Shown piece by piece: positions 1 to 64,000 of a DNA stretch of 64,000 nt. Positions within the stretch are counted from its first letter, which is position 1, and every line of letters starts with the position of its first letter. The position numbers were made by a program, and so were the translations under genes. This DNA is from Salinigranum salinum. GTDB lineage: Archaea > Halobacteriota > Halobacteria > Halobacteriales > Haloferacaceae. The notes under the pieces are model-generated. The model did no database searches. It was not told the DNA's origin and was given only the letters and a program-made list of their open reading frames with translations. Location of the stretch: the NCBI RefSeq assembly GCF_009176545.1, contig NZ_VTOJ01000001.1:1736001-1800000 (forward strand), written 5' to 3'.

Positions 1-162
1 CTGGAGCGCGACCTCGGTGTCGACCCCAGCGTCGATCCCGACACCTACCGGCGAGGGCTCGACGTCTTCCGGGAGCGCGACCTCTCGGCCGGGGAACGGG
101 CGTTTCTGGACGACCGAGAGGCGGCGGGACCGCCAGCCGTGGTCGACTCGCCAGAGGAGTGA
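1..162 (+). CDS. C-terminal end of an unidentified protein (5' truncated by window edge)
   Basis: The first reading frame is open from base 1 and stops with TGA at 160-162, giving the last 53 residues of a protein that begins outside the window. The tail is acidic and charged (it ends VVDSPEE) with no recognisable motif, membrane segment or cysteine pair. The composition and strong G/C third-position preference match the other genes here, so it is probably a real gene end, but no function can be given. A T-run after a GC-rich stretch near 290-303 may end transcription. Confidence 0.6.
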   Translation: MERDLGVDPSVDPDTYRRGLDVFRERDLSAGERAFLDDREAAGPPAVVDSPEE

Positions 163-328
163 GACGACCGCACGGCAGACCGTGGCGTGACGGGCTCGAC
201 GGCAGCCGGGTCTCCCACGAGAGACGAGCGGAGCGACACGAGCGGGGACCGGACCCAGGAGCCGTCCAGATCCGTTCTGTGGGTCCGACCCGGGCTTTTT
301 TTGTCTCACCGCCGACCGAACCGAACAC

Positions 329-577
329 ATGGTTCCCCTCCAACTCCTCCAGTTCGGTCTCCCCAGTGGTCCGGAGCTCTTGCTCCTCGGCCTGGTCCTC
401 CTCGTGATCCCGTTCGGTCTGGCGTACTGGGTGTACACCGACGCCGAAGGTCGCGGCGACGACAACGCGGCGTTCCCGGCGCTCGCCGTCGGCGCGCTCG
501 GCTACCTGACGTTCTTCGGTGGCTTCCTCGCCGCCGCGGTCTACGTCTGGCAGCGAGACGAACCGACCGCGGCCTGA
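329..577 (+). CDS. Small two-helix membrane protein
   Basis: This 82-residue protein has two hydrophobic stretches, about residues 14-37 and 47-72, joined by a short hydrophilic loop containing YTDAEGRGDDNAAF. It should be a small integral membrane protein with both ends on the same side. Short haloarchaeal membrane proteins with a Y-x-D-A loop between two helices are common and mostly uncharacterised. It stands alone between the truncated first gene and the flap endonuclease. No function can be assigned. Confidence 0.75.
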   Translation: MVPLQLLQFGLPSGPELLLLGLVLLVIPFGLAYWVYTDAEGRGDDNAAFPALAVGALGYLTFFGGFLAAAVYVWQRDEPTAA

Positions 578-616
578 ACACGATGGCGGCTGCCTCCCAG
601 TCCGCGACGCCGTGTC

Positions 617-622
617 GTTAAG
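617..622 (+). promoter_or_regulatory. TATA-like element of the flap endonuclease gene
   Basis: GTTAAG is centred about 27 nt before the ATG at 647. That is the spacing expected for a leaderless haloarchaeal transcript that starts at or next to the start codon. Confidence 0.4.
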
Positions 623-646
623 ACGCTTCGCCCCGACAAGCCGTCA

Positions 647-1627
647 ATGGGAAACGCAGACCTCCGCAGTCTGGCCCACCTCTCCGACGTCGCGTGGGAC
701 GACGTCGCCGGGAGCGTGATCGCCGTCGACGCCCACAACTGGCTCTACCGCTACCTCACGACGACCGTCAAGTGGACGCGCGACGAGGTGTACACCACGA
801 GTGCTGGCGAGGAGGTGGCGAACCTCGTCGGCGTGGTCCAGGGACTCCCGAAGTTCTTCGAGCACGACCTCGTCCCCGTCTTCGTCTTCGACGGCGGCGT
901 CACGGAGCTGAAAGACGACGAGGTGGAGAAACGCCGGCAGGCGAAACAACAGGCGAAAGAACGGATGGAGGCGGCGCGCGAACGGGGCGACACCGTCGAA
1001 GCCGCCCGTCTCGAGGCCCGCACGCAGCGGCTCACGGCCACGATCCAGGAGACGACCCGTGAACTCCTCTCGCTGCTGGACGTGCCCTACCTCGAGGCAC
1101 CCGCCGAGGGCGAGGCACAGGCGTCGTACATGAACAGGCGTGGGGATGTCGACTACGTCGGCAGCGAGGACTACGACACGCTCCTGTTCGGCGCGCCGTA
1201 CACCCTCCGCGGGCTGACGAGCAAGGGGACGCCCGAACTGATGAGCTTCGAGGCGACGCTCGAGAAGAACGACCTCACGTGGGAACAGCTGGTCGACGTC
1301 GCCATCCTCTGTGGGACCGACTTCAACGAGGGCATCTCGGGCGTCGGGCCGAAGACCGCGGTGAAGGGAGTCAAAGAATACGGCGACCTCTGGGGCGTGC
1401 TGGAGGCGCGGGGGGAACACGTCCCGAACGCCGACCGCATCCGCGACCTCTTCCTCGACCCGCCCGTGACGGACGACTACTCGTTCGACACCGAGATCGA
1501 GCCCGACCTCGACGCCGCGCGGCGCTTCGTCGTCGAGGAGTGGGAGGTCGACGCGGGCGAGGTCGAGACGGGCTTCTCCCGAATCGAGCAGTCTGTGGTG
1601 CAGACCGGTCTCGACCGGTGGACCTGA
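647..1627 (+). CDS. fen: Flap endonuclease 1 (FEN1/XPG family)
   Basis: This structure-specific nuclease removes 5' flaps during Okazaki fragment maturation and base-excision repair. The 326 residues match the usual archaeal length. The start [10 protein letters not shown] matches the family's processed N-terminus. The N-region holds [11 protein letters not shown], the middle holds [32 protein letters not shown]-type XPG-I acidic metal ligands, and [17 protein letters not shown] is the helix-hairpin-helix region. The C-terminus, VQTGLDRWT, resembles a PCNA-interacting box (QxxLDxWF) with Thr where the last aromatic usually stands. The gene is monocistronic and apparently leaderless. Confidence 0.95.
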
Positions 1628-1735
1628 GTCCCGCTCGGGACTCCGAACCGACGGATCACGGTCCCTCGACGCTCGTCGACGCTCGTCGACGTCCTCCCGA
1701 AAACCCTTGTCCGATCGTGGTATCACTCCCTGGCG

Positions 1736-2767
1736 ATGGCTCGATCGGACGACGACGAGTCGGGAGGTTCGCCCGGAACGACCCACGGGTGGAGCCGACG
1801 ACGAGTCCTCGGGCTGATCGGAGGGAGCGTGTTCGGCGCTGGCGCGGCCAGAGTCGTGTACGAACTGCTCGGGTTCGGCACCGTCACCGGGACCAACCTC
1901 ACCGAACAGGAGCTCGGCCCGATCGCGCGACGCCACCTCGAACCGTCCCCGTTCGCTCTCACGTTCTCGGACCGTCGTCTGGTGTTCGACGGGACGTCTG
2001 TCGGAGTCGAAACCGGGACCGGCGACCGTATCGCGGGCCGTCCGGTCCCCGACACCACACGGGAGGCCACGGCGAGCGTCGGCGCTCCGACCGACCCCGA
2101 AGCGAGGCTCGGACGACTGGCGACGGACCTCGGCGCGATCGAGGCGGGGCGGTACACCTTCGAGTTCACCACGAACGACGTGTTCTTCGACCGCCTTCGG
2201 GACGCCCAAACCCGCCCCGTCACCGTCGCAGCCCTCCGGAGCGATCGGTTCCGTCGGCCGTCACGGGAGACGGTTCGACGGTTCGCCGGCGTCGCTCCCC
2301 GCGATCCCGCTGCGCTCGTGGCGGGACTCGCAGAGGGGTTCAGGCGGCGGACGCACTTCGACACCCCCCGATACGTCGCTGGCAACGTTCAGGACCACCT
2401 CCTCGGCGACGCCGTGTCGCTCAGGCAGCACGTTCGAGGGGGCACGGAGTTCGAGGGGATCGTCGAGGGCTCTACGGGCCTGTACTGCTACGAGTACACG
2501 CTCCGATCGATCGAGGCGTTTCACGCGGTCGCCCCACACCAACAGGTGACTCCCGTCTTCGGTGCGTACGTCTCCGACCGTCGGCACAACCACGCGTTTA
2601 CCGGCCTCGCGAGCGTCGTCCGCGAGAACGGCTCCCTCCGGATCCCGATGACCTTCCTCGACTACAGCCACTCGACGATGTACGACACCTACCACCTCCG
2701 GGGGGTGTTCGGCGACGGCGTCGACGCGTACGACGAGCGCCACCGGGCCTCACGAATCTCCTACTGA
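1736..2767 (+). CDS. Tat-exported protein with a possible transglutaminase-like Cys-His-Asp set
   Basis: The N-terminus has a Tat signal, SRRRVLGLIGGSVFGAG, at about residues 19-36, so the 343-residue protein should be exported folded. I do not recognise the family. The C-terminal third has a Cys in GLYCYEYTL (about 245), a His in RRHNHAF (about 283) and an Asp in TFLDYSHST (about 305). This order and spacing recall the Cys-His-Asp triad of transglutaminase-like peptidases, but the surrounding residues do not match the classical motifs. The triad is my inference. There is no lipobox. It lies alone between fen and another Tat-exported protein. Confidence 0.7.
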   Translation: MARSDDDESGGSPGTTHGWSRRRVLGLIGGSVFGAGAARVVYELLGFGTVTGTNLTEQELGPIARRHLEPSPFALTFSDRRLVFDGTSVGVETGTGDRIAGRPVPDTTREATASVGAPTDPEARLGRLATDLGAIEAGRYTFEFTTNDVFFDRLRDAQTRPVTVAALRSDRFRRPSRETVRRFAGVAPRDPAALVAGLAEGFRRRTHFDTPRYVAGNVQDHLLGDAVSLRQHVRGGTEFEGIVEGSTGLYCYEYTLRSIEAFHAVAPHQQVTPVFGAYVSDRRHNHAFTGLASVVRENGSLRIPMTFLDYSHSTMYDTYHLRGVFGDGVDAYDERHRASRISY

Positions 2768-3075
2768 CGTCGTGGGCCACCGACCGCCCCTCGGGACCAC
2801 CGCGGCGGGCCGACACATCACCGACCGGGTCCGCGTGACCCGCAGCGCACGTCCCGGAGAGCGGGCGCGCGTCCAGTCGCCAGCCGGCTCCGATCGGATG
2901 CGTCCGAGGGACATCCGGGGGAGAGTCTGAATCGACTCTCCCCCGATTCTCCTCCGACTCTACACAGAGTTCGGTGTAATGTTGGAAAACTGTTATTTCG
3001 TCGCTCGACCGCCTCTCACTCCGACCGACGAGGGGCGGGGAGGTCCCGTCCGACTCGTCGGTTCGGAGAGCCACA
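2768..3075. other. Intergenic stretch without a recognisable gene
   Basis: About 308 bases between the two Tat-exported proteins. The right part (about 2960-2995) is locally AT-richer (gtgtaatgttggaaaactgttatttcg) and could carry the promoter of the next gene with a leader of roughly 80 nt. I see no small gene or strong hairpin. Confidence 0.4.
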
Positions 3076-3624
3076 ATGACGCAACAGACGCAACGAAACG
3101 ACCCGAGCCGCCGGTTCCTGCAAACGACGGGAGGAGTCGCCGGAGCGCTCACGCTCGGAATCGTCGCGACCGGCACCGCAGCAGCCGGCAAGACGGTCGT
3201 GAACGGCTGGTACGAGGAGGAGGAGATCTACTACATCGCGAACGGCATTGAGGAGGGGGTGACGGAGCGTGGGGAGAACGACATCTACCTCATCGGAGGC
3301 GATCGGGTGTGGCAGGCACAGGTGGTCGAGTTCGTCCCCGGCGAGCCCGGCTACTCACCTCACTGGAACGTCAACGTCGTCCACACGGCGGACGAAGTCA
3401 CGGTCGCCGACATCGTCGCCTCGGACTACGTGTCGGGACACTACCCCGAGGCCCTCTTCGACGACGTCGCGGACATCCGGGCCGCAGCCGACGCCGGCCT
3501 GGTCACCGTCGACAGGCCGGGCGTCGTGGTCCACTGCCCCGTCGTCCCGGAGGAGACGGCGGACGCGCCGGGACACACGAAGGGCTCGGAGGAGTTCCCC
3601 CGGCCGTGGCCGAAGACGTTCTGA
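3076..3624 (+). CDS. Tat-secreted DUF7482-like protein
   Basis: The 182-residue protein starts with a Tat signal (SRRFLQTTGGVAGALTLGIVATGTAAAG, residues about 11-38) that ends in an Ala-X-Ala type cleavage region. There is no lipobox, so the mature protein is probably released to the cell surface or medium. The mature part contains YEEEEIYYIANGIEEGVTERGENDIYLIG and a C-terminal VVHCPVVPEETADAP stretch. It resembles a haloarchaeal secreted family that I associate with DUF7482, from memory and with moderate certainty. Its biochemical role is unknown. A GC-rich stretch followed by a T-run lies just after the gene (about 3640-3660). Confidence 0.75.
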   Translation: MTQQTQRNDPSRRFLQTTGGVAGALTLGIVATGTAAAGKTVVNGWYEEEEIYYIANGIEEGVTERGENDIYLIGGDRVWQAQVVEFVPGEPGYSPHWNVNVVHTADEVTVADIVASDYVSGHYPEALFDDVADIRAAADAGLVTVDRPGVVVHCPVVPEETADAPGHTKGSEEFPRPWPKTF

Positions 3625-3824
3625 TCACGAAAGACCACGCGGAACGGTCGGTTTTTTCCACAGCCGTCGAGGACGTCGCACCGGCCTTCCGACGGAGCCA
3701 CCGCGCGAAACCCAGTCGAGAGACCGAACCGTCGTCGGCTTCGAGGAGCACCGAGCGACGACCCTCGCGGATCGGACAGGTCGCCCGTTCGACGGACCGG
3801 GACAGCCGAGATCTCGTCCGGGGG

Positions 3825-4265
3825 TCACTCCTCGGCCTTCGCCTTGACGACGTGGACGGGGACGTCCACCATCCGCACCACGCGCTCCGTGACGCTCCCG
3901 AGGAGCCGTCGGTACTCCCCGCTCTTACGCTCGGTCCCCATCACCACGAGGTCCGCGCCGACCATCGCGACGGCGTCGATGATGGCCTCGTGGGGACTCC
4001 CCTCGACGACGTGCCGCTCGGCGACGATCCCGCCGTCTTCGGCACGTTCGGCGGCCGCGTCGAGCGCCTCGGCTCCCTGCGCTTCGAGCGCGCCCTCGAC
4101 GCCTTCGATGGCGTCGATGCCGGCGTAGTGGTTGACCACGTCGGTGTCGACCACGTAGACGAGGTGGAGCGTCGCGTCGTACCGCCGGGCGAGGTCGAGC
4201 GCGTGGTCCACGGCGAGTTCGGAGCCCGCGCTGCCGTCGGTGGGAACGAGGATCGTCTCGTACAT
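3825..4265 (-). CDS. Universal stress protein (UspA family)
   Basis: This 146-residue single-domain UspA protein is a cytoplasmic nucleotide-binding stress protein. It begins MYETILVPTDGSAGSELAVDHALDLARRY and has the ATP-binding signature G-x2-G-x9-G(S/T) near its end: VMGTERKSGEYRRLLGSVTERVVR. ATP binding is therefore likely. The partner process is unknown, as for most of the many haloarchaeal Usp copies. It is divergent to nothing nearby and followed downstream (leftward) by about 200 bases of non-coding DNA. Confidence 0.93.
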   Translation of the reverse strand: MYETILVPTDGSAGSELAVDHALDLARRYDATLHLVYVVDTDVVNHYAGIDAIEGVEGALEAQGAEALDAAAERAEDGGIVAERHVVEGSPHEAIIDAVAMVGADLVVMGTERKSGEYRRLLGSVTERVVRMVDVPVHVVKAKAEE

Positions 4266-4387
4266 GACGGGTCAGCGTTCGACCGGGGCGAGTAAATCCG
4301 TTCGGGCCGTTCTCGCCCCGCGAGAACGACGAGACATGGCGCAGTCGCGCAGCACGGGAGACGTCGTCGATCGGGAGGGGTCGTCGA

Positions 4388-5743
4388 TCAGGAGACGTCG
4401 TCGATCGCCTGCAGGATGAGGTCGGCACCGAGGTCGATCTCGCGTTCGGTGACGTCTAGCGGCGGCAACACCCGGAGCGTCTTGTAGCCACAGCCGAGCG
4501 TGAGCAGGCCGCGCGCGAACGTCGCCTCTTGTACCGCGTCGCGGCGTTCCTTCGTGTCGAACTCGACGGCGAGCAACAGCCCCAGTCCGCGGACGTCGTC
4601 GACGACGGACGCGTCGGCGTCGACGAGCGTCTCGCGGAACTGTCGCCCCCGGGCCGTCGCGTTCGCCAGCAGGTCGTGCTCCTCGATGGCGTCGATCGTG
4701 AGCGCGCCCTGTGCGGCAGCGACGAGGTCGCCCGCGCCCCACGTCGAGGAGATGCGACCCTCCTCGTCGGGGAACAGGTCGCTCCGGCCGACCGTCGCTC
4801 CGACCCGCAGCGCCTTCGCCGTGCAGATGAGGTCCGGTTCGAGCGCCGAGTGATCCACGCCCCACCACTCGCCCGTCCGTCCCATCCCTGTCTGGATCTC
4901 GTCGGCGATGACCGTGAGGTCGTGTTCCTCTGCCAGGGCGGCGATCTCGTCGGTGAACGCCTCGCTCGGGAACCGGTAGCCGCCCTCGCCCTGGACGGGT
5001 TCGAGGATCACGTAGGCGACGTCCTCGGCGGGGACGTGTCCGCGGTCGGGGTCGAGTTTCCGACGGAGCCGCGACACGGTCTCCTCCCCGGAGCCGGCGA
5101 AGAAGCCACAGGAGCACGTCGCGGGCGTACACGAGCGGTCGTCGCAGTAGGGGACGTCGACGATCCCGGACACTTCGGGGAACTGCTGGCGGTACTTCTG
5201 CTTCGAGCGGTTCAACGAGAGCGCGCCGAGGGTCCGCCCGTGGAAGGCGCCCTCGAACGTGACGCCGTGTTTCGCCCCGCCGGAGTAGTCGTAGGCGACC
5301 TTGATCGCGTTCTCGACCGCCTCGGCACCGGAGTTCGAGAGGAAGACGAGATCCATGTCGTACGCCGCCGTCAGGCGGGTGAGCCGGTCCATCAGCCCGG
5401 CGGGGCCGGGAACGTCCTGCTCGTCGACGGCGGGACCGCCGGCGGCGTAGAAGTCCTGGCCGGCGATCTTCAGCGGGTCGACGAGATCGAACTCGCGGAG
5501 GCGGTCCATGATCTTCGGGTTGTTGTACCCGAGCGGGGCCGCGGCGACGTGGCTGGTGAAGTCCATGAGCACGTTGCCGTCGAGATCGGTGCAGAAGGGT
5601 CCCTCCGCGGGAGCGGTCCGGTCCCAGACGAAGTCGTAGACGTAGGTGCTGGGTGCGGCGGTCGACTGGTGGTACGCGACCCACCGACGGGCGTGTTCTC
5701 CGGGGAAGCCGTCGACCTGTGGCTCCGCCGTCTCTCGGTTCAT
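4388..5743 (-). CDS. Class-III PLP-dependent aminotransferase with a cysteine-rich insert
   Basis: The 451-residue protein (start MNRETAEPQVDGFPG) belongs to the class-III (4-aminobutyrate/ornithine type) aminotransferases. LSNSGAEAVENAIKVA binds the cofactor phosphate, VIADEIQTGMGRTG contains the Asp that contacts the pyridine ring, and the Lys in ICTAKALRVGA should form the Schiff base. About residues 195-215 carry CDDRSCTPATCSCG, four or five cysteines in a short insert. Related archaeal enzymes also have a Cys-rich loop here. The reading frame stays open far upstream of the chosen ATG, but that extension overlaps the next gene in another frame. The substrate cannot be told from the sequence. 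Confidence 0.9.
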   Translation of the reverse strand: MNRETAEPQVDGFPGEHARRWVAYHQSTAAPSTYVYDFVWDRTAPAEGPFCTDLDGNVLMDFTSHVAAAPLGYNNPKIMDRLREFDLVDPLKIAGQDFYAAGGPAVDEQDVPGPAGLMDRLTRLTAAYDMDLVFLSNSGAEAVENAIKVAYDYSGGAKHGVTFEGAFHGRTLGALSLNRSKQKYRQQFPEVSGIVDVPYCDDRSCTPATCSCGFFAGSGEETVSRLRRKLDPDRGHVPAEDVAYVILEPVQGEGGYRFPSEAFTDEIAALAEEHDLTVIADEIQTGMGRTGEWWGVDHSALEPDLICTAKALRVGATVGRSDLFPDEEGRISSTWGAGDLVAAAQGALTIDAIEEHDLLANATARGRQFRETLVDADASVVDDVRGLGLLLAVEFDTKERRDAVQEATFARGLLTLGCGYKTLRVLPPLDVTEREIDLGADLILQAIDDVS

Positions 5744-5835
5744 GGGTCGGATACGGAGGGGCTGTTCAAAAGGTGTTCGGGGCGAACCGCCGGAGTCACC
5801 GACCGTACCGCCCGCGACCGGCGTGTCGCGTCGAT

Positions 5836-7119
5836 TCAGACCGTCGTCACGAGCACCGTCACCACGGTGGTGACGGCGAGGAGGAACGCCGACCAGCGGG
5901 CGATCCGGGAACCGAACGACTGGGAGCCAGCGAGGGCGAGGACCGATTTGACGACGACGCTCGCGCCGGTGGCGAGGAAGACGGCCACGGTCGCGGTCGA
6001 CGCCGGGATCGTCTCGCTCCGGTAGAGGAGCACCGCCGTGGTCGTCGCTCCGGCCGAGGAGACGAGCCCCGAGACGAACGAACTCGCGTACAGGCCCGTG
6101 GTGCCGAACTGTGACTGGGCCACGGTGCCCACGGCGAGCACGAGCAGGAAGACGGCCCCGAACGCGAGCGCGTTCCGGAGCGAGAACGGGCTGTCGAGGG
6201 CGAGGTCGACGTCGGCCGCCGCGTCCCAGTCGGTGCCGCGGAGCGCGACGACGACCGCTCCCACGACGAACACGCCCAGCGGGACGACCGCGTCGACGAG
6301 CACGGCCGGAAACGAGAACACCAGCGCGATCGCCAGGTTCCGGACGGCCATCGCCGCCTCCGCGAGGAGCACTGCCGCGACGGCGTACGACTCGAGTTCG
6401 TCCCGGCGACGGACGTGGCCGAGCATGCTCCCGACGACGGCGGTCGAGGAGGCGAGGCCGCCGACGAATCCCGTGACGACGACACCGACGCCGCCGTAGA
6501 TCCTGAGGACGACGTAGTTGGCGATGCCGATCCCAGCGACCGTGACGACCATCAGCCACGCCACGCGAGGCTCGACGACGACGCCCCGGACGACGACGCG
6601 GCCCGCCGGCAACAGCGGGAAGACGACGAACGCGAGGATGGCGAACTCGGTGACCGACCGGAGTTCCTCGCGCGTCAGCGCCCCCGCGAAGTCGTGGAGC
6701 TCGCGCTTCAACACGAGGAGGAGCGAGGAGACGACCGCGACCGCGACCCCCGCGAAGATGGACCCGCTCGCGACGAGCGCGCCGACCCCGTACGCGACGA
6801 GCAGCGAGATCGACGTCGTGAGCTTGAGCGTGCGGTCGGCGTAGAACCCCCGGGCGGCGAGGAGGACGGACTGGGCGACCACCAGCAGCCCGCCAGCGAG
6901 GAGGAGACTCTCGAACCCCGTCTCCAGGGCGACGAGGGTGAACACGGCCCCGGCGAGACTCGTGAGTGAGAACGTCCGGATGCCGGCCTCCATCTCCGCC
7001 CACTCGCGCTCGAGCCCGAGGAACAGCCCGAGGAGTGCGGCGAGGAGCAGTCGGCCGACGGGCTGGGAGAGGGGGAGTCCGAACACGGGGTCGACCTGGA
7101 TCGGGGAGATCACGGACAC
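5836..7119 (-). CDS. DUF4010 / MgtC-like multi-pass membrane protein
   Basis: This hydrophobic protein of about 427 residues has roughly 11-12 transmembrane segments. The N-terminal part, RLLLAALLGLFLGLEREW, is the MgtC/SapB-type signature, and the rest matches the DUF4010 family. The first in-frame ATG upstream would overlap the divergent permease gene, so I chose a GTG at 7119 (GAGG lies 5 nt before it); GTG at 7113 is equally possible. The function is unknown; ion or metabolite transport or membrane stress has been suggested for relatives. It is divergent from the AI-2E permease at 7226, with about 105 bases between them. Confidence 0.85.
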   Translation of the reverse strand: MSVISPIQVDPVFGLPLSQPVGRLLLAALLGLFLGLEREWAEMEAGIRTFSLTSLAGAVFTLVALETGFESLLLAGGLLVVAQSVLLAARGFYADRTLKLTTSISLLVAYGVGALVASGSIFAGVAVAVVSSLLLVLKRELHDFAGALTREELRSVTEFAILAFVVFPLLPAGRVVVRGVVVEPRVAWLMVVTVAGIGIANYVVLRIYGGVGVVVTGFVGGLASSTAVVGSMLGHVRRRDELESYAVAAVLLAEAAMAVRNLAIALVFSFPAVLVDAVVPLGVFVVGAVVVALRGTDWDAAADVDLALDSPFSLRNALAFGAVFLLVLAVGTVAQSQFGTTGLYASSFVSGLVSSAGATTTAVLLYRSETIPASTATVAVFLATGASVVVKSVLALAGSQSFGSRIARWSAFLLAVTTVVTVLVTTV

Positions 7120-7225
7120 CGCCCTCGTGTTCGCGGCGCGCGGACAAAGGTGCCCTGCCGAACGACGTCGGGTACCCTCGAATCGGGGAGGTAGATTCTT
7201 CCCGTCGCCGGGAGCATCTCCCCGT

Positions 7226-8509
7226 ATGTCCCTCGCTGGTATCGAGCGCTCCCGACTCGGGTGGTGGCTGCTGGGGCTCCTGCTCGCCGGCGCGCTCGTC
7301 GTCGTCCTCCACGCCTTCGTCGGCACGTTCGTCTTCGGGCTCTTCCTCTACTACGCGACCCGCCCCATCTATCGCCGGCTCAAACGCCGGATCCGCCCGC
7401 CGAGCCTCGCGGCCGCCGTCTCGCTGTTCGCGCTGGCGCTCCCCGCGCTGTTGCTCGTGCTGTACGCCCTCCTCATCGTCATCCGTCAGGCCGTCCGGTA
7501 CACGAACAGCGGCGTGTTCGACCTGTCGCAGTACCCGATCGACCAGGATCTCCTCTCGCTCGTTACGGACCCGCAACGACTACTCGAACTCGAGCCGACG
7601 TCGTACCTCACCGCGGAGACGATCAGCCAGTTCGGGAGCTCGATCACCTCGGCAGTCGACACTGTCGCGTTCCTCGGCGTCGGCGCAGTTCACCTGTTCG
7701 TCATGATCGCCCTCGCGTTCTACCTGCTCCGCGACGACCGGAAACTGGGCGACTGGGCCCTCGCGACGTTCGGCGACGGCGAGGGGACCGTCCTCGCGTA
7801 CGGCACCGCAGTCGACCACGACCTCAAGGCGATCTTCTTCGGTAACATCCTCAACGCGGTGCTGACGGGAACCATCGGCGTCATCGCGTACACGGTGCTC
7901 AACGTCTTCGCACCGGTCCCGGAGACGAGGATCCCCGCGGCCGGACTCGTCGGACTCCTGGCCGGCGTCGCCAGCATCGTCCCGGTCGTGGGGATGAAAC
8001 TCGTCTACGTGCCGGTCGCGCTCTACATGGCGGTCGTGACGTTCCTGATCGACCCGCAACTGCTGTGGTTCGTCGTCGCGTTCGCGCTCGTGTCGTTCGT
8101 CATCGTCGACACCATCCCCGACCTCGTGCTCCGCCCCTACGTCTCGGGTCGGAGCCTCCACGTCGGGAGCGTGATGATCGCGTACACGTTCGGCCCACTG
8201 CTGTTCGGCTGGTACGGCATCTTCCTCATGCCGATGCTGCTCGTACTGGTCTTTCACTTCGCACGGCTCGTCCTGCCCGAACTCGTCCAGGGGCGCGAGA
8301 TCCAGCCGACGGCGATCGACCCCAGCGTCATGACGCACGAGCCGTCCGACGAGATGGCGGGGGAGTCGGTGGAGGGGAGTGCGGTCGGGCCGGGCGGCGA
8401 TGGCGACCGTGGAGCGCCGCGGGAGTCCGACGATGCCGGGGCGGTCGAGGGGGGACAGCGATCCACACAGGGTGCTCCAGGCGGGGAGGGCGAACCGAGC
8501 GGCCAGTGA
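7226..8509 (+). CDS. AI-2E family transporter (putative permease)
   Basis: The 427-residue membrane protein (start MSLAGIERSRLGWW) has about eight transmembrane segments. It shows the conserved C-terminal features of the family: GLVGLLAGVASIVPVVG, a pair of long hydrophobic helices, then DLVLRPYVSGRSLHVGSVMI. The family was named for autoinducer-2 export, but members include Na+/H+ antiporters, so the substrate is open. The last roughly 75 residues are hydrophilic, rich in Gly, Glu and Asp, and probably cytoplasmic and disordered. Confidence 0.9.
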   Translation: MSLAGIERSRLGWWLLGLLLAGALVVVLHAFVGTFVFGLFLYYATRPIYRRLKRRIRPPSLAAAVSLFALALPALLLVLYALLIVIRQAVRYTNSGVFDLSQYPIDQDLLSLVTDPQRLLELEPTSYLTAETISQFGSSITSAVDTVAFLGVGAVHLFVMIALAFYLLRDDRKLGDWALATFGDGEGTVLAYGTAVDHDLKAIFFGNILNAVLTGTIGVIAYTVLNVFAPVPETRIPAAGLVGLLAGVASIVPVVGMKLVYVPVALYMAVVTFLIDPQLLWFVVAFALVSFVIVDTIPDLVLRPYVSGRSLHVGSVMIAYTFGPLLFGWYGIFLMPMLLVLVFHFARLVLPELVQGREIQPTAIDPSVMTHEPSDEMAGESVEGSAVGPGGDGDRGAPRESDDAGAVEGGQRSTQGAPGGEGEPSGQ

Positions 8510-8574
8510 GGTCTCAGGCGGAGAGGCCGAACCGGATGGTACGTCTCCTCGGCGGCTGGGCACGTCGCGCGCGG

Positions 8575-8862
8575 TTACTCGCCGAACTCTTCGTCGACGT
8601 ACTGCCCCTCCCACTCCTTGCGAGCACGGATCTCACGGCGTCCGCGCCGCGTCAACGTGTAGTAGTTGGTCCGACGGTCCCGCTGACCCTTGTCGACGAG
8701 ACCTTTCTCCACGAGTGTGTCGAGGTTCGGGTAGAGGCGCCCGTGATGGATCTCCTTCTCGTAGTACTCTTCCAGCTCCTCTTTGATCGCGAGCCCGTGG
8801 GGTTCGTCCAGTCCCGCGATCACGTAGAGGAGGTCACGCTGGAATCCTGTCAGGTCGTACAT
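8575..8862 (-). CDS. PadR-family transcriptional regulator
   Basis: The 95-residue protein is a single winged-helix PadR domain: DLTGFQRDLLYVIAGLDEPHGLAIKEEL (helices 1-2), HHGRLYPNLDTLVEKGLV (recognition helix) and RRTNYYTLTRRGRREI (wing). I chose the ATG at 8862; a TTG at 8874 in frame would add four residues. The upstream DNA on this strand is AT-rich (about 8885-8925, ATATACC and CACTTATTC), so promoter and probably autoregulatory operator lie there. It is a short one-domain form without the C-terminal dimerisation helix of long PadRs. Its targets are unknown. Confidence 0.92.
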   Translation of the reverse strand: MYDLTGFQRDLLYVIAGLDEPHGLAIKEELEEYYEKEIHHGRLYPNLDTLVEKGLVDKGQRDRRTNYYTLTRRGRREIRARKEWEGQYVDEEFGE

Positions 8863-9611
8863 CGGTGTTCTCAACGTGATACTTACCCATCAGGGAGAAT
8901 AAGTGTATCGAAATTCTGGTATATCTGTCGATCGTTGATGCGGTCTCACCCGTGGTGTCCGGGAATCCCGGACGGTTCGAGGCGTGAAATTTCGGCGGAT
9001 CTACAACTGTCGAACGGACGACTGGTGCCACGACGGTCGACGACACGATCACGTCTCAGTGAAAAGACAGTACCTCTCGAGAGACTGTGACGGACGTGGA
9101 CCGCCGTCGTTCGGTCGAAAACCCGTCCGTTGCGTGTCGAGGCGGCGAGAACGGTCCAGTGGTCTCCCGGTTCGATCCGTCGACGGGGTGGTCACGCCGG
9201 CAGCCGCGTCTCCGCTGTCGACGATTTCGTCTCGGTTGCGTCGACGCGTCGCTTGACGGTCGATCGTCCGGAAAAGGAAAGCAAGCCACGCGAAAATCGC
9301 GTGATGCTTGCCGCCCTGAATTGGTCCCCGCTGACGCTTCGGCCCTCCAAAGCGAAGCGTCACTTCTACGTAACGTGCTCTCTAACTTAAAGATGTCGAA
9401 GACCGACCTGTGCTGTAACGAGTGAGGGGTGAAGTCACGCGTGACCAGTCGATGTGGGGCGACGTCGGACCCCCGGACCCCCACGGTGGCGGCGTCCGTG
9501 AGCGATCACACGGGAACGACGGAGTCGGGTGGGTGGCCCTCTCTCGCGGGCGGCCTCCACGGCGCGTGCGCGGACCGTGACCGACGTCGCTCGACGGGAG
9601 GGAACCGTCGC
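8863..9611. other. 749-base gap without a convincing gene, holding two strong hairpins and a 12-bp palindrome
   Basis: No reading frame here looks coding. Two near-perfect hairpins stand next to each other: GCAAGCCACGCGA (9281-9293) pairs with TCGCGTG (9297-9303) and, after a 2-nt bulge, GCTTGC (9306-9311); TGACGCTTCG (9332-9341) pairs with CGAAGCGTCA (9353-9362). About 25 bases on comes AACTTAAAG, and at 9434-9445 GTCACGCGTGAC is a perfect palindrome. This could be a structured RNA or the remnant of a palindrome-ended mobile element; I could not decide. Confidence 0.4.
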
Positions 9612-9758
9612 TCACATGTGTTCTTCTTCCAGCACCCAGCCGAGCGCGCGACGGTAGTAGGTGAACATCTCGCGGACGCCCTCGTGTCGCATCTCCGGCG
9701 AGTCGAGCTCTGCTTTGAGAAAGTCGTACTGCTCTCTGATCTCCGCTTCGGAGCGCAT
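9612..9758 (-). CDS. Small hypothetical protein (48 aa)
   Basis: The 48-residue protein starts MRSEAEIREQYDFLKAELD and ends RALGWVLEEEHM. It looks like two amphipathic helices, a short coiled-coil or helical hairpin. The frame continues upstream into an Arg-rich stretch typical of non-coding shadow, so I took the internal ATG at 9758. Short proteins with E-x-Y-x-F-L-K-x-E-L-D and a C-terminal R-x-A-L-G-W-V-L-E are common in haloarchaea and uncharacterised. It diverges from the zinc-ribbon gene at 9829, with 70 bases between the two. Confidence 0.7.
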   Translation of the reverse strand: MRSEAEIREQYDFLKAELDSPEMRHEGVREMFTYYRRALGWVLEEEHM

Positions 9759-9828
9759 ACCACGGCTACGGTCGCCGTCCCCTTCATCGCTCCGTCGTGT
9801 TTTTTCCCGTCGACCCCGTACCGTACCC

Positions 9829-10545
9829 ATGAAAGTCCGGGGCCAACGCGAGTGCCGCGACTGCGAACACCGCTGGTCGTACTACGAGACCGGTTCGGTC
9901 GACTGCCCCGCCTGTGGGAGCCTCCGGAGCGTCGGGGTCGACGAGCGGACCCGTCACACGGACACGCCCGTCTCGCTCGATCTCTCACCCTATCGGCGCA
10001 CCGTCGACGCCGACGGGATCGAAGCCATCGCCGCCGATCTCAAGCGCGAGCTCCGGAGCTACCGGAACAGGCGTGGCTTCATCCGCGGGGGCGAGCTCCG
10101 CCCGTTCGACGGGACGTTTCTCGCCGCGACGGAACTGCTCCACGCCGTCGACGTCCTCGCCCGCGCAGCCGACGGGGAGATCACGGACGACGAGGAGTTC
10201 TACCTGCTCGACCTGCTCCGCGGAACCGACGCGAGCGAGCGACCGCCCGTGGCGTCGGTCCCCGAGTCGATGCGGGCGGCACGCGGCCTCGCGATCGCCG
10301 AGGCGGTCGACGACTACCGGCGCGAAGTGCTCACGTGGCTCGCCGACAACCCCGATCCCGAGGCGCGACGGACGCTCGGCACCGTCGCCGAGCTCGTGAA
10401 ACGGACGCGCGCGCTCGGCGGTGACGTCCCTCTCGACGACTCGGAGGCGCTCGTGCGGGCGACGCGCGACGTCTCGACGGCGCTGCGGAACGGCGACGAG
10501 ACGGCGCTCGCGACCGCGAACGAACGCCTCGCGCGACTCCACTGA
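9829..10545 (+). CDS. Zinc-ribbon protein with a helical C-domain (DUF7117-like)
   Basis: The 238-residue protein opens with a zinc ribbon: MKVRGQRECRDCEHRWSYYE then CPACGS (Cys at about 9, 12, 25, 28). The remaining 200 residues are predicted all-helical, hydrophilic and acidic, without membrane segments. The family is haloarchaea-specific, and I associate it with DUF7117 from memory. The zinc ribbon may mediate nucleic acid or protein contact; there is no evidence for a catalytic role. One base separates it from the next gene, so the two are probably co-transcribed. Confidence 0.8.
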   Translation: MKVRGQRECRDCEHRWSYYETGSVDCPACGSLRSVGVDERTRHTDTPVSLDLSPYRRTVDADGIEAIAADLKRELRSYRNRRGFIRGGELRPFDGTFLAATELLHAVDVLARAADGEITDDEEFYLLDLLRGTDASERPPVASVPESMRAARGLAIAEAVDDYRREVLTWLADNPDPEARRTLGTVAELVKRTRALGGDVPLDDSEALVRATRDVSTALRNGDETALATANERLARLH

Positions 10546-10546
10546 C

Positions 10547-10786
10547 GTGTTCGACGAACACGCGGTCCGGCACAGGCTGAAGCTCGTCTCCGACACGGGT
10601 GCCGCCGTCCTCTACGAGAACCGCGACGACGTCGCCTGTCCCGTCTGCGGGGAGGTCTTCGACGAGTTCTACGCCACGAACGCGGCGGAGTCGTTCCGAC
10701 CCGATCGTCGGGTCGGGTTCTGCGTCGCCCACACCGACGAGCGACTCCTGCTTTTCACCCACGTCGTCGCGTCGATAGAGTCGTGA
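10547..10786 (+). CDS. Small CxxC protein (DUF7385-like, flagella-cluster-type)
   Basis: This 79-residue protein uses a GTG start one base after the previous stop codon. It contains VACPVCGEVFDEFYAT (one CxxC) and GFCVAHTDERLLLFTH, so Cys and His residues could form a metal site. It resembles small haloarchaeal proteins labelled flagella cluster protein or DUF7385; that recollection is tentative. Co-translation with the upstream zinc-ribbon gene suggests a shared process. No archaellum gene lies in this window. Confidence 0.75.
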   Translation: MFDEHAVRHRLKLVSDTGAAVLYENRDDVACPVCGEVFDEFYATNAAESFRPDRRVGFCVAHTDERLLLFTHVVASIES

Positions 10787-10876
10787 ACGCGGCCACGTGA
10801 TCGAACCCGACCGGCTGCCAGCGGACGATCGAACCCGGTCACACGACCACGTGACCGAAGCCGATCCCGACGCCGA

Positions 10877-11182
10877 TCAGCGAAGCCACGTCGCATCCGA
10901 CTGCCCGCCCTCGTGTCTCTCCGGGAGGTGTTCGCCGCAGACGACCTCGTCGACCGAGTGGAGCGTGCCGCCGAGGTCTTCGACGCGCTCGACCACGCCG
11001 TCGTAGTCGACCTCGCTCCCCTCGACGACGAGGACGATGTTCTGCACCTCGCGGTCGGTCTCGACGAGGTGTGCGGCCGCGGCGTCGACGCCGTCGAGCC
11101 CGGTCACCTCCCGGGCGAACGAGACGGTCGGTGCCTCACTGGGCTTGAGCACGTCGAGTACGAGTCGGCGGATAGGTGCCAT
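10877..11182 (-). CDS. DUF211 family protein
   Basis: The 101-residue protein begins MAPIRRLVLDVLKPSEAPTVSFAREV and contains LVVEGSEVDYDGVVERVEDLGGTLHSVDEVVCG. Both are typical of the archaeal DUF211 family, a small ferredoxin-like (ACT-like) fold that forms oligomers. An upstream in-frame ATG would add nine residues (MTDASVAAS), but the family starts at MAPIRR. The function is unknown; structural work on relatives suggests regulatory or metal-binding roles. It is convergent with the DUF7385-like gene. Confidence 0.9.
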   Translation of the reverse strand: MAPIRRLVLDVLKPSEAPTVSFAREVTGLDGVDAAAAHLVETDREVQNIVLVVEGSEVDYDGVVERVEDLGGTLHSVDEVVCGEHLPERHEGGQSDATWLR

Positions 11183-11224
11183 GGACGCCGCTACGCTCGC
11201 GTCCGTCAAGAGTGATGGTGCTCC

Positions 11225-11932
11225 TCAGACGGTCGGCTCGAAGGTCGAGAAGTCCCGTGGTTCGGGTCCCTGCCGGACGGCCTGTGTCTCTCCGGTGTCG
11301 ACGTTGACGACCATCGCCTGCCCGCCGTAGCCGTGGGTCTGGTCGTGACCGCGGACGACGACGTGTGTCGTCCCGTCGGGGACCGAGATCGTCTCCGAAC
11401 GGGTGAACGGGGCCGTGCTGTGGGCGTGGAGCAGCGTCCGGCGGCCCAGCTGCTCGCCGTCGAGCGTCTCGACCTGCCACCAGTTCGCGTAGCCGTCCTC
11501 GCCGTCGTCGTCGTGGTACAGCGTCACGTCGAACCGGTACGAGCCGCCGGAGGGCGACAGCGAGACGCCGACCACGTTCGCCTCGCGGAGGTCCAGGTCG
11601 TCGTCCGTCGACGCGGTGTCGGTGTCTCCGGTCCCCGACGAAGAACTGTCGGGGCCGGGCGTGTCGGTCGCGGTGGCGTCGGTCGTCTCGCCGGGTGTGC
11701 CCGTCGACGCGCTCGGGTCGTCGCTCCCCTCGTCGGAGCCGGCCTGCTCGGTCGTCGCATCGGTCGAGTTCGCGTCGCCGCTGGGGCCCTCGGAGCCACC
11801 GGAGCCGTCGGTTCCCGTCGGTTCATCGGAGTCGCCCGGGTCGTCGCCCGACGTCCCGCTACAGCCGGCCAGACTGGCGGCGAGCGTGGTACTCAGGAGG
11901 AGGCGTCTGCGCGTCAGGGCAGCGGTGTGCAT
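11225..11932 (-). CDS. Tat lipoprotein with a long Ser/Thr/Gly/Asp linker
   Basis: The N-terminus, LTRRRLLLSTTLAASLAGCSG, is a Tat signal ending in a lipobox (LAGC), so the 235-residue protein should be lipid-anchored outside the membrane. Residues about 24-115 are a low-complexity linker of Ser, Thr, Gly, Asp and Glu, as in cell-surface haloarchaeal proteins. The C-terminal 115 residues look like a beta-rich domain (VVGVSLSPSGGSYRFDVTLYHDDDGEDGYANWW...). I do not recognise it. Function unknown. Confidence 0.85.
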   Translation of the reverse strand: MHTAALTRRRLLLSTTLAASLAGCSGTSGDDPGDSDEPTGTDGSGGSEGPSGDANSTDATTEQAGSDEGSDDPSASTGTPGETTDATATDTPGPDSSSSGTGDTDTASTDDDLDLREANVVGVSLSPSGGSYRFDVTLYHDDDGEDGYANWWQVETLDGEQLGRRTLLHAHSTAPFTRSETISVPDGTTHVVVRGHDQTHGYGGQAMVVNVDTGETQAVRQGPEPRDFSTFEPTV

Positions 11933-11999
11933 ACGACGAGGAAGGCACCCAGCCCGAAATAAGCCCGCGGGCGGCTGTGCACGTCGGGCGCGTCGGCGC

Positions 12000-13247
12000 C
12001 TACCGGTAGAGCGGGTGGGCCGCGCAGAGTTCGGTCACGCGGTCACCGACCTCACCGATGACGCCCTCGTCCTCGGGGCTGTCGAGGACGCGGACGATGT
12101 GTTCGCCGACTTCGCGGATCTCGGGGTTCTCGAAGCCGCGGGTGGTGAGTGCGGCCGTCCCGGCGCGGATGCCGGATGGGTCGAACGGCGACCGGGTCTC
12201 GCCGGGAACCGTGTTGGCGTTGAGGACGATGCCCGTCCGTTCGAGCGCCTCCTCAGCCGTCCCGCCGGAGAGGTCCGGGTGGGACTCGCGGAGGTCGACG
12301 AGGACGAGGTGGGTGTCCGTTCCGCCGGAGACGACGTCGAGGCCGTGGTTGGCGAACGTGTCGGCGAGCGTTCGCGCGTTCGACACCACCTGTTCGGCGT
12401 ACTCGGTGAACTCGGGCTGGAGCGCCTCCTTGAATCCGACGGCCTTGCCCGCGATGTTGTGCATGAGTGGGCCGCCCTGTGCCCCGGGGAACACCGCGTT
12501 GTCGATCGCCTTGGCGTGTTCGTCGCTCGTCATGACGATACCACCCCGGCCGGCGCGGATCGTCTTGTGGGTCGACCCGGTGACGAAGTCCGCGATCCCC
12601 ACGGGAGAGGGGTGGACGCCCGCCGCGACGAGCCCCGTGATGTGGGCGATATCGGCGAGGTGGTACGCCCCGACGTCGTCGGCGACCGCCTGGATGCGCT
12701 CCCAATCGACCGCCCGCGGGTACGCCGAGTAGCCCGAGACGACGATGTCCGGGTCGAACGCGTCCGCCTTCTCCGCGAGCGCCTCGTAGTCGATGTACCC
12801 GGTCTCCGCGTCGACCTGGTACTGTTCGACCTCGAACAGCTGCCCGGCGAAGTTCGCCGGGTGCCCGTGAGAGAGGTGCCCGCCGTGGTTCAATTCGAGC
12901 GAGAGTATCCTGTCGCCCGGTTCGAGCATGGCGAGGTAGACCGCCATGTTCGCCTGCGTCCCCGAGTGGGGCTGGACGTTGACGTGCTCGGCACCCCACA
13001 GATCCCGTGCGCGCTCGATGGCCAGCGTCTCGACCTCGTCCGCGTACTCACAGCCCGCGTAGTAGCGCGACCCGGGGTAGCCCTCGGCGTACTTGTTCGT
13101 CAGCACGGATCCCTGCGCCTCGAGGACGGCCTCCGAGGCGTGGTTCTCGCTCGCGATCATCGCCAGCGTCCCTTCCTGCCGATCGACTTCGCCGCTGAGC
13201 GCTTCCGCCACCGCCGGATCGACCGCACGCACGTGCTCGTCGTTCAT
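12000..13247 (-). CDS. glyA: Serine hydroxymethyltransferase
   Basis: This enzyme interconverts serine and glycine, transferring the one-carbon unit to a (tetrahydro)pterin, with PLP as cofactor. The 415 residues match the family length. AMIASENHASEAVLEAQGSVLTNKYAEGYPGSRYYAG is the classical N-terminal block, PHSGTQANMAVY binds cofactor, and the Lys in VTGSTHKTIRAGRGG should bind PLP. The ATG at 13247 was chosen because the family starts at this position and a TATA element lies about 26 nt upstream. The gene stands alone. Confidence 0.97.
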   Translation of the reverse strand: MNDEHVRAVDPAVAEALSGEVDRQEGTLAMIASENHASEAVLEAQGSVLTNKYAEGYPGSRYYAGCEYADEVETLAIERARDLWGAEHVNVQPHSGTQANMAVYLAMLEPGDRILSLELNHGGHLSHGHPANFAGQLFEVEQYQVDAETGYIDYEALAEKADAFDPDIVVSGYSAYPRAVDWERIQAVADDVGAYHLADIAHITGLVAAGVHPSPVGIADFVTGSTHKTIRAGRGGIVMTSDEHAKAIDNAVFPGAQGGPLMHNIAGKAVGFKEALQPEFTEYAEQVVSNARTLADTFANHGLDVVSGGTDTHLVLVDLRESHPDLSGGTAEEALERTGIVLNANTVPGETRSPFDPSGIRAGTAALTTRGFENPEIREVGEHIVRVLDSPEDEGVIGEVGDRVTELCAAHPLYR

Positions 13248-13270
13248 ATATACGTTGCAGGGTGAAATCG

Positions 13271-13276
13271 GTATAA
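13271..13276 (-). promoter_or_regulatory. TATA element of glyA
   Basis: On the minus strand GGCTTATACC lies with its centre about 26 nt before the glyA ATG, which implies a leaderless transcript. Confidence 0.5.
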
Positions 13277-13405
13277 GCCTGTTCACTCCGCGCGACACCG
13301 CGGCTCACCGAGAGGGACCGGACGGGCGGGTGCGTCGGGGCTGAACCGTATCCTTCGGGCCGGAGGTGTCGGTAATCAAATTGTAATTACTCGCTTTCAC
13401 GACAG

Positions 13406-13413
13406 ATATATAC
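13406..13413 (+). promoter_or_regulatory. TATA element of the CHAT-domain gene
   Basis: ATATATAC stands about 30 nt before the ATG at 13441 in an otherwise GC-rich context and fits a leaderless or nearly leaderless transcript. Confidence 0.5.
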
Positions 13414-13440
13414 GCTAGGGCTCCACTCCTCTGACAAGGA

Positions 13441-15492
13441 ATGCTTCGCGCGGAGGCTACGGCCGACGGCGTCGTCGCCGTCGGACGACCCCGGCCCTCC
13501 GTCACCGTCGACGCGACGGACTGGCGGACCGGTAACTCGCCGGACCGGTCGGACGAGGGTCCCCTCGAGATCCACGGACGGATCGACGACAGCGTGACGG
13601 GACGAGCGACTGCGATGCGGCTCCCGCCAGGACCGACCAGCGTCACGCGCCACGACACCGACGAGACGTGGGAACTGACCGGCGAGCGATCGCTCCCCCC
13701 GGGGACGTACGAGGTAGGCGTCGCGTCGGCGGTCGACGTCCGCGTCGCCTTCACGGCGGCGGCGACGGTCGTGTTCGACGGCGAACGGACGACGCTGTCG
13801 TTCCCGACGACGACGGCGGTGCGGGTCGGATTCGCCGACACGAGCGACGACCCACCGGGAACCATCACCGTCTCGCAGGACGTCACGGGTGCCGCGACGG
13901 CGCTGTCCGTGCTGTCGGCGACCAGTCTGACGACGACGGCGGCCCGCTCACACTCGCGGATGCGCCGGCACCCACCGCTCGTCGAGTTCGACGACGAGAC
14001 GCGGATCCCCGATCGGATCGTTCGACGACGGTCCGACACCGGGGTCACGTTCACGCTCCCGCCCGACCTCGACTACCTCTTCGCCGTGGCGTCGCTCGCG
14101 CACTATCTCGGCGCCGACGTCCGCATCGAGGCGGGGACGACGCCGATGCTGTCGACGCCCGGCGTCGTCCACCGGTTCGAGGGGATGCCCGGCTTCCAGT
14201 ACGAGACCGCGTCGCTGTTGCGGCGCGTCTTCCTCCTCGACTGTCTCGTCCGTGGCGCGTTGCCCGGGAACGAGGCGGTCGCGGAGAGCCGCCTGCTCGA
14301 CCGGCTCCCGATCGATGCGGAGGGGATCGCCGACAGCCCGCTCGCCGATCGCGTCGAGACGTATCTCGACACGCCGTTCGACCTCGTCTCCCCCGATCTG
14401 CCCGAGTGGCACCTGTCGATGTACGTCGAACCAACCTACGAGCACGTGCGGACGCTCCCACACGTCGTCTCGAACCTCCCCAACGTCTTCCTCCCCGACT
14501 CACAGCCGCTGGGAAGCAACGAGCGGCTGGCACGCTCGCTCGACGACTTCTACCGCGACGCCGATCGGGAGTCGCCGAGAGTCGAACCGGTCAAGCCGCT
14601 GCTCGGCCCCGGTCGGGTCCACGGCTGGCTCGCCGACGGGATCCCCATCGACGTGTTCAAGTCGCTCCCGGAGGCGTACGAACACCGCGCTCGCGGGAGT
14701 CGCCCGGACCGGCCGACGTCCGTCGTCGCGGTGCTCAACGACGCCGAGATGTCGTCCGAACACGACGACGCAGCGGACATCTATCGCCGTGGGACGGCGG
14801 ATCTCGACATCGAGGTCTCCGTCCGCGAACGACTGGACCGCGAGGAACTCGCCGCCGTGTTCGAGGGAGACCACGACTTCGTCCACTACATCGGTCACTG
14901 CGAAGAGGCCGGCCTCCGGTGTCGCGACGGGGCGCTCTCGACCGCCGACCTCGACCGCTCCGGTGCGGAGACGTTCTTCCTCAACGCCTGTGGCTCGTAC
15001 TACGAGGGGGTCGATCTGATCACCAAGGGGAGCGTCGCCGGGGCGGTCACGTTCGAGAAGGTCCTCGACGGGCACGCGGCGCGGGTCGGGACCACGTTCG
15101 TCCGTCTGCTGGTCAACGGCTTCAGCATCGAACGCGCCCTCGACCTCGCCCGGCGGCGGATCATCATGGGGACCGACTACACGGTCGTCGGCGATGGGAC
15201 GCACAAGCTCAGTGGCGCGCCGGAGGCGGTCCCGCTGGCAGTGTCGATCACGCCCGACGACGACGGAGAGGCGTACCGCGTCAGGTTCGACGCGTCGTCG
15301 CCACGAGTTACGGGAGACGTGTTTCGTCCCCCCGAGCCGTTCGACGAACCACCTCGCCTGTTCGGGGCCGAGTCCGAACGGCTTCTGACCCCGTCGGAGA
15401 CCGAGCGGTTCGTCCGGAGCGTCGACCTCCCGATCATCTTCGGCGGCGACATCCACTGGTCGTCCGATCTCGAGGGGCGGCTGAGTACATAA
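13441..15492 (+). CDS. CHAT-domain (caspase-like) protein
   Basis: The 683-residue protein ends in a CHAT domain (about residues 420-600), a member of the caspase/separase protease clan. The probable catalytic His is in FVHYIGHCEEAG and the Cys in FFLNACGSYYEG, followed by GSVAGAVTFEKVLDGHAA and YTVVGDGTHKLS. The N-terminal 420 residues are beta-rich at first (about 1-170) and then mixed, with no signal peptide or membrane helix, so the protein is cytoplasmic. Target and activation are unknown; bacterial CHAT proteases act in gene-conflict and regulated-death systems. It lies upstream of tbsP and a YcaO gene on the same strand. Confidence 0.88.
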   Translation: MLRAEATADGVVAVGRPRPSVTVDATDWRTGNSPDRSDEGPLEIHGRIDDSVTGRATAMRLPPGPTSVTRHDTDETWELTGERSLPPGTYEVGVASAVDVRVAFTAAATVVFDGERTTLSFPTTTAVRVGFADTSDDPPGTITVSQDVTGAATALSVLSATSLTTTAARSHSRMRRHPPLVEFDDETRIPDRIVRRRSDTGVTFTLPPDLDYLFAVASLAHYLGADVRIEAGTTPMLSTPGVVHRFEGMPGFQYETASLLRRVFLLDCLVRGALPGNEAVAESRLLDRLPIDAEGIADSPLADRVETYLDTPFDLVSPDLPEWHLSMYVEPTYEHVRTLPHVVSNLPNVFLPDSQPLGSNERLARSLDDFYRDADRESPRVEPVKPLLGPGRVHGWLADGIPIDVFKSLPEAYEHRARGSRPDRPTSVVAVLNDAEMSSEHDDAADIYRRGTADLDIEVSVRERLDREELAAVFEGDHDFVHYIGHCEEAGLRCRDGALSTADLDRSGAETFFLNACGSYYEGVDLITKGSVAGAVTFEKVLDGHAARVGTTFVRLLVNGFSIERALDLARRRIIMGTDYTVVGDGTHKLSGAPEAVPLAVSITPDDDGEAYRVRFDASSPRVTGDVFRPPEPFDEPPRLFGAESERLLTPSETERFVRSVDLPIIFGGDIHWSSDLEGRLST

Positions 15493-15572
15493 ACAAACTT
15501 GATTTATAATGGTATGATTTCTGAGATGGAGGTCTTCGATTTACTACTCAAGCCGATTAATATACCCTGTAT

Positions 15573-15588
15573 CGGCCATACGGCCATA
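15573..15588 (+). promoter_or_regulatory. Tandem 8-bp direct repeat upstream of tbsP
   Basis: CGGCCATA occurs twice head to tail in the AT-rich space between the CHAT gene and tbsP, 20 to 35 bases before the TATA element. It may be a regulator site; no factor can be named. Confidence 0.3.
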
Positions 15589-15605
15589 GTCGGTGTGCGG
15601 TAAGA

Positions 15606-15634
15606 TTAAATAGCCAGGGTGAGATATTACTCAC
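15606..15634 (+). promoter_or_regulatory. TATA element and palindromic operator candidate at the tbsP start
   Basis: TTAAATA (15606-15612) is centred 26 nt before the ATG at 15635, predicting a leaderless mRNA. Between it and the ATG, GTGAG-ATATTA-CTCAC (15619-15634) is a perfect inverted repeat that ends at the start codon and covers the expected transcription start. A protein bound here would block initiation, so autoregulation by the encoded regulator is a natural guess. Confidence 0.5.
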
Positions 15635-16459
15635 ATGGTTATCCACTCGAATTTACTCTCGGAGGGGCTTGAGGATATTCTGTCAACAGTCCTCTCGGAG
15701 AGCGACGACGAACTGCTCGTCATCAACCCGACGCCCGACGCGATCGAGGCGCTCGTCTCCATCGCCACCACGTTCGACGGCGACCTGCCGAGGGTCCGGG
15801 TCGTGGCCGACGAGTCGCTCCTGAAGGACGTCGTCGACGACTTCATCGTGGCGAGTAACGCCGCCGATCTGGTCGACGCCGGCGTGCTGTCGCTGAAGAC
15901 CGGCATCGACGGGGAAGAGAACTCGCTCATCGTCACCGAGAGCTCCGTGCTGGCGCTCGTGACGACCGACGAACACGTCGCAGCGCTCGCGACCGACGAC
16001 GAGGAGTTCGTCGACTCCGCGTACGAGACGTACGCCGCCATCTGGGAGAACGCCTCGGCGTTCAAACTCCGGACGCCTTCGATCTCGGTCGTACGCGAGT
16101 CGCTGGCGTCCGACATCTCCGAAGAGATCCGCGCGGACTTCGACACCGTCCTCTCGTCGCTCCAGACCGCCCGCGGCGACGGTCAGGGACTCGACGAAGT
16201 CACCATCAGCCTCCTCGTGGCGGCGAAGAACGACATCCTGCTGTACGACATCTCGAAGTGGGGCGAGGACATCGGGATCGCGTCGAAAGCGACGTTCTCC
16301 CGGACAAAGACCAAACTCGAGGACATGGGCCTCATCGACACCGAGAAGGTCCCCATCGACGTGGGACGGCCGCGGCTCCGCCTGAAGCTCGGTGACGACC
16401 GACTCCGACAGGCCGACGCCGACCAGCTCGCTGGCGTCGCTCAGAGCCTCCTCACCTGA
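15635..16459 (+). CDS. tbsP: Transcriptional regulator TbsP
   Basis: The 274-residue protein (SNLLSEGLEDILSTVLSESDDELLVINPTPDAIEALV) matches the haloarchaeal TbsP family (formerly DUF5821). From memory, TbsP of Haloferax acts together with TrmB on the glycolytic/gluconeogenic gap gene and influences cell shape. The N-terminal 170 residues form an alpha/beta domain resembling TrmB/phospholipase-D-like modules. The C-terminal 90 residues hold a winged helix (LLVAAKNDILLYDISKWGEDIGIASKATFSRTKTKLEDMGLI). It is a DNA-binding cytoplasmic protein, probably autoregulated through the palindrome at its start. Confidence 0.88.
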   Translation: MVIHSNLLSEGLEDILSTVLSESDDELLVINPTPDAIEALVSIATTFDGDLPRVRVVADESLLKDVVDDFIVASNAADLVDAGVLSLKTGIDGEENSLIVTESSVLALVTTDEHVAALATDDEEFVDSAYETYAAIWENASAFKLRTPSISVVRESLASDISEEIRADFDTVLSSLQTARGDGQGLDEVTISLLVAAKNDILLYDISKWGEDIGIASKATFSRTKTKLEDMGLIDTEKVPIDVGRPRLRLKLGDDRLRQADADQLAGVAQSLLT

Positions 16460-16546
16460 GCGCGCCGACGGGCCGAACGCGAACGCGAACACGAACTCGA
16501 ACTCGAAACCCCCGCGCTTTTTTCCCCTCTCTGACGACGTGGCGGT

Positions 16547-18250
16547 ATGCACGTCGGACTCGTCGGGTCGGGACCCGCCGCGGCGGCGGTCCAGGCTGCG
16601 CTCGAAGACGTCGACACGGCTGTCAGGACCGGCGTCGGATCGCTCGCCGAGGCGGCTCTCGGGATCGTCGTCGCACCGGCGGGTGCCGAGGCATTCACCC
16701 GTGCCGACGACGCCTGCGACCGGTTCGTCGCGTGCGAGATCGGCGGCGTCGGCGGTCACGCGGTCGGCGCGCTCGACGCGTCCGTCTCCGTGTTCACGGC
16801 CGACTCGGCCCGGTACTCCGATCTGCGGCTCCGCGTCGCGTCGACGACCGACGAGTCGGTCGACCGTCCGTCCGGCGACCGGAGTGCGGTCCGGTTTGCG
16901 GGTGCCGTCGCCGGGCGGCGTGCCGTACGCCTGCTTGCCGGGGAACCACTCGGTGGGACGGTCGTCGAGGTGCCCGGGCAGGAACGGGAGTTCCTCGCGG
17001 TGCCCGACGAAGGACGCGACCGGGCGCTCGACCGCTCGTGGCGTGCGGTCGACCTGGACGCGGCACTCGAACGGGCCGAGCGAGCGCTCGACGACCGCGT
17101 CGGCCTGCTGACGCAGGTCGGCGAGCGCGAGTCGTTCCCGATCCCGTACTACCTCGCGGGCACTGCCGAGACGACGGTCTACAGCGACGCGGCGGCCGCG
17201 GCGTTGTCCGCCGGTGCCGACGCCGACTGGGACCGTGCGTTCATGAAGGCCCTGGGCGAGGGACTCGAACGCTACTGTGCGGGCGTCTACCGGCAGTCGG
17301 CGTTCGTCGTCGCGCCGGAGACCACCCGGGCGCGACCGGTCTCGCCCGCCCGGTTCGCACGACCCGATAGCTACCGACAGGCCGACCGCGAGGAACCGAT
17401 CCCGTGGGTTCGGGGGGAGCATCTCGCGACCGGCGATCGGGTGTCGCTCCCGGCCGAGTTCGTCCACTACCCGCCGCCGCAGGAACGACACAAGCCCACC
17501 ATCACGACGGGATTGGGGCTGGGGAACTCCGGCGTCGAGGCGCTCCTGTCGGGGCTGTACGAGGTGATCGAGCGCGACGCGACCATGCTCGCGTGGTACT
17601 CGACGTTCGACCCACTGGAACTCGACGTCGACGACGACCGCTTCGAGACGCTCGTGAAGCGAGCGCGGGCGGAGGAACTCGACGTGACGCCGCTCCTCGT
17701 GACGCAGGACGTCGACGTCCCCGTCGTGGCCGTCGCGGTCCACCGCGACGCCGACCGACGCGACGAGGACGCGTGGCCGCGCTTCGCGATGGGATCGGGT
17801 GCCGACCTCGACCCGGCCGCGGCCGCACACGCGGCGCTGGCGGAGGCGCTCCAGAACTGGATGGAGCTGCGCGCCATGGGACCCGAACAGGCGGCCGACG
17901 AGAAGGCCGCGATCGGCGACTACGCGACGTTCCCGGCGGTGGCCCAGCAGTTCGTCGACGTCGGGGCGACCGTCGACGCCGGTTCGGTCGGGCCGGAGTC
18001 GCTCCCCGAGGGCGAGGCCGCACTCGACGCCGTGGTCGAGCGGGTGACCGACGCCGGACTCGACGCGTACGCCGCACGGACGACCACCGACGACGTCGCC
18101 GAACTCGGCTTCGAGGCCGTCCGTGTGTTGCTCCCCGAGGCACAGCCACTGTTCACCGGCGAACCGTTCTTCGCCGAGCGTGCCGAGACCGTCCCGGCGG
18201 AACTCGGGTTCGAGCCCCGGCTGGAGCGGGAGTACCATCCGTACCCGTAG
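16547..18250 (+). CDS. YcaO-family protein with an N-terminal Rossmann-like (ThiF-like) partner domain
   Basis: The 567-residue protein has a C-terminal YcaO domain (about residues 210-567): MKALGEGLERYCAGVY, TITTGLGLGNSGVEALLSGLYEVIERDATML, and a proline-ended tail (EREYHPYP). YcaO enzymes use ATP to activate amide bonds (azoline or thioamide formation). The first 200 residues start MHVGLVGSGPAAAAVQAALED, a glycine-rich Rossmann motif like the inactive E1/ThiF-type domain fused to SagD-type YcaO proteins in peptide-modifying systems. No precursor-peptide gene is obvious nearby, so the substrate is unknown. It follows tbsP by 87 bases on the same strand. Confidence 0.88.
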   Translation: MHVGLVGSGPAAAAVQAALEDVDTAVRTGVGSLAEAALGIVVAPAGAEAFTRADDACDRFVACEIGGVGGHAVGALDASVSVFTADSARYSDLRLRVASTTDESVDRPSGDRSAVRFAGAVAGRRAVRLLAGEPLGGTVVEVPGQEREFLAVPDEGRDRALDRSWRAVDLDAALERAERALDDRVGLLTQVGERESFPIPYYLAGTAETTVYSDAAAAALSAGADADWDRAFMKALGEGLERYCAGVYRQSAFVVAPETTRARPVSPARFARPDSYRQADREEPIPWVRGEHLATGDRVSLPAEFVHYPPPQERHKPTITTGLGLGNSGVEALLSGLYEVIERDATMLAWYSTFDPLELDVDDDRFETLVKRARAEELDVTPLLVTQDVDVPVVAVAVHRDADRRDEDAWPRFAMGSGADLDPAAAAHAALAEALQNWMELRAMGPEQAADEKAAIGDYATFPAVAQQFVDVGATVDAGSVGPESLPEGEAALDAVVERVTDAGLDAYAARTTTDDVAELGFEAVRVLLPEAQPLFTGEPFFAERAETVPAELGFEPRLEREYHPYP

Positions 18251-18451
18251 CCGGCGACGGCTCCGTCACGGTCGGGACAGCGAACAGGCGGCACGTCTCC
18301 CGACGGGAAGCGGCGTGCCGCACGACCGCAGACCGCTCCCCGGCGACCCTCAGCGCACGGAACGTCTGGCCGTGGAATCGTATATCAACTCTCGCCGCGT
18401 GGCGGACGATCCCGGCGAAACGCTTTGTTCGGCACGAGGTGACGTTCACGC

Positions 18452-18820
18452 ATGGACCGCCGGTCGGGACGTTCGAGCCGGGCGCACACGGGTAGCGATC
18501 GGTGGTGGCTCGTCCTCCTCGCGATTCCGCTCGTGTTCCTCTGCTGGCTGTCGCTCTCGATCGTCGGCCTCGGCATCGCGCCGCACGTGCCCCTCCGGCT
18601 GACCAGCCTCGTCGTGGACGTGCAAGGTGCGCTCGTCGTCGCGAGTTTCGCGCTGTCACTCCTCGCACCGTTCGTCGTTCACCACGACCGGCGGCACGTC
18701 GCCGCACGTACCGCGTGGACGCCGTCGGTGCTGTACTACCTGGTCGTCGTCCCGCTGGTGAACGTCCTCGTGGCGACCCTCTACCTGTGGCGACGACACC
18801 GACAGCTCGGGCGTCCCTGA
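18452..18820 (+). CDS. Small membrane protein, three predicted helices
   Basis: The 122-residue protein has a charged N-terminus (MDRRSGRSSRAHTGSDR) and three hydrophobic segments at about residues 18-42, 54-75 and 90-112, then a basic tail (WRRHRQLGRP). It resembles small haloarchaeal membrane proteins of unknown role. It is convergent with the DUF63 gene, 12 bases apart. Confidence 0.75.
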   Translation: MDRRSGRSSRAHTGSDRWWLVLLAIPLVFLCWLSLSIVGLGIAPHVPLRLTSLVVDVQGALVVASFALSLLAPFVVHHDRRHVAARTAWTPSVLYYLVVVPLVNVLVATLYLWRRHRQLGRP

Positions 18821-18832
18821 GCGGATCCGCCG

Positions 18833-19972
18833 TCAGACGCCGAGCGTCGCCCGGAGCATGTCGCGTGTCCCCGGCCCCAGTCCGACCGCGAGCACGGCGA
18901 CCAGCAACAGCATCGTGTACCGCGGTGACTCCTCGAACACCGACTCCTCGAACACCCAGACGACGAACGTCGCGGCGACGAGTTTCACGAGGAGGAACGG
19001 CCACGCGTCGCCCGTCACGGCCAGCACCGACGCGGGGAGCGTCGACGCCGTAAAATCGACGACGAACTGGTTCACGGGGTGTTTGGGGACGAGGTTCGGA
19101 CCGGCTCCCAGGGCGGTCATCCAGTCGAGGCCGATGACGTTGGCGACGCCGTCGACGGCGTGTCCCCAGATGACGATCAGCCCGATCTGGCCCGTCCCGG
19201 CGTTGATTCCGGGGGCGAACCGTTCGACCAGTGCCCACGTCACGAGGGCGGTGAGCGTCGCACCGACGAGCATCACGACGATCACCTGTGGATAGAACGT
19301 GACGTCGTTGCCCCCCGTCACGGCGAGATACGCGAGGTAGCCGAGCGTGACGCCGAGGACGGCCGACCCCAGCGCGAAGAGGGGTCGCTGGTAGTCGTCG
19401 ACGAACTTCCACCGTTCCAGCGCGACCGCGATCACGACGGCTCCGAGCGTCACGAAGAAGACGGTGAAGTAGATCACCGGGCTGATGAACAGGGTGTTCA
19501 GTGGGTAGGAGATCAGCGCGTCCGTGGCCCCCGGCGTGTCGTTGGCGTCCTCGACGACGCGGAGGGCGCCGCCGAAGAAGACGAACGGGATGAGCGCGTA
19601 GAAGAACCGGCGTTCACGGCCGATGTCGAGCCGCCGCATGAGGAAGACGACGCCCGTGAGCGCGATGAGCAACGTGATCATGTAGCCGACCTCGGAGACC
19701 AGCGTGTAGCCCGGGTACGCGACGAAGCCGCTCGCCGCCTCGCAGGCGGCCGCGCTCCCGAGGTACTCGGTCCCGGTCGCGCCGCGCACCGCACAGACCG
19801 CCGACTGCGCGTCGGCCTGCACCGGGCCCCAGAAGTAGTGCCAGATGAACCCGTCGTAGACGGTCCGGGGGAACGCGAGGGATCCGCCGACGAGTGCGAG
19901 CCCCAGCGTGGCGACTACCGCACCCCAGAGCCGTTCAGGTTCGATGTCGACCCGGTCTGCGACCGTTGCCAT
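18833..19972 (-). CDS. DUF63 family membrane protein
   Basis: The 379-residue protein (start [17 protein letters not shown]) has about 8-9 transmembrane segments. It shows DUF63 features such as [23 protein letters not shown] and [20 protein letters not shown]. The family is almost confined to archaea and has no known function. The frame is open upstream of the chosen ATG, but that part lacks a membrane character and is not conserved in the family as I know it. It diverges from the lipoprotein gene at 20123. Confidence 0.9.
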
Positions 19973-20085
19973 GTCCTGACACCTGCGTTCGGTCGTCAAT
20001 ACGCTTGTGGTCTCGTGCGACCGGAGTACACCGGTCCGACCGGCGCGACGGCCAACTGTCACTTGACCGAACCCGATTGATCGTG

Positions 20086-20096
20086 TATATTTAATA
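20086..20096 (+). promoter_or_regulatory. TATA element of the lipoprotein gene
   Basis: TATATTTAATA lies about 27-37 nt before the ATG at 20123 and about 15-25 nt before an alternative ATG at 20111. The spacing therefore favours 20123 as the start of translation. Confidence 0.45.
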
Positions 20097-20122
20097 TTGT
20101 AGATGACATAATGCTCGGCGTC

Positions 20123-20983
20123 ATGCACAGAAGGGCGTTCCTCGGAGCAACGGCGTTCGGCATCGGCGTACTCGCCGGCTGTGTGAGTAGCGAGGGCGAC
20201 AACAGTGGCGGTCTGGTCGAGGCAGCAACACCCGCACCGACCGCAACACCCGCGCCGACCGCGACACCGACACCAGCGCGAACCCCCTCGCGAGAGGTCG
20301 CCGACGCGGGCGTCACGGACGACCTCCGGGGTGACACCGTCCGCTCGTCCGGGACCGGGAAGGGTCTCTCGGACCGCTTCACGGCGATGGGTGGGCCCGT
20401 CGTGGTCTCCCTCCAGTTCGACTACACCGGGATGCGGAACTCGAACTTCATCGTCAAGGCGGTCGACGACGCCGGCGAGCCGCTGTCACCCCTCGTTCTG
20501 TCCGTCAACGAAGTGTTCGAGGAGGCCCGATTACGGGACGACCCCGGTCGATACACCCTCCGGTTCGTGACGCACTTCGAGCCCGGTGACTACTTCCTCG
20601 ACGTCACGCACGCCGGCGGCCCGTACGGTGACGGGGCGTGGGAGGCGGTCGTCGAACAGCCGGGTGTGCCGACGAGCGGGGAGTCGGTTCCGCTCACCGT
20701 CGAAGGGTTCGACGGCGACGTGATCGGACCGGTCACGTTCGACGGTCCCGTCCGCGTGACCGTCGAGACGGCAGCCCCGAAGATCGGTCCGACGGACGAG
20801 CCCATCGTATACAACTACCGGGTGGTTCCGACCGACGCCCGTGGCGCGAGCGAATCTCGGCTCCTCAACAGCGTCGAGACCGCCCCGCTCATGCAGTCGG
20901 CAGTGTACTTCCCCACCACGGACGTCGGCTATCTCAACGTCCACTCGTGGGGACCGTGGACGGCGACGGTCGAGGCGGCGTGA
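20123..20983 (+). CDS. Lipoprotein with a TPAPTA repeat linker
   Basis: The N-terminus [20 protein letters not shown] is a Tat-type signal with a lipobox (LAGC). An ATG at 20111 would add four residues, but the TATA position favours this start. Residues about 35-58 are a proline/threonine linker with the unit TPAPTA repeated. The rest (about 220 residues) is hydrophilic and probably beta-rich, including a region with [34 protein letters not shown] that resembles a beta-sandwich ligand domain. The protein should be anchored on the outer face of the membrane. Function unknown. Confidence 0.85.
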
Positions 20984-21007
20984 GAACCCCAAACGCGCGT
21001 CTAGGTT

Positions 21008-21472
21008 TCAGACAGGGAGCGCGGGATCGTCGTGTTCGGTGCCCAGCACGACCATCGTGTACGACCGGGCGAACCCCTCGGCGTTGGCGACGTTCTCGAA
21101 CAGCAGTTCTCGGAGATCGTCAGTGTCCTCGGCGAACACTCTCACCAGGAGGTCCCAGTCGCCCGTCGTGAGGTGGACCTCCTGGACTCCGTCGAGCCCG
21201 CGGAGGTGCTCGACGAACCGATCGACGGCGGCGTCGCTTCCCTGTTCGACGCGGAGGCCGACGAACGCCGACGTGCCGAGTCCGATGGCGCGGGGGTCGA
21301 CCTTCGCGTGGTAGCCCTCGATGACGCCGGCGTCTCTCATCCGGGTGACGCGATCGTGGACCGTCGCCGAGGACATCCCGATCTGCCGGGCGATCTCGCT
21401 GAACGGGGTTCGTGCGTCCGCCTGGAGGTGGCGGAGGATGGCCCGGTCGGTGTCGTCGAGGTCGACGGTCAT
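21008..21472 (-). CDS. Lrp/AsnC-family transcriptional regulator
   Basis: The 154-residue protein has an N-terminal helix-turn-helix (MTVDLDDTDRAILRHLQADARTPFSEIARQIGMSSATVHDRVTRMRDAGVIEGY) and a C-terminal RAM/ActD ligand-binding domain (VQEVHLTTGDWDLLVRVFAEDTDDLRELL). Such proteins sense amino acids or other small molecules and form octamers. It starts 7 bases downstream of the stop codon of the IMPase-like gene and is probably in its operon. Confidence 0.95.
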   Translation of the reverse strand: MTVDLDDTDRAILRHLQADARTPFSEIARQIGMSSATVHDRVTRMRDAGVIEGYHAKVDPRAIGLGTSAFVGLRVEQGSDAAVDRFVEHLRGLDGVQEVHLTTGDWDLLVRVFAEDTDDLRELLFENVANAEGFARSYTMVVLGTEHDDPALPV

Positions 21473-21479
21473 CGTCCGC

Positions 21480-22301
21480 TCACGCCCCGGCGACCGTGCG
21501 GATCTCCGCGGCCGTCGCCAGGAGTTCGTCGTGGATCTCGCCGTTCGACGCGACGAGTCCCTCGGAGTCGTGTCGCCAGGGGTCGCCGTGGACGTCCGTG
21601 ACCGTGCCCCCGGCGAGTCGAACGAGGTGGACGCCGGCGACCGTGTCCCACGGGTTCGCGTAGACGTTCGTGACCAGGCCGTCGACCGTCCCCGCCGCGA
21701 GCATCGCCAGCTGTGCCTGTGCACTGCCGAGCCGCCGGAGGTCGCCGAATCGTTCGACGATCGCCCGGCAAGCGGCGGCGTACTCGTCCCGTCTGTCGCG
21801 CCCCCACCACATCGTCGGCACGACGGAGCACTCCTCGGGGTCACCCCGATCGCTGACCGAGATGGGGTCGCCGTTTCTCGTGACGGAGTCGTCGCCAGCC
21901 ACGTAGACGTCGCCGAGTTCGGGAGCGGCGATGGCGGCGGCGATCGGGTCGCCGTCGCGGACGGCGGCGACGGCGGTACACCACACCTGGAGCCCGCGGA
22001 CGAAGTTGTTCGTCCCGTCGATCGGGTCGATGACCCACGCAGGACCTTCGTCGGGTACCGACTTGAGTTCGTCCGCCTCCTCGCCGACGATGGCGTTCGC
22101 CTCGTACGTCGAGTGGATACAGTCGATGACCCGCGCCTGCGCGTCCCGGTCGGCCTGCGTCACCACGTCGGTCTTCTCGTCCTTCGTCTCGACGGGGATA
22201 CCCCGCCTGAACGAGCCCGCGGCGACCGCAGCGCCGACGCGAGCGGCCTGCTCCGCGACGTGTGCACGTGCCACCGCGTCGGACTCCGAGCTGGTGTCCA
22301 T
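21480..22301 (-). CDS. Inositol-1-monophosphatase/fructose-1,6-bisphosphatase family protein
   Basis: The 273-residue protein carries the three signatures of the Li+-sensitive phosphatase superfamily: IVGEEADE (about 70), WVIDPIDGTNNF (about 90) and NPWDTVAG (about 210), which bind two or three Mg2+ ions. Archaeal members dephosphorylate inositol phosphate and often fructose-1,6-bisphosphate, so the substrate is open. The downstream Lrp gene follows within 7 bases. It diverges from the small acidic gene at 22370. Confidence 0.93.
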   Translation of the reverse strand: MDTSSESDAVARAHVAEQAARVGAAVAAGSFRRGIPVETKDEKTDVVTQADRDAQARVIDCIHSTYEANAIVGEEADELKSVPDEGPAWVIDPIDGTNNFVRGLQVWCTAVAAVRDGDPIAAAIAAPELGDVYVAGDDSVTRNGDPISVSDRGDPEECSVVPTMWWGRDRRDEYAAACRAIVERFGDLRRLGSAQAQLAMLAAGTVDGLVTNVYANPWDTVAGVHLVRLAGGTVTDVHGDPWRHDSEGLVASNGEIHDELLATAAEIRTVAGA

Positions 22302-22369
22302 ACCGGGTCCCCTCGCGCCACCCCCCTATAGGCGTCGGGTTTTTGTCCCACGGACGAGAGGTCGAGGCC

Positions 22370-22768
22370 GTGTCCGGAGACGGTGACGACGACGCGTGCG
22401 ACGACACTGAGGCCAGAGACGAGACCGACGGCGACGCCAGAGACGAGACCGGCGCCGGAGCCGGTGCTGGAGCCGGTGCCGGGAACGACGACCGGATCGG
22501 TACCGACGCCGACCTCCCGGCCGACGTCGAGGCGACGCTCACGCAGTTGCTCGCAGAGGCGGCCGCCGCCGCCCGGACCCGCGATGTCGAGGAGGTCGAA
22601 GCCATCGTCGAGACGGTCCGGACCGTCGTCCGGAACAAGATTCCACAGGAGGCGCTCCGTGACCGGCTGCTCCACGGCTGTCGGGCCGTCGACCGACTCG
22701 TCGTGGACGAGCCGCTCGTCGCGGCGGAGTATCTGGAGGCGATGGAGCGACTCGTCTCGTCGTCGTGA
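22370..22768 (+). CDS. Small acidic protein with a conserved helical C-terminus
   Basis: I chose the GTG at 22370 because the frame further upstream is proline- and arginine-rich and overlaps the divergent IMPase-like start. The 132-residue product begins with a very acidic, Gly/Ala-containing segment (DDTEARDETDGDARDETG...GAGAGAGAG). It ends with a conserved-looking helical domain (DVEEVEAIVETVRTVVRNKIPQEALRDRLLHGCRAVDRLVVDEPLVAAEYLEAME). I recall related haloarchaeal hypothetical proteins with this C-terminal domain but no function. Confidence 0.75.
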   Translation: MSGDGDDDACDDTEARDETDGDARDETGAGAGAGAGAGNDDRIGTDADLPADVEATLTQLLAEAAAAARTRDVEEVEAIVETVRTVVRNKIPQEALRDRLLHGCRAVDRLVVDEPLVAAEYLEAMERLVSSS

Positions 22769-22854
22769 GCGTGGTGTCCGGCGGCGGAGCCACGACACGC
22801 CCGGGAACAGCGCACAGACGGCAGCCGCTCCTCGTCGGTCTTCGAGCGTAAGAA

Positions 22855-23753
22855 AGCGAGAAACCGCAATTTGGACCCGGTCGGGAGACGTTTTCCCCAG
22901 CCCGTACGGCCCGTTCGACTTGCCCCGGATTCCGGATATCCGGGTACGTCGACTTCCCGAACGCCGCTTTCGCGTCGTCCGGTAGTTGGCCTTCGCGCCG
23001 CCCGGTCGAACGTGGTCGGCCCGGTTCGGTTGGTGTTTTCCCCGGGCCTCACGACCTTTCTCGACCCCGGAGGGTCGACTTCGCGGGACCCGCTCTCGCG
23101 TGACCCCGGTACTCGGTCTTCCACCGTTCTGCGATCGGATTCGGCCCGGTTCGGTTGGTGTTTTCCCCGGGCCTCACGACCTTTCTCGGCTCCGGAGAGC
23201 CGATTTCACGTCCCCCGCTCTCGCGTGGGCCGCTACTTGGTCTTTCGCCGTTCCGTGAGCGGTTTCGGAGCGCTTCGGTCTGCGTGTTGTCCACGCTCCT
23301 TACGGCCATTTCGGCTGCCGCCGACTTCGCGGATCCCGCTCCCGCGTGACCCGCTACTTGGCCTTGTCCCGCTGTCGGAACGGGGCCGGATCGGTTCGGT
23401 TGGTGTTTTCCCCGATCCTCTCGGCCAGTTCGACTGCCGTCGAGTTCGCGGGCCCCGCTCTCGCGTGACCCGCTACTTGGCCTTGCCGCCGTTCGCTGAA
23501 CGGATTCGGACCGGTTGTGGGTTCCCCAGTCCTTACGGCCATTTCGGCTGCCGCCGAGTTCGCTCGGCCCGCTTTCGCGTTCCTCGCTACTTGGCCTTCG
23601 CACCGTTCGTGGGACGGTTGTGGGCTGCTTCGGTTCTCCGTCGGCGCGTTGACCTCGATTCCCTGTTACGGGACGCTCGGTGGTTGCACCGACGCCGTAT
23701 CCGTCTGTTCGACGGTTCCGGTCGTCCGGTTTGCCCTTGCCGCTTCTCGCGGA
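22855..23753 (-). ncRNA. Candidate tandem-repeat structured RNA (undescribed as far as I know)
   Basis: A strong minus-strand promoter at 23774-23789 predicts a transcript starting near 23753 that runs leftward through six imperfect repeats and meets a T-rich stretch on its own strand at about 22850-22865 (TTTCTCGCTTTCTTACGC). Each repeat holds a hairpin with constant loop and covarying stem, and a second hairpin. Unit lengths of 126, 125, 121, 119 and 114 bases shift the reading frame from unit to unit, which argues against a protein. G-U pairs in units 1 and 6 exist only in the minus-strand RNA. Ends are estimates. Role unknown. Confidence 0.55.
22870..23600 (-). repeat. Array of six imperfect 114-126-bp tandem repeats
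   Basis: The anchor resembling GCGTGACCCGCTACTTGGCC begins at 22972, 23098, 23223, 23344, 23463 and 23577. To the left of each anchor lie hairpin P1 (22873-22903, 23018-23048, 23143-23173, 23267-23299, 23388-23418, 23508-23532) and hairpin P2 (about 22924-22944, 23061-23078, 23186-23203, 23303-23320, 23422-23439, 23536-23553). P1 stems in plus orientation: GGCCCGG/CCGGGCC in units 2 and 3, GGAGCG/CGCTCC in unit 4, GGATCGG/CCGATCC in unit 5, GGACCGG/CCAGTCC in unit 6. Units 2, 3 and 5 share the 17-nt loop TTCGGTTGGTGTTTTCC. Confidence 0.85.
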
Positions 23754-23773
23754 CCTACAGGTATGGTACCGAA

Positions 23774-23789
23774 CCACATAAACATTTCG
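23774..23789 (-). promoter_or_regulatory. BRE/TATA promoter reading into the repeat array
   Basis: On the minus strand CGAAATGTTTATGTGG combines a purine-rich BRE (CGAAA) with a TTTATG-type TATA box at the right distance. It is among the clearest promoter matches in the window and points leftward; no protein gene follows it for about a kilobase. Confidence 0.6.
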
Positions 23790-24176
23790 TACGAGAAACA
23801 TCTTGCCGTGACCGGCTGGACGGGGCCGTGGACGACTGGCTGGAGCCGACTGTGAGCCAGCCGTGCATCGCGACAGTATGCGGACGGTGTCGGTGAGCGA
23901 GACGTCCGTCGGCTCCGGAACGACCGCGCGAACGGATCCAGTCGAGGAACCCGCGGTCGGAAACGGGAGTCGTCGTCGACGGCGGGGACGCTGATCTCGG
24001 TCGCGTCGGCCACGGCGAGAGCGCCGTCTCGGGTCACACGAGCGAGGTCGTCCGCCGCGGCCCGCGACACGACCCGGAGCGACGCGATGGGATCACCGAC
24101 GTGACCGGAGTGGCGTCCCGAGGGGTCACACCGATCCGACCGCTCGCTCGGGCTCGCGGTCGCGCGTCGTCAGACG
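23790..24176. other. Spacer between the two RNA arrays
   Basis: About 390 bases without a convincing gene. A minus-strand frame of about 130 codons crosses it, but it runs through the promoter into the repeats and is Arg/Ser-rich, as expected for a shadow. I see no repeat unit here. Confidence 0.4.
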
Positions 24177-24250
24177 GTGTGAACGGAGGGACTCGAACCG
24201 CGGTCGGTTCGTCCATCCGCGTCGCCCACTCCCTGATTCGAATCCTTCCG
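24177..24250 (-). repeat. Third (most diverged) copy of the tRNA-Leu 3' end with mirrored T-arm
   Basis: On the minus strand GGTTCGAGTCCCTCC (24185-24199) resembles the T-arm and acceptor half of the neighbouring tRNA-Leu. GGACTCGAA (plus 24189-24197) faces TTCGAATCC (24237-24245), so the T-arm copy can pair with a mirrored partner. Relative to the first copy a U-A pair has become C-G, and one further change gives a U-G wobble only in the minus-strand RNA. Confidence 0.6.
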
Positions 24251-24290
24251 TAGGCGTCGCTCTGTTCGTGGTCGCTCGTCGCCAGGAGGT

Positions 24291-24370
24291 GCGAGGGGAG
24301 GGATTTGAACCGGAGCCAGACGTGCTCGCTCGTCCCTGGCTGCGCGCGACTGGCAGGGATCAAATCGCTC
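24291..24370 (-). repeat. Second copy of the tRNA-Leu 3' end
   Basis: 24291-24310 repeats the last 20 bases of the tRNA-Leu gene exactly (as seen on the plus strand, starting GCGAGGGGAGGG). GATTTGA at 24302-24308 can pair with TCAAATC at 24360-24366, again mirroring the T-arm. Confidence 0.7.
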
Positions 24371-24409
24371 AGTCGATTCGGAGCCGACGCTGTCGCGTCG
24401 GCACCTCAT

Positions 24410-24485
24410 GCGAGGGGAGGGATTTGAACCACCGGAACGTCGCTTCGCTCGTTCCATAATTCAAATCCTCCGTACGGACCGCTCT
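24410..24485 (-). repeat. First copy of the tRNA-Leu 3' end, just downstream of the tRNA
   Basis: 24410-24429 is identical to the last 20 bases of the tRNA-Leu gene. GGATTTGAA (24420-24428) can pair with TTCAAATCC (24460-24468). Inside that stem sits a second hairpin, GGAACG (24434-24439) with CGTTCC (24450-24455), whose minus-strand loop reads AGCGAAGCGA. Confidence 0.75.
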
Positions 24486-24509
24486 GCTCACTGGCGTTCG
24501 CAGAAGCGA

Positions 24510-24593
24510 TGCGAGGGGAGGGATTTGAACCCACGGACTCCTTCGAGAGCGGATCTTGAGTCCGCCGCCTTTTCCAGACTCGGCCACCCTCGC
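24510..24593 (-). tRNA. tRNA-Leu (anticodon CAA)
   Basis: A class-II tRNA with a long variable arm. Read on the minus strand, the acceptor stem is GCGAGGG/CCCTCGC, followed by the D-arm (GCC...GGC), an anticodon stem GCGGA/TCCGC enclosing CTCAAGA (anticodon CAA, Leu), a variable arm CTC-GAAG-GAG and a T-arm with loop TTCAAAT. 24510 supplies the discriminator A; CCA is not encoded. The T-stem (GTGGG against CCCTC) has one U-U mismatch, and the mismatched 3' half is exactly the sequence repeated three times downstream. Confidence 0.9.
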
Positions 24594-24621
24594 GCGACAC
24601 GTAGCTATCCCGTCGCGGCGG

Positions 24622-24628
24622 TTTAAAG
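24622..24628 (-). promoter_or_regulatory. TATA element of tRNA-Leu
   Basis: Minus-strand CTTTAAA centred about 32 nt before the tRNA 5' end, the usual distance for an archaeal tRNA promoter. Confidence 0.5.
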
Positions 24629-24709
24629 CTCCGATTTGTCGATCGTGCCGACGCGTCGTGCCGTGGCCACCGACAGGTTCAGGCCCCGTTCGAGAGTACT
24701 GTCGAGCGA

Positions 24710-25201
24710 ATGGACGACCACACACGGGACCCGAGCGTTGCGCCCCCCCTCGGGAACCCGACCGGGTGGCACAGCGACCGTCGGCAGTGGGAGCACGCGA
24801 CGCTCCGGCGCGCGACCGAGCACGGCGTCCGCCTGTTCAACGCGGGCGACTACCACGCCTCCCACGACTGCTTCGAGGACGAGTGGTACAACTACGGCGC
24901 CGGCACCGTCGAGAGCGCGTTCCTCCACGGGATGGTCCAGGTCGCCGCCGGCACGTACAAACACGTCGACTTCGAGGACGACGGCGGGATGCGATCGCTG
25001 TTCCGTACGGCCCTGCAGTACCTCCACGGCGTCCCGGGCGACTTCTACGGGGTCGACGTCGACGACGTCCGCGCGACGCTCGACGCGGCGCTCGACGATC
25101 CGGAGGCGCTCGAGGGGTGGCGGATCACGATCGACGACCAGCGTCCGGCGGCGTATCCAGCCGACTACGACTACGTCGAACGGCTGGAACACGACCACTG
25201 A
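24710..25201 (+). CDS. DUF309 domain protein
   Basis: The 163-residue protein contains the DUF309 core: [25 protein letters not shown] (the F-N-x-G-x-Y-x2-x-H-x3-E-x2-W motif), [18 protein letters not shown] and [20 protein letters not shown]. The conserved His and Glu residues could bind a metal. The family is all-helical, cytoplasmic and of unknown function. It stands alone, 116 bases to the right of tRNA-Leu and divergent from it. Confidence 0.9.
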
Positions 25202-25394
25202 AGGGTCGTGCTCGACGCCGCGTCGACCCGGCAGCGGCGCAGGAACGATGGACTACATATAATACCACACACTCCACCTCGTACATAATTCTCAAAAGCT
25301 TATATGTGGGGCGGTGTATGGTTTGGGTACCCAGTGACTGAGTGCGCCGTGGCGGTCCACACTCGCACCCGTTGGGGGGGTAACGCAAATCAGC

Positions 25395-26078
25395 ATGACA
25401 TCAGAGATCATCACCGGGCTCCTGTCAGGGGACGACGGGGACGAGTCGGACACGGTCAGGACCTCCACATCGACCGTCTCGAACGGCATCGAGTCCGACG
25501 AGACCGACAGCGACCGGAGCACCGACGCGGCGTTGACGAAGGACACGCTGTTCGAGCTGTTGAAGAATCAGCGTCGGCGGGACGCGCTGGCGTTCCTCAA
25601 GGCGACCGGCGGCCGGACGACGCTCTCGGACATGGCCGAACACATCGCCGCGAAGGAGAACGACGTGCCGGTCGAGGCCATCAACTCGAAACAGCGCAAG
25701 CGGGTGTACATCGGTCTCTACCAGTGTCACCTGCCCAAGATGGCCGACGCGGGCATCGTCGACTTCGAGAAGAACCGCGGGACGATCGAACTGTGTGCGC
25801 TCGCCACCCAGCTCGATCCGTATCTCGACGCCCCCGAGCGCGGCACGACCGACGCGGGCACCGAGTCGGACGGCGTCGATGAGCACGCGACCGACGCCGA
25901 GAATACGACGCTCGAGGGAAGCCGCTCGCAGGCAGCCCTGCTCGCCGGACTCGGCGTACTCGCTCTCGCCGGTGTCGCCGGCGTTCCCGGGCCCGCGTTC
26001 CTTTCGGTGTCCACCTGGGCGGTCGCCTGCGCCGTCGCCCTGGTGGCGTCTGCCGTCGTCCCGTTCGTGCGGGACTGA
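25395..26078 (+). CDS. DUF7344-like winged-helix protein with C-terminal membrane anchor
   Basis: The 227-residue protein has a disordered acidic N-terminus (about 1-45). A helix-turn-helix domain follows (LFELLKNQRRRDALAFLKATGGRTTLSDMAEHIAAKEN...NSKQRKRVYIGLYQCHLPKMADAGIVDFEKNRGTIEL), then a linker and two hydrophobic segments at the C-terminus (about 178-225). The motif QRKRVYxxLxQxHLPKxxxxxIVD is typical of the haloarchaeal DUF7344 family. It is probably a membrane-anchored DNA-binding regulator. It has an AT-rich upstream region (about 25255-25320, AAGCTTATATG) and hence a leader of perhaps 70 nt. Confidence 0.85.
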   Translation: MTSEIITGLLSGDDGDESDTVRTSTSTVSNGIESDETDSDRSTDAALTKDTLFELLKNQRRRDALAFLKATGGRTTLSDMAEHIAAKENDVPVEAINSKQRKRVYIGLYQCHLPKMADAGIVDFEKNRGTIELCALATQLDPYLDAPERGTTDAGTESDGVDEHATDAENTTLEGSRSQAALLAGLGVLALAGVAGVPGPAFLSVSTWAVACAVALVASAVVPFVRD

Positions 26079-26246
26079 GTGTTCGCTGATCGCACCGGCA
26101 CTCTCGCAGTTCTTCGACGGTCGTGCCCGGCACTCCCGTCGCTCTGCTCCGGTCCCGTGTCCCGTGAACGACCGGTGTCACCCCCGCCATCGCAGACGGG
26201 AGAGAATTCCGAACCGATTTGACCGTGTGACTCTCATATCTGAGCG

Positions 26247-27062
26247 ATGCGAATCTACGAACTCGGGGACGGGACGCCCGAGGTGGCCGTCGTCGGCTCG
26301 ATCCACGGCGACGAGCCCTGTGGTGCGGTGGCGATCGAGCGGCTCGTCGCCGAGGACCCCGCAGTGCGGCGACCAGTGAAGCTGATCGTCGCCAACGAGG
26401 AGGCACTCGACGCGGGCGTGCGGTTCGTCGACGAGGACCTCAACCGGGCGTTCCCGGGCGACCCGGACGCCGACGCCCACGAACGACGGCTCGCCTTCCA
26501 TCTCTCGCGTGAACTCCGGGGCTGTACGACGCTCTCGTTACACTCGACGCAGTCGTTCGCCGAACCGTTCGCGCTGGTCGACCGGGTCGACGCGGTCACG
26601 CGGTCGATCTGTCCGCAGCTCCCGGTCAGCGTCGTCGTGGAGACGGACCGGTTCACCGACGGACGACTCATCGAACACCCACACACGGTCGAGGTCGAGT
26701 GTGGGCTCCAGGGGACCGACGAAGCCGCCGAGAACGCGTACGATCTCGTGCGAGCGTTCCTCGACGCGACGGACGTCCTCGACGCCGACGACGACCGGCT
26801 TCCCGGGGCGACGCGGGCGACCACGAGCGAGGACGACGAGGTGACCGTCTACCGGCTCCTCGATCCGATCCCGAAGAGCCCCGACGGGGATCACGAGGTG
26901 TTCGCGGACAACTTCGAGCCCGTCGAGGTGGGCGACCGGTTCGCCGCGACCGACGGCGATCCGCTCGTCGCCGACCGGCTCTTCTACCCCGTGTTGCTGT
27001 CGGCGTACGGCTACGAGGAGATCTTCGGCTACGTCGCCGAACGCGTCGGGACGCTGGCCTGA
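26247..27062 (+). CDS. Succinylglutamate desuccinylase/aspartoacylase-family (M14-like) protein
   Basis: The 271-residue protein is a zinc carboxypeptidase-fold hydrolase. VGSIHGDEPCG supplies the first His and Glu ligands (about 20-24), DEDLNRAFPGD is the conserved N-R motif (about 60-68), LSLHST gives the next His (about 97), and VEVECGLQG probably contains the catalytic Glu (about 150). The substrate is an N-acyl amino acid or related amide and cannot be fixed from sequence. It is monocistronic, with a TATA-like CTCATATC close upstream. Confidence 0.9.
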   Translation: MRIYELGDGTPEVAVVGSIHGDEPCGAVAIERLVAEDPAVRRPVKLIVANEEALDAGVRFVDEDLNRAFPGDPDADAHERRLAFHLSRELRGCTTLSLHSTQSFAEPFALVDRVDAVTRSICPQLPVSVVVETDRFTDGRLIEHPHTVEVECGLQGTDEAAENAYDLVRAFLDATDVLDADDDRLPGATRATTSEDDEVTVYRLLDPIPKSPDGDHEVFADNFEPVEVGDRFAATDGDPLVADRLFYPVLLSAYGYEEIFGYVAERVGTLA

Positions 27063-27119
27063 GGCGGTCGCGGGTCGGACGGACAGTCGGTGCCCGTCGG
27101 CGTCGCCCGTGGATACGAG

Positions 27120-27569
27120 TCACTCCTCCGGGGGGGCGAACTCGACGAGCGTGAGGTCGCGGTCGAGCAGACAGAAGTCGTGCGGCGGGTCGCCGTGGAT
27201 CTGTTCGATCCGGTACTCCGTGTCGAACTCCGCGCCGTCGGGGACGCAGTACTGGTGGCTCGGACACTCCGTGTGCGGACAGGGACCCGGAAGCGTGGCC
27301 TTGCTCCCCGCGTACGCGCCCTTCGAGGAGACGTTCGCGGGGACCGACGCACGCTCGACTTCGACCGCCCGGACGCCGACGTCGTGGACGGCACAGTCGA
27401 GCGTCTGGGCGTTCTCGCGGACGTCGGTGACGCGGTAGCGGACGCCCTCGGAGAGGTTGAGACACTGTTGCTGGTACGGACAGCCCTCGCACGCGGTCGA
27501 CCGCCCCTCGTAGACGAACTCCTGACCGGTGGCTGCGAGGCGAGAACCGACGAGCGTGACCTGTGACAT
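27120..27569 (-). CDS. UPF0179 family cysteine-rich protein
   Basis: The 149-residue protein (MSQVTLVGSRLAATGQEFVYEG) belongs to the archaeal UPF0179 family. Conserved cysteines come in two clusters: ACEGCPYQQQCLNL (about 27-37) and PCPHTECPSHQYCVPD (about 98-110), with a further Cys near LLD. Four or more Cys suggest a metal or iron-sulfur site. It is cytoplasmic, and the function is unknown. Confidence 0.93.
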   Translation of the reverse strand: MSQVTLVGSRLAATGQEFVYEGRSTACEGCPYQQQCLNLSEGVRYRVTDVRENAQTLDCAVHDVGVRAVEVERASVPANVSSKGAYAGSKATLPGPCPHTECPSHQYCVPDGAEFDTEYRIEQIHGDPPHDFCLLDRDLTLVEFAPPEE

Positions 27570-27713
27570 ACCACATCGTTGACTACGCCGTCGGTTAAGT
27601 GCCGCGCCCGTTCTCGGCGGGTGGAACGCCCGTCGATCGGTGCTTCGGCTCCCGAGGCGGCGGCGTCTCTGTCGGCACCGACACGGCTCCGACCGCGTCG
27701 GTGCGGTTCCGGC

Positions 27714-28190
27714 TCACTCCGCCTCGTCTCCCTCGATCGAGTCGTCGTTCACGCCGACCGAGTCGTCTGCCGCGCCGACCGAGTCGGCCACGGCGTCGGC
27801 AGTGTCGCCACCGACGAGGTCGTCGAGCCGGTCGAGGTACGCCTCGCGCGGGACCTGATACAGCCCGCGGTAGTCGACGTCGCCGGCGACGAACCGGGCC
27901 GCGAGCCCGACCGCTCCCGCGACGGCGTCGGAGCGTGAGTCGTATCGCTCGACCGGTCCTTCGACCTCGGGTTCGAGGAAGAGCGACACGTGCCACGTGT
28001 CGGTCTCGATCTGCGACGCCCCGGGACGTCGCTTCCGGGAGCCGTTCGTGACGTAGATCGTCGGCAGACACGGTGCGGGGAAGTCCTTGGTGTTGAACAC
28101 GTCCGGGCGGTACGTGAGGACGCTCCGGCCGTCGGACTCGTCGGCCCACACCTGCCACCCATCGGGCAGCTCGTCGTAGGCGGTGCTCAT
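27714..28190 (-). CDS. DUF5820-like haloarchaeal protein
   Basis: The 158-residue protein starts MSTAYDELPDGWQVWADESDGRSVLTYRPDVFNTKDFPAPCLPTIYVTNGSRKRRPG. This block is shared by a haloarchaeal family that I recall as DUF5820 (tentative). The C-terminal 35 residues are acidic and low in complexity (SVGAADDSVGVNDDSIEGDEAE) with an imperfect D-S-V/I-G repeat. An earlier in-frame ATG (28247) would add 19 residues, but the family starts near the chosen one. Cytoplasmic; function unknown. Confidence 0.82.
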   Translation of the reverse strand: MSTAYDELPDGWQVWADESDGRSVLTYRPDVFNTKDFPAPCLPTIYVTNGSRKRRPGASQIETDTWHVSLFLEPEVEGPVERYDSRSDAVAGAVGLAARFVAGDVDYRGLYQVPREAYLDRLDDLVGGDTADAVADSVGAADDSVGVNDDSIEGDEAE

Positions 28191-28569
28191 ACCCGGAGGG
28201 AGTGGCCCGGGGTCAAAGAGCGCGACGGTCCGGCGCGAGTCGGGCACGCAGGAGTCCCTGCCGTCGCTCGAAAAATGGCGTCGTGTTCACATGTCGGAGG
28301 AAGGCTTATTTATGTCGACCACTCACCGATTAAGTAGTCTCGGATACCGGGCCGAGTTACCGCCCCCCGTGCATCGCTCGCCGACTACGTCGTTCTGACG
28401 GACCCGCCGAAGATACCTGTCGCCGCACGAGACGGGTGGTATGACCACTCATGCCACGAACATCCCCCTGCCCCCGACGACGGTCGGTCGTGCTGTGTCC
28501 ACCGCAGGACGCCGGTCGTCGTCCGACGGCGTGGGTGTCACCTCGGGCCAGAGACTCCGATCTTGAACA
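28191..28569. other. Intergenic region before the prkA operon
   Basis: About 380 bases with no convincing gene. GGCTTATTTATGTCG at about 28303-28317 looks like a rightward TATA element. If it drives the prkA operon the leader is some 230 nt, which leaves room for leader regulation. I see no strong hairpin or known riboswitch. Confidence 0.35.
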
Positions 28570-30645
28570 ATGAGCAGTGAACTCGAAACTCTAGCAGACC
28601 TGAGCAAGCATTACCAGGACTCAGTGCCCGCGGACCTCCGCGAGGCGAAGAGCTTCGGCTGGTACCTCGAAGAGGTGTACGACGATCCGAAGATCACCCG
28701 CAACGCCCACCAGCGCGTCGCGGATATGTTCGACTACTACGGCACCACCTACGACGATGACGCCGGCATCGTCGAATACCTCATGGCCTCCGAAGATCCG
28801 CTCCACGACGGGGAGAACGTCTTCTACGGGCGAGAGGTCCACGAATCGATCCACGAGTTCGTCAACAAGGTGAAATCCGGCGCCCGCGGGTTGGGCCCGG
28901 AGAAACGCATCAAACTCCTCCTGGGTCCCGTCGGCTCCGGGAAGTCGCACTTCGACTGGATGGTGCGACGGTACTTCGAGGACTACACGATGCGCGACGA
29001 CGGGCGGATGTACACGTTCCGCTGGACCCACCTGGGCGACGTCATCCGCGATCAGGACCCCGCCGACGACACGGTCCAGTCGCCGATGAACCAGGACCCG
29101 ATCGTGCTCCTCCCACAGGAACAGCGCGACATCGTGCTCGAGCGGCTGAACGCCGACCTCGAGGCGCCGTACACGGTTCGCAACGAGCAGTCGCTGGACC
29201 CCGCCAGCGAGTTCTACATGGATCGCCTGCTGGCACACTACGACGACGACCTCCAGGCAGTGATGGAGAACCACATCGAGATCGTCCGCCTCGTCGCCAG
29301 CGAGAACAAGCGGCAGTGCATCGAGACGTTCGAGCCGAAGGACAAGAAGAACCAAGACGAGACCGAACTCACCGGAGACGTCAACTACTCGAAGCTCGCG
29401 GTGTACGGCGAGTCCGATCCCCGGGCGTTCGACTACTCCGGTGCGTTCTGTAACGCCAACCGGGGGCTGTTCTCGGGCGAGGAGCTCCTCAAACTCCAGC
29501 GCGAGTTCCTCTACGACTTCCTGCACGCCTCCCAGGAACAGACGATCAAGCCGAAGAACAACCCCCGCATCGACATCGACCAGGTGATCGTCGGTCGGAC
29601 GAACATGCCCGAGTACCGCGACAAGAAGGGCGACGAGAAGATGGAGGCGTTCAACGATCGGACGAAACGGATCGACTTCCCCTACGTGTTAGAGTACGAG
29701 GAGGAGGCAGAGATCTACCGCAAGATGCTCCGCAACGCGGACGTCCCCGACATGCACATCGAGCCCCACGCGATGGAGATGGCGGGGCTGTTCGGCGTCC
29801 TCACGCGGATCACCGAACCCGACGGCGGCAACGTGACGCTCGTCCAGAAGGCCAAGGCCTACAACGGCGAGGTCGACGACGGCGACGACCTCGACGTGAA
29901 GAAACTCCGTGAGGAGGGAGAGGCCAAGGCCGACATCGCCGAAGGGATGGACGGCGTGAGTGCCCGGTTCATCGGCGACGAGATCGCCGAGGCCATCATG
30001 GACTCGACCCACCGGGGTCGGGATTACCTCTCCCCGCTGACGGTGTTCAACCACTTCGAGCGCAACCTCGAGTCGCACGGCTCGATCCTCGAGGAGAACA
30101 TCGAGCGCTACCACCGCTATCTGGAGATGGTGCGCGAGGAGTACAAGGAACGCGCCATCGAGGACGTCCGCCACGCGCTCGCGTACGACCTCGACGAGAT
30201 CCAGCGCCAGGGCGAGAAGTACATGGACCACGTGATGGCGTACATCGACGACGCCACCGTCGAGGACGAACTCACGGGGAGGGAACAGGAGCCCGACGAG
30301 AAGTTCCTCCGCTCGGTGGAGGAGAAGCTCTCGATCCCCGAAGACCGCAAGGACGACTTCCGTCAGGAGGTGTCGAACTGGGTCTCCCGCCGCGCACGGG
30401 AGGGGACGTCGTTCAACCCCCAGGACAACGACCGGCTCCGCCGCGCGCTCGAGCGCAAGCTCTGGGAGGACAAGAAGCACAACATCAACTTCTCGGCGCT
30501 CGTGAGCGCGAACGAACTCGACGACGACGAACGCAACGCGTGGATCGACGCCCTGGTCGACCAGGGGTACTCGCGCGAGGGCGCCCGGGAAGTGCTCGAG
30601 TTCGCCGGCGCCGAGGTGGCCAAGAGCGAGCTGGAGGGGGAGTGA
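28570..30645 (+). CDS. prkA: PrkA-type serine protein kinase (first copy)
   Basis: The 691-residue protein is a PrkA AAA+ type kinase, best known from Bacillus sporulation and E. coli nitrogen starvation (YeaG). The N-terminal AAA module has the P-loop LLLGPVGSGKSHFDW (about 117-131), and the C-terminal PrkA domain follows with long helical segments. It is the first gene of a four-gene operon (prkA, prkA, yeaH, spoVR) that is common in haloarchaea. The next gene starts 10 bases after its stop. The phosphorylation target is unknown. Confidence 0.93.
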   Translation: MSSELETLADLSKHYQDSVPADLREAKSFGWYLEEVYDDPKITRNAHQRVADMFDYYGTTYDDDAGIVEYLMASEDPLHDGENVFYGREVHESIHEFVNKVKSGARGLGPEKRIKLLLGPVGSGKSHFDWMVRRYFEDYTMRDDGRMYTFRWTHLGDVIRDQDPADDTVQSPMNQDPIVLLPQEQRDIVLERLNADLEAPYTVRNEQSLDPASEFYMDRLLAHYDDDLQAVMENHIEIVRLVASENKRQCIETFEPKDKKNQDETELTGDVNYSKLAVYGESDPRAFDYSGAFCNANRGLFSGEELLKLQREFLYDFLHASQEQTIKPKNNPRIDIDQVIVGRTNMPEYRDKKGDEKMEAFNDRTKRIDFPYVLEYEEEAEIYRKMLRNADVPDMHIEPHAMEMAGLFGVLTRITEPDGGNVTLVQKAKAYNGEVDDGDDLDVKKLREEGEAKADIAEGMDGVSARFIGDEIAEAIMDSTHRGRDYLSPLTVFNHFERNLESHGSILEENIERYHRYLEMVREEYKERAIEDVRHALAYDLDEIQRQGEKYMDHVMAYIDDATVEDELTGREQEPDEKFLRSVEEKLSIPEDRKDDFRQEVSNWVSRRAREGTSFNPQDNDRLRRALERKLWEDKKHNINFSALVSANELDDDERNAWIDALVDQGYSREGAREVLEFAGAEVAKSELEGE

Positions 30646-30655
30646 TCTGACAAGA

Positions 30656-32941
30656 ATGCGACACGACTCACCAGTCGACCGACCCGACTTCATCCGCGCC
30701 GCGGACGACGAGCTCCGGGGGACGTACGAGGAGCCGATGGCGCTGGCAGAGTACGTCGACCGGGCGTTCGAGCGGCCCTCGATCGCCTCGCACGCCTCGA
30801 AGTACCTCCTGGAGGCGATCGAGTCGATGGGGAACCGTACGGTCGTCGAGAAGGGCGAAGAGCGCGAGCGCTACCGCTTCTTCGACGACCCGGCCAACGA
30901 CGGCGAGCACGCCGTCCTCGGCAACACGGGCATCCTGAACGAGTTCGTCGACGACCTGCGGACCATCGCCGCCGACCGGGGCAAAGCCGAGAAGCTCATC
31001 TGGTTCGACGGGCCGACGGCGACCGGTAAGTCGGAGCTGAAGCGGTGTCTCGTCAACGGGCTCCGCGAATACTCGAAGACCGACGCGGGCAGACGCTACA
31101 CCGTCGAGTGGAACATCGCGAACGTCAACGACACGCGCGGGCTCTCCTATGGGGACGAGGTCGAACACGAGGACGACTGGTACGAGTCGCCGGTCCAGTC
31201 GCATCCGCTGTCGGTGTTCCCGGCCGAGGTCCGTCGCGACCTCGTGGCGTCGCTCAACGGCGATGCCGACGACCACATCCCGCTGTCGCTCGACGAGGAG
31301 CTCGACCCCTTCTGCCGGGAGGCGTACACCCACCTCGAAGAGCAGTACCGCCGCGAGGGGAAACAGCGGCTGTTCAGCGAGGTCACCGCGGAGAAACACC
31401 TCCGTGTGAAGAACTACGTCGTCGACATCGGGCGGGGGATCGGCATCCTCCACTCGGAGGACGACGGCTCGCCGAAAGAACGGCTCGTGGGGTCGTGGAT
31501 GCCGGGGATGCTCCGCGAACTCGATTCTCGAGGGAGAAAGAACCCGCAGGCGTTCTCCTACGACGGCGTGCTCTCGCAGGGGAACGGCCTCCTCACGATC
31601 GTCGAGGACGCCGCCCAGCACGCCGACCTGCTCCAGAAACTGCTCAACGTGCCCGACGAGGGACACGTCAAGCTCGACAAGGGGATCGGGATGGACATCG
31701 ACACCCAGCTGTTGATCATCTCGAACCCCGACCTCGACGCCGAACTCGACAAGTACGCTGATCGGAACGGGCGCGACCCGCTCAAGGCGCTCAAACGACG
31801 GCTGAACAAACACGAGTTCCGCTACCTGACGAACCACTCACTCGAGGCCGAGCTGATCCGGCGCGAGCTCACGAACGAGACGGCCGTCTGGGACGCCGAG
31901 AGCTACGAGGAGCTCGAGGCCCGCATCCGCGAGGGGCTGGTCATCGCGGTCCGCGACAGCGCCGGCGACCTCACTGACCGTGAACTCGCGCCACACGCGG
32001 TGGAGGCCGCGGCGATGTACTCGGCGGTGTCGCGACTCGACGCGGAGGACCTCCCCGCGGGGCTGGATCTGGTCGACAAGGCGCTCCTGTACGACCAGGG
32101 CTACCTCCGACAGGGCGACGAGCGCATCGCGTCCGACGAGTTCGACTTCGAGGGCGAGGGTGACGGCACCCACGGCATCCCCGTCACGTTCACCCGCGAC
32201 GTCATCGCCGACCTGCTCCACGCGGACACTGGCCGGCGTCACGAGACGCTCCCGGTCGAGCGCGTCATCACGCCGACGGACGTGCTCGACGCGATGGCGG
32301 GCAACCTGACCGAGGCCCCCGTCTTCTCGCGCGCCGAGGCGACGGAGTACGAGTCACGGCTGGCCATGGTGAAAGACTACATCTACGAACGAGAAGAGAC
32401 GGACGTCCTCGACGCGCTGCTCGCCGAGAAGGGGGTCGAGGCCGAGACGGTCGAGGAGTACATCGAACACGTGTACGCGTGGGCCAGCGACGACCAGATC
32501 GAAGGCGAACACGGACCAATCGACCCCGACCCACTCCTGATGCGGCTGTTCGAGACCGAACACCTCGGGCGGTTCCACGAGACCGACTACGACGGTAACG
32601 AACCGAACGAGGACGTGGTCGAGTTCCGCCGCGAACGGATCATCAGCGCGCTCAACCGCTACGCGTGGGAGAACCGCGACGAGGACTTCTCCATCACCGA
32701 CGTGGACTTCTCCGACATCCCCGTGATCCGCGCCGTGCTCGACACGCACGACTGGGACGATGTCCAGCGGCTCTTCCCCGACCTGGACCCCAGCCAGTGG
32801 GACGACCCGCCGGCGAACACGGACACAGAGGAGATCAAAGAGCGGACCATCGAACACATGACAGACAACGGCTACACGCGCGCTTCCGCCGAGCTGGCGA
32901 GCCGCGAGGTGATGCGCGAGGTGAGCTACCAGTGGGACTGA
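30656..32941 (+). CDS. prkA: PrkA-type serine protein kinase (second, diverged copy)
   Basis: This 761-residue paralogue of the preceding gene has its P-loop in [20 protein letters not shown] (about 119-132), with Ala-Thr where the first copy has Gly-Ser. It has an extended middle region. Both copies are retained next to each other, so they probably form a hetero-complex or have divided roles. The C-terminus ([32 protein letters not shown]) overlaps the start of yeaH by 10 bases, which indicates translational coupling. Confidence 0.92.
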
Positions 32942-34245
32942 GAGACGACCTCGACCGCTTCCGTGAGGTCGGCGAAGAGCGCCGCGAGGACCTCAAGGAG
33001 TTCATCACGTACGGCGACCTGGGAGGAAGCGGCCCCAACAGCATCAAGATCCCGATCAAAGTCGTCGACCTCCCGTCGTTCGAGTACGACCAGCTGGACA
33101 AGGGTGGTGTCGGTCAGGGACAGGGCGGCACGCCCGACGTCGGCCAGCCGGTGGGGCAGCCCCAGCCGGGTGACGGCGACGAGGAGGGCGAACCCGGCGA
33201 GGAGGGCGGCGAGCACGAGTATTACGAGATGGACCCCGAGGAGTTCGCCGAGGAGCTCGACGAGGAGCTCGGGCTCGACCTCGAACCGAAGGGCAAACAG
33301 GTGATCGAGGAGATCGAGGGCGACTTCACCGACATCACCCGTTCGGGCCCCAACTCGACACTCGACTTCGAGAAGCTGTTCAAGGAGGGGCTGAAGCGGA
33401 AGCTCTCGATGGACTTCGACGAGGAGTTCGTCAGAGAGGCGTGCAAGGTGAGTGGAAAAGACGCCCGCGACGTCTTCCGCTGGTGCCGCGAACAACACAT
33501 CCTCGTGAGCCTGCCGTGGGTGCAGGAGGCGTTCGACGAGGTGCCCGACGACGAGCGCGGCACGTGGTCGTCGTTCGAGGAGATGGCAGACAACGTCGAG
33601 CGCACCACGGCGATCCAGCGCATCCGCCGGGACGGGCTCCGCGAGGTGCCCTTCCGTCGCGAGGACGAACGCTACCGCCACCCCGAGATCATCGAGAAGA
33701 AGGAGAAGAACGTGGTCGTGGTGAACATCCGCGACGTGTCGGGGTCGATGCGCGAGAAGAAGCGCGAGCTGGTCGAGCGGACGTTCACCCCGTTAGACTG
33801 GTATCTCACCGGGAAGTACGACAACGCCGAGTTCGTCTACATCGCCCACGACGCCGAGGCGTGGCGGGTCGACCGCGAGGAGTTCTTCGGCATCCGATCG
33901 GGCGGCGGAACGAAGATCTCCAGCGCGTACGAACTCGCCAAGGCGGTCTTGGAGGAGGAGTACCCCTGGAGCGAGTGGAACCGCTACGTGTTCGCGGCGG
34001 GCGACTCGGAGAACTCGTCGAACGACACGACCGAGAACGTCGTCCCGCTGATGGAGGAGATCCCGGCGAACCTCCACGCGTACGTCGAGACCCAGCCGGG
34101 CGGGACGGCGATCAACGCGACCCACGCGGAGGAGGTCGATCGCGCGCTCGGCGACAGCGGCAACGTCGTCGTCACGTACGTCTCCTCGCCGGCAGACGTG
34201 ATGGACGCCATCTACGAGATCCTCAGCACGGAGGACGGAGAATGA
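32932..34245 (+). CDS. yeaH: YeaH/YhbH family (DUF444) protein
   Basis: I chose the GTG at 32932, which overlaps the end of the second prkA by 10 bases; the frame upstream is a shadow of prkA. The 437-residue product matches the DUF444 family: a Gly/Glu-rich linker (about 60-100), then a von Willebrand A-like domain with a MIDAS motif in [17 protein letters not shown] (about 265) and [17 protein letters not shown]. In bacteria YeaH works with the PrkA kinase YeaG. The downstream spoVR gene overlaps its stop codon (ATGA). Confidence 0.93.
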
Positions 34246-36251
34246 GCAACTCTGACAGGATCGACAAGCAGCGAGAGGCCCAGGCGCTCGAAGAACCGGT
34301 CCGGGAGGCGGGCAATCTCGCCCGCAAGCTCGGGCTGAACCCGTACCCCGTCAACTACTGGATCGTCGACTACGACGAGATGAACGAACTCATCGCCTAC
34401 GGGGGGTTCCAGCAGCGCTACCCCCACTGGCGGTGGGGGATGACGTACGACCGCCAGCGCAAACAGGGGCAGTTCGGCATGGGGAAGGCGTTCGAGATCG
34501 TCAACAACGACAACCCCTCCCACGCCTTCTTGCAGCTGACGAACTCCCTCGCTGACCAGAAGGCGGTCATCACCCACGTCGAGGCACACGCGGACTTCTT
34601 CGCCAACAACGAGTGGTTCGGGCTCTTCCTCGGGGAGGGCGACGATCCCGACGCCGCGGCGATGCTCGAACGACACGCCGACGCCATCGCGACGTACATG
34701 AACGACCCCGAGATCGACCGCGAGGAGGTCGAGGAGTTCATCGACGCCGTCCTCACCCTCGAGGACACCATCGACCAGCACCGCGCGTTCGAGGAGGCCG
34801 GCGAGGGGCGACAGCGCACACCGCCGGAGGACCTCCGCAAGCGGCTCGACTCGATGAACATCTCCGAGGAGGTCCGCCGGCAGGTGTTCGACGACGAGTG
34901 GCTCGACGACCTCGCCGAGGCCGAGGAGCGGGCGGCGAAGCTCACCGAACCCCGCAAGGACGTCATGGCGTATCTCCGCGAACACGGGATGCGCTACGAC
35001 GAGGACGAAGCGCGCGCGGTGGAGATGGAGCCGTGGCAGAAGGACGTCCTCGACATGCTCCGAACGGAGGCGTACTACTTCGCCGCCCAGAAGATGACGA
35101 AGGTGATGAACGAGGGGTGGGCCGCCTACTGGGAGTCGCTCATGATGGGCGACGAGCGGTTCGCCGGCACCGACGAGTTCGTCACCTACGCCGACCACCA
35201 GTCCCGCGTCCTGGGCTCACCCGGGCTGAACCCCTACAAGCTCGGCAAGGAGCTCTGGGAGTACGTCGAGAACACCACGAACAGACGAGAAGTGGCGGAC
35301 AAACTCCTGCGGGTCCGTGGGGTCTCCTGGCGGAACTTCCGCGACGTCGTCGACTTCGCGGAGGTCCAGAGCCTTCTCGAGCCCCACCCGGCGATCGACG
35401 TGGTCACGTCGTCGAGCCTGGACGCGCTGTCGGAACTGGCCGAGGCGGGCGACCCGCGCGTCGACGCCGACGCGCTCCAGCGGGCGCTCGACGGCGAGAT
35501 CGACGTCGACGCGTACCCGTGGAAGGTGTTGACGTACGAGGGGCTCGCCGAACGGCACTTCTCGCTGGTCAAACCGCAGAACCGGGGGTTCCTCTCGCGC
35601 GTCCGCCGGTCGGAACTCGAACAGCTCTCGCGGTACATGTTCGACGACGAGCGGTACGACACCGTCGAGGAGGCGCTCGCGGACGTCGACTACACCGTCG
35701 GCTGGGAGCGCATGCGCGAGGTGCGCGAGAGTCACAACGACGTCACGTTCCTCGACGAGTTCCTCACCCAGGAGTTCGTCACGGACAACCACTACTTCAC
35801 CTACGAGTACACACAGACGAGCGGCGACTTCCGCGTCACCTCGACCGAGTACGAGGACGTGAAGAAGAAGCTCCTCCTGCAGTTCACCAACTTCGGGAAG
35901 CCGACGATCGCGGTGTACGACGGGAACTTCGACAACCGGGGCGAACTCCTCCTGGGGCACCAGTACAACGGCATCATGCTGGACGTGCCGCAGGCGAAGG
36001 CGGTGCTCGAACGGCTCTACGGCCTGTGGGGCCGGCCGGTGAACCTGATGACGATCGTCAAGGAGTACGACGACCACGACGTGGAGGTCGCCCGCCGGCG
36101 CAACCGCGAGCCGACGCCGGTAGAGATCGGCAAGCGGATCCGGTTCGACGGCGACCGGTTCGAGACGTTCGAGCTCGATTCGGAGCTCGAAGAGCGCATC
36201 CAGGCGACCGACGTGGACTACGACACCAAGCCCGACGACTGGCTGGCCTGA
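34242..36251 (+). CDS. spoVR: SpoVR family protein (YcgB homologue)
   Basis: The 669-residue protein matches SpoVR, needed for spore cortex formation in Bacillus and called YcgB in E. coli. Typical blocks include [50 protein letters not shown] and a C-terminal [27 protein letters not shown]. Its start codon overlaps the stop of yeaH by four bases, so the pair is translationally coupled. The haloarchaeal role cannot be sporulation; stress or stationary-phase adaptation is my guess from the bacterial YeaG/YeaH/YcgB link. Confidence 0.94.
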
Positions 36252-36380
36252 CGCGGCTCCTCGTGCTCCGGAGCCGGTGGTGCGGGGTCGTTCACGCTCC
36301 CCGGCCGTGACCCGGGATAGTATCGCAATCGAGAATTAACGGGATAGTTTCATACGACCGGACGAGCGACGAGGAGTCGG

Positions 36381-36923
36381 ATGAGTACCGGAGTCCAGCA
36401 GGGGGACAGCGAGGAGACGCTGGCGGAGGCCGATATCCACGACGTCCTCCGAAACGATCGCCGCCGCCTGGTCCTCGAACGGCTCTCGGAAGGGGACGAG
36501 CGACAGACCGTCAGCGACCTCGCGGAGTACATCGCGAGCGTCGAGTCGGGGGAGGACCCACCCCCTCGAAACGTGCGGCAGAGCGTCTACGTCTCGCTCC
36601 ACCAGACCCACCTCCCCAAGCTCGACGACCTCGGGATCGTCGAGTACGACGCGAGCGCGAAGGCGGTGATCCGCGCCGAGAACGCCGACGACGTCGCGGT
36701 CTACATGGAGGTCGTGCCGAAGAACGCCATCTCCTGGGCCGAGTACTACTTCGGTCTCGGCGTCTTCGGACTCGTGGCGGCAGTCGGCCACGTCGTCGGC
36801 GTGCCCGTCCTCGGCGACGTCGACGGGCCGCTGCTCGCCGTGTTCCTGTTCTCGGTCCTCACGCTGTCGGCCGGCTACCACATCGTCGACCAGCGCTCGT
36901 CCGTCCTCCAGTTCCGGAACTAG
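36381..36923 (+). CDS. DUF7344-like winged-helix protein with membrane anchor (second copy in window)
   Basis: The 180-residue protein has a helix-turn-helix domain (DIHDVLRNDRRRLVLERLSEGDERQTVSDLAEYIASVE...RQSVYVSLHQTHLPKLDDLGIVEYD) followed by two hydrophobic segments (about 120-140 and 147-166). It shares the V-Y-x-S-L-x-Q-T-H-L-P-K-L motif with the genes at 25395 and 39314. It is likely a membrane-tethered transcription regulator of unknown target. An AT-richer upstream stretch (GGGATAGTTTCATACG) about 40 bases before the ATG is a candidate promoter. Confidence 0.85.
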   Translation: MSTGVQQGDSEETLAEADIHDVLRNDRRRLVLERLSEGDERQTVSDLAEYIASVESGEDPPPRNVRQSVYVSLHQTHLPKLDDLGIVEYDASAKAVIRAENADDVAVYMEVVPKNAISWAEYYFGLGVFGLVAAVGHVVGVPVLGDVDGPLLAVFLFSVLTLSAGYHIVDQRSSVLQFRN

Positions 36924-37065
36924 TCACCCGGTCGCCGGACGGATCCGAACGCCGAACGCACCAGCACGGGAGGTCACGCGACGGCGGTGTGTATCCGACG
37001 TTTCTACCCTCGCGGCCGAGCGAACCGGCGAGAGGATTCAAGTCGCCGCTCTCCTTAGCCCGGCC

Positions 37066-38601
37066 ATGACGACCACGGCCCTCCTGTGGTTCCGGCGGGA
37101 TCTCCGACTTCACGACAACGAGGCGCTCCACGAGGCGGCCGCCGCCGACCGACTGCTCCCGGTGTACGTCGTCGATCCCCGTGAGTACGGTCGCCGACCG
37201 TACGGTGGTCCCGATTCGTTCCGGTTCGAGAAGACCGGCCCCCACCGGGCACGCTTCCGCTGTGAGACGCTCTCGGCCCTTCGAGAGTCGCTCCGCGAGC
37301 GCGGGTCGGACCTCGTCGTCCGCGAGGGACGCCCCGAATCGGTGCTTCCGACGCTGGCCGCGGCAGTCGACGCCGACGTCGTCTCGATGCACACCTGGCC
37401 CGCACCCGAGGAGACGAGTGTCGAGGCGGCAGCGAAGGCGGCGCTCCGCGACCGCGGGGTCGAAGTGCGGCGGTTCTGGGGACACACGCTGTACCACCTC
37501 GACGACCTCCCGACCCCGTACACCGAGATTCCGGACACCTACACGTCGTTCCGGAAGCGCGTCGAACGCGAGGCGAGCGTCCGGGCACCGCTCTCGACGC
37601 CGTCGCTCCCGCCGCTGCCCGAACCCGTGGCCGACGACGGAACCGTCCAACCGGGACGCGCTCCGACGCCGGCGGAACTCGTGGGACGGGGCGACGACGC
37701 CGAGGGTGCCGCTGCCGACTCGGACACTGGTGGCGACGCCGAAACCGCCGACGAGGCTCCGACCGCTCCCGACGCCCGTGGCGTGCTCCCGTTCGCGGGC
37801 GGCGAGGCCGCCGCGCTCGACCGCGTCGACAGGTACGTCTGGGAGGACGACCGGCTCCGCGAGTACAAGGAGACGCGCAACGGACTCCTCGGTGAGGGCT
37901 ACTCCTCGAAGCTCTCGCTGTGGCTCAACGAAGGCTGTCTCTCGCCGCGGTACGTCCACCGCGAAGTCCGGCAGTACGAGGACCGCCGGGTGGAGAACGA
38001 CTCGACGTACTGGCTGCTCTTCGAGCTCATCTGGCGCGACTTCTTCCAGTTTCAGGTGGCGAAACACGGCACACAGTTCTTCGCGAAGGCGGGCATCCGC
38101 GAACGCCGGGACATCGACTGGCGCGAGGACGGCGACGCGTTCGACCGCTGGGCACGCGGGGAGACCGGGATCCCGTTCGTCGACGCGAACATGCGCGAAC
38201 TGAACGCGACTGGCTACATGTCCAACCGGGGCAGACAGAACGCCGCCTCGTTCCTCGCCAACAACCTCAGAGTCGACTGGCGGCGTGGCGCGGCGTACTT
38301 CGAGACACAACTGGTGGACTACGACCCTTGCTCGAACTACGGTAACTGGGCGTACATCGCGGGCGTCGGCAACGATTCGCGAGACCGGTACTTCAACATC
38401 GTGAAGCAGGCCCGCAAGTACGATTCCGAGGCGGCGTACGTGACACACTGGCTGCCCGAACTGGAGCCGCTTCCGCCGGCGTACGCCCACGAGCCGTGGA
38501 CGATGAGCGCGGCAGAGCAAGCCGAGTACGGCGTCGAACTCGGCGTCGACTACCCCGAGCCGATGGTCGACCTCGACCGCTCGTACGAGAAACTCCGGTG
38601 A
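37066..38601 (+). CDS. Cryptochrome/photolyase family protein, DASH type
   Basis: The 511-residue protein begins with the antenna-binding alpha/beta domain (LLWFRRDLRLHDNEAL) and ends with the FAD-binding helical domain: LFELIWRDFFQF, GIPFVDANMRELNATGYMSNRGRQNAASFL, and NYGNWAYIAGVGNDSRDRYFNIVKQARKYDSEAAYVTHWLPEL. The last block is characteristic of CRY-DASH proteins, which repair cyclobutane dimers mainly in single-stranded DNA. A hydrophilic insert at about residues 190-245 (acidic, Ala/Pro-rich) links the two domains and is longer than usual. Monocistronic. Confidence 0.94.
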   Translation: MTTTALLWFRRDLRLHDNEALHEAAAADRLLPVYVVDPREYGRRPYGGPDSFRFEKTGPHRARFRCETLSALRESLRERGSDLVVREGRPESVLPTLAAAVDADVVSMHTWPAPEETSVEAAAKAALRDRGVEVRRFWGHTLYHLDDLPTPYTEIPDTYTSFRKRVEREASVRAPLSTPSLPPLPEPVADDGTVQPGRAPTPAELVGRGDDAEGAAADSDTGGDAETADEAPTAPDARGVLPFAGGEAAALDRVDRYVWEDDRLREYKETRNGLLGEGYSSKLSLWLNEGCLSPRYVHREVRQYEDRRVENDSTYWLLFELIWRDFFQFQVAKHGTQFFAKAGIRERRDIDWREDGDAFDRWARGETGIPFVDANMRELNATGYMSNRGRQNAASFLANNLRVDWRRGAAYFETQLVDYDPCSNYGNWAYIAGVGNDSRDRYFNIVKQARKYDSEAAYVTHWLPELEPLPPAYAHEPWTMSAAEQAEYGVELGVDYPEPMVDLDRSYEKLR

Positions 38602-38665
38602 AGGGGCCCGACAGACGCCGCTCCCGCGTTCGGCCGGCGTCGACGCCGCCACCTCCGTCGGCGTG

Positions 38666-39109
38666 TCAGTCCCAGGGCGTCGTCGTCTCGGTGGGCGACC
38701 GTCGGTCGGCCGCGGCGAGCAGAAGCGCCCCCACCGACACGCCGAGGAAGGCTACGAGCGACAGGCGCGGGATGGTGAGCAGGCCGCCGAGCATCGGGTA
38801 CTGGATCGCCGCACAGCTCTCGCCGATGCCGCACGACCCGGTCTGGGCCGGCATCACCTGGAGAGCGACGTGGTACGCCGCGACGGCGGTCCCACAGAGC
38901 GAGAGCGGGAGCACCGTCCGCCAGACCCCCGCTCGCGTCTCCACGGTCGCGACAGCGCCGACGACGACCAGCGGGTACATCAGGATCCGCTGGTACCAGC
39001 AGAGCGTACAGGGGACCAGCCCGAGCCCGAGGCTGAAGTAGAGACTCCCGGCGGTGGCGACGCCCGCGACGAACGTGAGACCCACGAGGAGCCCCCGGAC
39101 AGTGCGCAT
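38666..39109 (-). CDS. dsbB: DsbB-family disulfide bond formation protein
   Basis: The 147-residue membrane protein has four predicted helices. It has the two DsbB cysteine pairs: CTLCWYQRILMYP (about 31-34, quinone-proximal CxxC) and SCGIGESC in the second outer loop (about 95-102). It would re-oxidise a thiol oxidase using quinones and so support disulfide formation in exported proteins. The frame runs further upstream through a 21-bp repeat with no membrane or signal features, so I took the internal ATG at 39109. Confidence 0.9.
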   Translation of the reverse strand: MRTVRGLLVGLTFVAGVATAGSLYFSLGLGLVPCTLCWYQRILMYPLVVVGAVATVETRAGVWRTVLPLSLCGTAVAAYHVALQVMPAQTGSCGIGESCAAIQYPMLGGLLTIPRLSLVAFLGVSVGALLLAAADRRSPTETTTPWD

Positions 39110-39135
39110 CTCTGCCAGCGGCTTCGACTCGTCCC

Positions 39136-39219
39136 GACTTGATTGTTGTCTCGGCCGACTTGATTGTTGTCTCGGCCGACTTGATTGTTGTCTCGGCCGA
39201 CTCGATCGTCGTCTCGGGC
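39136..39219 (-). repeat. 21-bp minisatellite upstream of dsbB
   Basis: Three identical 21-bp units (39136-39156, 39157-39177, 39178-39198) starting GACTTGATTGTTG, then a fourth diverged unit to 39219. The unit is in frame with dsbB and would encode Q-S-S-R-P-R-Q if translation began upstream, but it lies before the likely start codon. Confidence 0.85.
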
Positions 39220-39313
39220 GTCGTTGCTCACGCACCGTGGCGACGGGACGGTCGCCGAACGACCGCAGGCACGGCTCCGCCGGAGCCCGGGATCGAGCGC
39301 GGTCGCGTCCGAC

Positions 39314-39868
39314 TCAGAGCCCGTCGCCGAGCGCCGGGAGCACGGCCTCGCGACCGGCCGTGTAGCTGTGGACGCCGGCGACGCCGGCGACGGCGAACGT
39401 GACGGCGACGGCGACGGCGAGATCCGGGAGGACGTCGGCGGCCGCGAGGAGAGTCGCGACCAGGCCGCCGGCGGCGACCACGAGGTAGACGCCCGGCCAC
39501 GGGACCGGCGGGGTATCCGAGGCGGTGAGAAAGTCGTCGAGCGTCGCCGCGTGTTCGGTGAGCGAGACCGTGCCGCGGTCGCGGTCGTAGTCGACGATCC
39601 GCGCGTCGGAGAGCTTCGGGAGGTGTGTCTGGTGCAGGGAGGTGTAGACGCGTTTTCGCTGTTTGTACGTGACCTCCTCGACGGGCACGTCGTTCTCCCA
39701 CGCCGCGATCTGTCGGGAGAGGTCGCGGATGTTCGATCCCTCCGGCTCGTCGCGGAGACAGCTGAGAACCCGTCGCCGCCGCTGGTTGCTCAACACCGAG
39801 AAGATGGTGTCTTGCGACAGGTGGTCCGGCTCCGGGTCGTCGTCGACGAACTGCGAGTGGGTGGCCAT
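39314..39868 (-). CDS. DUF7344-like winged-helix protein with membrane anchor (third copy in window)
   Basis: The 184-residue protein carries the helix-turn-helix block (TIFSVLSNQRRRRVLSCLRDEPEGSNIRDLSRQIAAWENDVPVEEVTYKQRKRVYTSLHQTHLPKLSDARIVDYDRDRGTVSL), closest in pattern to the gene at 25395, and two C-terminal hydrophobic segments (about 125-145 and 148-168). The upstream DNA (39900-39960) is unusually AT-rich for this genome (CGTATATACAACTATCC, GATAATATTGCGATATTC) and likely holds promoter and operator sequences. Confidence 0.85.
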   Translation of the reverse strand: MATHSQFVDDDPEPDHLSQDTIFSVLSNQRRRRVLSCLRDEPEGSNIRDLSRQIAAWENDVPVEEVTYKQRKRVYTSLHQTHLPKLSDARIVDYDRDRGTVSLTEHAATLDDFLTASDTPPVPWPGVYLVVAAGGLVATLLAAADVLPDLAVAVAVTFAVAGVAGVHSYTAGREAVLPALGDGL

Positions 39869-40054
39869 CCTGAGCGGGGTCCTCCGGGGATACGTTTCGA
39901 TCCAGGCACCCGACGTATATACAACTATCCCACGGAGACCATCCGTGATAATATTGCGATATTCGACCGCTTGAAGGCTGTCTCGGTTGGTTCCAGTTAT
40001 CTGAATAGATATTGTCTGTCGGAGCGTTACACGGGACAGGGGAGAGCGCCGACG

Positions 40055-41071
40055 TTACAGCGGCTGCCCGGAGACGTCGACGTCCGTACCGGCGACGGAC
40101 ACGATCCGCGCCAACGGATCGCTCGACGAGCCGATCCTGCTGATCCGATCCGTGGCTCCGGTGTAGCAGACGGGAACGCCGCCGACCGTTCGCTCCTCGG
40201 CTACGTGCAGGTGTCCGGAGACGACCAGATCGAACTCGACCGTGGAGCGACGTAGTATCGCGGCCAGATCGATACCGCTCGACCGAAACGGTGCGAACGT
40301 CTGATGAACGACGAGGACGTTCACGCGCTCGCCTGGAGGGGCGGTCGCATCGAACGCGTCGCTCGGGAACGCGCTCGGTCGGTGGTAGTCGATCCCGAAC
40401 AGGGCGACGTTCGACTCCCCGACGGTCGACGGGACTGTCGTGAGGTGCACACTGCCGTCGACCGCTTCGAGCCGCCGGGTACTGGTCGTCGACTCGTGGT
40501 TGCCGAGGATGTAGTAGAACGGAATGCCGCCGGCACGCAAGCGACCGAGAGCGGTTTCGACGGCCGCCACGTCGGCCGACAGCGGCTGGTCGTCGAAGAC
40601 GTCACCGGCGTGGACGACGGCGTCGACACCGCTTCCGAGCGCGATCTCGACGACACGTTCGAAACTGGCTCGACAGTCGACGCCACGGTGTGCCGACACC
40701 CGGTTCTCCGGCGGTCGGGCGTGGTAGCCGACGTGAGTGTCACCGACGATCAGCAGTCGGCACTGCTCGTCGTGGTGAGGTCCCAGATCCGTCGCGTCGA
40801 GGTCGCTCGTGCTACTGAGTCGGCGGTGTCGCGTGCCGTCTCTGTGCCACACCTTCCCCCGGACGTTTCTGAGCTCGTAGCGCCGGCCGACTGTCCAGTC
40901 GATCCGCAGCTCGTGGGTCGTCCACACGTCCAGCTCGACCGAGACATCGTCGCTGTCCGCGACGGTCACCACGACGTCGACCTTCGAATTACTGGGGACC
41001 GACACGTCGGAGATCGACACTTCGATCGGGCCGTCGAGCCGGGCGTCACGGATCCCGTCCACTGAAAACAT
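40055..41071 (-). CDS. Metallophosphoesterase (calcineurin-like, Mre11/SbcD-type fold)
   Basis: The 338-residue protein has an N-terminal domain of about 95 residues (VSISDVSVPSNSKVDVVVTVADSDDVSVELDVWTTHELRIDWTVGRRYELRNVRGKVW), looking beta-rich, and then a calcineurin-like phosphoesterase domain: LLIVGDTHVGY (about 108), VVHAGDVFDD, YYILGNHES, VLVVHQTF and VVSGHLHVAEE. All five metal-ligand motifs are present. No Rad50/SbcC partner lies nearby, so nuclease or phosphodiesterase activity is open. I used the ATG at 41071; a GTG at 41119 would add 16 residues. Confidence 0.88.
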   Translation of the reverse strand: MFSVDGIRDARLDGPIEVSISDVSVPSNSKVDVVVTVADSDDVSVELDVWTTHELRIDWTVGRRYELRNVRGKVWHRDGTRHRRLSSTSDLDATDLGPHHDEQCRLLIVGDTHVGYHARPPENRVSAHRGVDCRASFERVVEIALGSGVDAVVHAGDVFDDQPLSADVAAVETALGRLRAGGIPFYYILGNHESTTSTRRLEAVDGSVHLTTVPSTVGESNVALFGIDYHRPSAFPSDAFDATAPPGERVNVLVVHQTFAPFRSSGIDLAAILRRSTVEFDLVVSGHLHVAEERTVGGVPVCYTGATDRISRIGSSSDPLARIVSVAGTDVDVSGQPL

Positions 41072-41171
41072 CGAGGAGTACGGGCTCTCGACTCGTCGAC
41101 TTAACTCGTTCGCCGTCACACGACGGGTGGTCGGATCACGCTCGCGTCCTCGTGTGGTTCGTTCAGAAACG

Positions 41172-41246
<75 letters not shown>

Positions 41247-41272
41247 GACACTCGATTGTGACCACGGGACCG

Positions 41273-41279
41273 ATTTAAC
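41273..41279 (-). promoter_or_regulatory. TATA element of tRNA-Glu
   Basis: Minus-strand GTTAAAT lies about 30 nt before the tRNA 5' end. Confidence 0.45.
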
Positions 41280-41316
41280 GCTTCCGTCTTCTGGTCGTTG
41301 GCCGTCGCGACACGGC

Positions 41317-43302
41317 CTACTCGCCGGTGAACTCGGGTTCGCGGTCGGAGTCGAACGCGGCGATCCCCTCCATCACGTCGTCGGTGCCGAAGACGTGGCC
41401 GAACGCCTGCGCCTCGACCTCGAGCCCCGCCTCGGTGTCGTCACGCCCGCGGCGCATCGCACGCTTCGTGAACGCCTGCGCGACGGGCGGGCCGCGGGCG
41501 AGGTCGCGGGCGAGCTCGAACGCACGGTCGTCGAGTGCGTCGTTCGCCACCACCTCGTTGACGAAACCGTAGTCGGCCATCGTCTCGGCGTCGAACCGCT
41601 CGGCCGTGAGGATGATCTCCTTCGCGCGGCCCTCGCCGACGACGTGGCGGAGGCGCTGGGTGCCGCCCCACCCCGGGACGAGCCCGAGATTGTGCTCTGG
41701 CTGGCCGAACGAGGAGCGACGGGAGGCGATCCGGAGGTCGGCGCAGGTCGCCAGCTCCATGCCGCCGCCGAGACAGAAGCCGTCGATCGCGGCCACGACG
41801 GGGAGCGGCGACGCCTCCAGCCGGCCGAACGTCTCCTGTCCCCGACGGGAGAGCTCCACCGCCGAGAGCGTGTCCAGTTCGGCGGCCATCCGCTGGACGT
41901 CCGCGCCCGCCGAGAAGGCGCGGTCGCCGGTTCCAGTGAGGAGGATCGTTCGCGTCTCGTCGTCGTCCTCGAGCCGGGTGATAGCGTCGTCGAGTTCGGC
42001 CAGGACGTCGGCGTTGATGCTGTTCATCCGGTGCGGTCGGTCGACGGCGAGCGTACCGACGCCGTCGCGGCGCTCGACGCTGATGGTGTCGTAGTCGTCC
42101 GCGTCACCGGCGTCGCCCGCGTGGAACCCCTCGTCGGCGTCGGCGAGGTCGCGGAGGTAGTCGACGGCGGCGTACCGCGCGGCGCCCGTCTCCTCGTGGA
42201 GCGCGTCGAGCCGGTCGACCAGGCGATCGAGCCCCGCGTCGTCGGCCAGCTTCGCCGGTCCCTCGGGGAAGCCCGCGCCGAGCTGCATCGCGCGGTCGAT
42301 CGCCTCGGCGTCGGCGACCCCGTTCGCGACGAGCCCGGCGACCTCGTTGGCCATCACGGCGAGGAGGCGCTCGCGGATCGCGTCGCGCACCTGGTCGTTC
42401 GGGACCTGCGCACCGCCGTCGTCGTAGTCGTAGAAGCCCGTGCCGGACTTCTTCCCGAGGTCGCCCGCGTCGACCTTCGATTCGAGGAGCGGACAGGGTT
42501 CGTACGCGTCACCGAGTTCGTCGTGCATGTACTCGAGGACGTGGAGGGCGACGTCGATCCCGACCTGGTCCGCGAGCTCGAAACAGCCCATCGGGAGCCC
42601 GAGGCCGTACTTGCTGGTCGAGTCGACCGCCGCGAGCGAGGCGTCGCCGGAGTCGACGATCCAGGCCGCCTCGTTGAGCAGCGGCACGAGCACGCGGTTG
42701 ACGACGAAGCCGGGGCTGTCCTCGTGGACGCGGACCGGCGTCTTCCCCAGCCGCTCGGCGAGCGCCTCCACCAGCTCCAGCGTCGCGTCGGCGGTGTCGG
42801 CCCCCGAGATGACCTCGACGAGCTGCATCCGGACGGGGGGGTTGAAGAAGTGCATCCCACAGAACCGTTCCGGGCGGTCGGTCTCGCGCCCGAGTTCGGT
42901 GATCGAGAGCGACGAGGTGTTCGTCACGAACACCGCTCGCTCCGGGGCGAACTCCTCGACCGCGGCGTAGACGTCCTTCTTGACGTCCATCCGTTCGGGC
43001 ACCACTTCGACGACCACGTCGGCGTCTCTCACCGCCGAATCGAGATCGACCAGCGGCGTGATCCGCGCCAGCGCCGCGTCCGCCTCCTCTCGAGAGAGGC
43101 GCTCCTTCTCGACGAGTTTGCCGAGACTCCACTCGATCTCGTCGTACCCCTGCTGGACGAGCTCCTCCTCGATGTCGCGCAGCGTCACGTCGAAACCGGC
43201 GAGGGCGGCGACCTCGGCGATACCGTGTCCCATGTTCCCCGCACCGAGGACGGCGATGACGGAGACGTCGTCGATCCCGATCTGTCCGGAGTCCGTGTCC
43301 AT
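41317..43302 (-). CDS. 3-hydroxyacyl-CoA dehydrogenase / enoyl-CoA hydratase fusion
   Basis: The 661-residue protein joins two beta-oxidation enzymes. Residues about 10-300 form an NAD-dependent 3-hydroxyacyl-CoA dehydrogenase (VIAVLGAGNMGHGIAEVAALAGFDVTLRD, then HFFNPPVRMQLVEVI and the SPGFVVNRVLVPLLNEA helical region). Residues about 395-661 form a crotonase-fold hydratase/isomerase (RPHRMNSINADVLAELD, AFSAGADVQRM, IDGFCLGGGMELATCADLRIAS). The order dehydrogenase-then-hydratase is the reverse of bacterial FadB but usual in haloarchaea. No thiolase or acyl-CoA dehydrogenase gene is close by. Confidence 0.95.
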   Translation of the reverse strand: MDTDSGQIGIDDVSVIAVLGAGNMGHGIAEVAALAGFDVTLRDIEEELVQQGYDEIEWSLGKLVEKERLSREEADAALARITPLVDLDSAVRDADVVVEVVPERMDVKKDVYAAVEEFAPERAVFVTNTSSLSITELGRETDRPERFCGMHFFNPPVRMQLVEVISGADTADATLELVEALAERLGKTPVRVHEDSPGFVVNRVLVPLLNEAAWIVDSGDASLAAVDSTSKYGLGLPMGCFELADQVGIDVALHVLEYMHDELGDAYEPCPLLESKVDAGDLGKKSGTGFYDYDDGGAQVPNDQVRDAIRERLLAVMANEVAGLVANGVADAEAIDRAMQLGAGFPEGPAKLADDAGLDRLVDRLDALHEETGAARYAAVDYLRDLADADEGFHAGDAGDADDYDTISVERRDGVGTLAVDRPHRMNSINADVLAELDDAITRLEDDDETRTILLTGTGDRAFSAGADVQRMAAELDTLSAVELSRRGQETFGRLEASPLPVVAAIDGFCLGGGMELATCADLRIASRRSSFGQPEHNLGLVPGWGGTQRLRHVVGEGRAKEIILTAERFDAETMADYGFVNEVVANDALDDRAFELARDLARGPPVAQAFTKRAMRRGRDDTEAGLEVEAQAFGHVFGTDDVMEGIAAFDSDREPEFTGE

Positions 43303-43448
43303 GCGCGGTCGTCGGATGGCCGTCTGTTCAACCTTTCCCCACGAGGAAGGTGGGATCTATTCGACATCTGTTCATACGGGAGTCGAGCTGCTCTGGGGAG
43401 GGCCTGGTCGGATCCCTACCCTGAGAAGACGGCCGACGCCGGCTGTTC

Positions 43449-43595
43449 TCACTCCGCGCCGCGGGTGTACTTCTTCGAGTTCTTGTCGCGGTATCGTTGC
43501 GACTCCTCGTCCCACTCTTCGTTCGTAATGGTGTTTTTCACTTTGTCGATCCCTTTCTTGACCGTGTTTGACGGTTTCCGGTCGTCTTCGGACAT
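43449..43595 (-). CDS. Small basic/acidic protein, 48 aa
   Basis: A short gene: MSEDDRKPSNTVKKGIDKVK at the N-terminus, TITNEEWDEESQRYRDKN in the middle and KKYTRGAE at the end. It is highly charged without cysteines or membrane segments. The start has a well-placed BRE/TATA element (minus-strand GGAAACGTTATTATC) with the TATA centred 27 nt upstream, so a leaderless transcript is expected. It is likely real for that reason and for its codon use. Family unknown. Confidence 0.7.
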   Translation of the reverse strand: MSEDDRKPSNTVKKGIDKVKNTITNEEWDEESQRYRDKNSKKYTRGAE

Positions 43596-43618
43596 ACACA
43601 CGAAGTGATACGGTCGAA

Positions 43619-43626
43619 GATAATAA
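43619..43626 (-). promoter_or_regulatory. TATA element of the 48-aa gene
   Basis: Minus-strand TTATTATC preceded by GGAAACG (BRE-like), centred 27 nt before the ATG at 43595. Confidence 0.5.
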
Positions 43627-43762
43627 CGTTTCCTGGTGGAGAAAGTCTTTCTGAGCGTACGTTTCGGGGCGATCCGGACTGACAGACCGTCCCCGGAGGC
43701 TGCCAGTCACCAGCCGCGGCGACCGCCGAAACCGCTATTTCGCCGGCGACGAAGTTCGGCAC

Positions 43763-44407
43763 GTGACACCGACGGACGGACCTCACGACGACCCGTACGA
43801 CCACCTCCGCGCCGCCGACGAGGTGTTCGCGGCCCTCATCGACGAACACGGCGAACTCGGCATCGAACCGGCCGAGGACCTCTTCGCGCGGCTCGTCACC
43901 TCGATCCTCCGCCAGCAGGTGTCGATGGCGTCGGCAGCGGCCACCCGCGAGCGCCTCGTCGCGGCCGTCGAACTGACGCCCGAGGGCGTCCTCGCCGCCG
44001 ACGAGTCGACCCTCAAGGACGCGGGTCTCTCGCGGCAGAAGACGCGCTACGTGAAGAACGTCGCCGAGGCCTTCCTCGAGAACGGATACGCCCACGAGAG
44101 CTTCCGCGGGATGGACGACGAGGCGGTCGTCGACGAACTCACCTCGATCACCGGTGTCGGACGATGGACAGCCGAGATGCAACTGCTGTTCTCCCTCGGG
44201 CGCCCGGACGTCTTCCCCGTCGGCGACCTCGGCATCCGGAAGGGGATGCGGACGCTGTACGGCGACCTCTCCCGGGAGGAGATGGTCGAGATGGCCGAGC
44301 CGTGGCGTCCCTATCGGAGTTACGCGAGCCTCTACCTCTGGCGGGTGAAGGAGGACATCGCCGAGTCGGTCGCGGAAGTCACGAAGGACCGAGACGAGAG
44401 TCGATGA
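43763..44407 (+). CDS. DNA-3-methyladenine glycosylase (AlkA-type HhH-GPD)
   Basis: The 214-residue protein uses a GTG start and is a helix-hairpin-helix-GPD DNA glycosylase of the AlkA group, removing alkylated bases. LFARLVTSILRQQVSMASAAATRERL opens the domain. LTSITGVGRWTAEMQLLFSLGRPDVFPVGDLGIRKG holds the hairpin and the catalytic Asp (VGDLGI). There is no C-terminal Fe-S cluster motif, as in AlkA rather than EndoIII. Monocistronic. Confidence 0.93.
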   Translation: MTPTDGPHDDPYDHLRAADEVFAALIDEHGELGIEPAEDLFARLVTSILRQQVSMASAAATRERLVAAVELTPEGVLAADESTLKDAGLSRQKTRYVKNVAEAFLENGYAHESFRGMDDEAVVDELTSITGVGRWTAEMQLLFSLGRPDVFPVGDLGIRKGMRTLYGDLSREEMVEMAEPWRPYRSYASLYLWRVKEDIAESVAEVTKDRDESR

Positions 44408-44561
44408 CGGCGACCTGCTCCGGCAGTGATGTACCGGTGTCTCACCTCCGGAGGGAAATGGGAGTCGGCGTCGTCGAGTGGATTCCACGTCGGCTCCGAC
44501 TCGGGTGACCCGACGCGGGCGGTGGACGAGGGCGAGGCCGTCGCCAGGGTCGTTTTCGGGG

Positions 44562-45956
44562 TCACGTCGTGGAAGGACGGTCGGACGACTCCGAGGTCGT
44601 CGCGTCGTCGTCGGCAGGAGGGTCCGAGGTGGCGTCGTCGGGTGCTGTCGTCGAACGTCCTCGCCCCTCGGTCCCCTGCGTGGCGTCTCCGTTCTCGGAC
44701 GTGGAGGTCACCTCGGTTCCCGCCCGCTTGTTCCGGCCCTCTCCGGAGGACTCCCGCTGTGCCTCGGACAGCGCCCTGTCGAAGAACTGTTCGGAGAACC
44801 CCGCGAAGAACGAGGTGATGATGACGAACTGGACGGTGAACGTGACCGCGTCGCTGTTCGTGCTGCTCGTCGCGAACACGTAGACGACGAGTCCGGCGAG
44901 GCTTCCGAAGAGGAGCCGTGACCACACGAGCTTCGACAGGATCACGTCGGTTGGGAGTTCCAGCGTCTCGCCGGTCTCGAAGAAGCCGAAACCGCCACCG
45001 AGCCGGCGGGCGATGTTCACCGCCGCGCCGAGGAAGCCGAAGAACAGGACGAGCGGGAACTGCCAGAAGAGCACGGAGACCTGAAGTGGGGCACTCACCT
45101 CGAGACCGGGGAACGCGGCAAGCAACACCCGGATTCCGACGGTCAGGAGGACCGGGAGGAGGAATAGCAACACGACAGTGGCACCCAGCAACCCGTTCAA
45201 CGTCGTGAGGACGCCCCGGAGACGGAGGACGTATTTCAGTCGCGCGAGCCGGTAGCCGTCGATCCGTCGGGCGGCCATCTTCAACGGGCCGGTGTCGAAC
45301 TCCCGGGGATTCGCGGGCAACGGGCTCACCGTGACGCTGTCGAGCAGGGTCTCGATCTCTTCGGTCGCCTCGTTGTCGCGGACCACCGACGCCTGCGTGC
45401 GGAGCGTGTCCGCCTGCTCGCGGAGGCGATTGGTCGGCCGCTCCTGCGACCGGTCGGCGACGACGAGAACGGGCAAGACGTCGATGAGTTCACGCTGTGC
45501 GTGGTAATATCGCCGGTACGCCGAGACGTACCGGCGGGTCGAGAGCCGCTCCCTGGCGCGTTCGAGGTCGCGCTCGATCCGTTCGAGTCTCGAGACGGCC
45601 GCCTCCGCTCCCTCGACGTCGAGACCCGTGAGCTGCTCTCGGTGCGACTCGAGCGCGGCGAGCAGGTCGTCGACGAGGTCTTCGAGTTCCGTCTCGAGCT
45701 CCGGGATCGGCTCGAACTCGAACCCCTCGCCGTCGGTCGGCCACCAGAGGATGTACGGCAGTCGAGTGAGGAGGATCACCAGATACACGACCACCAGCAC
45801 GATCACGATCGTCAGCGGGGTCACCCGATTGACCAGCTCCGGGACGTACTGGTCGCCGACCGTGAGGAGCACGACGATCGCCACGGCGAGGGAGACGACA
45901 CCGAGACCGAACCGTGTTCCGAGCCGCCGGGCGCTCCGCGACTTCGTGTCGGCCAT
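44562..45956 (-). CDS. Large membrane protein with cytoplasmic coiled-coil domain
   Basis: The 464-residue protein has two N-terminal membrane helices (about 18-36, 45-66). A 150-residue hydrophilic region follows with heptad-like Leu/Glu patterns (LETELEDLVDDLLAALESHREQL...AVSRLERIERDLERARERL), then further hydrophobic segments (about 245-275, 290-315, 345-395). The last roughly 60 residues are a disordered Ser/Thr/Asp/Glu tail. I do not recognise the family. No enzyme motif is visible. Confidence 0.8.
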   Translation of the reverse strand: MADTKSRSARRLGTRFGLGVVSLAVAIVVLLTVGDQYVPELVNRVTPLTIVIVLVVVYLVILLTRLPYILWWPTDGEGFEFEPIPELETELEDLVDDLLAALESHREQLTGLDVEGAEAAVSRLERIERDLERARERLSTRRYVSAYRRYYHAQRELIDVLPVLVVADRSQERPTNRLREQADTLRTQASVVRDNEATEEIETLLDSVTVSPLPANPREFDTGPLKMAARRIDGYRLARLKYVLRLRGVLTTLNGLLGATVVLLFLLPVLLTVGIRVLLAAFPGLEVSAPLQVSVLFWQFPLVLFFGFLGAAVNIARRLGGGFGFFETGETLELPTDVILSKLVWSRLLFGSLAGLVVYVFATSSTNSDAVTFTVQFVIITSFFAGFSEQFFDRALSEAQRESSGEGRNKRAGTEVTSTSENGDATQGTEGRGRSTTAPDDATSDPPADDDATTSESSDRPSTT

Positions 45957-46060
45957 ATTATGAAAACGCGACAGCGTGAGTTAACGTTTTGGTGGGGGTC
46001 GACCGGTCGGGGTCGTCCGACGAGGCGAGGCTAGATCGTCTCTCGGCGACTGATAGCGCG

Positions 46061-46204
46061 TCAGACGTCGTCCGGAGCCACCTGCCTCCCACACGCCGCA
46101 CACCGGAACACCTTGCGCCAGCCGCCGCCAGTCTCGCGACGCTCCCGGACGTCGCTGGACCCGCACTCGGGACAGCGTTTCGGGCGCTCGGTCGGGTCGG
46201 TCAC
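46061..46204 (-). CDS. Small zinc-ribbon protein, 47 aa
   Basis: The 47-residue protein contains CPECGSSDVRERRETGGG then FRCAACGRQV, two CxxC knuckles that form a zinc ribbon. A longer frame from an ATG at 46258 would overlap the end of the RimK gene by about 50 bases. A GTG at 46204, one base after the RimK stop codon, gives a tidy start and suggests the two are in one operon. The product could be a partner of the RimK fusion, but that is only context. Confidence 0.75.
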   Translation of the reverse strand: MTDPTERPKRCPECGSSDVRERRETGGGWRKVFRCAACGRQVAPDDV

Positions 46205-46205
46205 G

Positions 46206-47564
46206 TCACTCCAGTCGCTCCTCTTCTTCTTCCTCCTCGATATTCCGGTCGTCGGCATCCGACCGTCGCCGCACGTCGACCCGGTAATGCTGGAGGATGT
46301 CCCGTCCGAGGAGCACGGGGTAGTCCATGTGTGACCGGTCCTCGACGCTTGCCGTCACGGTGTGCTGGCGGCCACCGATCCCGATGACGAGGTCGACGAC
46401 TGGGCGGGCTTTGCCGCCCTTGACCGACCCGCTCTTCACCCGGGTCATACTCTTGATCGGACCCGCACCGATCTCGGCGGCGAGCGACGTGTCGATGCTC
46501 GTCCGGGTCGCGCCCGTGTCGGACTTCGCGAGCGTCTGGGTGGAGCCGCTGGTCCCCGAGACGACGACGTCCTCGATGTAGCCGATGAGCGGCGTGTCCT
46601 CGCGCGCGGTCGGGGCCGACCGCGGCTTGCACGACGGGGTGGAGTCGTCGAGCGTCGACGAGAGATCGCGCACCCGGTCGTCGTCGACCTCGCCGCCGGC
46701 GGTTTCGATCGCGAGTTTGGCGATGTGGGGTGCGGCGCTCGTCCCCGTCGCCTCGTGGAGTCCCTTGAACCCCGCGGTGGGGTTCACCTCGAGGACGAAC
46801 CAGCCCTCCTCGCCCTCGACGAGGTCGACACCGACGTAGTCGAGTCCCATGACGTCGGCGGCGTACAGCGCCGTCTCCCTCGCTTCCGCGGGCATGTCGT
46901 CAGTGGCGTCCTCGACCGCACCGCCGAGGGCGACGTTCGTCCGCCAGTCGCCGTCGGGTGCGTAGCGGTACATCGCACCGACGACCTCGCCGGCGACGAT
47001 GTAGACGCGGAGGTCGCGGTGGCGCGTCTCGTCGCGGTCGATGAGGTCCTGCAGGAACGCCTGTCGGTTTCCGACCTTCGGGTTCACCGGCTCCGTGAGG
47101 TCGACCTTCCACGTCCCACCGCCGTGCGTCCCGATGGCGGTCTTGTAGACGCCGACCGCGCCGAACCGCTCGCGGCTCTGGTTGAGTCGTTCGTTCGACA
47201 GCGCCAGGAGCGCGTCGGGTACCTGGATGTTCCAGTTCGCCAGCGTCGCGGCGGTGGCGAACTTGTGGATCGCCGTGAGCACCGCGTCGGGTTCGTTCAG
47301 CATCGGTCGGATGCGGTTGAACGTCATCGCCAGCCCGAGCAGTTCGGCCGGCTCCTCCGTGTTCGACAGCAGCAGGCGGTTCGCGATGATGTCGACCGCC
47401 GGCTCGACGGTCACCTCGCTTCCCTCGATGTTGATCGCGGCGTTCTCCCGGCGGAGCCACACCGGGGTGTGTCCCAGGTCCTCGACAGCGTTCAGGATCG
47501 CCTTCGTCTCCTTGCTGTTGTGGAGGCTGAGAACGCCCACCCGTACGTCGTCGGTTTCGGTCAT
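46206..47564 (-). CDS. rimK: RimK-type ATP-grasp ligase fused to a retropepsin-like (RimB/Zn_protease) domain
   Basis: The 452-residue protein has an ATP-grasp domain of the RimK/LysX kind (residues about 1-285; NWNIQVPDALLAL, FGAVGVYKTAIGTHGGGTW, ADVMGLDYVGVDLVEG, WFVLEVNPTAGFKGL). RimK enzymes add glutamate or related amino acids to proteins or carboxylates. Residues about 320-440 resemble the RimK-associated aspartyl-protease-like family: LAKSDTGATRTSIDTSLA has the D-T-G-A active-site motif, and HMDYPVLLGRDIL follows. The tail is a run of seven glutamates. The start at 47564 avoids a non-conserved extension. Confidence 0.9.
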   Translation of the reverse strand: MTETDDVRVGVLSLHNSKETKAILNAVEDLGHTPVWLRRENAAINIEGSEVTVEPAVDIIANRLLLSNTEEPAELLGLAMTFNRIRPMLNEPDAVLTAIHKFATAATLANWNIQVPDALLALSNERLNQSRERFGAVGVYKTAIGTHGGGTWKVDLTEPVNPKVGNRQAFLQDLIDRDETRHRDLRVYIVAGEVVGAMYRYAPDGDWRTNVALGGAVEDATDDMPAEARETALYAADVMGLDYVGVDLVEGEEGWFVLEVNPTAGFKGLHEATGTSAAPHIAKLAIETAGGEVDDDRVRDLSSTLDDSTPSCKPRSAPTAREDTPLIGYIEDVVVSGTSGSTQTLAKSDTGATRTSIDTSLAAEIGAGPIKSMTRVKSGSVKGGKARPVVDLVIGIGGRQHTVTASVEDRSHMDYPVLLGRDILQHYRVDVRRRSDADDRNIEEEEEEERLE

Positions 47565-47763
47565 GTGAACCGAGTTTCGGACCGGACGGAAAAGCGTTGA
47601 CGGTTGCCCCGTCCGCGCCCTCGCCCCGACCGCCGACATCCGTGCTCACCCGGCCTGTCCAAGCAGACGCTCCAGCAGTCAACCGTGCCCGGTCGCATGC
47701 TCCAGCGGAATCCCCGGTCGACGGGCGGGGTCGCTGGAGTCCACCACACTCACGCCCGTAGCG

Positions 47764-47769
47764 TTATAC
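47764..47769 (+). promoter_or_regulatory. TATA element of the PAC2 gene
   Basis: TTATAC is centred 27 nt before the ATG at 47793 and predicts a leaderless transcript. Confidence 0.5.
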
Positions 47770-47792
47770 GATCGTGCGGACTACGGGCTGAC

Positions 47793-48530
47793 ATGGCACA
47801 CGTCTCCGTCCGCGAACCGGTCGAACTGGACGCGCCGACGATGGTCGAGGGGTTGCCGGGTGTCGGACTGGTGGGGAAGATCGCCGCCGACCACCTCGTC
47901 GAGGAGTTCGGGATGACCCACCACGCGAACGTCCACTGTTCGGGCGTCCCCGCGGTCGCGGTGTATCAGGAGGGCGACGCGACGCTCCACCCACCCGTTC
48001 GACTGTACGCCGACGCCGATCGGAACCTCCTCGTCCTCCAGAGCGACGTCCCGATCACGCCACAGGCGGCACAGGAGTTCGCCGACTGCGTCGGCGACTG
48101 GTTCGGCGAGGACGACGTCTTCCCGATCTACCTCTCGGGCATCGCCCGCGAGAAGTCCGACGCGCCGCCCGCGCTCTACGGCGTCGGTGTCGGCGAGGGG
48201 CTATCGCGCCTCGACGAGGCGGGCATCGGCGTCCCGTCGGAGACCGGGCTGGTATCGGGGCCGACCGGCGCGCTGTTGAACGACGCGGTCGAACGCGACC
48301 GGGCCGCCGTCGGCCTCGTGGTCGAGTCCGACCCGCGCTTTCCCGACCCCGAGGCGGCGCGCGTCCTGATCAAGGAGGGGATCGAACCGCTCGCCGACGT
48401 CGACGTCGACGTCGACGACCTCGTCGACCGTGCCGAGGAGATCCGGGCGGCGAAGGAACGACTCGCCAGGCGGATGCAGGAGGCAGGCGAGGAGAGTACG
48501 CAGGCCCGGCCACTCGGCATGTACCAGTGA
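47793..48530 (+). CDS. Proteasome assembly chaperone family (PAC2) protein
   Basis: The 245-residue protein (VELDAPTMVEGLPGVGLVGKIAADHLVEEF) matches the archaeal PAC2/PbaB-like family, which has been linked to proteasome or other complex assembly. Conserved stretches include YLSGIAREK, ALYGVGVGEGL and GVPSETGLVSGPTGALLNDA. The C-terminal 45 residues are predicted helical, charged and possibly coiled coil (VDDLVDRAEEIRAAKERLARRMQEAG). It lies upstream of grpE by 63 bases on the same strand. Confidence 0.9.
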   Translation: MAHVSVREPVELDAPTMVEGLPGVGLVGKIAADHLVEEFGMTHHANVHCSGVPAVAVYQEGDATLHPPVRLYADADRNLLVLQSDVPITPQAAQEFADCVGDWFGEDDVFPIYLSGIAREKSDAPPALYGVGVGEGLSRLDEAGIGVPSETGLVSGPTGALLNDAVERDRAAVGLVVESDPRFPDPEAARVLIKEGIEPLADVDVDVDDLVDRAEEIRAAKERLARRMQEAGEESTQARPLGMYQ

Positions 48531-48593
48531 CGGCTACGGCGCGAGCGAGACAGTTTCTACACCCTTAAGGCTCGTCGGTGTCTCCCCCCGGAC

Positions 48594-49220
48594 ATGAGCG
48601 ACGACGCGGAGGCGAACGTCGAGTCCGTACCCGACGAAGACGCCGCAGCGGCGGTCGACGGCGATCTCGAGGAGCCGGACGAGACCGACGCCGACCGGAC
48701 GGCGACGGACCTCGCTGCTCGTGTCGCCACCGTGGACGAAGACCTCGCCGCGGAGGTGGCCGAACTGGCGACGCGGACCGAGGAACTCGAATCGGAGGTC
48801 GACGACCTCCGGTCGAAGCTGAAACGGAAACAGGCGGACTTCCAGAACTACAAGAAACGGACGAAACGAAAGCAGGAACAGCTCGCCGAACGGGCGACCG
48901 AGGACCTCGTCGAGCGGCTCGTCCCGGTGCGCGACAACCTGCTGCGGGCGCTCGACCAGGAGGAGGGTGCGGATCTCCGGCCGGGAGTCGAATCCACGCT
49001 CGCGGAACTCGACCGCGTGCTCGAAGCGGAGAACGTCACCCCGATCGAGCCGGAGCCGGGGTCGGCGGTCGACCCGCACCGTCACGAGGTGATGCTCCGG
49101 GTGGACGCTGACCAGCCCGAGGGGACGGTCGTCGACCTCTACCAGCCGGGGTACGAGATGGCCGACAAGGTGCTCCGTCCAGCACAGGTGACGGTGAGCG
49201 CCGCCGACGCCGAAGAGTGA
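48594..49220 (+). CDS. grpE: GrpE nucleotide exchange factor
   Basis: The 208-residue protein has an acidic, disordered N-terminus (about 1-55), a long coiled coil (about 60-105; ELATRTEELESEVDDLRSKLKRKQADFQNYKKRTKRKQEQL) and the C-terminal four-helix/beta domain ending in GTVVDLYQPGYEMADKVLRPAQVTVS, the GrpE signature. It releases ADP from DnaK. It opens a heat-shock cluster with dnaK and dnaJ. ACCCTTAAGG about 30 nt before the ATG may be the TATA element. Confidence 0.96.
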   Translation: MSDDAEANVESVPDEDAAAAVDGDLEEPDETDADRTATDLAARVATVDEDLAAEVAELATRTEELESEVDDLRSKLKRKQADFQNYKKRTKRKQEQLAERATEDLVERLVPVRDNLLRALDQEEGADLRPGVESTLAELDRVLEAENVTPIEPEPGSAVDPHRHEVMLRVDADQPEGTVVDLYQPGYEMADKVLRPAQVTVSAADAEE

Positions 49221-49372
49221 ACCGACGGGGTCGAGTTGCACGTCGATAAAAACCCGACGGCGAGCCACGCCGACCGAGCCGAAAACCGCACGACTGCGCC
49301 GACCTGGTTCCCGTCCGAAGTCGGTCTCGTCTAGTAACCTTTAACCGACGCAAGCCGGTAGATGAGGTCAAG

Positions 49373-51289
49373 ATGGCGAGCAACAAGATTCTCGGTATCG
49401 ACCTCGGTACCACCAACAGCGCCTTCGCGGTGATGGAGGGTGGTGACCCCGAGATCATCGTGAACGCTGAGGGGGATCGGACGACACCGTCGGTCGTCGC
49501 CTTCTCGGACGACGGGGAACGGCTCATCGGCAAACCGGCGAAGAACCAGGCCATCCAGAACCCCGACCGCACGATCCGGTCGATCAAGCGACACATGGGC
49601 GAGGAGGGCTACACCGTCGAGATCGGCGACGACGAGTACACGCCCGAGCAGATCTCGGCGATGATCCTCCAGAAGATCAAGCGCGACGCCGAGGAGTATC
49701 TCGGCGACGAGGTCGAGAAGGCTGTCATCACGGTGCCGGCGTACTTCAACGACCGGCAGCGGCAGGCCACGAAGGACGCCGGCGAGATCGCCGGATTCGA
49801 GGTCGAGCGTATCATCAACGAGCCGACCGCGGCGTCGATGGCATACGGCCTCGACGACGACTCCGACCAGACCGTCCTCGTCTACGACCTCGGGGGCGGC
49901 ACGTTCGACGTCTCCATCCTCGATCTCGGCGGCGGGGTCTACGAGGTCGTCGCGACCAACGGTGACAACTCGCTGGGCGGTGACGACTGGGACGACGCGA
50001 TCATCGAACACCTCGCCACCGAGTTCGAGAACGACCACGGCATCGACCTCCGCGAGGACCGGCAGGCGCTCCAGCGGCTGAAGGACGCCGCCGAGGAGGC
50101 GAAGATCGAACTGAGTAGTCGGAAGGAGACGAAGATCAACCTCCCGTTCATTACGGCCACGGATTCGGGCCCGGTCCACCTCGAACAGAAGCTCACCCGT
50201 GCGAAGTTCGAGTCGCTCACGAGCGACCTCATCGAGCGGACGGTCGGCCCGACGAAGCAGGCGCTCGAGGACGCCGGCTACGAGAAGGGCGACATCGACG
50301 AGGTCATCCTCGTCGGCGGATCGACGCGGATGCCCCAGGTGAGAGACCAGGTCGAGGAACTGCTGGGCGTGGAACCGAAAAAGAGCGTCAACCCCGACGA
50401 GGCGGTCGCGCTCGGCGCGGCCATCCAGGGCGGCGTTCTTTCCGGAGACGTCGACGACATCGTCCTGCTCGACGTCACGCCGCTGTCGCTCGGGATCGAG
50501 GTCAAAGGTGGCCTGTTCGAGCGGCTCATCGACAAGAACACCACCATCCCGACCGAGGAGTCGAAGATCTTCACGACGGCGGCGGATTCCCAGACGAGAG
50601 TCCAGGTTCGCGTCTTCCAGGGTGAACGCGAGATCGCCGATAAGAACGAACTGCTCGGCGAGTTCCAGCTGTCCGGCATCCCGCCGGCCCCGGCGGGGAC
50701 CCCGCAGATCGAGGTGTCGTTCAACATCGACGAGAACGGCATCGTCAACGTCTCCGCCGAGGACAAGGGCTCGGGCAACAAGGAGGACATCACCATCGAG
50801 GGCGGTGCCGGCCTCTCCGACGAGCAGATCGAGCAGATGCAGGACGATGCCGAAAAGCACGCCGAGGAGGACGAGAAGCGGCGGGAGTTCGTCGAGGCCC
50901 GCAACGAGGCCGAGAGCACGATCCAGCGCGCCGAGACGCTGTTGGAAGAGAACGAAGAGAGCGTCTCCGACGACCTCCGCGAGGAGATCGAAGACGAGAT
51001 CGAGAACCTCGGTGACGTCCTCGAGGAGAACGAGGAGGCCGACGACATCGAGGCTGCGACCGAGGAGATCGAGGAGGCGATCGAGGACCTCGCGACCGCG
51101 CTGCAGGAGATCGGCAAGCAGATGTACGACCAACAGGCCCAGCAGCAGGCCGCCGGTGGCGCTGGCATGGGCGGCGCTGGCGGCATGGGCGGCATGGGCG
51201 GTGCTGGCGGCGCGGACGGTGCCGCCGCCGACGGCGACGACGAGTACGTCGACGCCGACTTCGAGGACGTGGACGACGACGAGCAGTAG
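49373..51289 (+). CDS. dnaK: Hsp70 chaperone DnaK
   Basis: The 638-residue protein shows all Hsp70 signatures: [19 protein letters not shown] (phosphate 1), [36 protein letters not shown] (phosphate 2), [15 protein letters not shown] and the substrate-binding domain starting near [16 protein letters not shown]. The lid helix is Glu/Asp-rich, and the C-terminal linker is Gly/Met-rich ([16 protein letters not shown]) followed by an acidic end ([15 protein letters not shown]). A TATA-like CTTTAACC lies about 32 nt before the ATG, so the gene probably has its own promoter besides read-through from grpE. Confidence 0.98.
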
Positions 51290-51306
51290 CGAGTCGTCGT
51301 CTGCTC

Positions 51307-51368
51307 GGAAGACGAGCGTAGCGATGTCTTCCGGTGGTTCGAGAGGCGAGCGGAGTGAGACTCTCGAA
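51307..51368 (+). terminator. Two adjacent hairpins after dnaK sharing a GAGCGNAGYGA loop
   Basis: GGAAGAC (51307-51313) pairs with GTCTTCC (51326-51332), loop GAGCGTAGCGAT. TTCGAGAG (51338-51345) pairs with CTCTCGAA (51361-51368), loop GCGAGCGGAGTGAGA. Both lie within 80 bases of the dnaK stop. They may end or stabilise the dnaK transcript, although no T-run follows. The shared loop motif also appears in the first tRNA-Leu 3'-end copy. Confidence 0.45.
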
Positions 51369-51578
51369 GTGGACGAGAACGATGACGAGTCGTAAGAGTC
51401 GTCTCGTCCGCTCCACCGCCTCTTCTGCAAGCCGCTCACCGACTCGAGACGTCGGTGCGGGTCACGTCTCGGCCACTGGAGAGTGGGGATCCGAGGCGAT
51501 GCGGCGAGTCCGAACGACGACACCCGTGGTCCTCGGGCGGCAGAAACACATACGATCGCCGGTCGTGGAGGAGGAGCC

Positions 51579-51941
51579 ATGGTCACGACTGCGAACGCCG
51601 TGTTCACGCTGGCCGTCGTCTGGTTCGTCGTCCACGAACTCGACGCCGTTCGGAACCACGAGTGGCGGTTCTTCGTCGCGCGTCTGTCTCTCGACGACGA
51701 GACCGCCTACCGTGCGTTCACCGCCCTCCACGTCCCCTTGTTCGTGGGACTCCTGAGCTACGGAGACGTCGCGGGGGTCCAGGTCGGTCTCGACGCGTTC
51801 CTGATCGTCCACGGGGGGTTGCACCTGGGACTGCGGAACCACCCGCTCTTGACGTTCGAGGGCTGGTTCTCCGGGCTGTGGATCTACGGCGGGACGCTTT
51901 TAGGTGCGCTCCACCTCGTCGTCCTGTTCGGACCGGGCTGA
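51579..51941 (+). CDS. Small membrane protein (DUF6713/HXXEE-like)
   Basis: The 120-residue protein sits between dnaK and dnaJ on the same strand. It starts MVTTANAVFTLAVVWFVVHELDAVRNHEWRFF; the helix with V-H-E-L-D-A followed by E-W-R is a recognisable block of a small membrane family that I recall as DUF6713, tentatively. Four hydrophobic segments are visible (about 5-22, 47-64, 70-85, 95-117). His, Glu and Asp within the membrane could bind a metal. GGAGGAG 5-12 bases upstream is a good ribosome-binding site. Function unknown. Confidence 0.82.
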   Translation: MVTTANAVFTLAVVWFVVHELDAVRNHEWRFFVARLSLDDETAYRAFTALHVPLFVGLLSYGDVAGVQVGLDAFLIVHGGLHLGLRNHPLLTFEGWFSGLWIYGGTLLGALHLVVLFGPG

Positions 51942-52128
51942 GTCGGGCTCGTTCGACCGTGCCGCCCCGGCGGGACGGCGCAGATGGAGACGGGAGTGAG
52001 ACGCCGAGTGGCGGATGTGCGGACGAACGGCCGTCTCACTGGCTGAGACGGCCGTCAGATCGCGAGCGCACCCCTCGTCCGGAAGGCGCGTTTTTCAAGT
52101 AGTTCGGTCGAGTACGGGTGAGTAACGG

Positions 52129-53304
52129 ATGAGTGAGGACTTCTACGACGTGCTCGGGGTGTCGCGTGACGCCTCGGAGGACGAGATCAAGAGAGCCTAC
52201 CGGGAGAAGGCCTCGGAGTACCACCCGGACGTGAGCGACGACCCCGACGCCGAGGAGAAGTTCAAGAAGGTCCAGAAGGCGAAGGAGGTGCTCACGGACG
52301 ACGAGAAGCGCCAGCTGTACGACCAGCTCGGCCACGAGCGGTTCCAGCAGGCCCAGAAACAGGGCGGCATGGGCGGTGGTGGCGGTCGTGGCGGCGGTGA
52401 CCCGTTCGGCGGGATGGGTGGCATGGGCGGTGCCGGCGGCATGGGCGGCTTCGAGGACATCTTCAACCAGTTCTTCGGTGGTGGCGGTGCCCAGCGCCAG
52501 AACGGTCCCCGCCAGGGGAACAACATCCGGACGAGCATCACGCTCGACCTGGAGGAGGCGTACGAGGGGCCCTCCAAACAGTTCACGATCCGTCGTCCGG
52601 AGCGGTGTCCGGAGTGTGACGGCGCGGGGCATCCCTCCGACGCGGACGTCGAGACGTGTCCGGAGTGTAACGGACAGGGGCAGACCACACAGGTGAGTCA
52701 GACTCCCTTCGGCAGGGTCCAGCAGACCCAGACGTGTCGCCGCTGTGGTGGCGAGGGACAGACGTACTCCGAGACGTGTCCGGAGTGTCGCGGCGAGGGG
52801 CAGGTCCGCCGCGAGGCGACGCTCACCGTCGACATCCCGGCGGGCATCCGCGAGGGACAGACGCTCCGCATGGAAGGCGAAGGCGCACCCGGCGAGAACG
52901 GCGGGCCGAACGGCGACCTGCTCATCGACGTCGAGATCCGTCCCCACGACGACTTCGAGCGCGACGGCGACGACCTCGTCTACCAGCACCCGATCTCGTT
53001 CCCGCAGGCAGTGTTCGGGACGACCGTCGAGATACCCACGCTGGACGGCACCGTCGAGCTGGACGTCCCTGCGGGAACACAGAGCGGCGAGACCTTCCGC
53101 CTGAAGGACGAGGGGATGCCGAAACTCCAACAACGACGCCGGCGGCGGCAGCGCTACGGCGACCTCTACGTGCAGGTGCAGGTCGTCACGCCCGACGACC
53201 TCAACCGCGAACAGCGCAAGGCGCTGGAGCGGTTCGCCGAGGCCGGCGGCGACGAGGTCGACGTCACGGAAGGGTTCTTCGAGCGGATCAAGAACTCGTT
53301 CTGA
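52129..53304 (+). CDS. dnaJ: Chaperone DnaJ (type I)
   Basis: The 391-residue protein has a J domain (DFYDVLGVSRDASEDEIKRAYREKASEYHPDVSDD, with HPD), a Gly/Met-rich linker (about 80-115), a zinc-finger domain with four CxxCxGxG repeats (CPECDGAG, CPECNGQG, CRRCGGEG, CPECRGEG) and the C-terminal peptide-binding domains. It stimulates the DnaK ATPase and delivers substrates. It lies about 190 bases downstream of the small membrane gene and has its own upstream T-rich stretch (about 52090-52098). Confidence 0.97.
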   Translation: MSEDFYDVLGVSRDASEDEIKRAYREKASEYHPDVSDDPDAEEKFKKVQKAKEVLTDDEKRQLYDQLGHERFQQAQKQGGMGGGGGRGGGDPFGGMGGMGGAGGMGGFEDIFNQFFGGGGAQRQNGPRQGNNIRTSITLDLEEAYEGPSKQFTIRRPERCPECDGAGHPSDADVETCPECNGQGQTTQVSQTPFGRVQQTQTCRRCGGEGQTYSETCPECRGEGQVRREATLTVDIPAGIREGQTLRMEGEGAPGENGGPNGDLLIDVEIRPHDDFERDGDDLVYQHPISFPQAVFGTTVEIPTLDGTVELDVPAGTQSGETFRLKDEGMPKLQQRRRRRQRYGDLYVQVQVVTPDDLNREQRKALERFAEAGGDEVDVTEGFFERIKNSF

Positions 53305-53420
53305 CCGGGGTCGTCCGACGTCGCCCCCACCGGCCATGGGAGTCGGTTCCTCGACGTCCTCGCCTCCGATTCCGGGGCGGCCTGTACGTACTTATTGCCG
53401 GCGTGTCTAGTCCCGGACGC

Positions 53421-53741
53421 ATGTCCTACACCAAAGTGAACTACCACGACGTCGACCCGAAAGCGGAGGCGATGTACTTCCTCCGGGACCCGCTCGGCTG
53501 CGAGAACCTCGGCCTGACGGTCGTCGACTGCGAGCCGAACTGGACCGGGATGGAACACGACCACGCCGACCGGAGACACGAGGAGGTGTACTACCTCGTC
53601 GAGGGGGAGGCGACGCTCCACGTCGACGGGGACGAGGTGGCGATGGACGCCGGGGACGCGGTCCGTGTCTCGCCCGACGCGACTCGACAGATCGAGAACG
53701 GCCCGCGCGCGAGTACGTTCGTCGTCGTCGGCGCGCCCTGA
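53421..53741 (+). CDS. Cupin-domain protein
   Basis: The 106-residue protein is a single small beta-barrel. Motif 1, MEHDHADRRHEEVYYLVEGEATLHVDG, supplies two His and a Glu for metal binding (G-x5-H-x-H-x3,4-E-x6-G pattern), and motif 2, AMDAGDAVRVSPDATRQI, completes the fold, although its usual His is absent. It could bind a small molecule or act as an isomerase or dioxygenase; no substrate can be inferred. TACTTATTGCC lies about 28-35 nt upstream as a candidate TATA. Confidence 0.92.
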   Translation: MSYTKVNYHDVDPKAEAMYFLRDPLGCENLGLTVVDCEPNWTGMEHDHADRRHEEVYYLVEGEATLHVDGDEVAMDAGDAVRVSPDATRQIENGPRASTFVVVGAP

Positions 53742-53817
53742 CGGGCACGGGGACTGCCCAACGCGCGTCGGGCACTCCGACGAGTGGGTGAGAGACAGAG
53801 CCACCATCGCGGTGGCG

Positions 53818-53823
53818 TTATTG
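53818..53823 (+). promoter_or_regulatory. TATA element of the CobW-type gene
   Basis: TTATTG centred 27 nt before the ATG at 53847; leaderless transcript expected. Confidence 0.4.
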
Positions 53824-53846
53824 TCGTCCAGCCGTTACGTCGAGGC

Positions 53847-54980
53847 ATGAGCGTGGGCTCCGACGGACGCATCCCCGTAACAGTGCTCAGTGGCGCACTC
53901 GGTGCGGGCAAGACGACGCTGGTGAACCGCCTCCTGGCGAACCCGGGCGACCGGACGATTGCCGTCGTCGTCAACGACGTGGGTGACGTGAACGTCGACG
54001 CGGAACTCATCGAGTCGGAGAACGAGGAGACGGGCGTCGTCGACCTCTCGAACGGCTGTATCTGCTGTGGACTCCAGGACGATCTCCTGACCGAAGTGTC
54101 GCGTCTCGCCGACGAACGGACGTTCGACTACCTCGTCGTGGAGGCGTCGGGCGTCTCCGAACCGGTTCCCATTGCGCAGGCGTTCACCCTCGGCACGGAC
54201 GAGTCGGACGTCGACCCCACGGAGCGGTTCCGTCTCGACACGATGGTCTCGGTCGTCGACGCCTACGGTTTCTGGAAGGAGTTCGACCCCGAGACGAACC
54301 GCGAGGTCAGGGACGGGGGCCGATCGCTCTCGGAGGTGTTCGTCGACCAGATCGAGTTCTGCGATGTCCTCCTGCTGAACAAGTGTGACACGGTTCCCGA
54401 CGACGCTCTCGACGAGGTCGAGGCGCTGGTACGCGAACTCCAGCCCCGTGCCGTGCTGTACCGGACCGAGTACGCCGACGTCGCCCCCGGGGCCGTCCTC
54501 GGCACGGGTCGGTTCGACTTCGACGACGCGCGCCGCGCGGCGGGGTGGAAACGTCACCTCTCGGGGGCGGGTGGTGATGGAGACAGAGACGCCCACGCCC
54601 ACGACCACGAGGGCGAGCACGACCACGAGTACCACGCGGGTGCCGCCCACGCGGTGTCGACGTTCACCTACGAGACCGAGCGAGCGTTCCACCCCGAGCG
54701 CTTCGACGCGTGGCTCGACGACTGGCGCGGCGACGTCGTCCGCGCGAAGGGCTTCTTCAAACTCGCCGGCCGTCCCGACACCGTCATGGGGTTGAGTCAG
54801 GCCGGGCCGTCGGTCCAGGCCGGTCCGCTCGGGACCTGGAACGAGGACGACGACCGGCGGACGCGACTGGTGTTCATCGGGACGGAGATGGACGAGGCGG
54901 CCATCAGAGAGGAACTCGACGCCTGCCTCGTCGGGGAAGACGAATCGATCGACCGCGTCAGCGACCCGTTCCCGGCGTGA
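53847..54980 (+). CDS. CobW/COG0523-type GTPase (metallochaperone)
   Basis: The 377-residue protein has the COG0523 layout: P-loop VTVLSGALGAGKTTLVNRLL (about 10-28), the metal-binding motif NGCICCGL (about 69-76), the Walker-B-like VVEASGVSEP, the guanine motif LLLNKCD, and a C-terminal CobW_C domain (HPERFDAWLDDW...). A His/Asp/Glu-rich insert (AHAHDHEGEHDHEYHAGAAHA, about 250-270) probably binds Zn2+ or another divalent metal. Members deliver metals such as Zn or Co to client proteins. The start at 53847 was chosen from the TATA spacing and family length. Confidence 0.93.
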   Translation: MSVGSDGRIPVTVLSGALGAGKTTLVNRLLANPGDRTIAVVVNDVGDVNVDAELIESENEETGVVDLSNGCICCGLQDDLLTEVSRLADERTFDYLVVEASGVSEPVPIAQAFTLGTDESDVDPTERFRLDTMVSVVDAYGFWKEFDPETNREVRDGGRSLSEVFVDQIEFCDVLLLNKCDTVPDDALDEVEALVRELQPRAVLYRTEYADVAPGAVLGTGRFDFDDARRAAGWKRHLSGAGGDGDRDAHAHDHEGEHDHEYHAGAAHAVSTFTYETERAFHPERFDAWLDDWRGDVVRAKGFFKLAGRPDTVMGLSQAGPSVQAGPLGTWNEDDDRRTRLVFIGTEMDEAAIREELDACLVGEDESIDRVSDPFPA

Positions 54981-55125
54981 CCTGCTCCCGAAGATCGTCC
55001 CACTCCTCGTAGAAGCCGTAGTTGGTCTCCCGCGCCCGCTGGGCGGCGATCGCCTCCTGATAGACGTCGTCGTAGTCGAGGAGCGCCGTCCAGCCGTCCT
55101 CGCGGAAGGTGCAGTACATGCACAT
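54958..55125 (-). CDS. Small protein with CxxxC near the start, 55 aa
   Basis: The 55-residue product begins MCMYCTFREDGWTALLDYDD and ends YEEWDDLREQVTPGTGR. A longer frame from 55173 would add 16 residues that lack the same character. The Cys residues at 2 and 5 could bind a metal or form a disulfide. It overlaps the end of the CobW-type gene by 23 bases tail to tail. I recall haloarchaeal relatives with the same M-C-x-Y-C-T-F-R-E start but no function. Confidence 0.65.
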   Translation of the reverse strand: MCMYCTFREDGWTALLDYDDVYQEAIAAQRARETNYGFYEEWDDLREQVTPGTGR

Positions 55126-55244
55126 GACTTCCGATTGGGACGGCACCCACAAGACCGTTGTCGCCGCCGGCACCAGTTGCCGAGATTCTCAGCGGTGAGA
55201 TCCGGCCCGGTAGATAGATACGTGATACCGGGAGACAGGTGAGT

Positions 55245-55397
55245 ATGTGTAACAGACCCCCACGGCGGCGAAGCGCGGTCACCGGCCGGTGCGACCACTG
55301 CGACTGGACGGCGATCACGAGCTCCTATTCGCAGATGGTGAAGTTCTACCAGGACCACATTCGAGCCAACCACCCGAGAGTCTGGCTCCGCGTCTGA
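55245..55397 (+). CDS. Small C2H2-type zinc-finger protein, 50 aa (first of a tandem pair)
   Basis: ATG at 55245, TGA at 55395-55397. The middle carries CDHCDWTAITSSYSQ (Cys about 16 and 19) and QDHIRANHPRVWLRV (His about 41 and 46), which gives a CxxC...HxxxxH zinc finger of unusual spacing. The N-terminus is Arg-rich (NRPPRRRS). Its C-terminal 35 residues are nearly repeated in the next gene. It could bind DNA or a protein; the small size recalls other haloarchaeal zinc-finger micro-proteins. Confidence 0.75.
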   Translation: MCNRPPRRRSAVTGRCDHCDWTAITSSYSQMVKFYQDHIRANHPRVWLRV

Positions 55398-55424
55398 GCC
55401 GTCGACGGGACCGACCGGGTCGGT

Positions 55425-55640
55425 GTGGCACACGACCGCCGCGACGGCGACAGCTACACCCGGCTCCCGCGCGTACGGACGGTCGTGGCTCTCGAACGCT
55501 CCCCGAGCGGCGACGACCTCCTGACCGGGCAGTGTGACCACTGCGAGTGGACCACGGTCACGACGGCGTACTCCGAACTCGTCAAACGGTACCAGGACCA
55601 CCTCCGCGAGCGACACCCGCGGGTGTGGCTCCGCGACTGA
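55425..55640 (+). CDS. Small C2H2-type zinc-finger protein (second of a tandem pair)
   Basis: A GTG start at 55425 gives 71 residues; a GTG at 55485 would give 51, closer to the 50 of the neighbour. The finger is CDHCEWTTVTTAYSE then QDHLRERHPRVWLRD. It matches the upstream paralogue at about 23 of 35 aligned positions including both Cys and both His. The pair must come from a tandem duplication. The gap between the genes is 27 bases, so they are likely co-transcribed. Confidence 0.8.
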   Translation: MAHDRRDGDSYTRLPRVRTVVALERSPSGDDLLTGQCDHCEWTTVTTAYSELVKRYQDHLRERHPRVWLRD

Positions 55641-55703
55641 GACGGTCGGGCACACTTCGAAAAAAGTTCGTGGTCGAGTCGCCGTCGCGACCGGTCGGCT
55701 CCG

Positions 55704-56870
55704 CTACGGCTCCAGCAGGACCTTCGTGACGCCCTCTTCGCGCTTGTCGAACGCCTCGTACATCTCGGGGGCCTCGTCGAGGTTGACCCGGTGGGAGACG
55801 ACCCACGACGGGTCCGCGCGGCCCTGGATGATGAGGTCACGCAGTTCGCGGTTGTAGCTCTTGACGTTGCACTGGCCCGTACCGAGCTTCTGGCCCTTCT
55901 CGAACAGCTTGCCGAAGTCGATGCCGAGTCGGCCCTGTGCGGCCATTTCGTCCGGGGCACCGGGGTCGGAGGGGACGTACAGCCCTGGGATGCCGAGTTG
56001 GCCCGTCGGGCGGACGACCTGAATCAGCTGGTTCAGCACGACCGCCGGGTTCTCCCGTGCCGGGTCGTAGGCGTCGGATCCGGGGTCGGTCTCCGGGTCG
56101 ATCGCCTGGTAGCCGACGGCGTCGACGCCCTTGTCGACCTCGCCGCCGTGGGCGTCTTTGATCTGCTCGACCGGATCGCCCTCCTCGAAGTTGATCGCCG
56201 TGGCGTCGCAGTGTTCCTCGGCGAGTTCCAATCGGCTGGGCACGCGGTCGACCGAGTAGATCTCCGACGCACCCTTGATCTTCGCGCTGTACGCGGCCAT
56301 CAGCCCCACGGGGCCGGCGCCGAAGATGGCGACGGACTCGCCCGGTCTGAGGTTCGCGAGCTCGGTGCCGTGCCACCCCGTCGGGAAGATGTCCGCCAGC
56401 AGCGCGAACGCGTCCTCGTGTTCGTCGCCTTCGGGGAGTTTGAGCGCGTTGAAGTCCGCGTACGGGATGCGGAGCTTCTCCGCCTGGCCGCCCTTGTACG
56501 GCCCCATGGCGACGTAGCCGTAGGCACCACCGGCGAAGCCGGGGTTGACGTTCGTACAGAAGCCCGTGTAGCCGTTCTCACAGTTCTGACAGAAGCCACA
56601 CGCCACGTTGAACGGCGCGACCACCCGATCGCCCTCCTCGAGTGTCGAGACGCCGTCACCGACCTCCGTGACGACACCCATGTTCTCGTGTCCGAAGACG
56701 ATCCCCTCCTCCGCCGCGGTTCGGCCCTCGTACATGTGGAGGTCCGACCCACAGATGCACGACGTCGTGATGTCGATCAGGACGTCGTTCGGATGCTGGA
56801 GCTCCGGCTCCTCTACCTCTTCGACGGCGACCTCTTTCGGTCCCTTGTATACGACTGCTCTCATAGACAT
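55704..56870 (-). CDS. Zinc-dependent alcohol dehydrogenase, glutathione-independent formaldehyde dehydrogenase type
   Basis: The 388-residue protein (MRAVVYKGPKEVAVEEVEEPELQHPNDVLIDITTSCICGSDLHMYEGR) is a medium-chain zinc dehydrogenase. CGSDLH and GHENMGVV provide the catalytic zinc ligands, and CGFCQNCENGYTGFC the structural zinc. AIFGAGPVGLMAAYSAK is the NAD-binding motif. The DAVGYQA segment and the long C-terminal insert place it with the FdhA-like (dismutating) formaldehyde dehydrogenases. AT-rich DNA upstream (56905-56920, ATATAATAATCG on the minus strand) is probably its promoter. Confidence 0.9.
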   Translation of the reverse strand: MSMRAVVYKGPKEVAVEEVEEPELQHPNDVLIDITTSCICGSDLHMYEGRTAAEEGIVFGHENMGVVTEVGDGVSTLEEGDRVVAPFNVACGFCQNCENGYTGFCTNVNPGFAGGAYGYVAMGPYKGGQAEKLRIPYADFNALKLPEGDEHEDAFALLADIFPTGWHGTELANLRPGESVAIFGAGPVGLMAAYSAKIKGASEIYSVDRVPSRLELAEEHCDATAINFEEGDPVEQIKDAHGGEVDKGVDAVGYQAIDPETDPGSDAYDPARENPAVVLNQLIQVVRPTGQLGIPGLYVPSDPGAPDEMAAQGRLGIDFGKLFEKGQKLGTGQCNVKSYNRELRDLIIQGRADPSWVVSHRVNLDEAPEMYEAFDKREEGVTKVLLEP

Positions 56871-57038
56871 TGGTCAGACACCTCGTTCGTGATTCGACCG
56901 AACGATTATTATATCTATTGGCCGACATTTTTGTCGACGGTTCGTTCGAGTGAAAAAGAAGTAGTCGGTACGACGAACGTCGGGAGCGCCGTCGGACGGA
57001 ACCACTCGACCTTTGGGACCGAGGCTGGTACGGTACCC

Positions 57039-57776
57039 ATGGACGTCCTCGGGGACCTCGTCGCCCGCGACCGGCGGAGCGGCCGACCCGCTTTCACCGA
57101 CGCCGGGACCGATCGGTCGATCTCGTACCGCGACTTCTGTACGACGGCGTACAAGGCCGGGAACGTGCTCCGCTACCTCGGCGTTCGAGAGGAAGCGACT
57201 GTCGGCGTCGTCGGTCCGATCGGACCCCAGCCACTGTGGGCGTTCTACGGGGCGGCACAGCTCGGTGCAGTGACGTGGTTCACTGGCGACACGGCCGTCG
57301 ACGAGGACCTGCTCGAGAGCGAGCCCCGGGTGGTCGTCCTTCCGGTCAGTCACGAGGAGTCGGTCGACCCCGGCCCGTCGACGAAAGTCGCGGTGTACGG
57401 CGGCGCACCCGCTCGCCCGACGACGCTCCACTGGGAGAAGGAGCTCTGGAGCGAGAACCCCGCGGTCCACCCTACGGACGTCGACTCCGCGGACCCGTTC
57501 CTCTCGACGGGTGAAGAGACGTACACGCACGGGGAGGCGCTCGAGTCCGCGCGTGCGGTCGTCGAGCGCGTCGGTCTCGACGCGGACACTCGGGTCGTCG
57601 TCCGCGGGTCGCTGTCTGACCCGCGCGTGGTCGTCGCCGGGCTCGTCGCGCCGATCCTGGCCGGTGGAACCGTCGTCGCGCCCATGGACGGGCCGCCAGC
57701 GGGCGACGTCGCCGTCGTCGACGCGGGTAACGCCCCCGAGAATCGCGTCTGCCGAGCGGACGACGTGCTGCTGTAG
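57039..57776 (+). CDS. Truncated acyl-CoA synthetase-like protein
   Basis: The 245-residue product (start MDVLGDLVARDRRSGRPAFTDAGTDRSISYRDFCTTAYKAGNVLRYLGVREE) resembles the first part of AMP-forming acyl-CoA synthetases. It lacks the AMP-binding S/T-S/T-G-T-T-G-x-P-K-G motif and the entire C-terminal domain, although a stop codon ends it cleanly. It cannot be an active ligase by itself. Short haloarchaeal proteins of this type exist, so it may be a regulatory or binding protein rather than a pseudogene. It diverges from the dehydrogenase at 56870. Confidence 0.8.
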   Translation: MDVLGDLVARDRRSGRPAFTDAGTDRSISYRDFCTTAYKAGNVLRYLGVREEATVGVVGPIGPQPLWAFYGAAQLGAVTWFTGDTAVDEDLLESEPRVVVLPVSHEESVDPGPSTKVAVYGGAPARPTTLHWEKELWSENPAVHPTDVDSADPFLSTGEETYTHGEALESARAVVERVGLDADTRVVVRGSLSDPRVVVAGLVAPILAGGTVVAPMDGPPAGDVAVVDAGNAPENRVCRADDVLL

Positions 57777-57946
57777 CGGGCCGATGACGAGGTACGAACC
57801 ACGAGCGCGCGGGCGTCGGCGTCTGTCGGAGAACCGTGGCTCCGGAGGTCGTCCTCGCTACCGGATCCAGGAGGCGTCTCGGGCCCTGACGGCGTGCCGC
57901 GAGCGGGATGCGAGGAGGGGACGGCCCCGTCGGGAGGCCGCGAGGA

Positions 57947-58849
57947 CTACTCGTCCTCGTCCTCCGTGACGGTCCCGGCGACGTACCCGGTGACGTTGCC
58001 GTAGTTCATCGCAACCGCCAGCGCGATGGCGATGGCGAAGACGATGAGCGAGGAGACGGCGTTCAGCTCCGGCGCATCGAGCTGTCTGATCCGACTGAAC
58101 ATCCAGATCGTCAGTACGTCCGTGTTGGGCCCAGTGAGGAAGAGCGCGCGAATGTAGTCCTCGAACGAACGGATCCACGCGAAGAGGAATCCGGCACCGA
58201 CGGCAGGCGCGATCACCGGGAACGTCACGTCTCTGAACGTCGTGATCGGGTCCGCACCCAGGTCACGAGCGGCCTCCTCCAGCGACTCGTCGAACGTGTA
58301 CAGCCGGGCGGAGACGATGAGAAGGACGAACGGGAGCCCGTACAACGAGTGTGCGAGCACCACGGTGGTGAAACCGGGGAGGATGTCGAGCAGGCTCTGG
58401 AAGTAGATCCGCAGCGCGACCCCGAGGATGATCCCGGGGATCACCATCGGGATGATTCCGAACGTGCGGTACACCTCCCGGAGCCGGAACCGGTAACGGG
58501 TGATCGCGAAGCTCGCCAGGAGACCCAGTACTGTCGCGATACTGGCCGACACCGTGGCGATGGTGAGACTGCCGGTGAGCGACTCGCGCATCGTCTCGTC
58601 CCCGATCGCCAGCTGGTAGTTGGCGAGCGTGAGTCCCTCGAACGGGAAGATCGTGACCGCGTTCTCCGCGAACGAGAGGAAGATCATGATCGCCAGTGGG
58701 ACCCAGAGGAACACCAGCAGCAGGCCGGCGATCCCGTACAGCGACCCCTGCAGCAGTCGGTCGATCCGTCGGTGGTCGAGTAGTCGGCCACGTCGCGTCG
58801 CCCCTTGGGTCGTCTCGGTCGTGTCAGTCTCCGTCGCCATCTCAGGCAC
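57947..58849 (-). CDS. potC: ABC transporter permease, PotC type
   Basis: The 300-residue membrane protein has about six helices and the permease EAA loop (SLEEAARDLGADPITTFRDVTFPVIAPAVG). It is the second permease of a spermidine/putrescine-type ABC importer. The N-terminus overlaps the end of the preceding permease by eight bases, so the two are translationally coupled. The C-terminus is acidic (VAGTVTEDEDE). Confidence 0.92.
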   Translation of the reverse strand: MPEMATETDTTETTQGATRRGRLLDHRRIDRLLQGSLYGIAGLLLVFLWVPLAIMIFLSFAENAVTIFPFEGLTLANYQLAIGDETMRESLTGSLTIATVSASIATVLGLLASFAITRYRFRLREVYRTFGIIPMVIPGIILGVALRIYFQSLLDILPGFTTVVLAHSLYGLPFVLLIVSARLYTFDESLEEAARDLGADPITTFRDVTFPVIAPAVGAGFLFAWIRSFEDYIRALFLTGPNTDVLTIWMFSRIRQLDAPELNAVSSLIVFAIAIALAVAMNYGNVTGYVAGTVTEDEDE

Positions 58850-59771
58850 CTCCCAGTTCCTCGATACTCACGTAGCGGAACGCGACGATCATCGCGCCGA
58901 TGATCGACACCAGCACGAACATCGACGCGGCGCTCGCGTAGCCGATCGAGTACGTGCCGGCGACCCGACCCTCGATGAGCATCCCGATCATCTGGACCTT
59001 CCCCTGGCCGAGGAAGCGGGGCGTGATGAACGCCCCGACGCTCGGGACGAACACGAACAGGCTCCCGCCGATGATCCCCGGGAGCGTGAGAGGGATCACG
59101 TGGTCGCGGACCACCTCGGCGCGCGAGGCACCGAGGTCCCGGGCGGCCTCGACGAGCGAGAAGTCGAGACCGTCGAGGCTGGCGTACAGCGTCAGGAGCA
59201 TGTACGGAAAGTACGCGTGGGTGAGCCCGACGACGATCGCGGGGATCCCGTAGTTGAAGATCCCCAGCGGCTGGTCGATCAGTCCGACGTTCATCAGCGT
59301 GCTGTTGATGACGCCGCCAGGCCCGAACATCAGCACCCACGAGTACGCCCTGACGAGATACATCGTGAAGAACGGCAGGAGCACGAGGAAGATGACGACT
59401 TTGAACGTGCGCCCGCCGCGCCGTGCCAGCAGGTACGCGAGGGGGAACGCGAGCGTCAGGCAGAGCACGGTCGTCACCGTCGCGATGGCGTACGAGAGCC
59501 ACAGCGCCTTGGCGAACGGCGTCTGCCAGAACGCGCCGCTCCCGTCGAACAGCGACCGGTAGTTGGCGAGGGTCGGCTCGTAGATGATCTTGTAAGTGAT
59601 CGGACTGACCTCCAAGAAGCTCACGGCTACCATGAATGCCAGCGGTGCGAGCAGCAGCGCGACGATCCACGCCGCGCCCGGGCCGACAGTGACGCCGAGC
59701 TTCCCGTAGTGGCTACTCAACAGCCGGACGACCGCCGCACGGCTCGTTTCGTCTCGGTCACCGACTGCCAT
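58842..59771 (-). CDS. potB: ABC transporter permease, PotB type
   Basis: The 309-residue permease has about six helices and the EAA loop FSLVEAARDLGASRAEVVRDHVIPLTLPGI. It forms the transmembrane pore together with the next gene. Its ATG directly adjoins the potD stop codon (59772-59774), and its end overlaps potC by eight bases, so potD-potB-potC form one operon. Confidence 0.92.
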   Translation of the reverse strand: MAVGDRDETSRAAVVRLLSSHYGKLGVTVGPGAAWIVALLLAPLAFMVAVSFLEVSPITYKIIYEPTLANYRSLFDGSGAFWQTPFAKALWLSYAIATVTTVLCLTLAFPLAYLLARRGGRTFKVVIFLVLLPFFTMYLVRAYSWVLMFGPGGVINSTLMNVGLIDQPLGIFNYGIPAIVVGLTHAYFPYMLLTLYASLDGLDFSLVEAARDLGASRAEVVRDHVIPLTLPGIIGGSLFVFVPSVGAFITPRFLGQGKVQMIGMLIEGRVAGTYSIGYASAASMFVLVSIIGAMIVAFRYVSIEELGGA

Positions 59772-61034
59772 CTACGCCGACTTGACCTCCTCCCACGCGG
59801 CCACGTACTCGCTCTCGACGTCCGAGGCGATGTCCTTGAACGGGATCATCCCGTCCAGCCGCGCGGGGTCGATCGACCCGTACAGCTCGTTCTGCTCTTC
59901 GGTCAGGTTCTCGGCGGTGGCAGGGTTGGTGCTCGGCGAGAAGCCCGCCTGTGCCAGCGCAGCCCCGTTTTCCGGCGCGATGAACTCGTTGACGACCTGC
60001 CAGGCGGTCTCTTGGTTGTCCGACTCCGCCGAGACGACCGCGGTCTCGTACCACGCCATCGCGCCCTCGCGCGGGACGACGAACTCCACCCAGTCGGCAC
60101 CCTCGGTCCGCATCTGGATGACCTCGTTGCGGCCGCTGTGTCCCACGAGGAAGTTCCCCTGCTGGAACTCCTGGATGAACGTCGGGTCGGCTGCGATGTA
60201 CCCCTGGAGCCGAGGCTTCTGATCGATCAGCGTCTGGGTCATCTGGTCGATCTGATCGGTCGTGAACGTCATCTCCGAGCCCGCGAGGGCCTCCTCGAAC
60301 CCGAGGTACAGTGCCGTGGCCGGCATCGTCTTCGCCGCCTCGTCGTACATGATGATCTCGCCGTCGAGGTCGACATCGACGTAGTCCTCCTCGAACATGA
60401 TGTCGTAGCTCGGTTCGTGCTCGGGGACCTCGCGGGTGTCGTAGGCGTACCCGTACCAGCCGAACCGGATCGGGACGCCGTAGGCGTTGCCGTCCGCGGT
60501 GAACTGCTGGTCGACGAACCCCTGGAACTTGTCGTACATCGAGTCGAAGTTCGTCACGGCGTCCCGGTTGATCGGCGCGACGAGTCCCGCGTCCATGAAC
60601 CGTGGGACGAGGTTGTTGTTCGGGACGGCGATATCGAACTGCGCCGCCTGCCCCGCGTTCCACTGAGAGAACATCTCCGTCGACGACGTCGACGGGGTGA
60701 TGTTGAGTTCGACCCCGTCGAGCGTCGACTCGATGTTCTCCTGCATTTCGGCGTACTCCTCCCACGTGATGATGTTGATCGTGGTCGTACCGCCGCTGTC
60801 ACCCATGGACTCGCCACTGGTCGTCGTACCGCCGCCGCTGCTGCCACCGCTTCCGCCGTCGCCCGTGTCGGTGTCGGTGCTTCCCCCGCCGCTTCCGCTG
60901 CAGCCGGCCAGGGCGGCCAGTCCCGTGGCACCGGCGGCAGCGATGTACGCGCGGCGGCCGATCGCGCGCGAGCTTTCGTCTGTTTCACCCGTTGCGTCCG
61001 TCAGTCCGTCACGGTCTGACGACATATTCGACAT
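59772..61034 (-). CDS. potD: ABC transporter substrate-binding lipoprotein, PotD type
   Basis: The 420-residue protein has a Tat signal with a lipobox (AIGRRAYIAAAGATGLAALAGC), a Gly/Ser/Thr/Asp linker (about 50-85), then a two-lobed binding protein of the spermidine/putrescine group (INIITWEEYAEMQENIESTLDGVELN, FDIAVPNNNLVPRFMDAGLVAPINRD, GVPIRFGWYGYAYDTREVPE). The real ligand could be a polyamine or another cationic or sugar-like solute. An ATG at 61025 would shorten it by three residues. It faces potA across 193 AT-rich bases. Confidence 0.93.
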   Translation of the reverse strand: MSNMSSDRDGLTDATGETDESSRAIGRRAYIAAAGATGLAALAGCSGSGGGSTDTDTGDGGSGGSSGGGTTTSGESMGDSGGTTTINIITWEEYAEMQENIESTLDGVELNITPSTSSTEMFSQWNAGQAAQFDIAVPNNNLVPRFMDAGLVAPINRDAVTNFDSMYDKFQGFVDQQFTADGNAYGVPIRFGWYGYAYDTREVPEHEPSYDIMFEEDYVDVDLDGEIIMYDEAAKTMPATALYLGFEEALAGSEMTFTTDQIDQMTQTLIDQKPRLQGYIAADPTFIQEFQQGNFLVGHSGRNEVIQMRTEGADWVEFVVPREGAMAWYETAVVSAESDNQETAWQVVNEFIAPENGAALAQAGFSPSTNPATAENLTEEQNELYGSIDPARLDGMIPFKDIASDVESEYVAAWEEVKSA

Positions 61035-61227
61035 AACATCAGCGGAGGAGTATGAATGTTGGGTAATCACTAACACCCATGTATTAATTTTGTGAATATA
61101 ACTCATATTGGCCGGAATAGTACACTGCTTGTGTTGATAATCAGGGTCCGACGGAAGGTCAAGGCAAAAAACAACCCGATTCAGTTCGAACGGCAGATTC
61201 ATTACGACGCGCGAGCGACGACGTAAC
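61035..61227. promoter_or_regulatory. Shared AT-rich promoter region between potD and potA
   Basis: 193 bases, with the AT-rich core CATGTATTAATTTTG and GAATATAACTCATATTG at about 61078-61110. Both divergent transcripts must start here, so one regulator could control all four transporter genes. TTCATTA at about 61199-61205 is a possible TATA for potA. Confidence 0.45.
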
Positions 61228-62280
61228 ATGTCAGAGGGAGACGTGTTAGTCGAACTCGACGGCGTGGTCAAGGAGTTCGGTGACCTGACCGCCGTCAAGA
61301 ACGTCGAATTCTCTGTCCACCGTGGCGAGTTCTTCACGCTCGTCGGACCGTCGGGATGCGGCAAGACGACCACTCTCCGGATGATCAGTGGGTTCGAACA
61401 ACCCACGCGTGGCGAAGTGCACATTGGCGGCCAGCCGATGGCGGCGGTGCCGCCGGAGGCCCGCGATACCAATCTCGTGTTTCAGCACCTCTCGCTCTTT
61501 CCCCACATGACGGTCGGCGAGAACGTTGGCTACGGACTGAAGAAGGCCGGCGTCGGCGCCAACGAGCGCGCCGAGCGGGTGTCGGAGTACCTCGGACTGG
61601 TCGACCTCGCCGGCTTCGAAGATCGCGACCCCGCTGAGCTCTCGGGCGGGCAGCAGCAACGGGTCGCTCTCGCGCGCGCGCTGGTCAACGAGCCATCCGT
61701 CCTCCTGCTTGACGAGCCGCTCTCCAGTCTCGACCGGAAGCTCCGGAAGCTGATGCAGGTCGAACTCCGACGGATCCACGAACAGACCCAGGGGGCGTTC
61801 TTTTACGTCACCCACGACCAGGAGGTCGCCATGACGCTCAGCGACCGGATCGCGGTGATGAACGACGGCCACATCGAGCAGATCGGCACGCCCGAAGAGA
61901 TCTATCGCGAGCCCGCCTCGGCGTTCGTTGCGGACTTCATCGGCGACACCAACCTCCTTGACGGTCAGGTCGTCGACGGCGGCAGTACACCCGTCGCACG
62001 GATCGGTGGGCCGGACGGGTTCACTGTTCCCGCGCCGGGTCGGACCGGAGACGTGACCGTCTCGATACGGCCCGAGGACTTCGGCGTCACTAACGGCGAC
62101 GGCGTCGTCGATGGGACTGTCGCCGAGCGGTACTTCCAAGGTGACCAGACGAACTACGTGATCGATCCGGACGCTGACATCGAAGAGCTCCAGGTCGTGG
62201 TTCAGGGCCGGAAGTCGAGCGTCGACACGGGCGAACACGTCTCACTCGGGATAACTGACGGCGCGCCCGTCGTGTTCTGA
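61228..62280 (+). CDS. potA: ABC transporter ATP-binding protein, PotA type
   Basis: The 350-residue protein has all nucleotide-binding motifs: Walker A in VGPSGCGKTTTLR, Q-loop in VFQHLSLFPHMTV, signature LSGGQQQRVALARAL, Walker B VLLLDEPLSSLD, and the H-loop YVTHDQEVA. A C-terminal TOBE-type domain (about 245-350) with VSIRPEDFGV follows. It energises the potD-potB-potC importer encoded divergently, so the functional transporter is split over two transcripts. Confidence 0.94.
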   Translation: MSEGDVLVELDGVVKEFGDLTAVKNVEFSVHRGEFFTLVGPSGCGKTTTLRMISGFEQPTRGEVHIGGQPMAAVPPEARDTNLVFQHLSLFPHMTVGENVGYGLKKAGVGANERAERVSEYLGLVDLAGFEDRDPAELSGGQQQRVALARALVNEPSVLLLDEPLSSLDRKLRKLMQVELRRIHEQTQGAFFYVTHDQEVAMTLSDRIAVMNDGHIEQIGTPEEIYREPASAFVADFIGDTNLLDGQVVDGGSTPVARIGGPDGFTVPAPGRTGDVTVSIRPEDFGVTNGDGVVDGTVAERYFQGDQTNYVIDPDADIEELQVVVQGRKSSVDTGEHVSLGITDGAPVVF

Positions 62281-62412
62281 GCGCACCGCCGACGATCTCG
62301 GGTCATCCACGTGCGACCTGGCACAGTGTCGAGGCCCGAGAACCGCGGTGAGACGGTGATCGAACCACGACGTCCGGAGTCGACTGCATGCTTCCCGTTC
62401 GCCTCGAACGGT

Positions 62413-64000
62413 CTACGATGCGTCCCTGATCTCGTCGAGGGCCGCGGGGTTCTCGATGCTCGACATGTCTCCCAGTTCCTCACCCTGGTACAGTGAGGAG
62501 ATCGCCCGCCGGATGATCTTCCCCGACTGCGTCTTCGGCAGGTCCGACACGAAGAGGATCTCCCGCGGCCGGAACGGCTTGCCGTGCTCTTCCCCGATGA
62601 CCGCCGAGAGCTCGTCGCGCAACTCCTCCGAGGGCTCGGCACCGGGTTCGAGCACCACGTACGCGACCACTGCGGTCCCCGTCGTGTCGTCGGGCACGCC
62701 GACGGCCGCGGCCTGGTTCACCGCCTCGTGTTCGGTCAGCACCCCTTCGATCTCCGCCGGCCCGACCTTCCGCCCGGCGACGTTCAGCGCGTCGTCGGCT
62801 CTCCCGTGAAGGAACCAGAAGCCGTCCTCGTCCTTCTGCGCCCAGTCGCCGTGGTCCCACAGATCGGGCCAGGTCGACCAGTACTCGTCGAGGTAGCGCT
62901 CGTCGCCCTCCCACAGCGATTTCGTGGTCGAGGGACACGAGTCGCGGGCGACGAGGAACCCGCGTTCGTGGGTGTCGGCGATCGACTCACCCGCCTCGTT
63001 CACGATGTCGATGTCCATGCCCAGCCCCGGCCCGCCGAGCGAGGTGGGTTTGAGCGGTTCGGTGGGCATCGGCATGAGGAAACAGCCGCAGATCTCGGTC
63101 CCACCCGAGATGTTGATGATCGGGGCCTCGCCCCCGCCGACGTGCTCGTAGAACCACTGCCACGACTCGGGGTCCCACGGTTCGCCGGTCGATCCCAGCA
63201 GGCGAATCGACGACAGATCGTGCTCGTCGACCCACTCGTCGCCGTGTTTGCGCAAGGCTCGAATGGCCGTGGGCGAGATGCCGAACGTCGAGAGCGAGTG
63301 GCGGTCGATCATCTTCCAGAACCGATCGGGCTCGGGGTAGTCGGGCGCGCCCTCGTACATGAAGACGGTCCCGCCGAACGTGTGGTTGCCGATGAGCGTC
63401 CACGGGCCCATCATCCAGCCGATGTCCGACACCCAGAAGAACCGGTCGGAGGGCTTGTGGTCGAAGCCGAAGTAGATCTCTTTGGCACACTGCATCTGAA
63501 CTCCGGCGTGGGTGTGGACGATGCCCTTGGGCTTGCCCGTGGTGCCCGACGAGTACAGCAGCATCGACTCCTGACTCGAGGGGAGGGATTTGGTGTCGTA
63601 GTCGTCCGAGCGCGGTGCGACCGCGTCATCCCACCACTCGTCGCGGTCGTCGTCCCAGGGGACGTCAGCGTCGTCGCCGAGGCGGTCGTAGACGACGGTG
63701 TGCTCGACGTGGCCGGCCTCTGCGATGGCCTCGTCGGCCGATTCCTTCAGCGTGATCGGGGAGCCACGGCGGTAGAAGCCATCGCCCGTGAAGAGGACCG
63801 AACACTCCGAATCCTCGATGCGGGTGGCGGTGGCGTCGACACCGAACCCCGAGAAGATCGGAACCGCGATCGCGCCGACTTTGAAACAGCCGTACAGAAT
63901 GGAGACGACCTCGGGGACCATCGGCATGTACAGCCCGACGGTGTCACCGGTGTCGACGCCCGTCGATTCGAGGTAATTGGCGACCTTGTTGGACTGGCGA
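62413..64000 (-). CDS. AMP-forming acetate/propionate-type CoA ligase (N-terminus outside window)
   Basis: The last roughly 529 residues are inside the window; the N-terminus lies beyond base 64000 with the frame still open. The adenylation motif YSSGTTGKPKGIVHTH is present, followed by NISGGTEICGCF (A5), GRADDALNVAGRKVGPAEIE (A8) and the catalytic Lys in the C-terminal KTQSGKIIRR. The spacing and the W-x-S-D-I-G-W-M-M-G-P motif match acetyl/propionyl-CoA synthetases. It is convergent with potA. Confidence 0.93.
   Translation of the reverse strand, partial: RQSNKVANYLESTGVDTGDTVGLYMPMVPEVVSILYGCFKVGAIAVPIFSGFGVDATATRIEDSECSVLFTGDGFYRRGSPITLKESADEAIAEAGHVEHTVVYDRLGDDADVPWDDDRDEWWDDAVAPRSDDYDTKSLPSSQESMLLYSSGTTGKPKGIVHTHAGVQMQCAKEIYFGFDHKPSDRFFWVSDIGWMMGPWTLIGNHTFGGTVFMYEGAPDYPEPDRFWKMIDRHSLSTFGISPTAIRALRKHGDEWVDEHDLSSIRLLGSTGEPWDPESWQWFYEHVGGGEAPIINISGGTEICGCFLMPMPTEPLKPTSLGGPGLGMDIDIVNEAGESIADTHERGFLVARDSCPSTTKSLWEGDERYLDEYWSTWPDLWDHGDWAQKDEDGFWFLHGRADDALNVAGRKVGPAEIEGVLTEHEAVNQAAAVGVPDDTTGTAVVAYVVLEPGAEPSEELRDELSAVIGEEHGKPFRPREILFVSDLPKTQSGKIIRRAISSLYQGEELGDMSSIENPAALDEIRDAS

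Follow-up and report, generated by a model that had tools for sequence, protein, structure and literature searches.

A structured archaeal RNA family missing from Rfam and its association with HARP

The locus studied here, on the minus strand of the window (the whole stretch of Salinigranum salinum DNA that was analysed, 64,000 nucleotides), is best explained as a free-standing member of an archaeal family of structured RNAs, absent from Rfam 15, that works with HARP as its client or ligand; we give this reading a probability of about 0.6. What was computed here is the RNA family with its conserved fold and its distribution, together with the co-occurrence with HARP in haloarchaea and, in several lineages, the proximity of the RNA to HARP genes; we infer that HARP has in this RNA a dedicated client or ligand. 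The key biological clue, the HARP linkage, lies outside the window and was beyond the reach of the original prediction, which was made from the window.

The array and the RNA around it

The window contains an array at 22950-23608 (TRF, score 467) of six imperfect units (repeat family D2), and their start-to-start spacing of 126, 125, 121, 119 and 114 bears out the 114-126-bp units first described. Similarity between units is 68-86% over 90-114 nt, and each unit is paired internally. Folding of the minus strand gave a z of -5.86, with 0 of 20 shuffles as good, against -1.94 and 1 of 20 for the plus strand; it is the minus strand that carries the structure at this locus. The six units are also found in the congeneric genomes G001-G003 at 92-93% identity, and G000-G003, the four genomes of the genus, each give six module matches; a whole RNA domain has here been amplified to equal copy number in every one of them.

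When the locus was compared by BLAST with 60 genomes, 17 matched, its own included; the match in G027 is read as chance, as are the places L017, L024, L025 and L029. Outside the genus the matches mainly flank the repeats, covering the 5' domain and the 3' end, and in other genera the loci, read directly, hold the RNA free of the array, with 269-535 nt between the chosen limits. The window RNA therefore corresponds to a compact RNA with an amplified central module. The array is the amplified middle of an RNA of about 0.9 kb, with 5' and 3' domains that correspond to a compact RNA of about 270-540 nt in other haloarchaea, and the six units are an elaboration, seen in the window's genus, of a single-module RNA. 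The structure and covariation originally proposed for a noncoding array hold, but the repeat unit is not the whole feature, being flanked by the 5' and 3' domains; likewise, the interpretation as RNA stands in that this is probably a promoter-driven ncRNA, but it omitted P0-P5 and the long-range closing helix (Table 1).

It had also been claimed that the unit lengths break any reading frame, which is not true to the letter, as ORFs of 341 aa (plus strand) and 250 aa (minus strand) run through the array. By tblastn against three congeners, the 341-aa ORF lies mostly in one frame in L002 and in pieces in L003 and L004, and the 250-aa ORF mostly in one frame in L003 and in pieces in L002 and L004. 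Neither keeps a single frame in all three congeners, and a coding repeat is rejected on this ground; the conserved translated frame that the original prediction named as contrary evidence was thus not found among them.

Table 1. Features of the RNA locus in the window, in window coordinates
Feature	Position	Strand	Basis
BRE/TATA-like promoter box, CGAAATGTTTATG on minus strand	23777-23789	-	located in sequence
Whole RNA, about 0.9 kb	22850-23769	-	conserved limits in relatives; both ends inferred
P0, 5' leader hairpin immediately 5' of P1	23730-23760	-	read from sequence
P1 5' strand CCGGACG, 7-bp closing helix	23723-23729	-	pairing counted in 93 members
P1 3' strand CGACCGG, 6/7 pairs in window copy	22877-22883	-	
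P2 region, variable	23689-23722	-	read from sequence
P3-P4 domain, highly conserved 5' part, loop GUAACA	23643-23690	-	
P5a 5' strand GGAGA	23635-23639	-	
P5a 3' strand UCUCC, abuts P1 3' strand: 5+7-bp stack	22884-22888	-	
P5b 5' strand CAGCCC, pairing spans whole array	23622-23627	-	
P5b 3' strand GGGCUG	22898-22903	-	
Module 1: P6 hairpin and P7/P8/P9 three-way junction	23537-23618	-	
Link hairpin 1, GGACUGG/CCGGUCC	23508-23532	-	
Module 2 three-way junction	23423-23484	-	
Link hairpin 2; loop copies P5 internal loop (GGAAAAC..ACCGAA)	23388-23418	-	
Module 3 three-way junction	23304-23365	-	
Link hairpin 3, GGAGCG/CGCUCC	23267-23299	-	
Module 4 three-way junction	23178-23244	-	
Link hairpin 4, GGCCCGG/CCGGGCC	23143-23173	-	
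Module 5 three-way junction	23053-23120	-	
Link hairpin 5, GGCCCGG/CCGGGCC	23018-23048	-	
Module 6: canonical P7/P8/P9 domain, the family's CGGA..UUCG P8	22908-22993	-	
3' tail, GUCCAA.. then T-rich	22850-22877	-	

From 5' to 3' the order is promoter-like box, P0, P1, P2, P3-P4, P5a, P5b, P6, P7/P8/P9, the 3' strands of P5b, P5a and P1, and the tail. The 5' end was set near a conserved CATAC-like start and the 3' end at the T-rich tail; a leftward BRE/TATA promoter and a T-rich run had both been predicted, and a BRE/TATA-like box and a T-rich tail were located. A conserved internal loop lies between P5a and P5b, and both strands of P5b are changed in the congener G003, a compensatory change over more than 700 nt. 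All five link hairpins of the array repeat a P5b-like stem, and the stems named at the outset change in step from one hairpin to the next and stay paired. The loop GGAAAACACCAACCGAA, a copy of the P5 internal loop, is exact in three of the five (those at 23388, 23143 and 23018, which agrees with the 17-nt loop reported as identical in three units), and the other two hold variants. The CGGA/UUCG pattern of P8 has one match in the window locus, in the last module only. At the loci L006, L014, L015 and L016, the inserts in P9 are large and change fast, and they contain repeats of a GGTGNNAGNCC-like element which by eye remind us of T-loop modules.

Conservation of the fold

Alignment A1 comprises 13 of 14 single-module sequences, G037 being excluded for its long P6. 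In this sequence-only alignment, 88.8% of the cells are paired, against 72.7% in shuffles, and both sides change in 20 of the 29 core pairs. A structure-fitted alignment of 75 members has double changes in 25 of 29 pairs. Alignment A3, of 47 sequence-only rows, derives from 100 family rows, of which 67 have a short-enough P9 and a clear 3' end and 49 remain once near-duplicates are removed; in it P4, P5a, P5b, P7 and P8 have double changes in 24 of 28 pairs and are 94.3% paired, against 31-46% for slid versions of the same helices. The observed covariation values were reached by 0 of 500 shuffles in each of the three counts (13, 75 and 47 rows).

P1 is exactly 7 bp, with a sharp stop on both sides, and covaries over hundreds of bases. 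Counted in the 93 of 100 rows in which both strands could be located, some of them close relatives, and with a locating profile that includes P1 letters and so favours consensus strands, 78 members pair at 7/7 positions and 15 at 6/7. Each of the seven positions pairs in 86-93 of the 93 members, the outer neighbour in one and the inner neighbour in 14. Of 94 distinct members, 43 have a BRE/TATA-type box upstream, as against 0 of 188 background stretches, the pattern itself having been picked by eye among loci that are partly the same; the RNA is probably promoter-driven.

Distribution of the family

Two covariance models were used, R1 built from 13 relatives and the broader R2 built from 75. 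They match the same 93 of 342 genomes of the order, in 38 of its 90 genera and mostly as a single copy, so the covariance-model scan of haloarchaea suggested in the original prediction was successful. The window copy was found by R1 (E 1.0e-23) and R2 (E 1.7e-23), with P1, P5a and P5b located, and its locus has what defines the family: the covarying P3-P4 and P8 core, P1, P5a/P5b and the P7-P9 junction. An exact pattern run against GTDB r220 contigs gave 56 matches, 55 in Halobacteria and one, in Salinibacterium, taken as chance; the pattern has no exact match in viral contigs, and a viral origin is rejected. The RNA is present in all 15 genomes of the genus of G030. Among 196 genomes of the phylum, R2 matches eight, five inside the order and three outside (E 6.7e-10, 5.0e-7 and 1.3e-4), and in the latter P1, P3, P4, P5b and P7-P8 are readable by eye. 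This is a large, old class of archaeal RNA, missing from Rfam.

Some individual loci deserve mention. G025 has two complete tandem copies of the RNA (L010:1510-1797 and 1954-2240), each with its own promoter-like box. Both f26 genomes outside the order (L191 and L192) have, downstream of the RNA, an ORF read as potassium-channel/TrkA-like. For L220, the gene content suggests a methanogen.

Association with HARP

Clustering of the neighbouring genes picked out an ORF that adjoins the RNA at many loci. Its protein matches TIGR03875, "RNA ligase partner protein", with 236.5 bits (cut-off 95.3), has a PIN_5 match, and finds its closest solved structures among PDB entries for "RNA-free ribonuclease P"; TIGR03875 serves as a HARP marker (PMC6380272). 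Judged by these sequence matches and its similarity to solved HARP, the RNA-adjacent protein is HARP, a protein-only RNase P.

HARP scores over the cut-off in 138 of the 342 genomes and the Rnl3 ligase (TIGR01209) in 100. HARP occurs in 88 of the 93 RNA-positive genomes as against 50 of the 249 RNA-negative ones, an odds ratio of 70 with the 342 genomes treated as independent. RNA, HARP and ligase are found together in 50 genomes, RNA and HARP in 38, RNA alone in five, HARP and ligase in 50, and none of the three in 199, every other class being empty (genus labels and the genome lists of this joint table were entered by hand). It follows that the Rnl3 ligase never occurs without HARP (100/100). 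All 38 HARP-positive genomes without the ligase have the RNA, and HARP with neither RNA nor ligase is found in 0 of 138. In the genomes checked the RNA is nearly always accompanied by HARP, and these figures, 88 of 93 and 38 of 38 ligase-less haloarchaea, make it a concrete candidate client.

The 50 HARP-positive genomes with no detectable RNA all carry the ligase; laxer filters recovered no RNA in the seven HARP-positive, RNA-negative genomes of genus g46. Three of the five RNA-positive genomes without HARP over the cut-off are 63-89% complete, and the other two, G069 and G256, are 99% complete. Outside the 342-genome set, HARP was found in all 19 RNA-positive genomes, three of them from outside the order, and in none of seven RNA-negative ones, which all belong to g46 and of which three are 58-80% complete. 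Within g46, HARP is present in 13 of 13 RNA-positive and 7 of 19 RNA-negative genomes (p 0.0004), where its absence in G159, G187, G200, G236 and G314 means that they are missing from the list of HARP matches. At the genus level, HARP is present in 36 of 38 RNA-positive genera, and 17 genera have HARP but no RNA. Beyond haloarchaea the link was tested from RNA to HARP only, in the three RNA-positive genomes outside the order, where haloarchaeal queries found no HARP or ligase beside the RNA. Among the controls, both methanogens (M. jannaschii and M. acetivorans) are positive for HARP and for the ligase; Haloferax volcanii, the genetic model, matches HARP and not the ligase, and is therefore predicted to have the RNA.

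Of 154 RNA loci, 33 have HARP nearby, always on the opposite strand, 27 times upstream (head-to-head) and six times downstream (tail-to-tail); these are counts of loci, some being one genome under two names, with flanks of about 1.5 to 8 kb. The ligase is also present in two of them: in G110 it separates HARP from the RNA, and in G047 it lies past HARP. In the genome of the window itself, HARP is about 635 kb from the RNA and 2.5 kb from the ligase. Two HARP genes over the cut-off occur in each of G021 (C14 and C10) and G037 (C8 and C28); since the G021 gene at C10:7009-7596 adjoins the RNA, an RNA-linked subtype of HARP may exist. One RNA-HARP pair (L184, G144:C2:380900-384100) is on a contig of 427,347 bp, equal in length to the Halorussus caseinilyticus plasmid NZ_CP119810.1, which was itself matched in a search, and so such a pair can lie on a plasmid.

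The same protein pair, with the same nesting of ligase always with HARP, is the HARP-Rnl3 system of Seshadri and Gopalan (2025, PMC12153264). The hypothesis published there is maturation of C/D-box RNA, and its accessible text does not describe an RNA of the present kind. It asks about genomes with HARP or ligase alone, and here it is the ligase-less HARP-positive haloarchaea that all have the RNA. According to the same account (PMC12153264), H. volcanii and M. mazei showed no growth phenotype when HARP was knocked out. HARP-carrying archaea also have a normal RNA-based RNase P, and the function of archaeal HARP is called unknown in the available portions of two papers (PMC10941002, PMC12153264).

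Comparison with known RNAs

No Rfam 15 family reaches its gathering score in the locus, where a weaker scan gave sub-threshold matches only, in line with the first impression of an unfamiliar RNA; the Rfam matches in the window are two tRNAs, both outside the locus. Archaeal RNase P RNA is likewise large, structured and archaeal, and a link to tRNA-like ends would be common to it and HARP, but it is rejected, as RF00373 has no match at the locus and is a separate gene in the same genome (G000:C1:515321-515736), whereas the new RNA is patchy in haloarchaea and has no Rfam match. A tRNA or tmRNA is rejected because ARAGORN finds three tRNAs in the window and none in 22850-23790, and a CRISPR or simple tandem repeat because of the divergence and internal pairing of the units and their constant number of six in four genomes. 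A K-turn reading of P3/P4 was dropped by eye, the tandem G.A being there but the 3-nt bulge absent. The size of about 270-900 nt and the absent Rfam match speak against a C/D-box sRNA.

Bacterial RNA-repair operons keep a structured Y RNA with the ring-shaped RNA-binding protein Ro60 and an RNA ligase. The likeness lies in this combination of structured RNA, ring-shaped protein and RNA ligase, whereas the RNA fold, the proteins and the ligase class are different. OLE, ROOL and GOLLD of bacteria are likewise large, ornate, free-standing RNAs; the present family differs in being archaeal and without an Rfam match, and in having an array of modules in one molecule where the accessible accounts report homo-oligomers.

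The literature covered, to which subscription papers and supplements do not belong, holds no description of this RNA, and the accessible text of PMC12153264, PMC6380272 and PMC10941002 mentions no associated RNA of such a kind. Surveys of haloarchaea, in their available parts, list intergenic RNAs that are conserved but have no assigned function (PMC7002113); single copies may therefore have been recorded before as anonymous sRNAs. H. volcanii sRNAs in print include HVO_2213s, HVO_1727s2 and HVO_2834s (PMC3956466, accessible text), and the single-copy ncRNAs named in the available text of genome papers are RNase P and 7S.

Possible roles of the RNA

HARP cuts pre-tRNAs, reading the end of the acceptor/T-stem stack. 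As the 3' strand of P1 directly follows the 5-bp P5a, the two form a 12-bp stack like that of acceptor plus T stem. With P1 (7 bp) stacked gap-free on P5a (5 bp), the RNA would mimic the tRNA acceptor/T-stem geometry, and HARP would bind there. The P0 hairpin would occupy the position of a 5' leader relative to the stack, and HARP at the P1/P5a end could either cut P0 back or remain there. A second docking surface may be provided by the P5b-P9 module together with the P5 internal loop, and since the module is amplified to six in the window's genus, one RNA would offer six docking modules. In our analysis, that HARP binds and perhaps trims the RNA appears to be the most economical reading. Against it, unrelated RNAs may also have a 7+5-bp stack, genomes from one clade are not independent, and co-occurrence with HARP is no proof of contact. 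A stronger version, which we consider rather improbable, makes haloarchaeal HARP a ribonucleoprotein with this RNA, docked via the 7+5-bp end and the P5b-P9 module, with six modules matching six dimers; the haloarchaeal "protein-only" RNase P would then not be RNA-free. Bacterial HARP is a dodecamer of six dimers, and because the numbers match, a single RNA could dress the whole HARP ring; the number is suggestive, no more.

Among the alternatives, the one that survives best, though we think it unlikely, makes the RNA an antidote or decoy: as a mimic of the pre-tRNA end it would stop the PIN-family nuclease HARP from cutting tRNAs, and Rnl3 would repair the cuts. If the RNA shields and the ligase repairs, HARP should never be kept without at least one of them, as is the case in all 138 HARP-positive genomes. 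PIN families contain many toxins, the head-to-head arrangement is frequent (27 of the 33 adjacent loci), and a HARP-ligase toxin-antitoxin idea is already in print (PMC12153264, accessible text). But five RNA-positive genomes are without HARP, a decoy would need neither six modules nor so deeply conserved a P3-P4, and T. kodakarensis grew without defect after knockout of the ligase, according to the available text of PMC12153264.

The co-occurrence could also arise without contact, if RNA and HARP served the same stress or niche and were kept or lost together, an explanation that we regard as improbable. Both are patchy within haloarchaea, and with HARP in 36 of 38 RNA-positive genera shared ancestry inflates the counts. 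Correlated retention is at odds, however, with the adjacency in two orientations and several families, with the HARP-ligase-RNA clusters in G047 and G110, with the contrast within g46, and with the presence of HARP in all three RNA-positive genomes outside the order.

It is very unlikely that the RNA is an independent trans-acting one (6S-like, ribosome-associated or otherwise regulatory) whose HARP neighbours are fortuitous. The flanking genes do differ between families, and in Haloferax and the window's genus they are DUF309 and IMPase, not HARP, but the odds ratio over the 342 genomes and the clean separation by HARP of 26 further genomes of known RNA status argue against independence. Further non-HARP neighbours are presumably Lrp and YcaO; all four point to vertical inheritance (Haloferax and the window's genus) and not to function. 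That the locus is no functional RNA at all, but a decayed or coding repeat or some DNA element, is hardly conceivable: two long ORFs overlap the array, but the compensatory changes over more than 700 nt in G003, the family-wide covariation, the lack of a frame kept in all three congeners and the conserved promoter-like box go against it.

Neighbouring elements

A small ORF with no Pfam match (window 22262-22768, plus strand) lies between the RNA and the gene for inositol monophosphatase, and Haloferax marinum (L108) has a 94-aa ORF at the corresponding place. The window also holds, at 24165-24430, three partial tRNA-Leu 3' ends of the GAGGGAGGGATTTGAACC type (repeat family D4) beside a complete tRNA-Leu(CAA) at 24510-24593; the partial copies look like attachment-site remnants. 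Some genomes have tRNA genes close to the RNA, namely tRNA-Leu in the window, tRNA-Ser in L193 and, by eye, a tRNA-like stretch in L014. Finally, a 21-bp unit, CCGACTTGATTGTTGTCTCGG, is present at window 39134-39217 in four tandem copies that are 95% alike.
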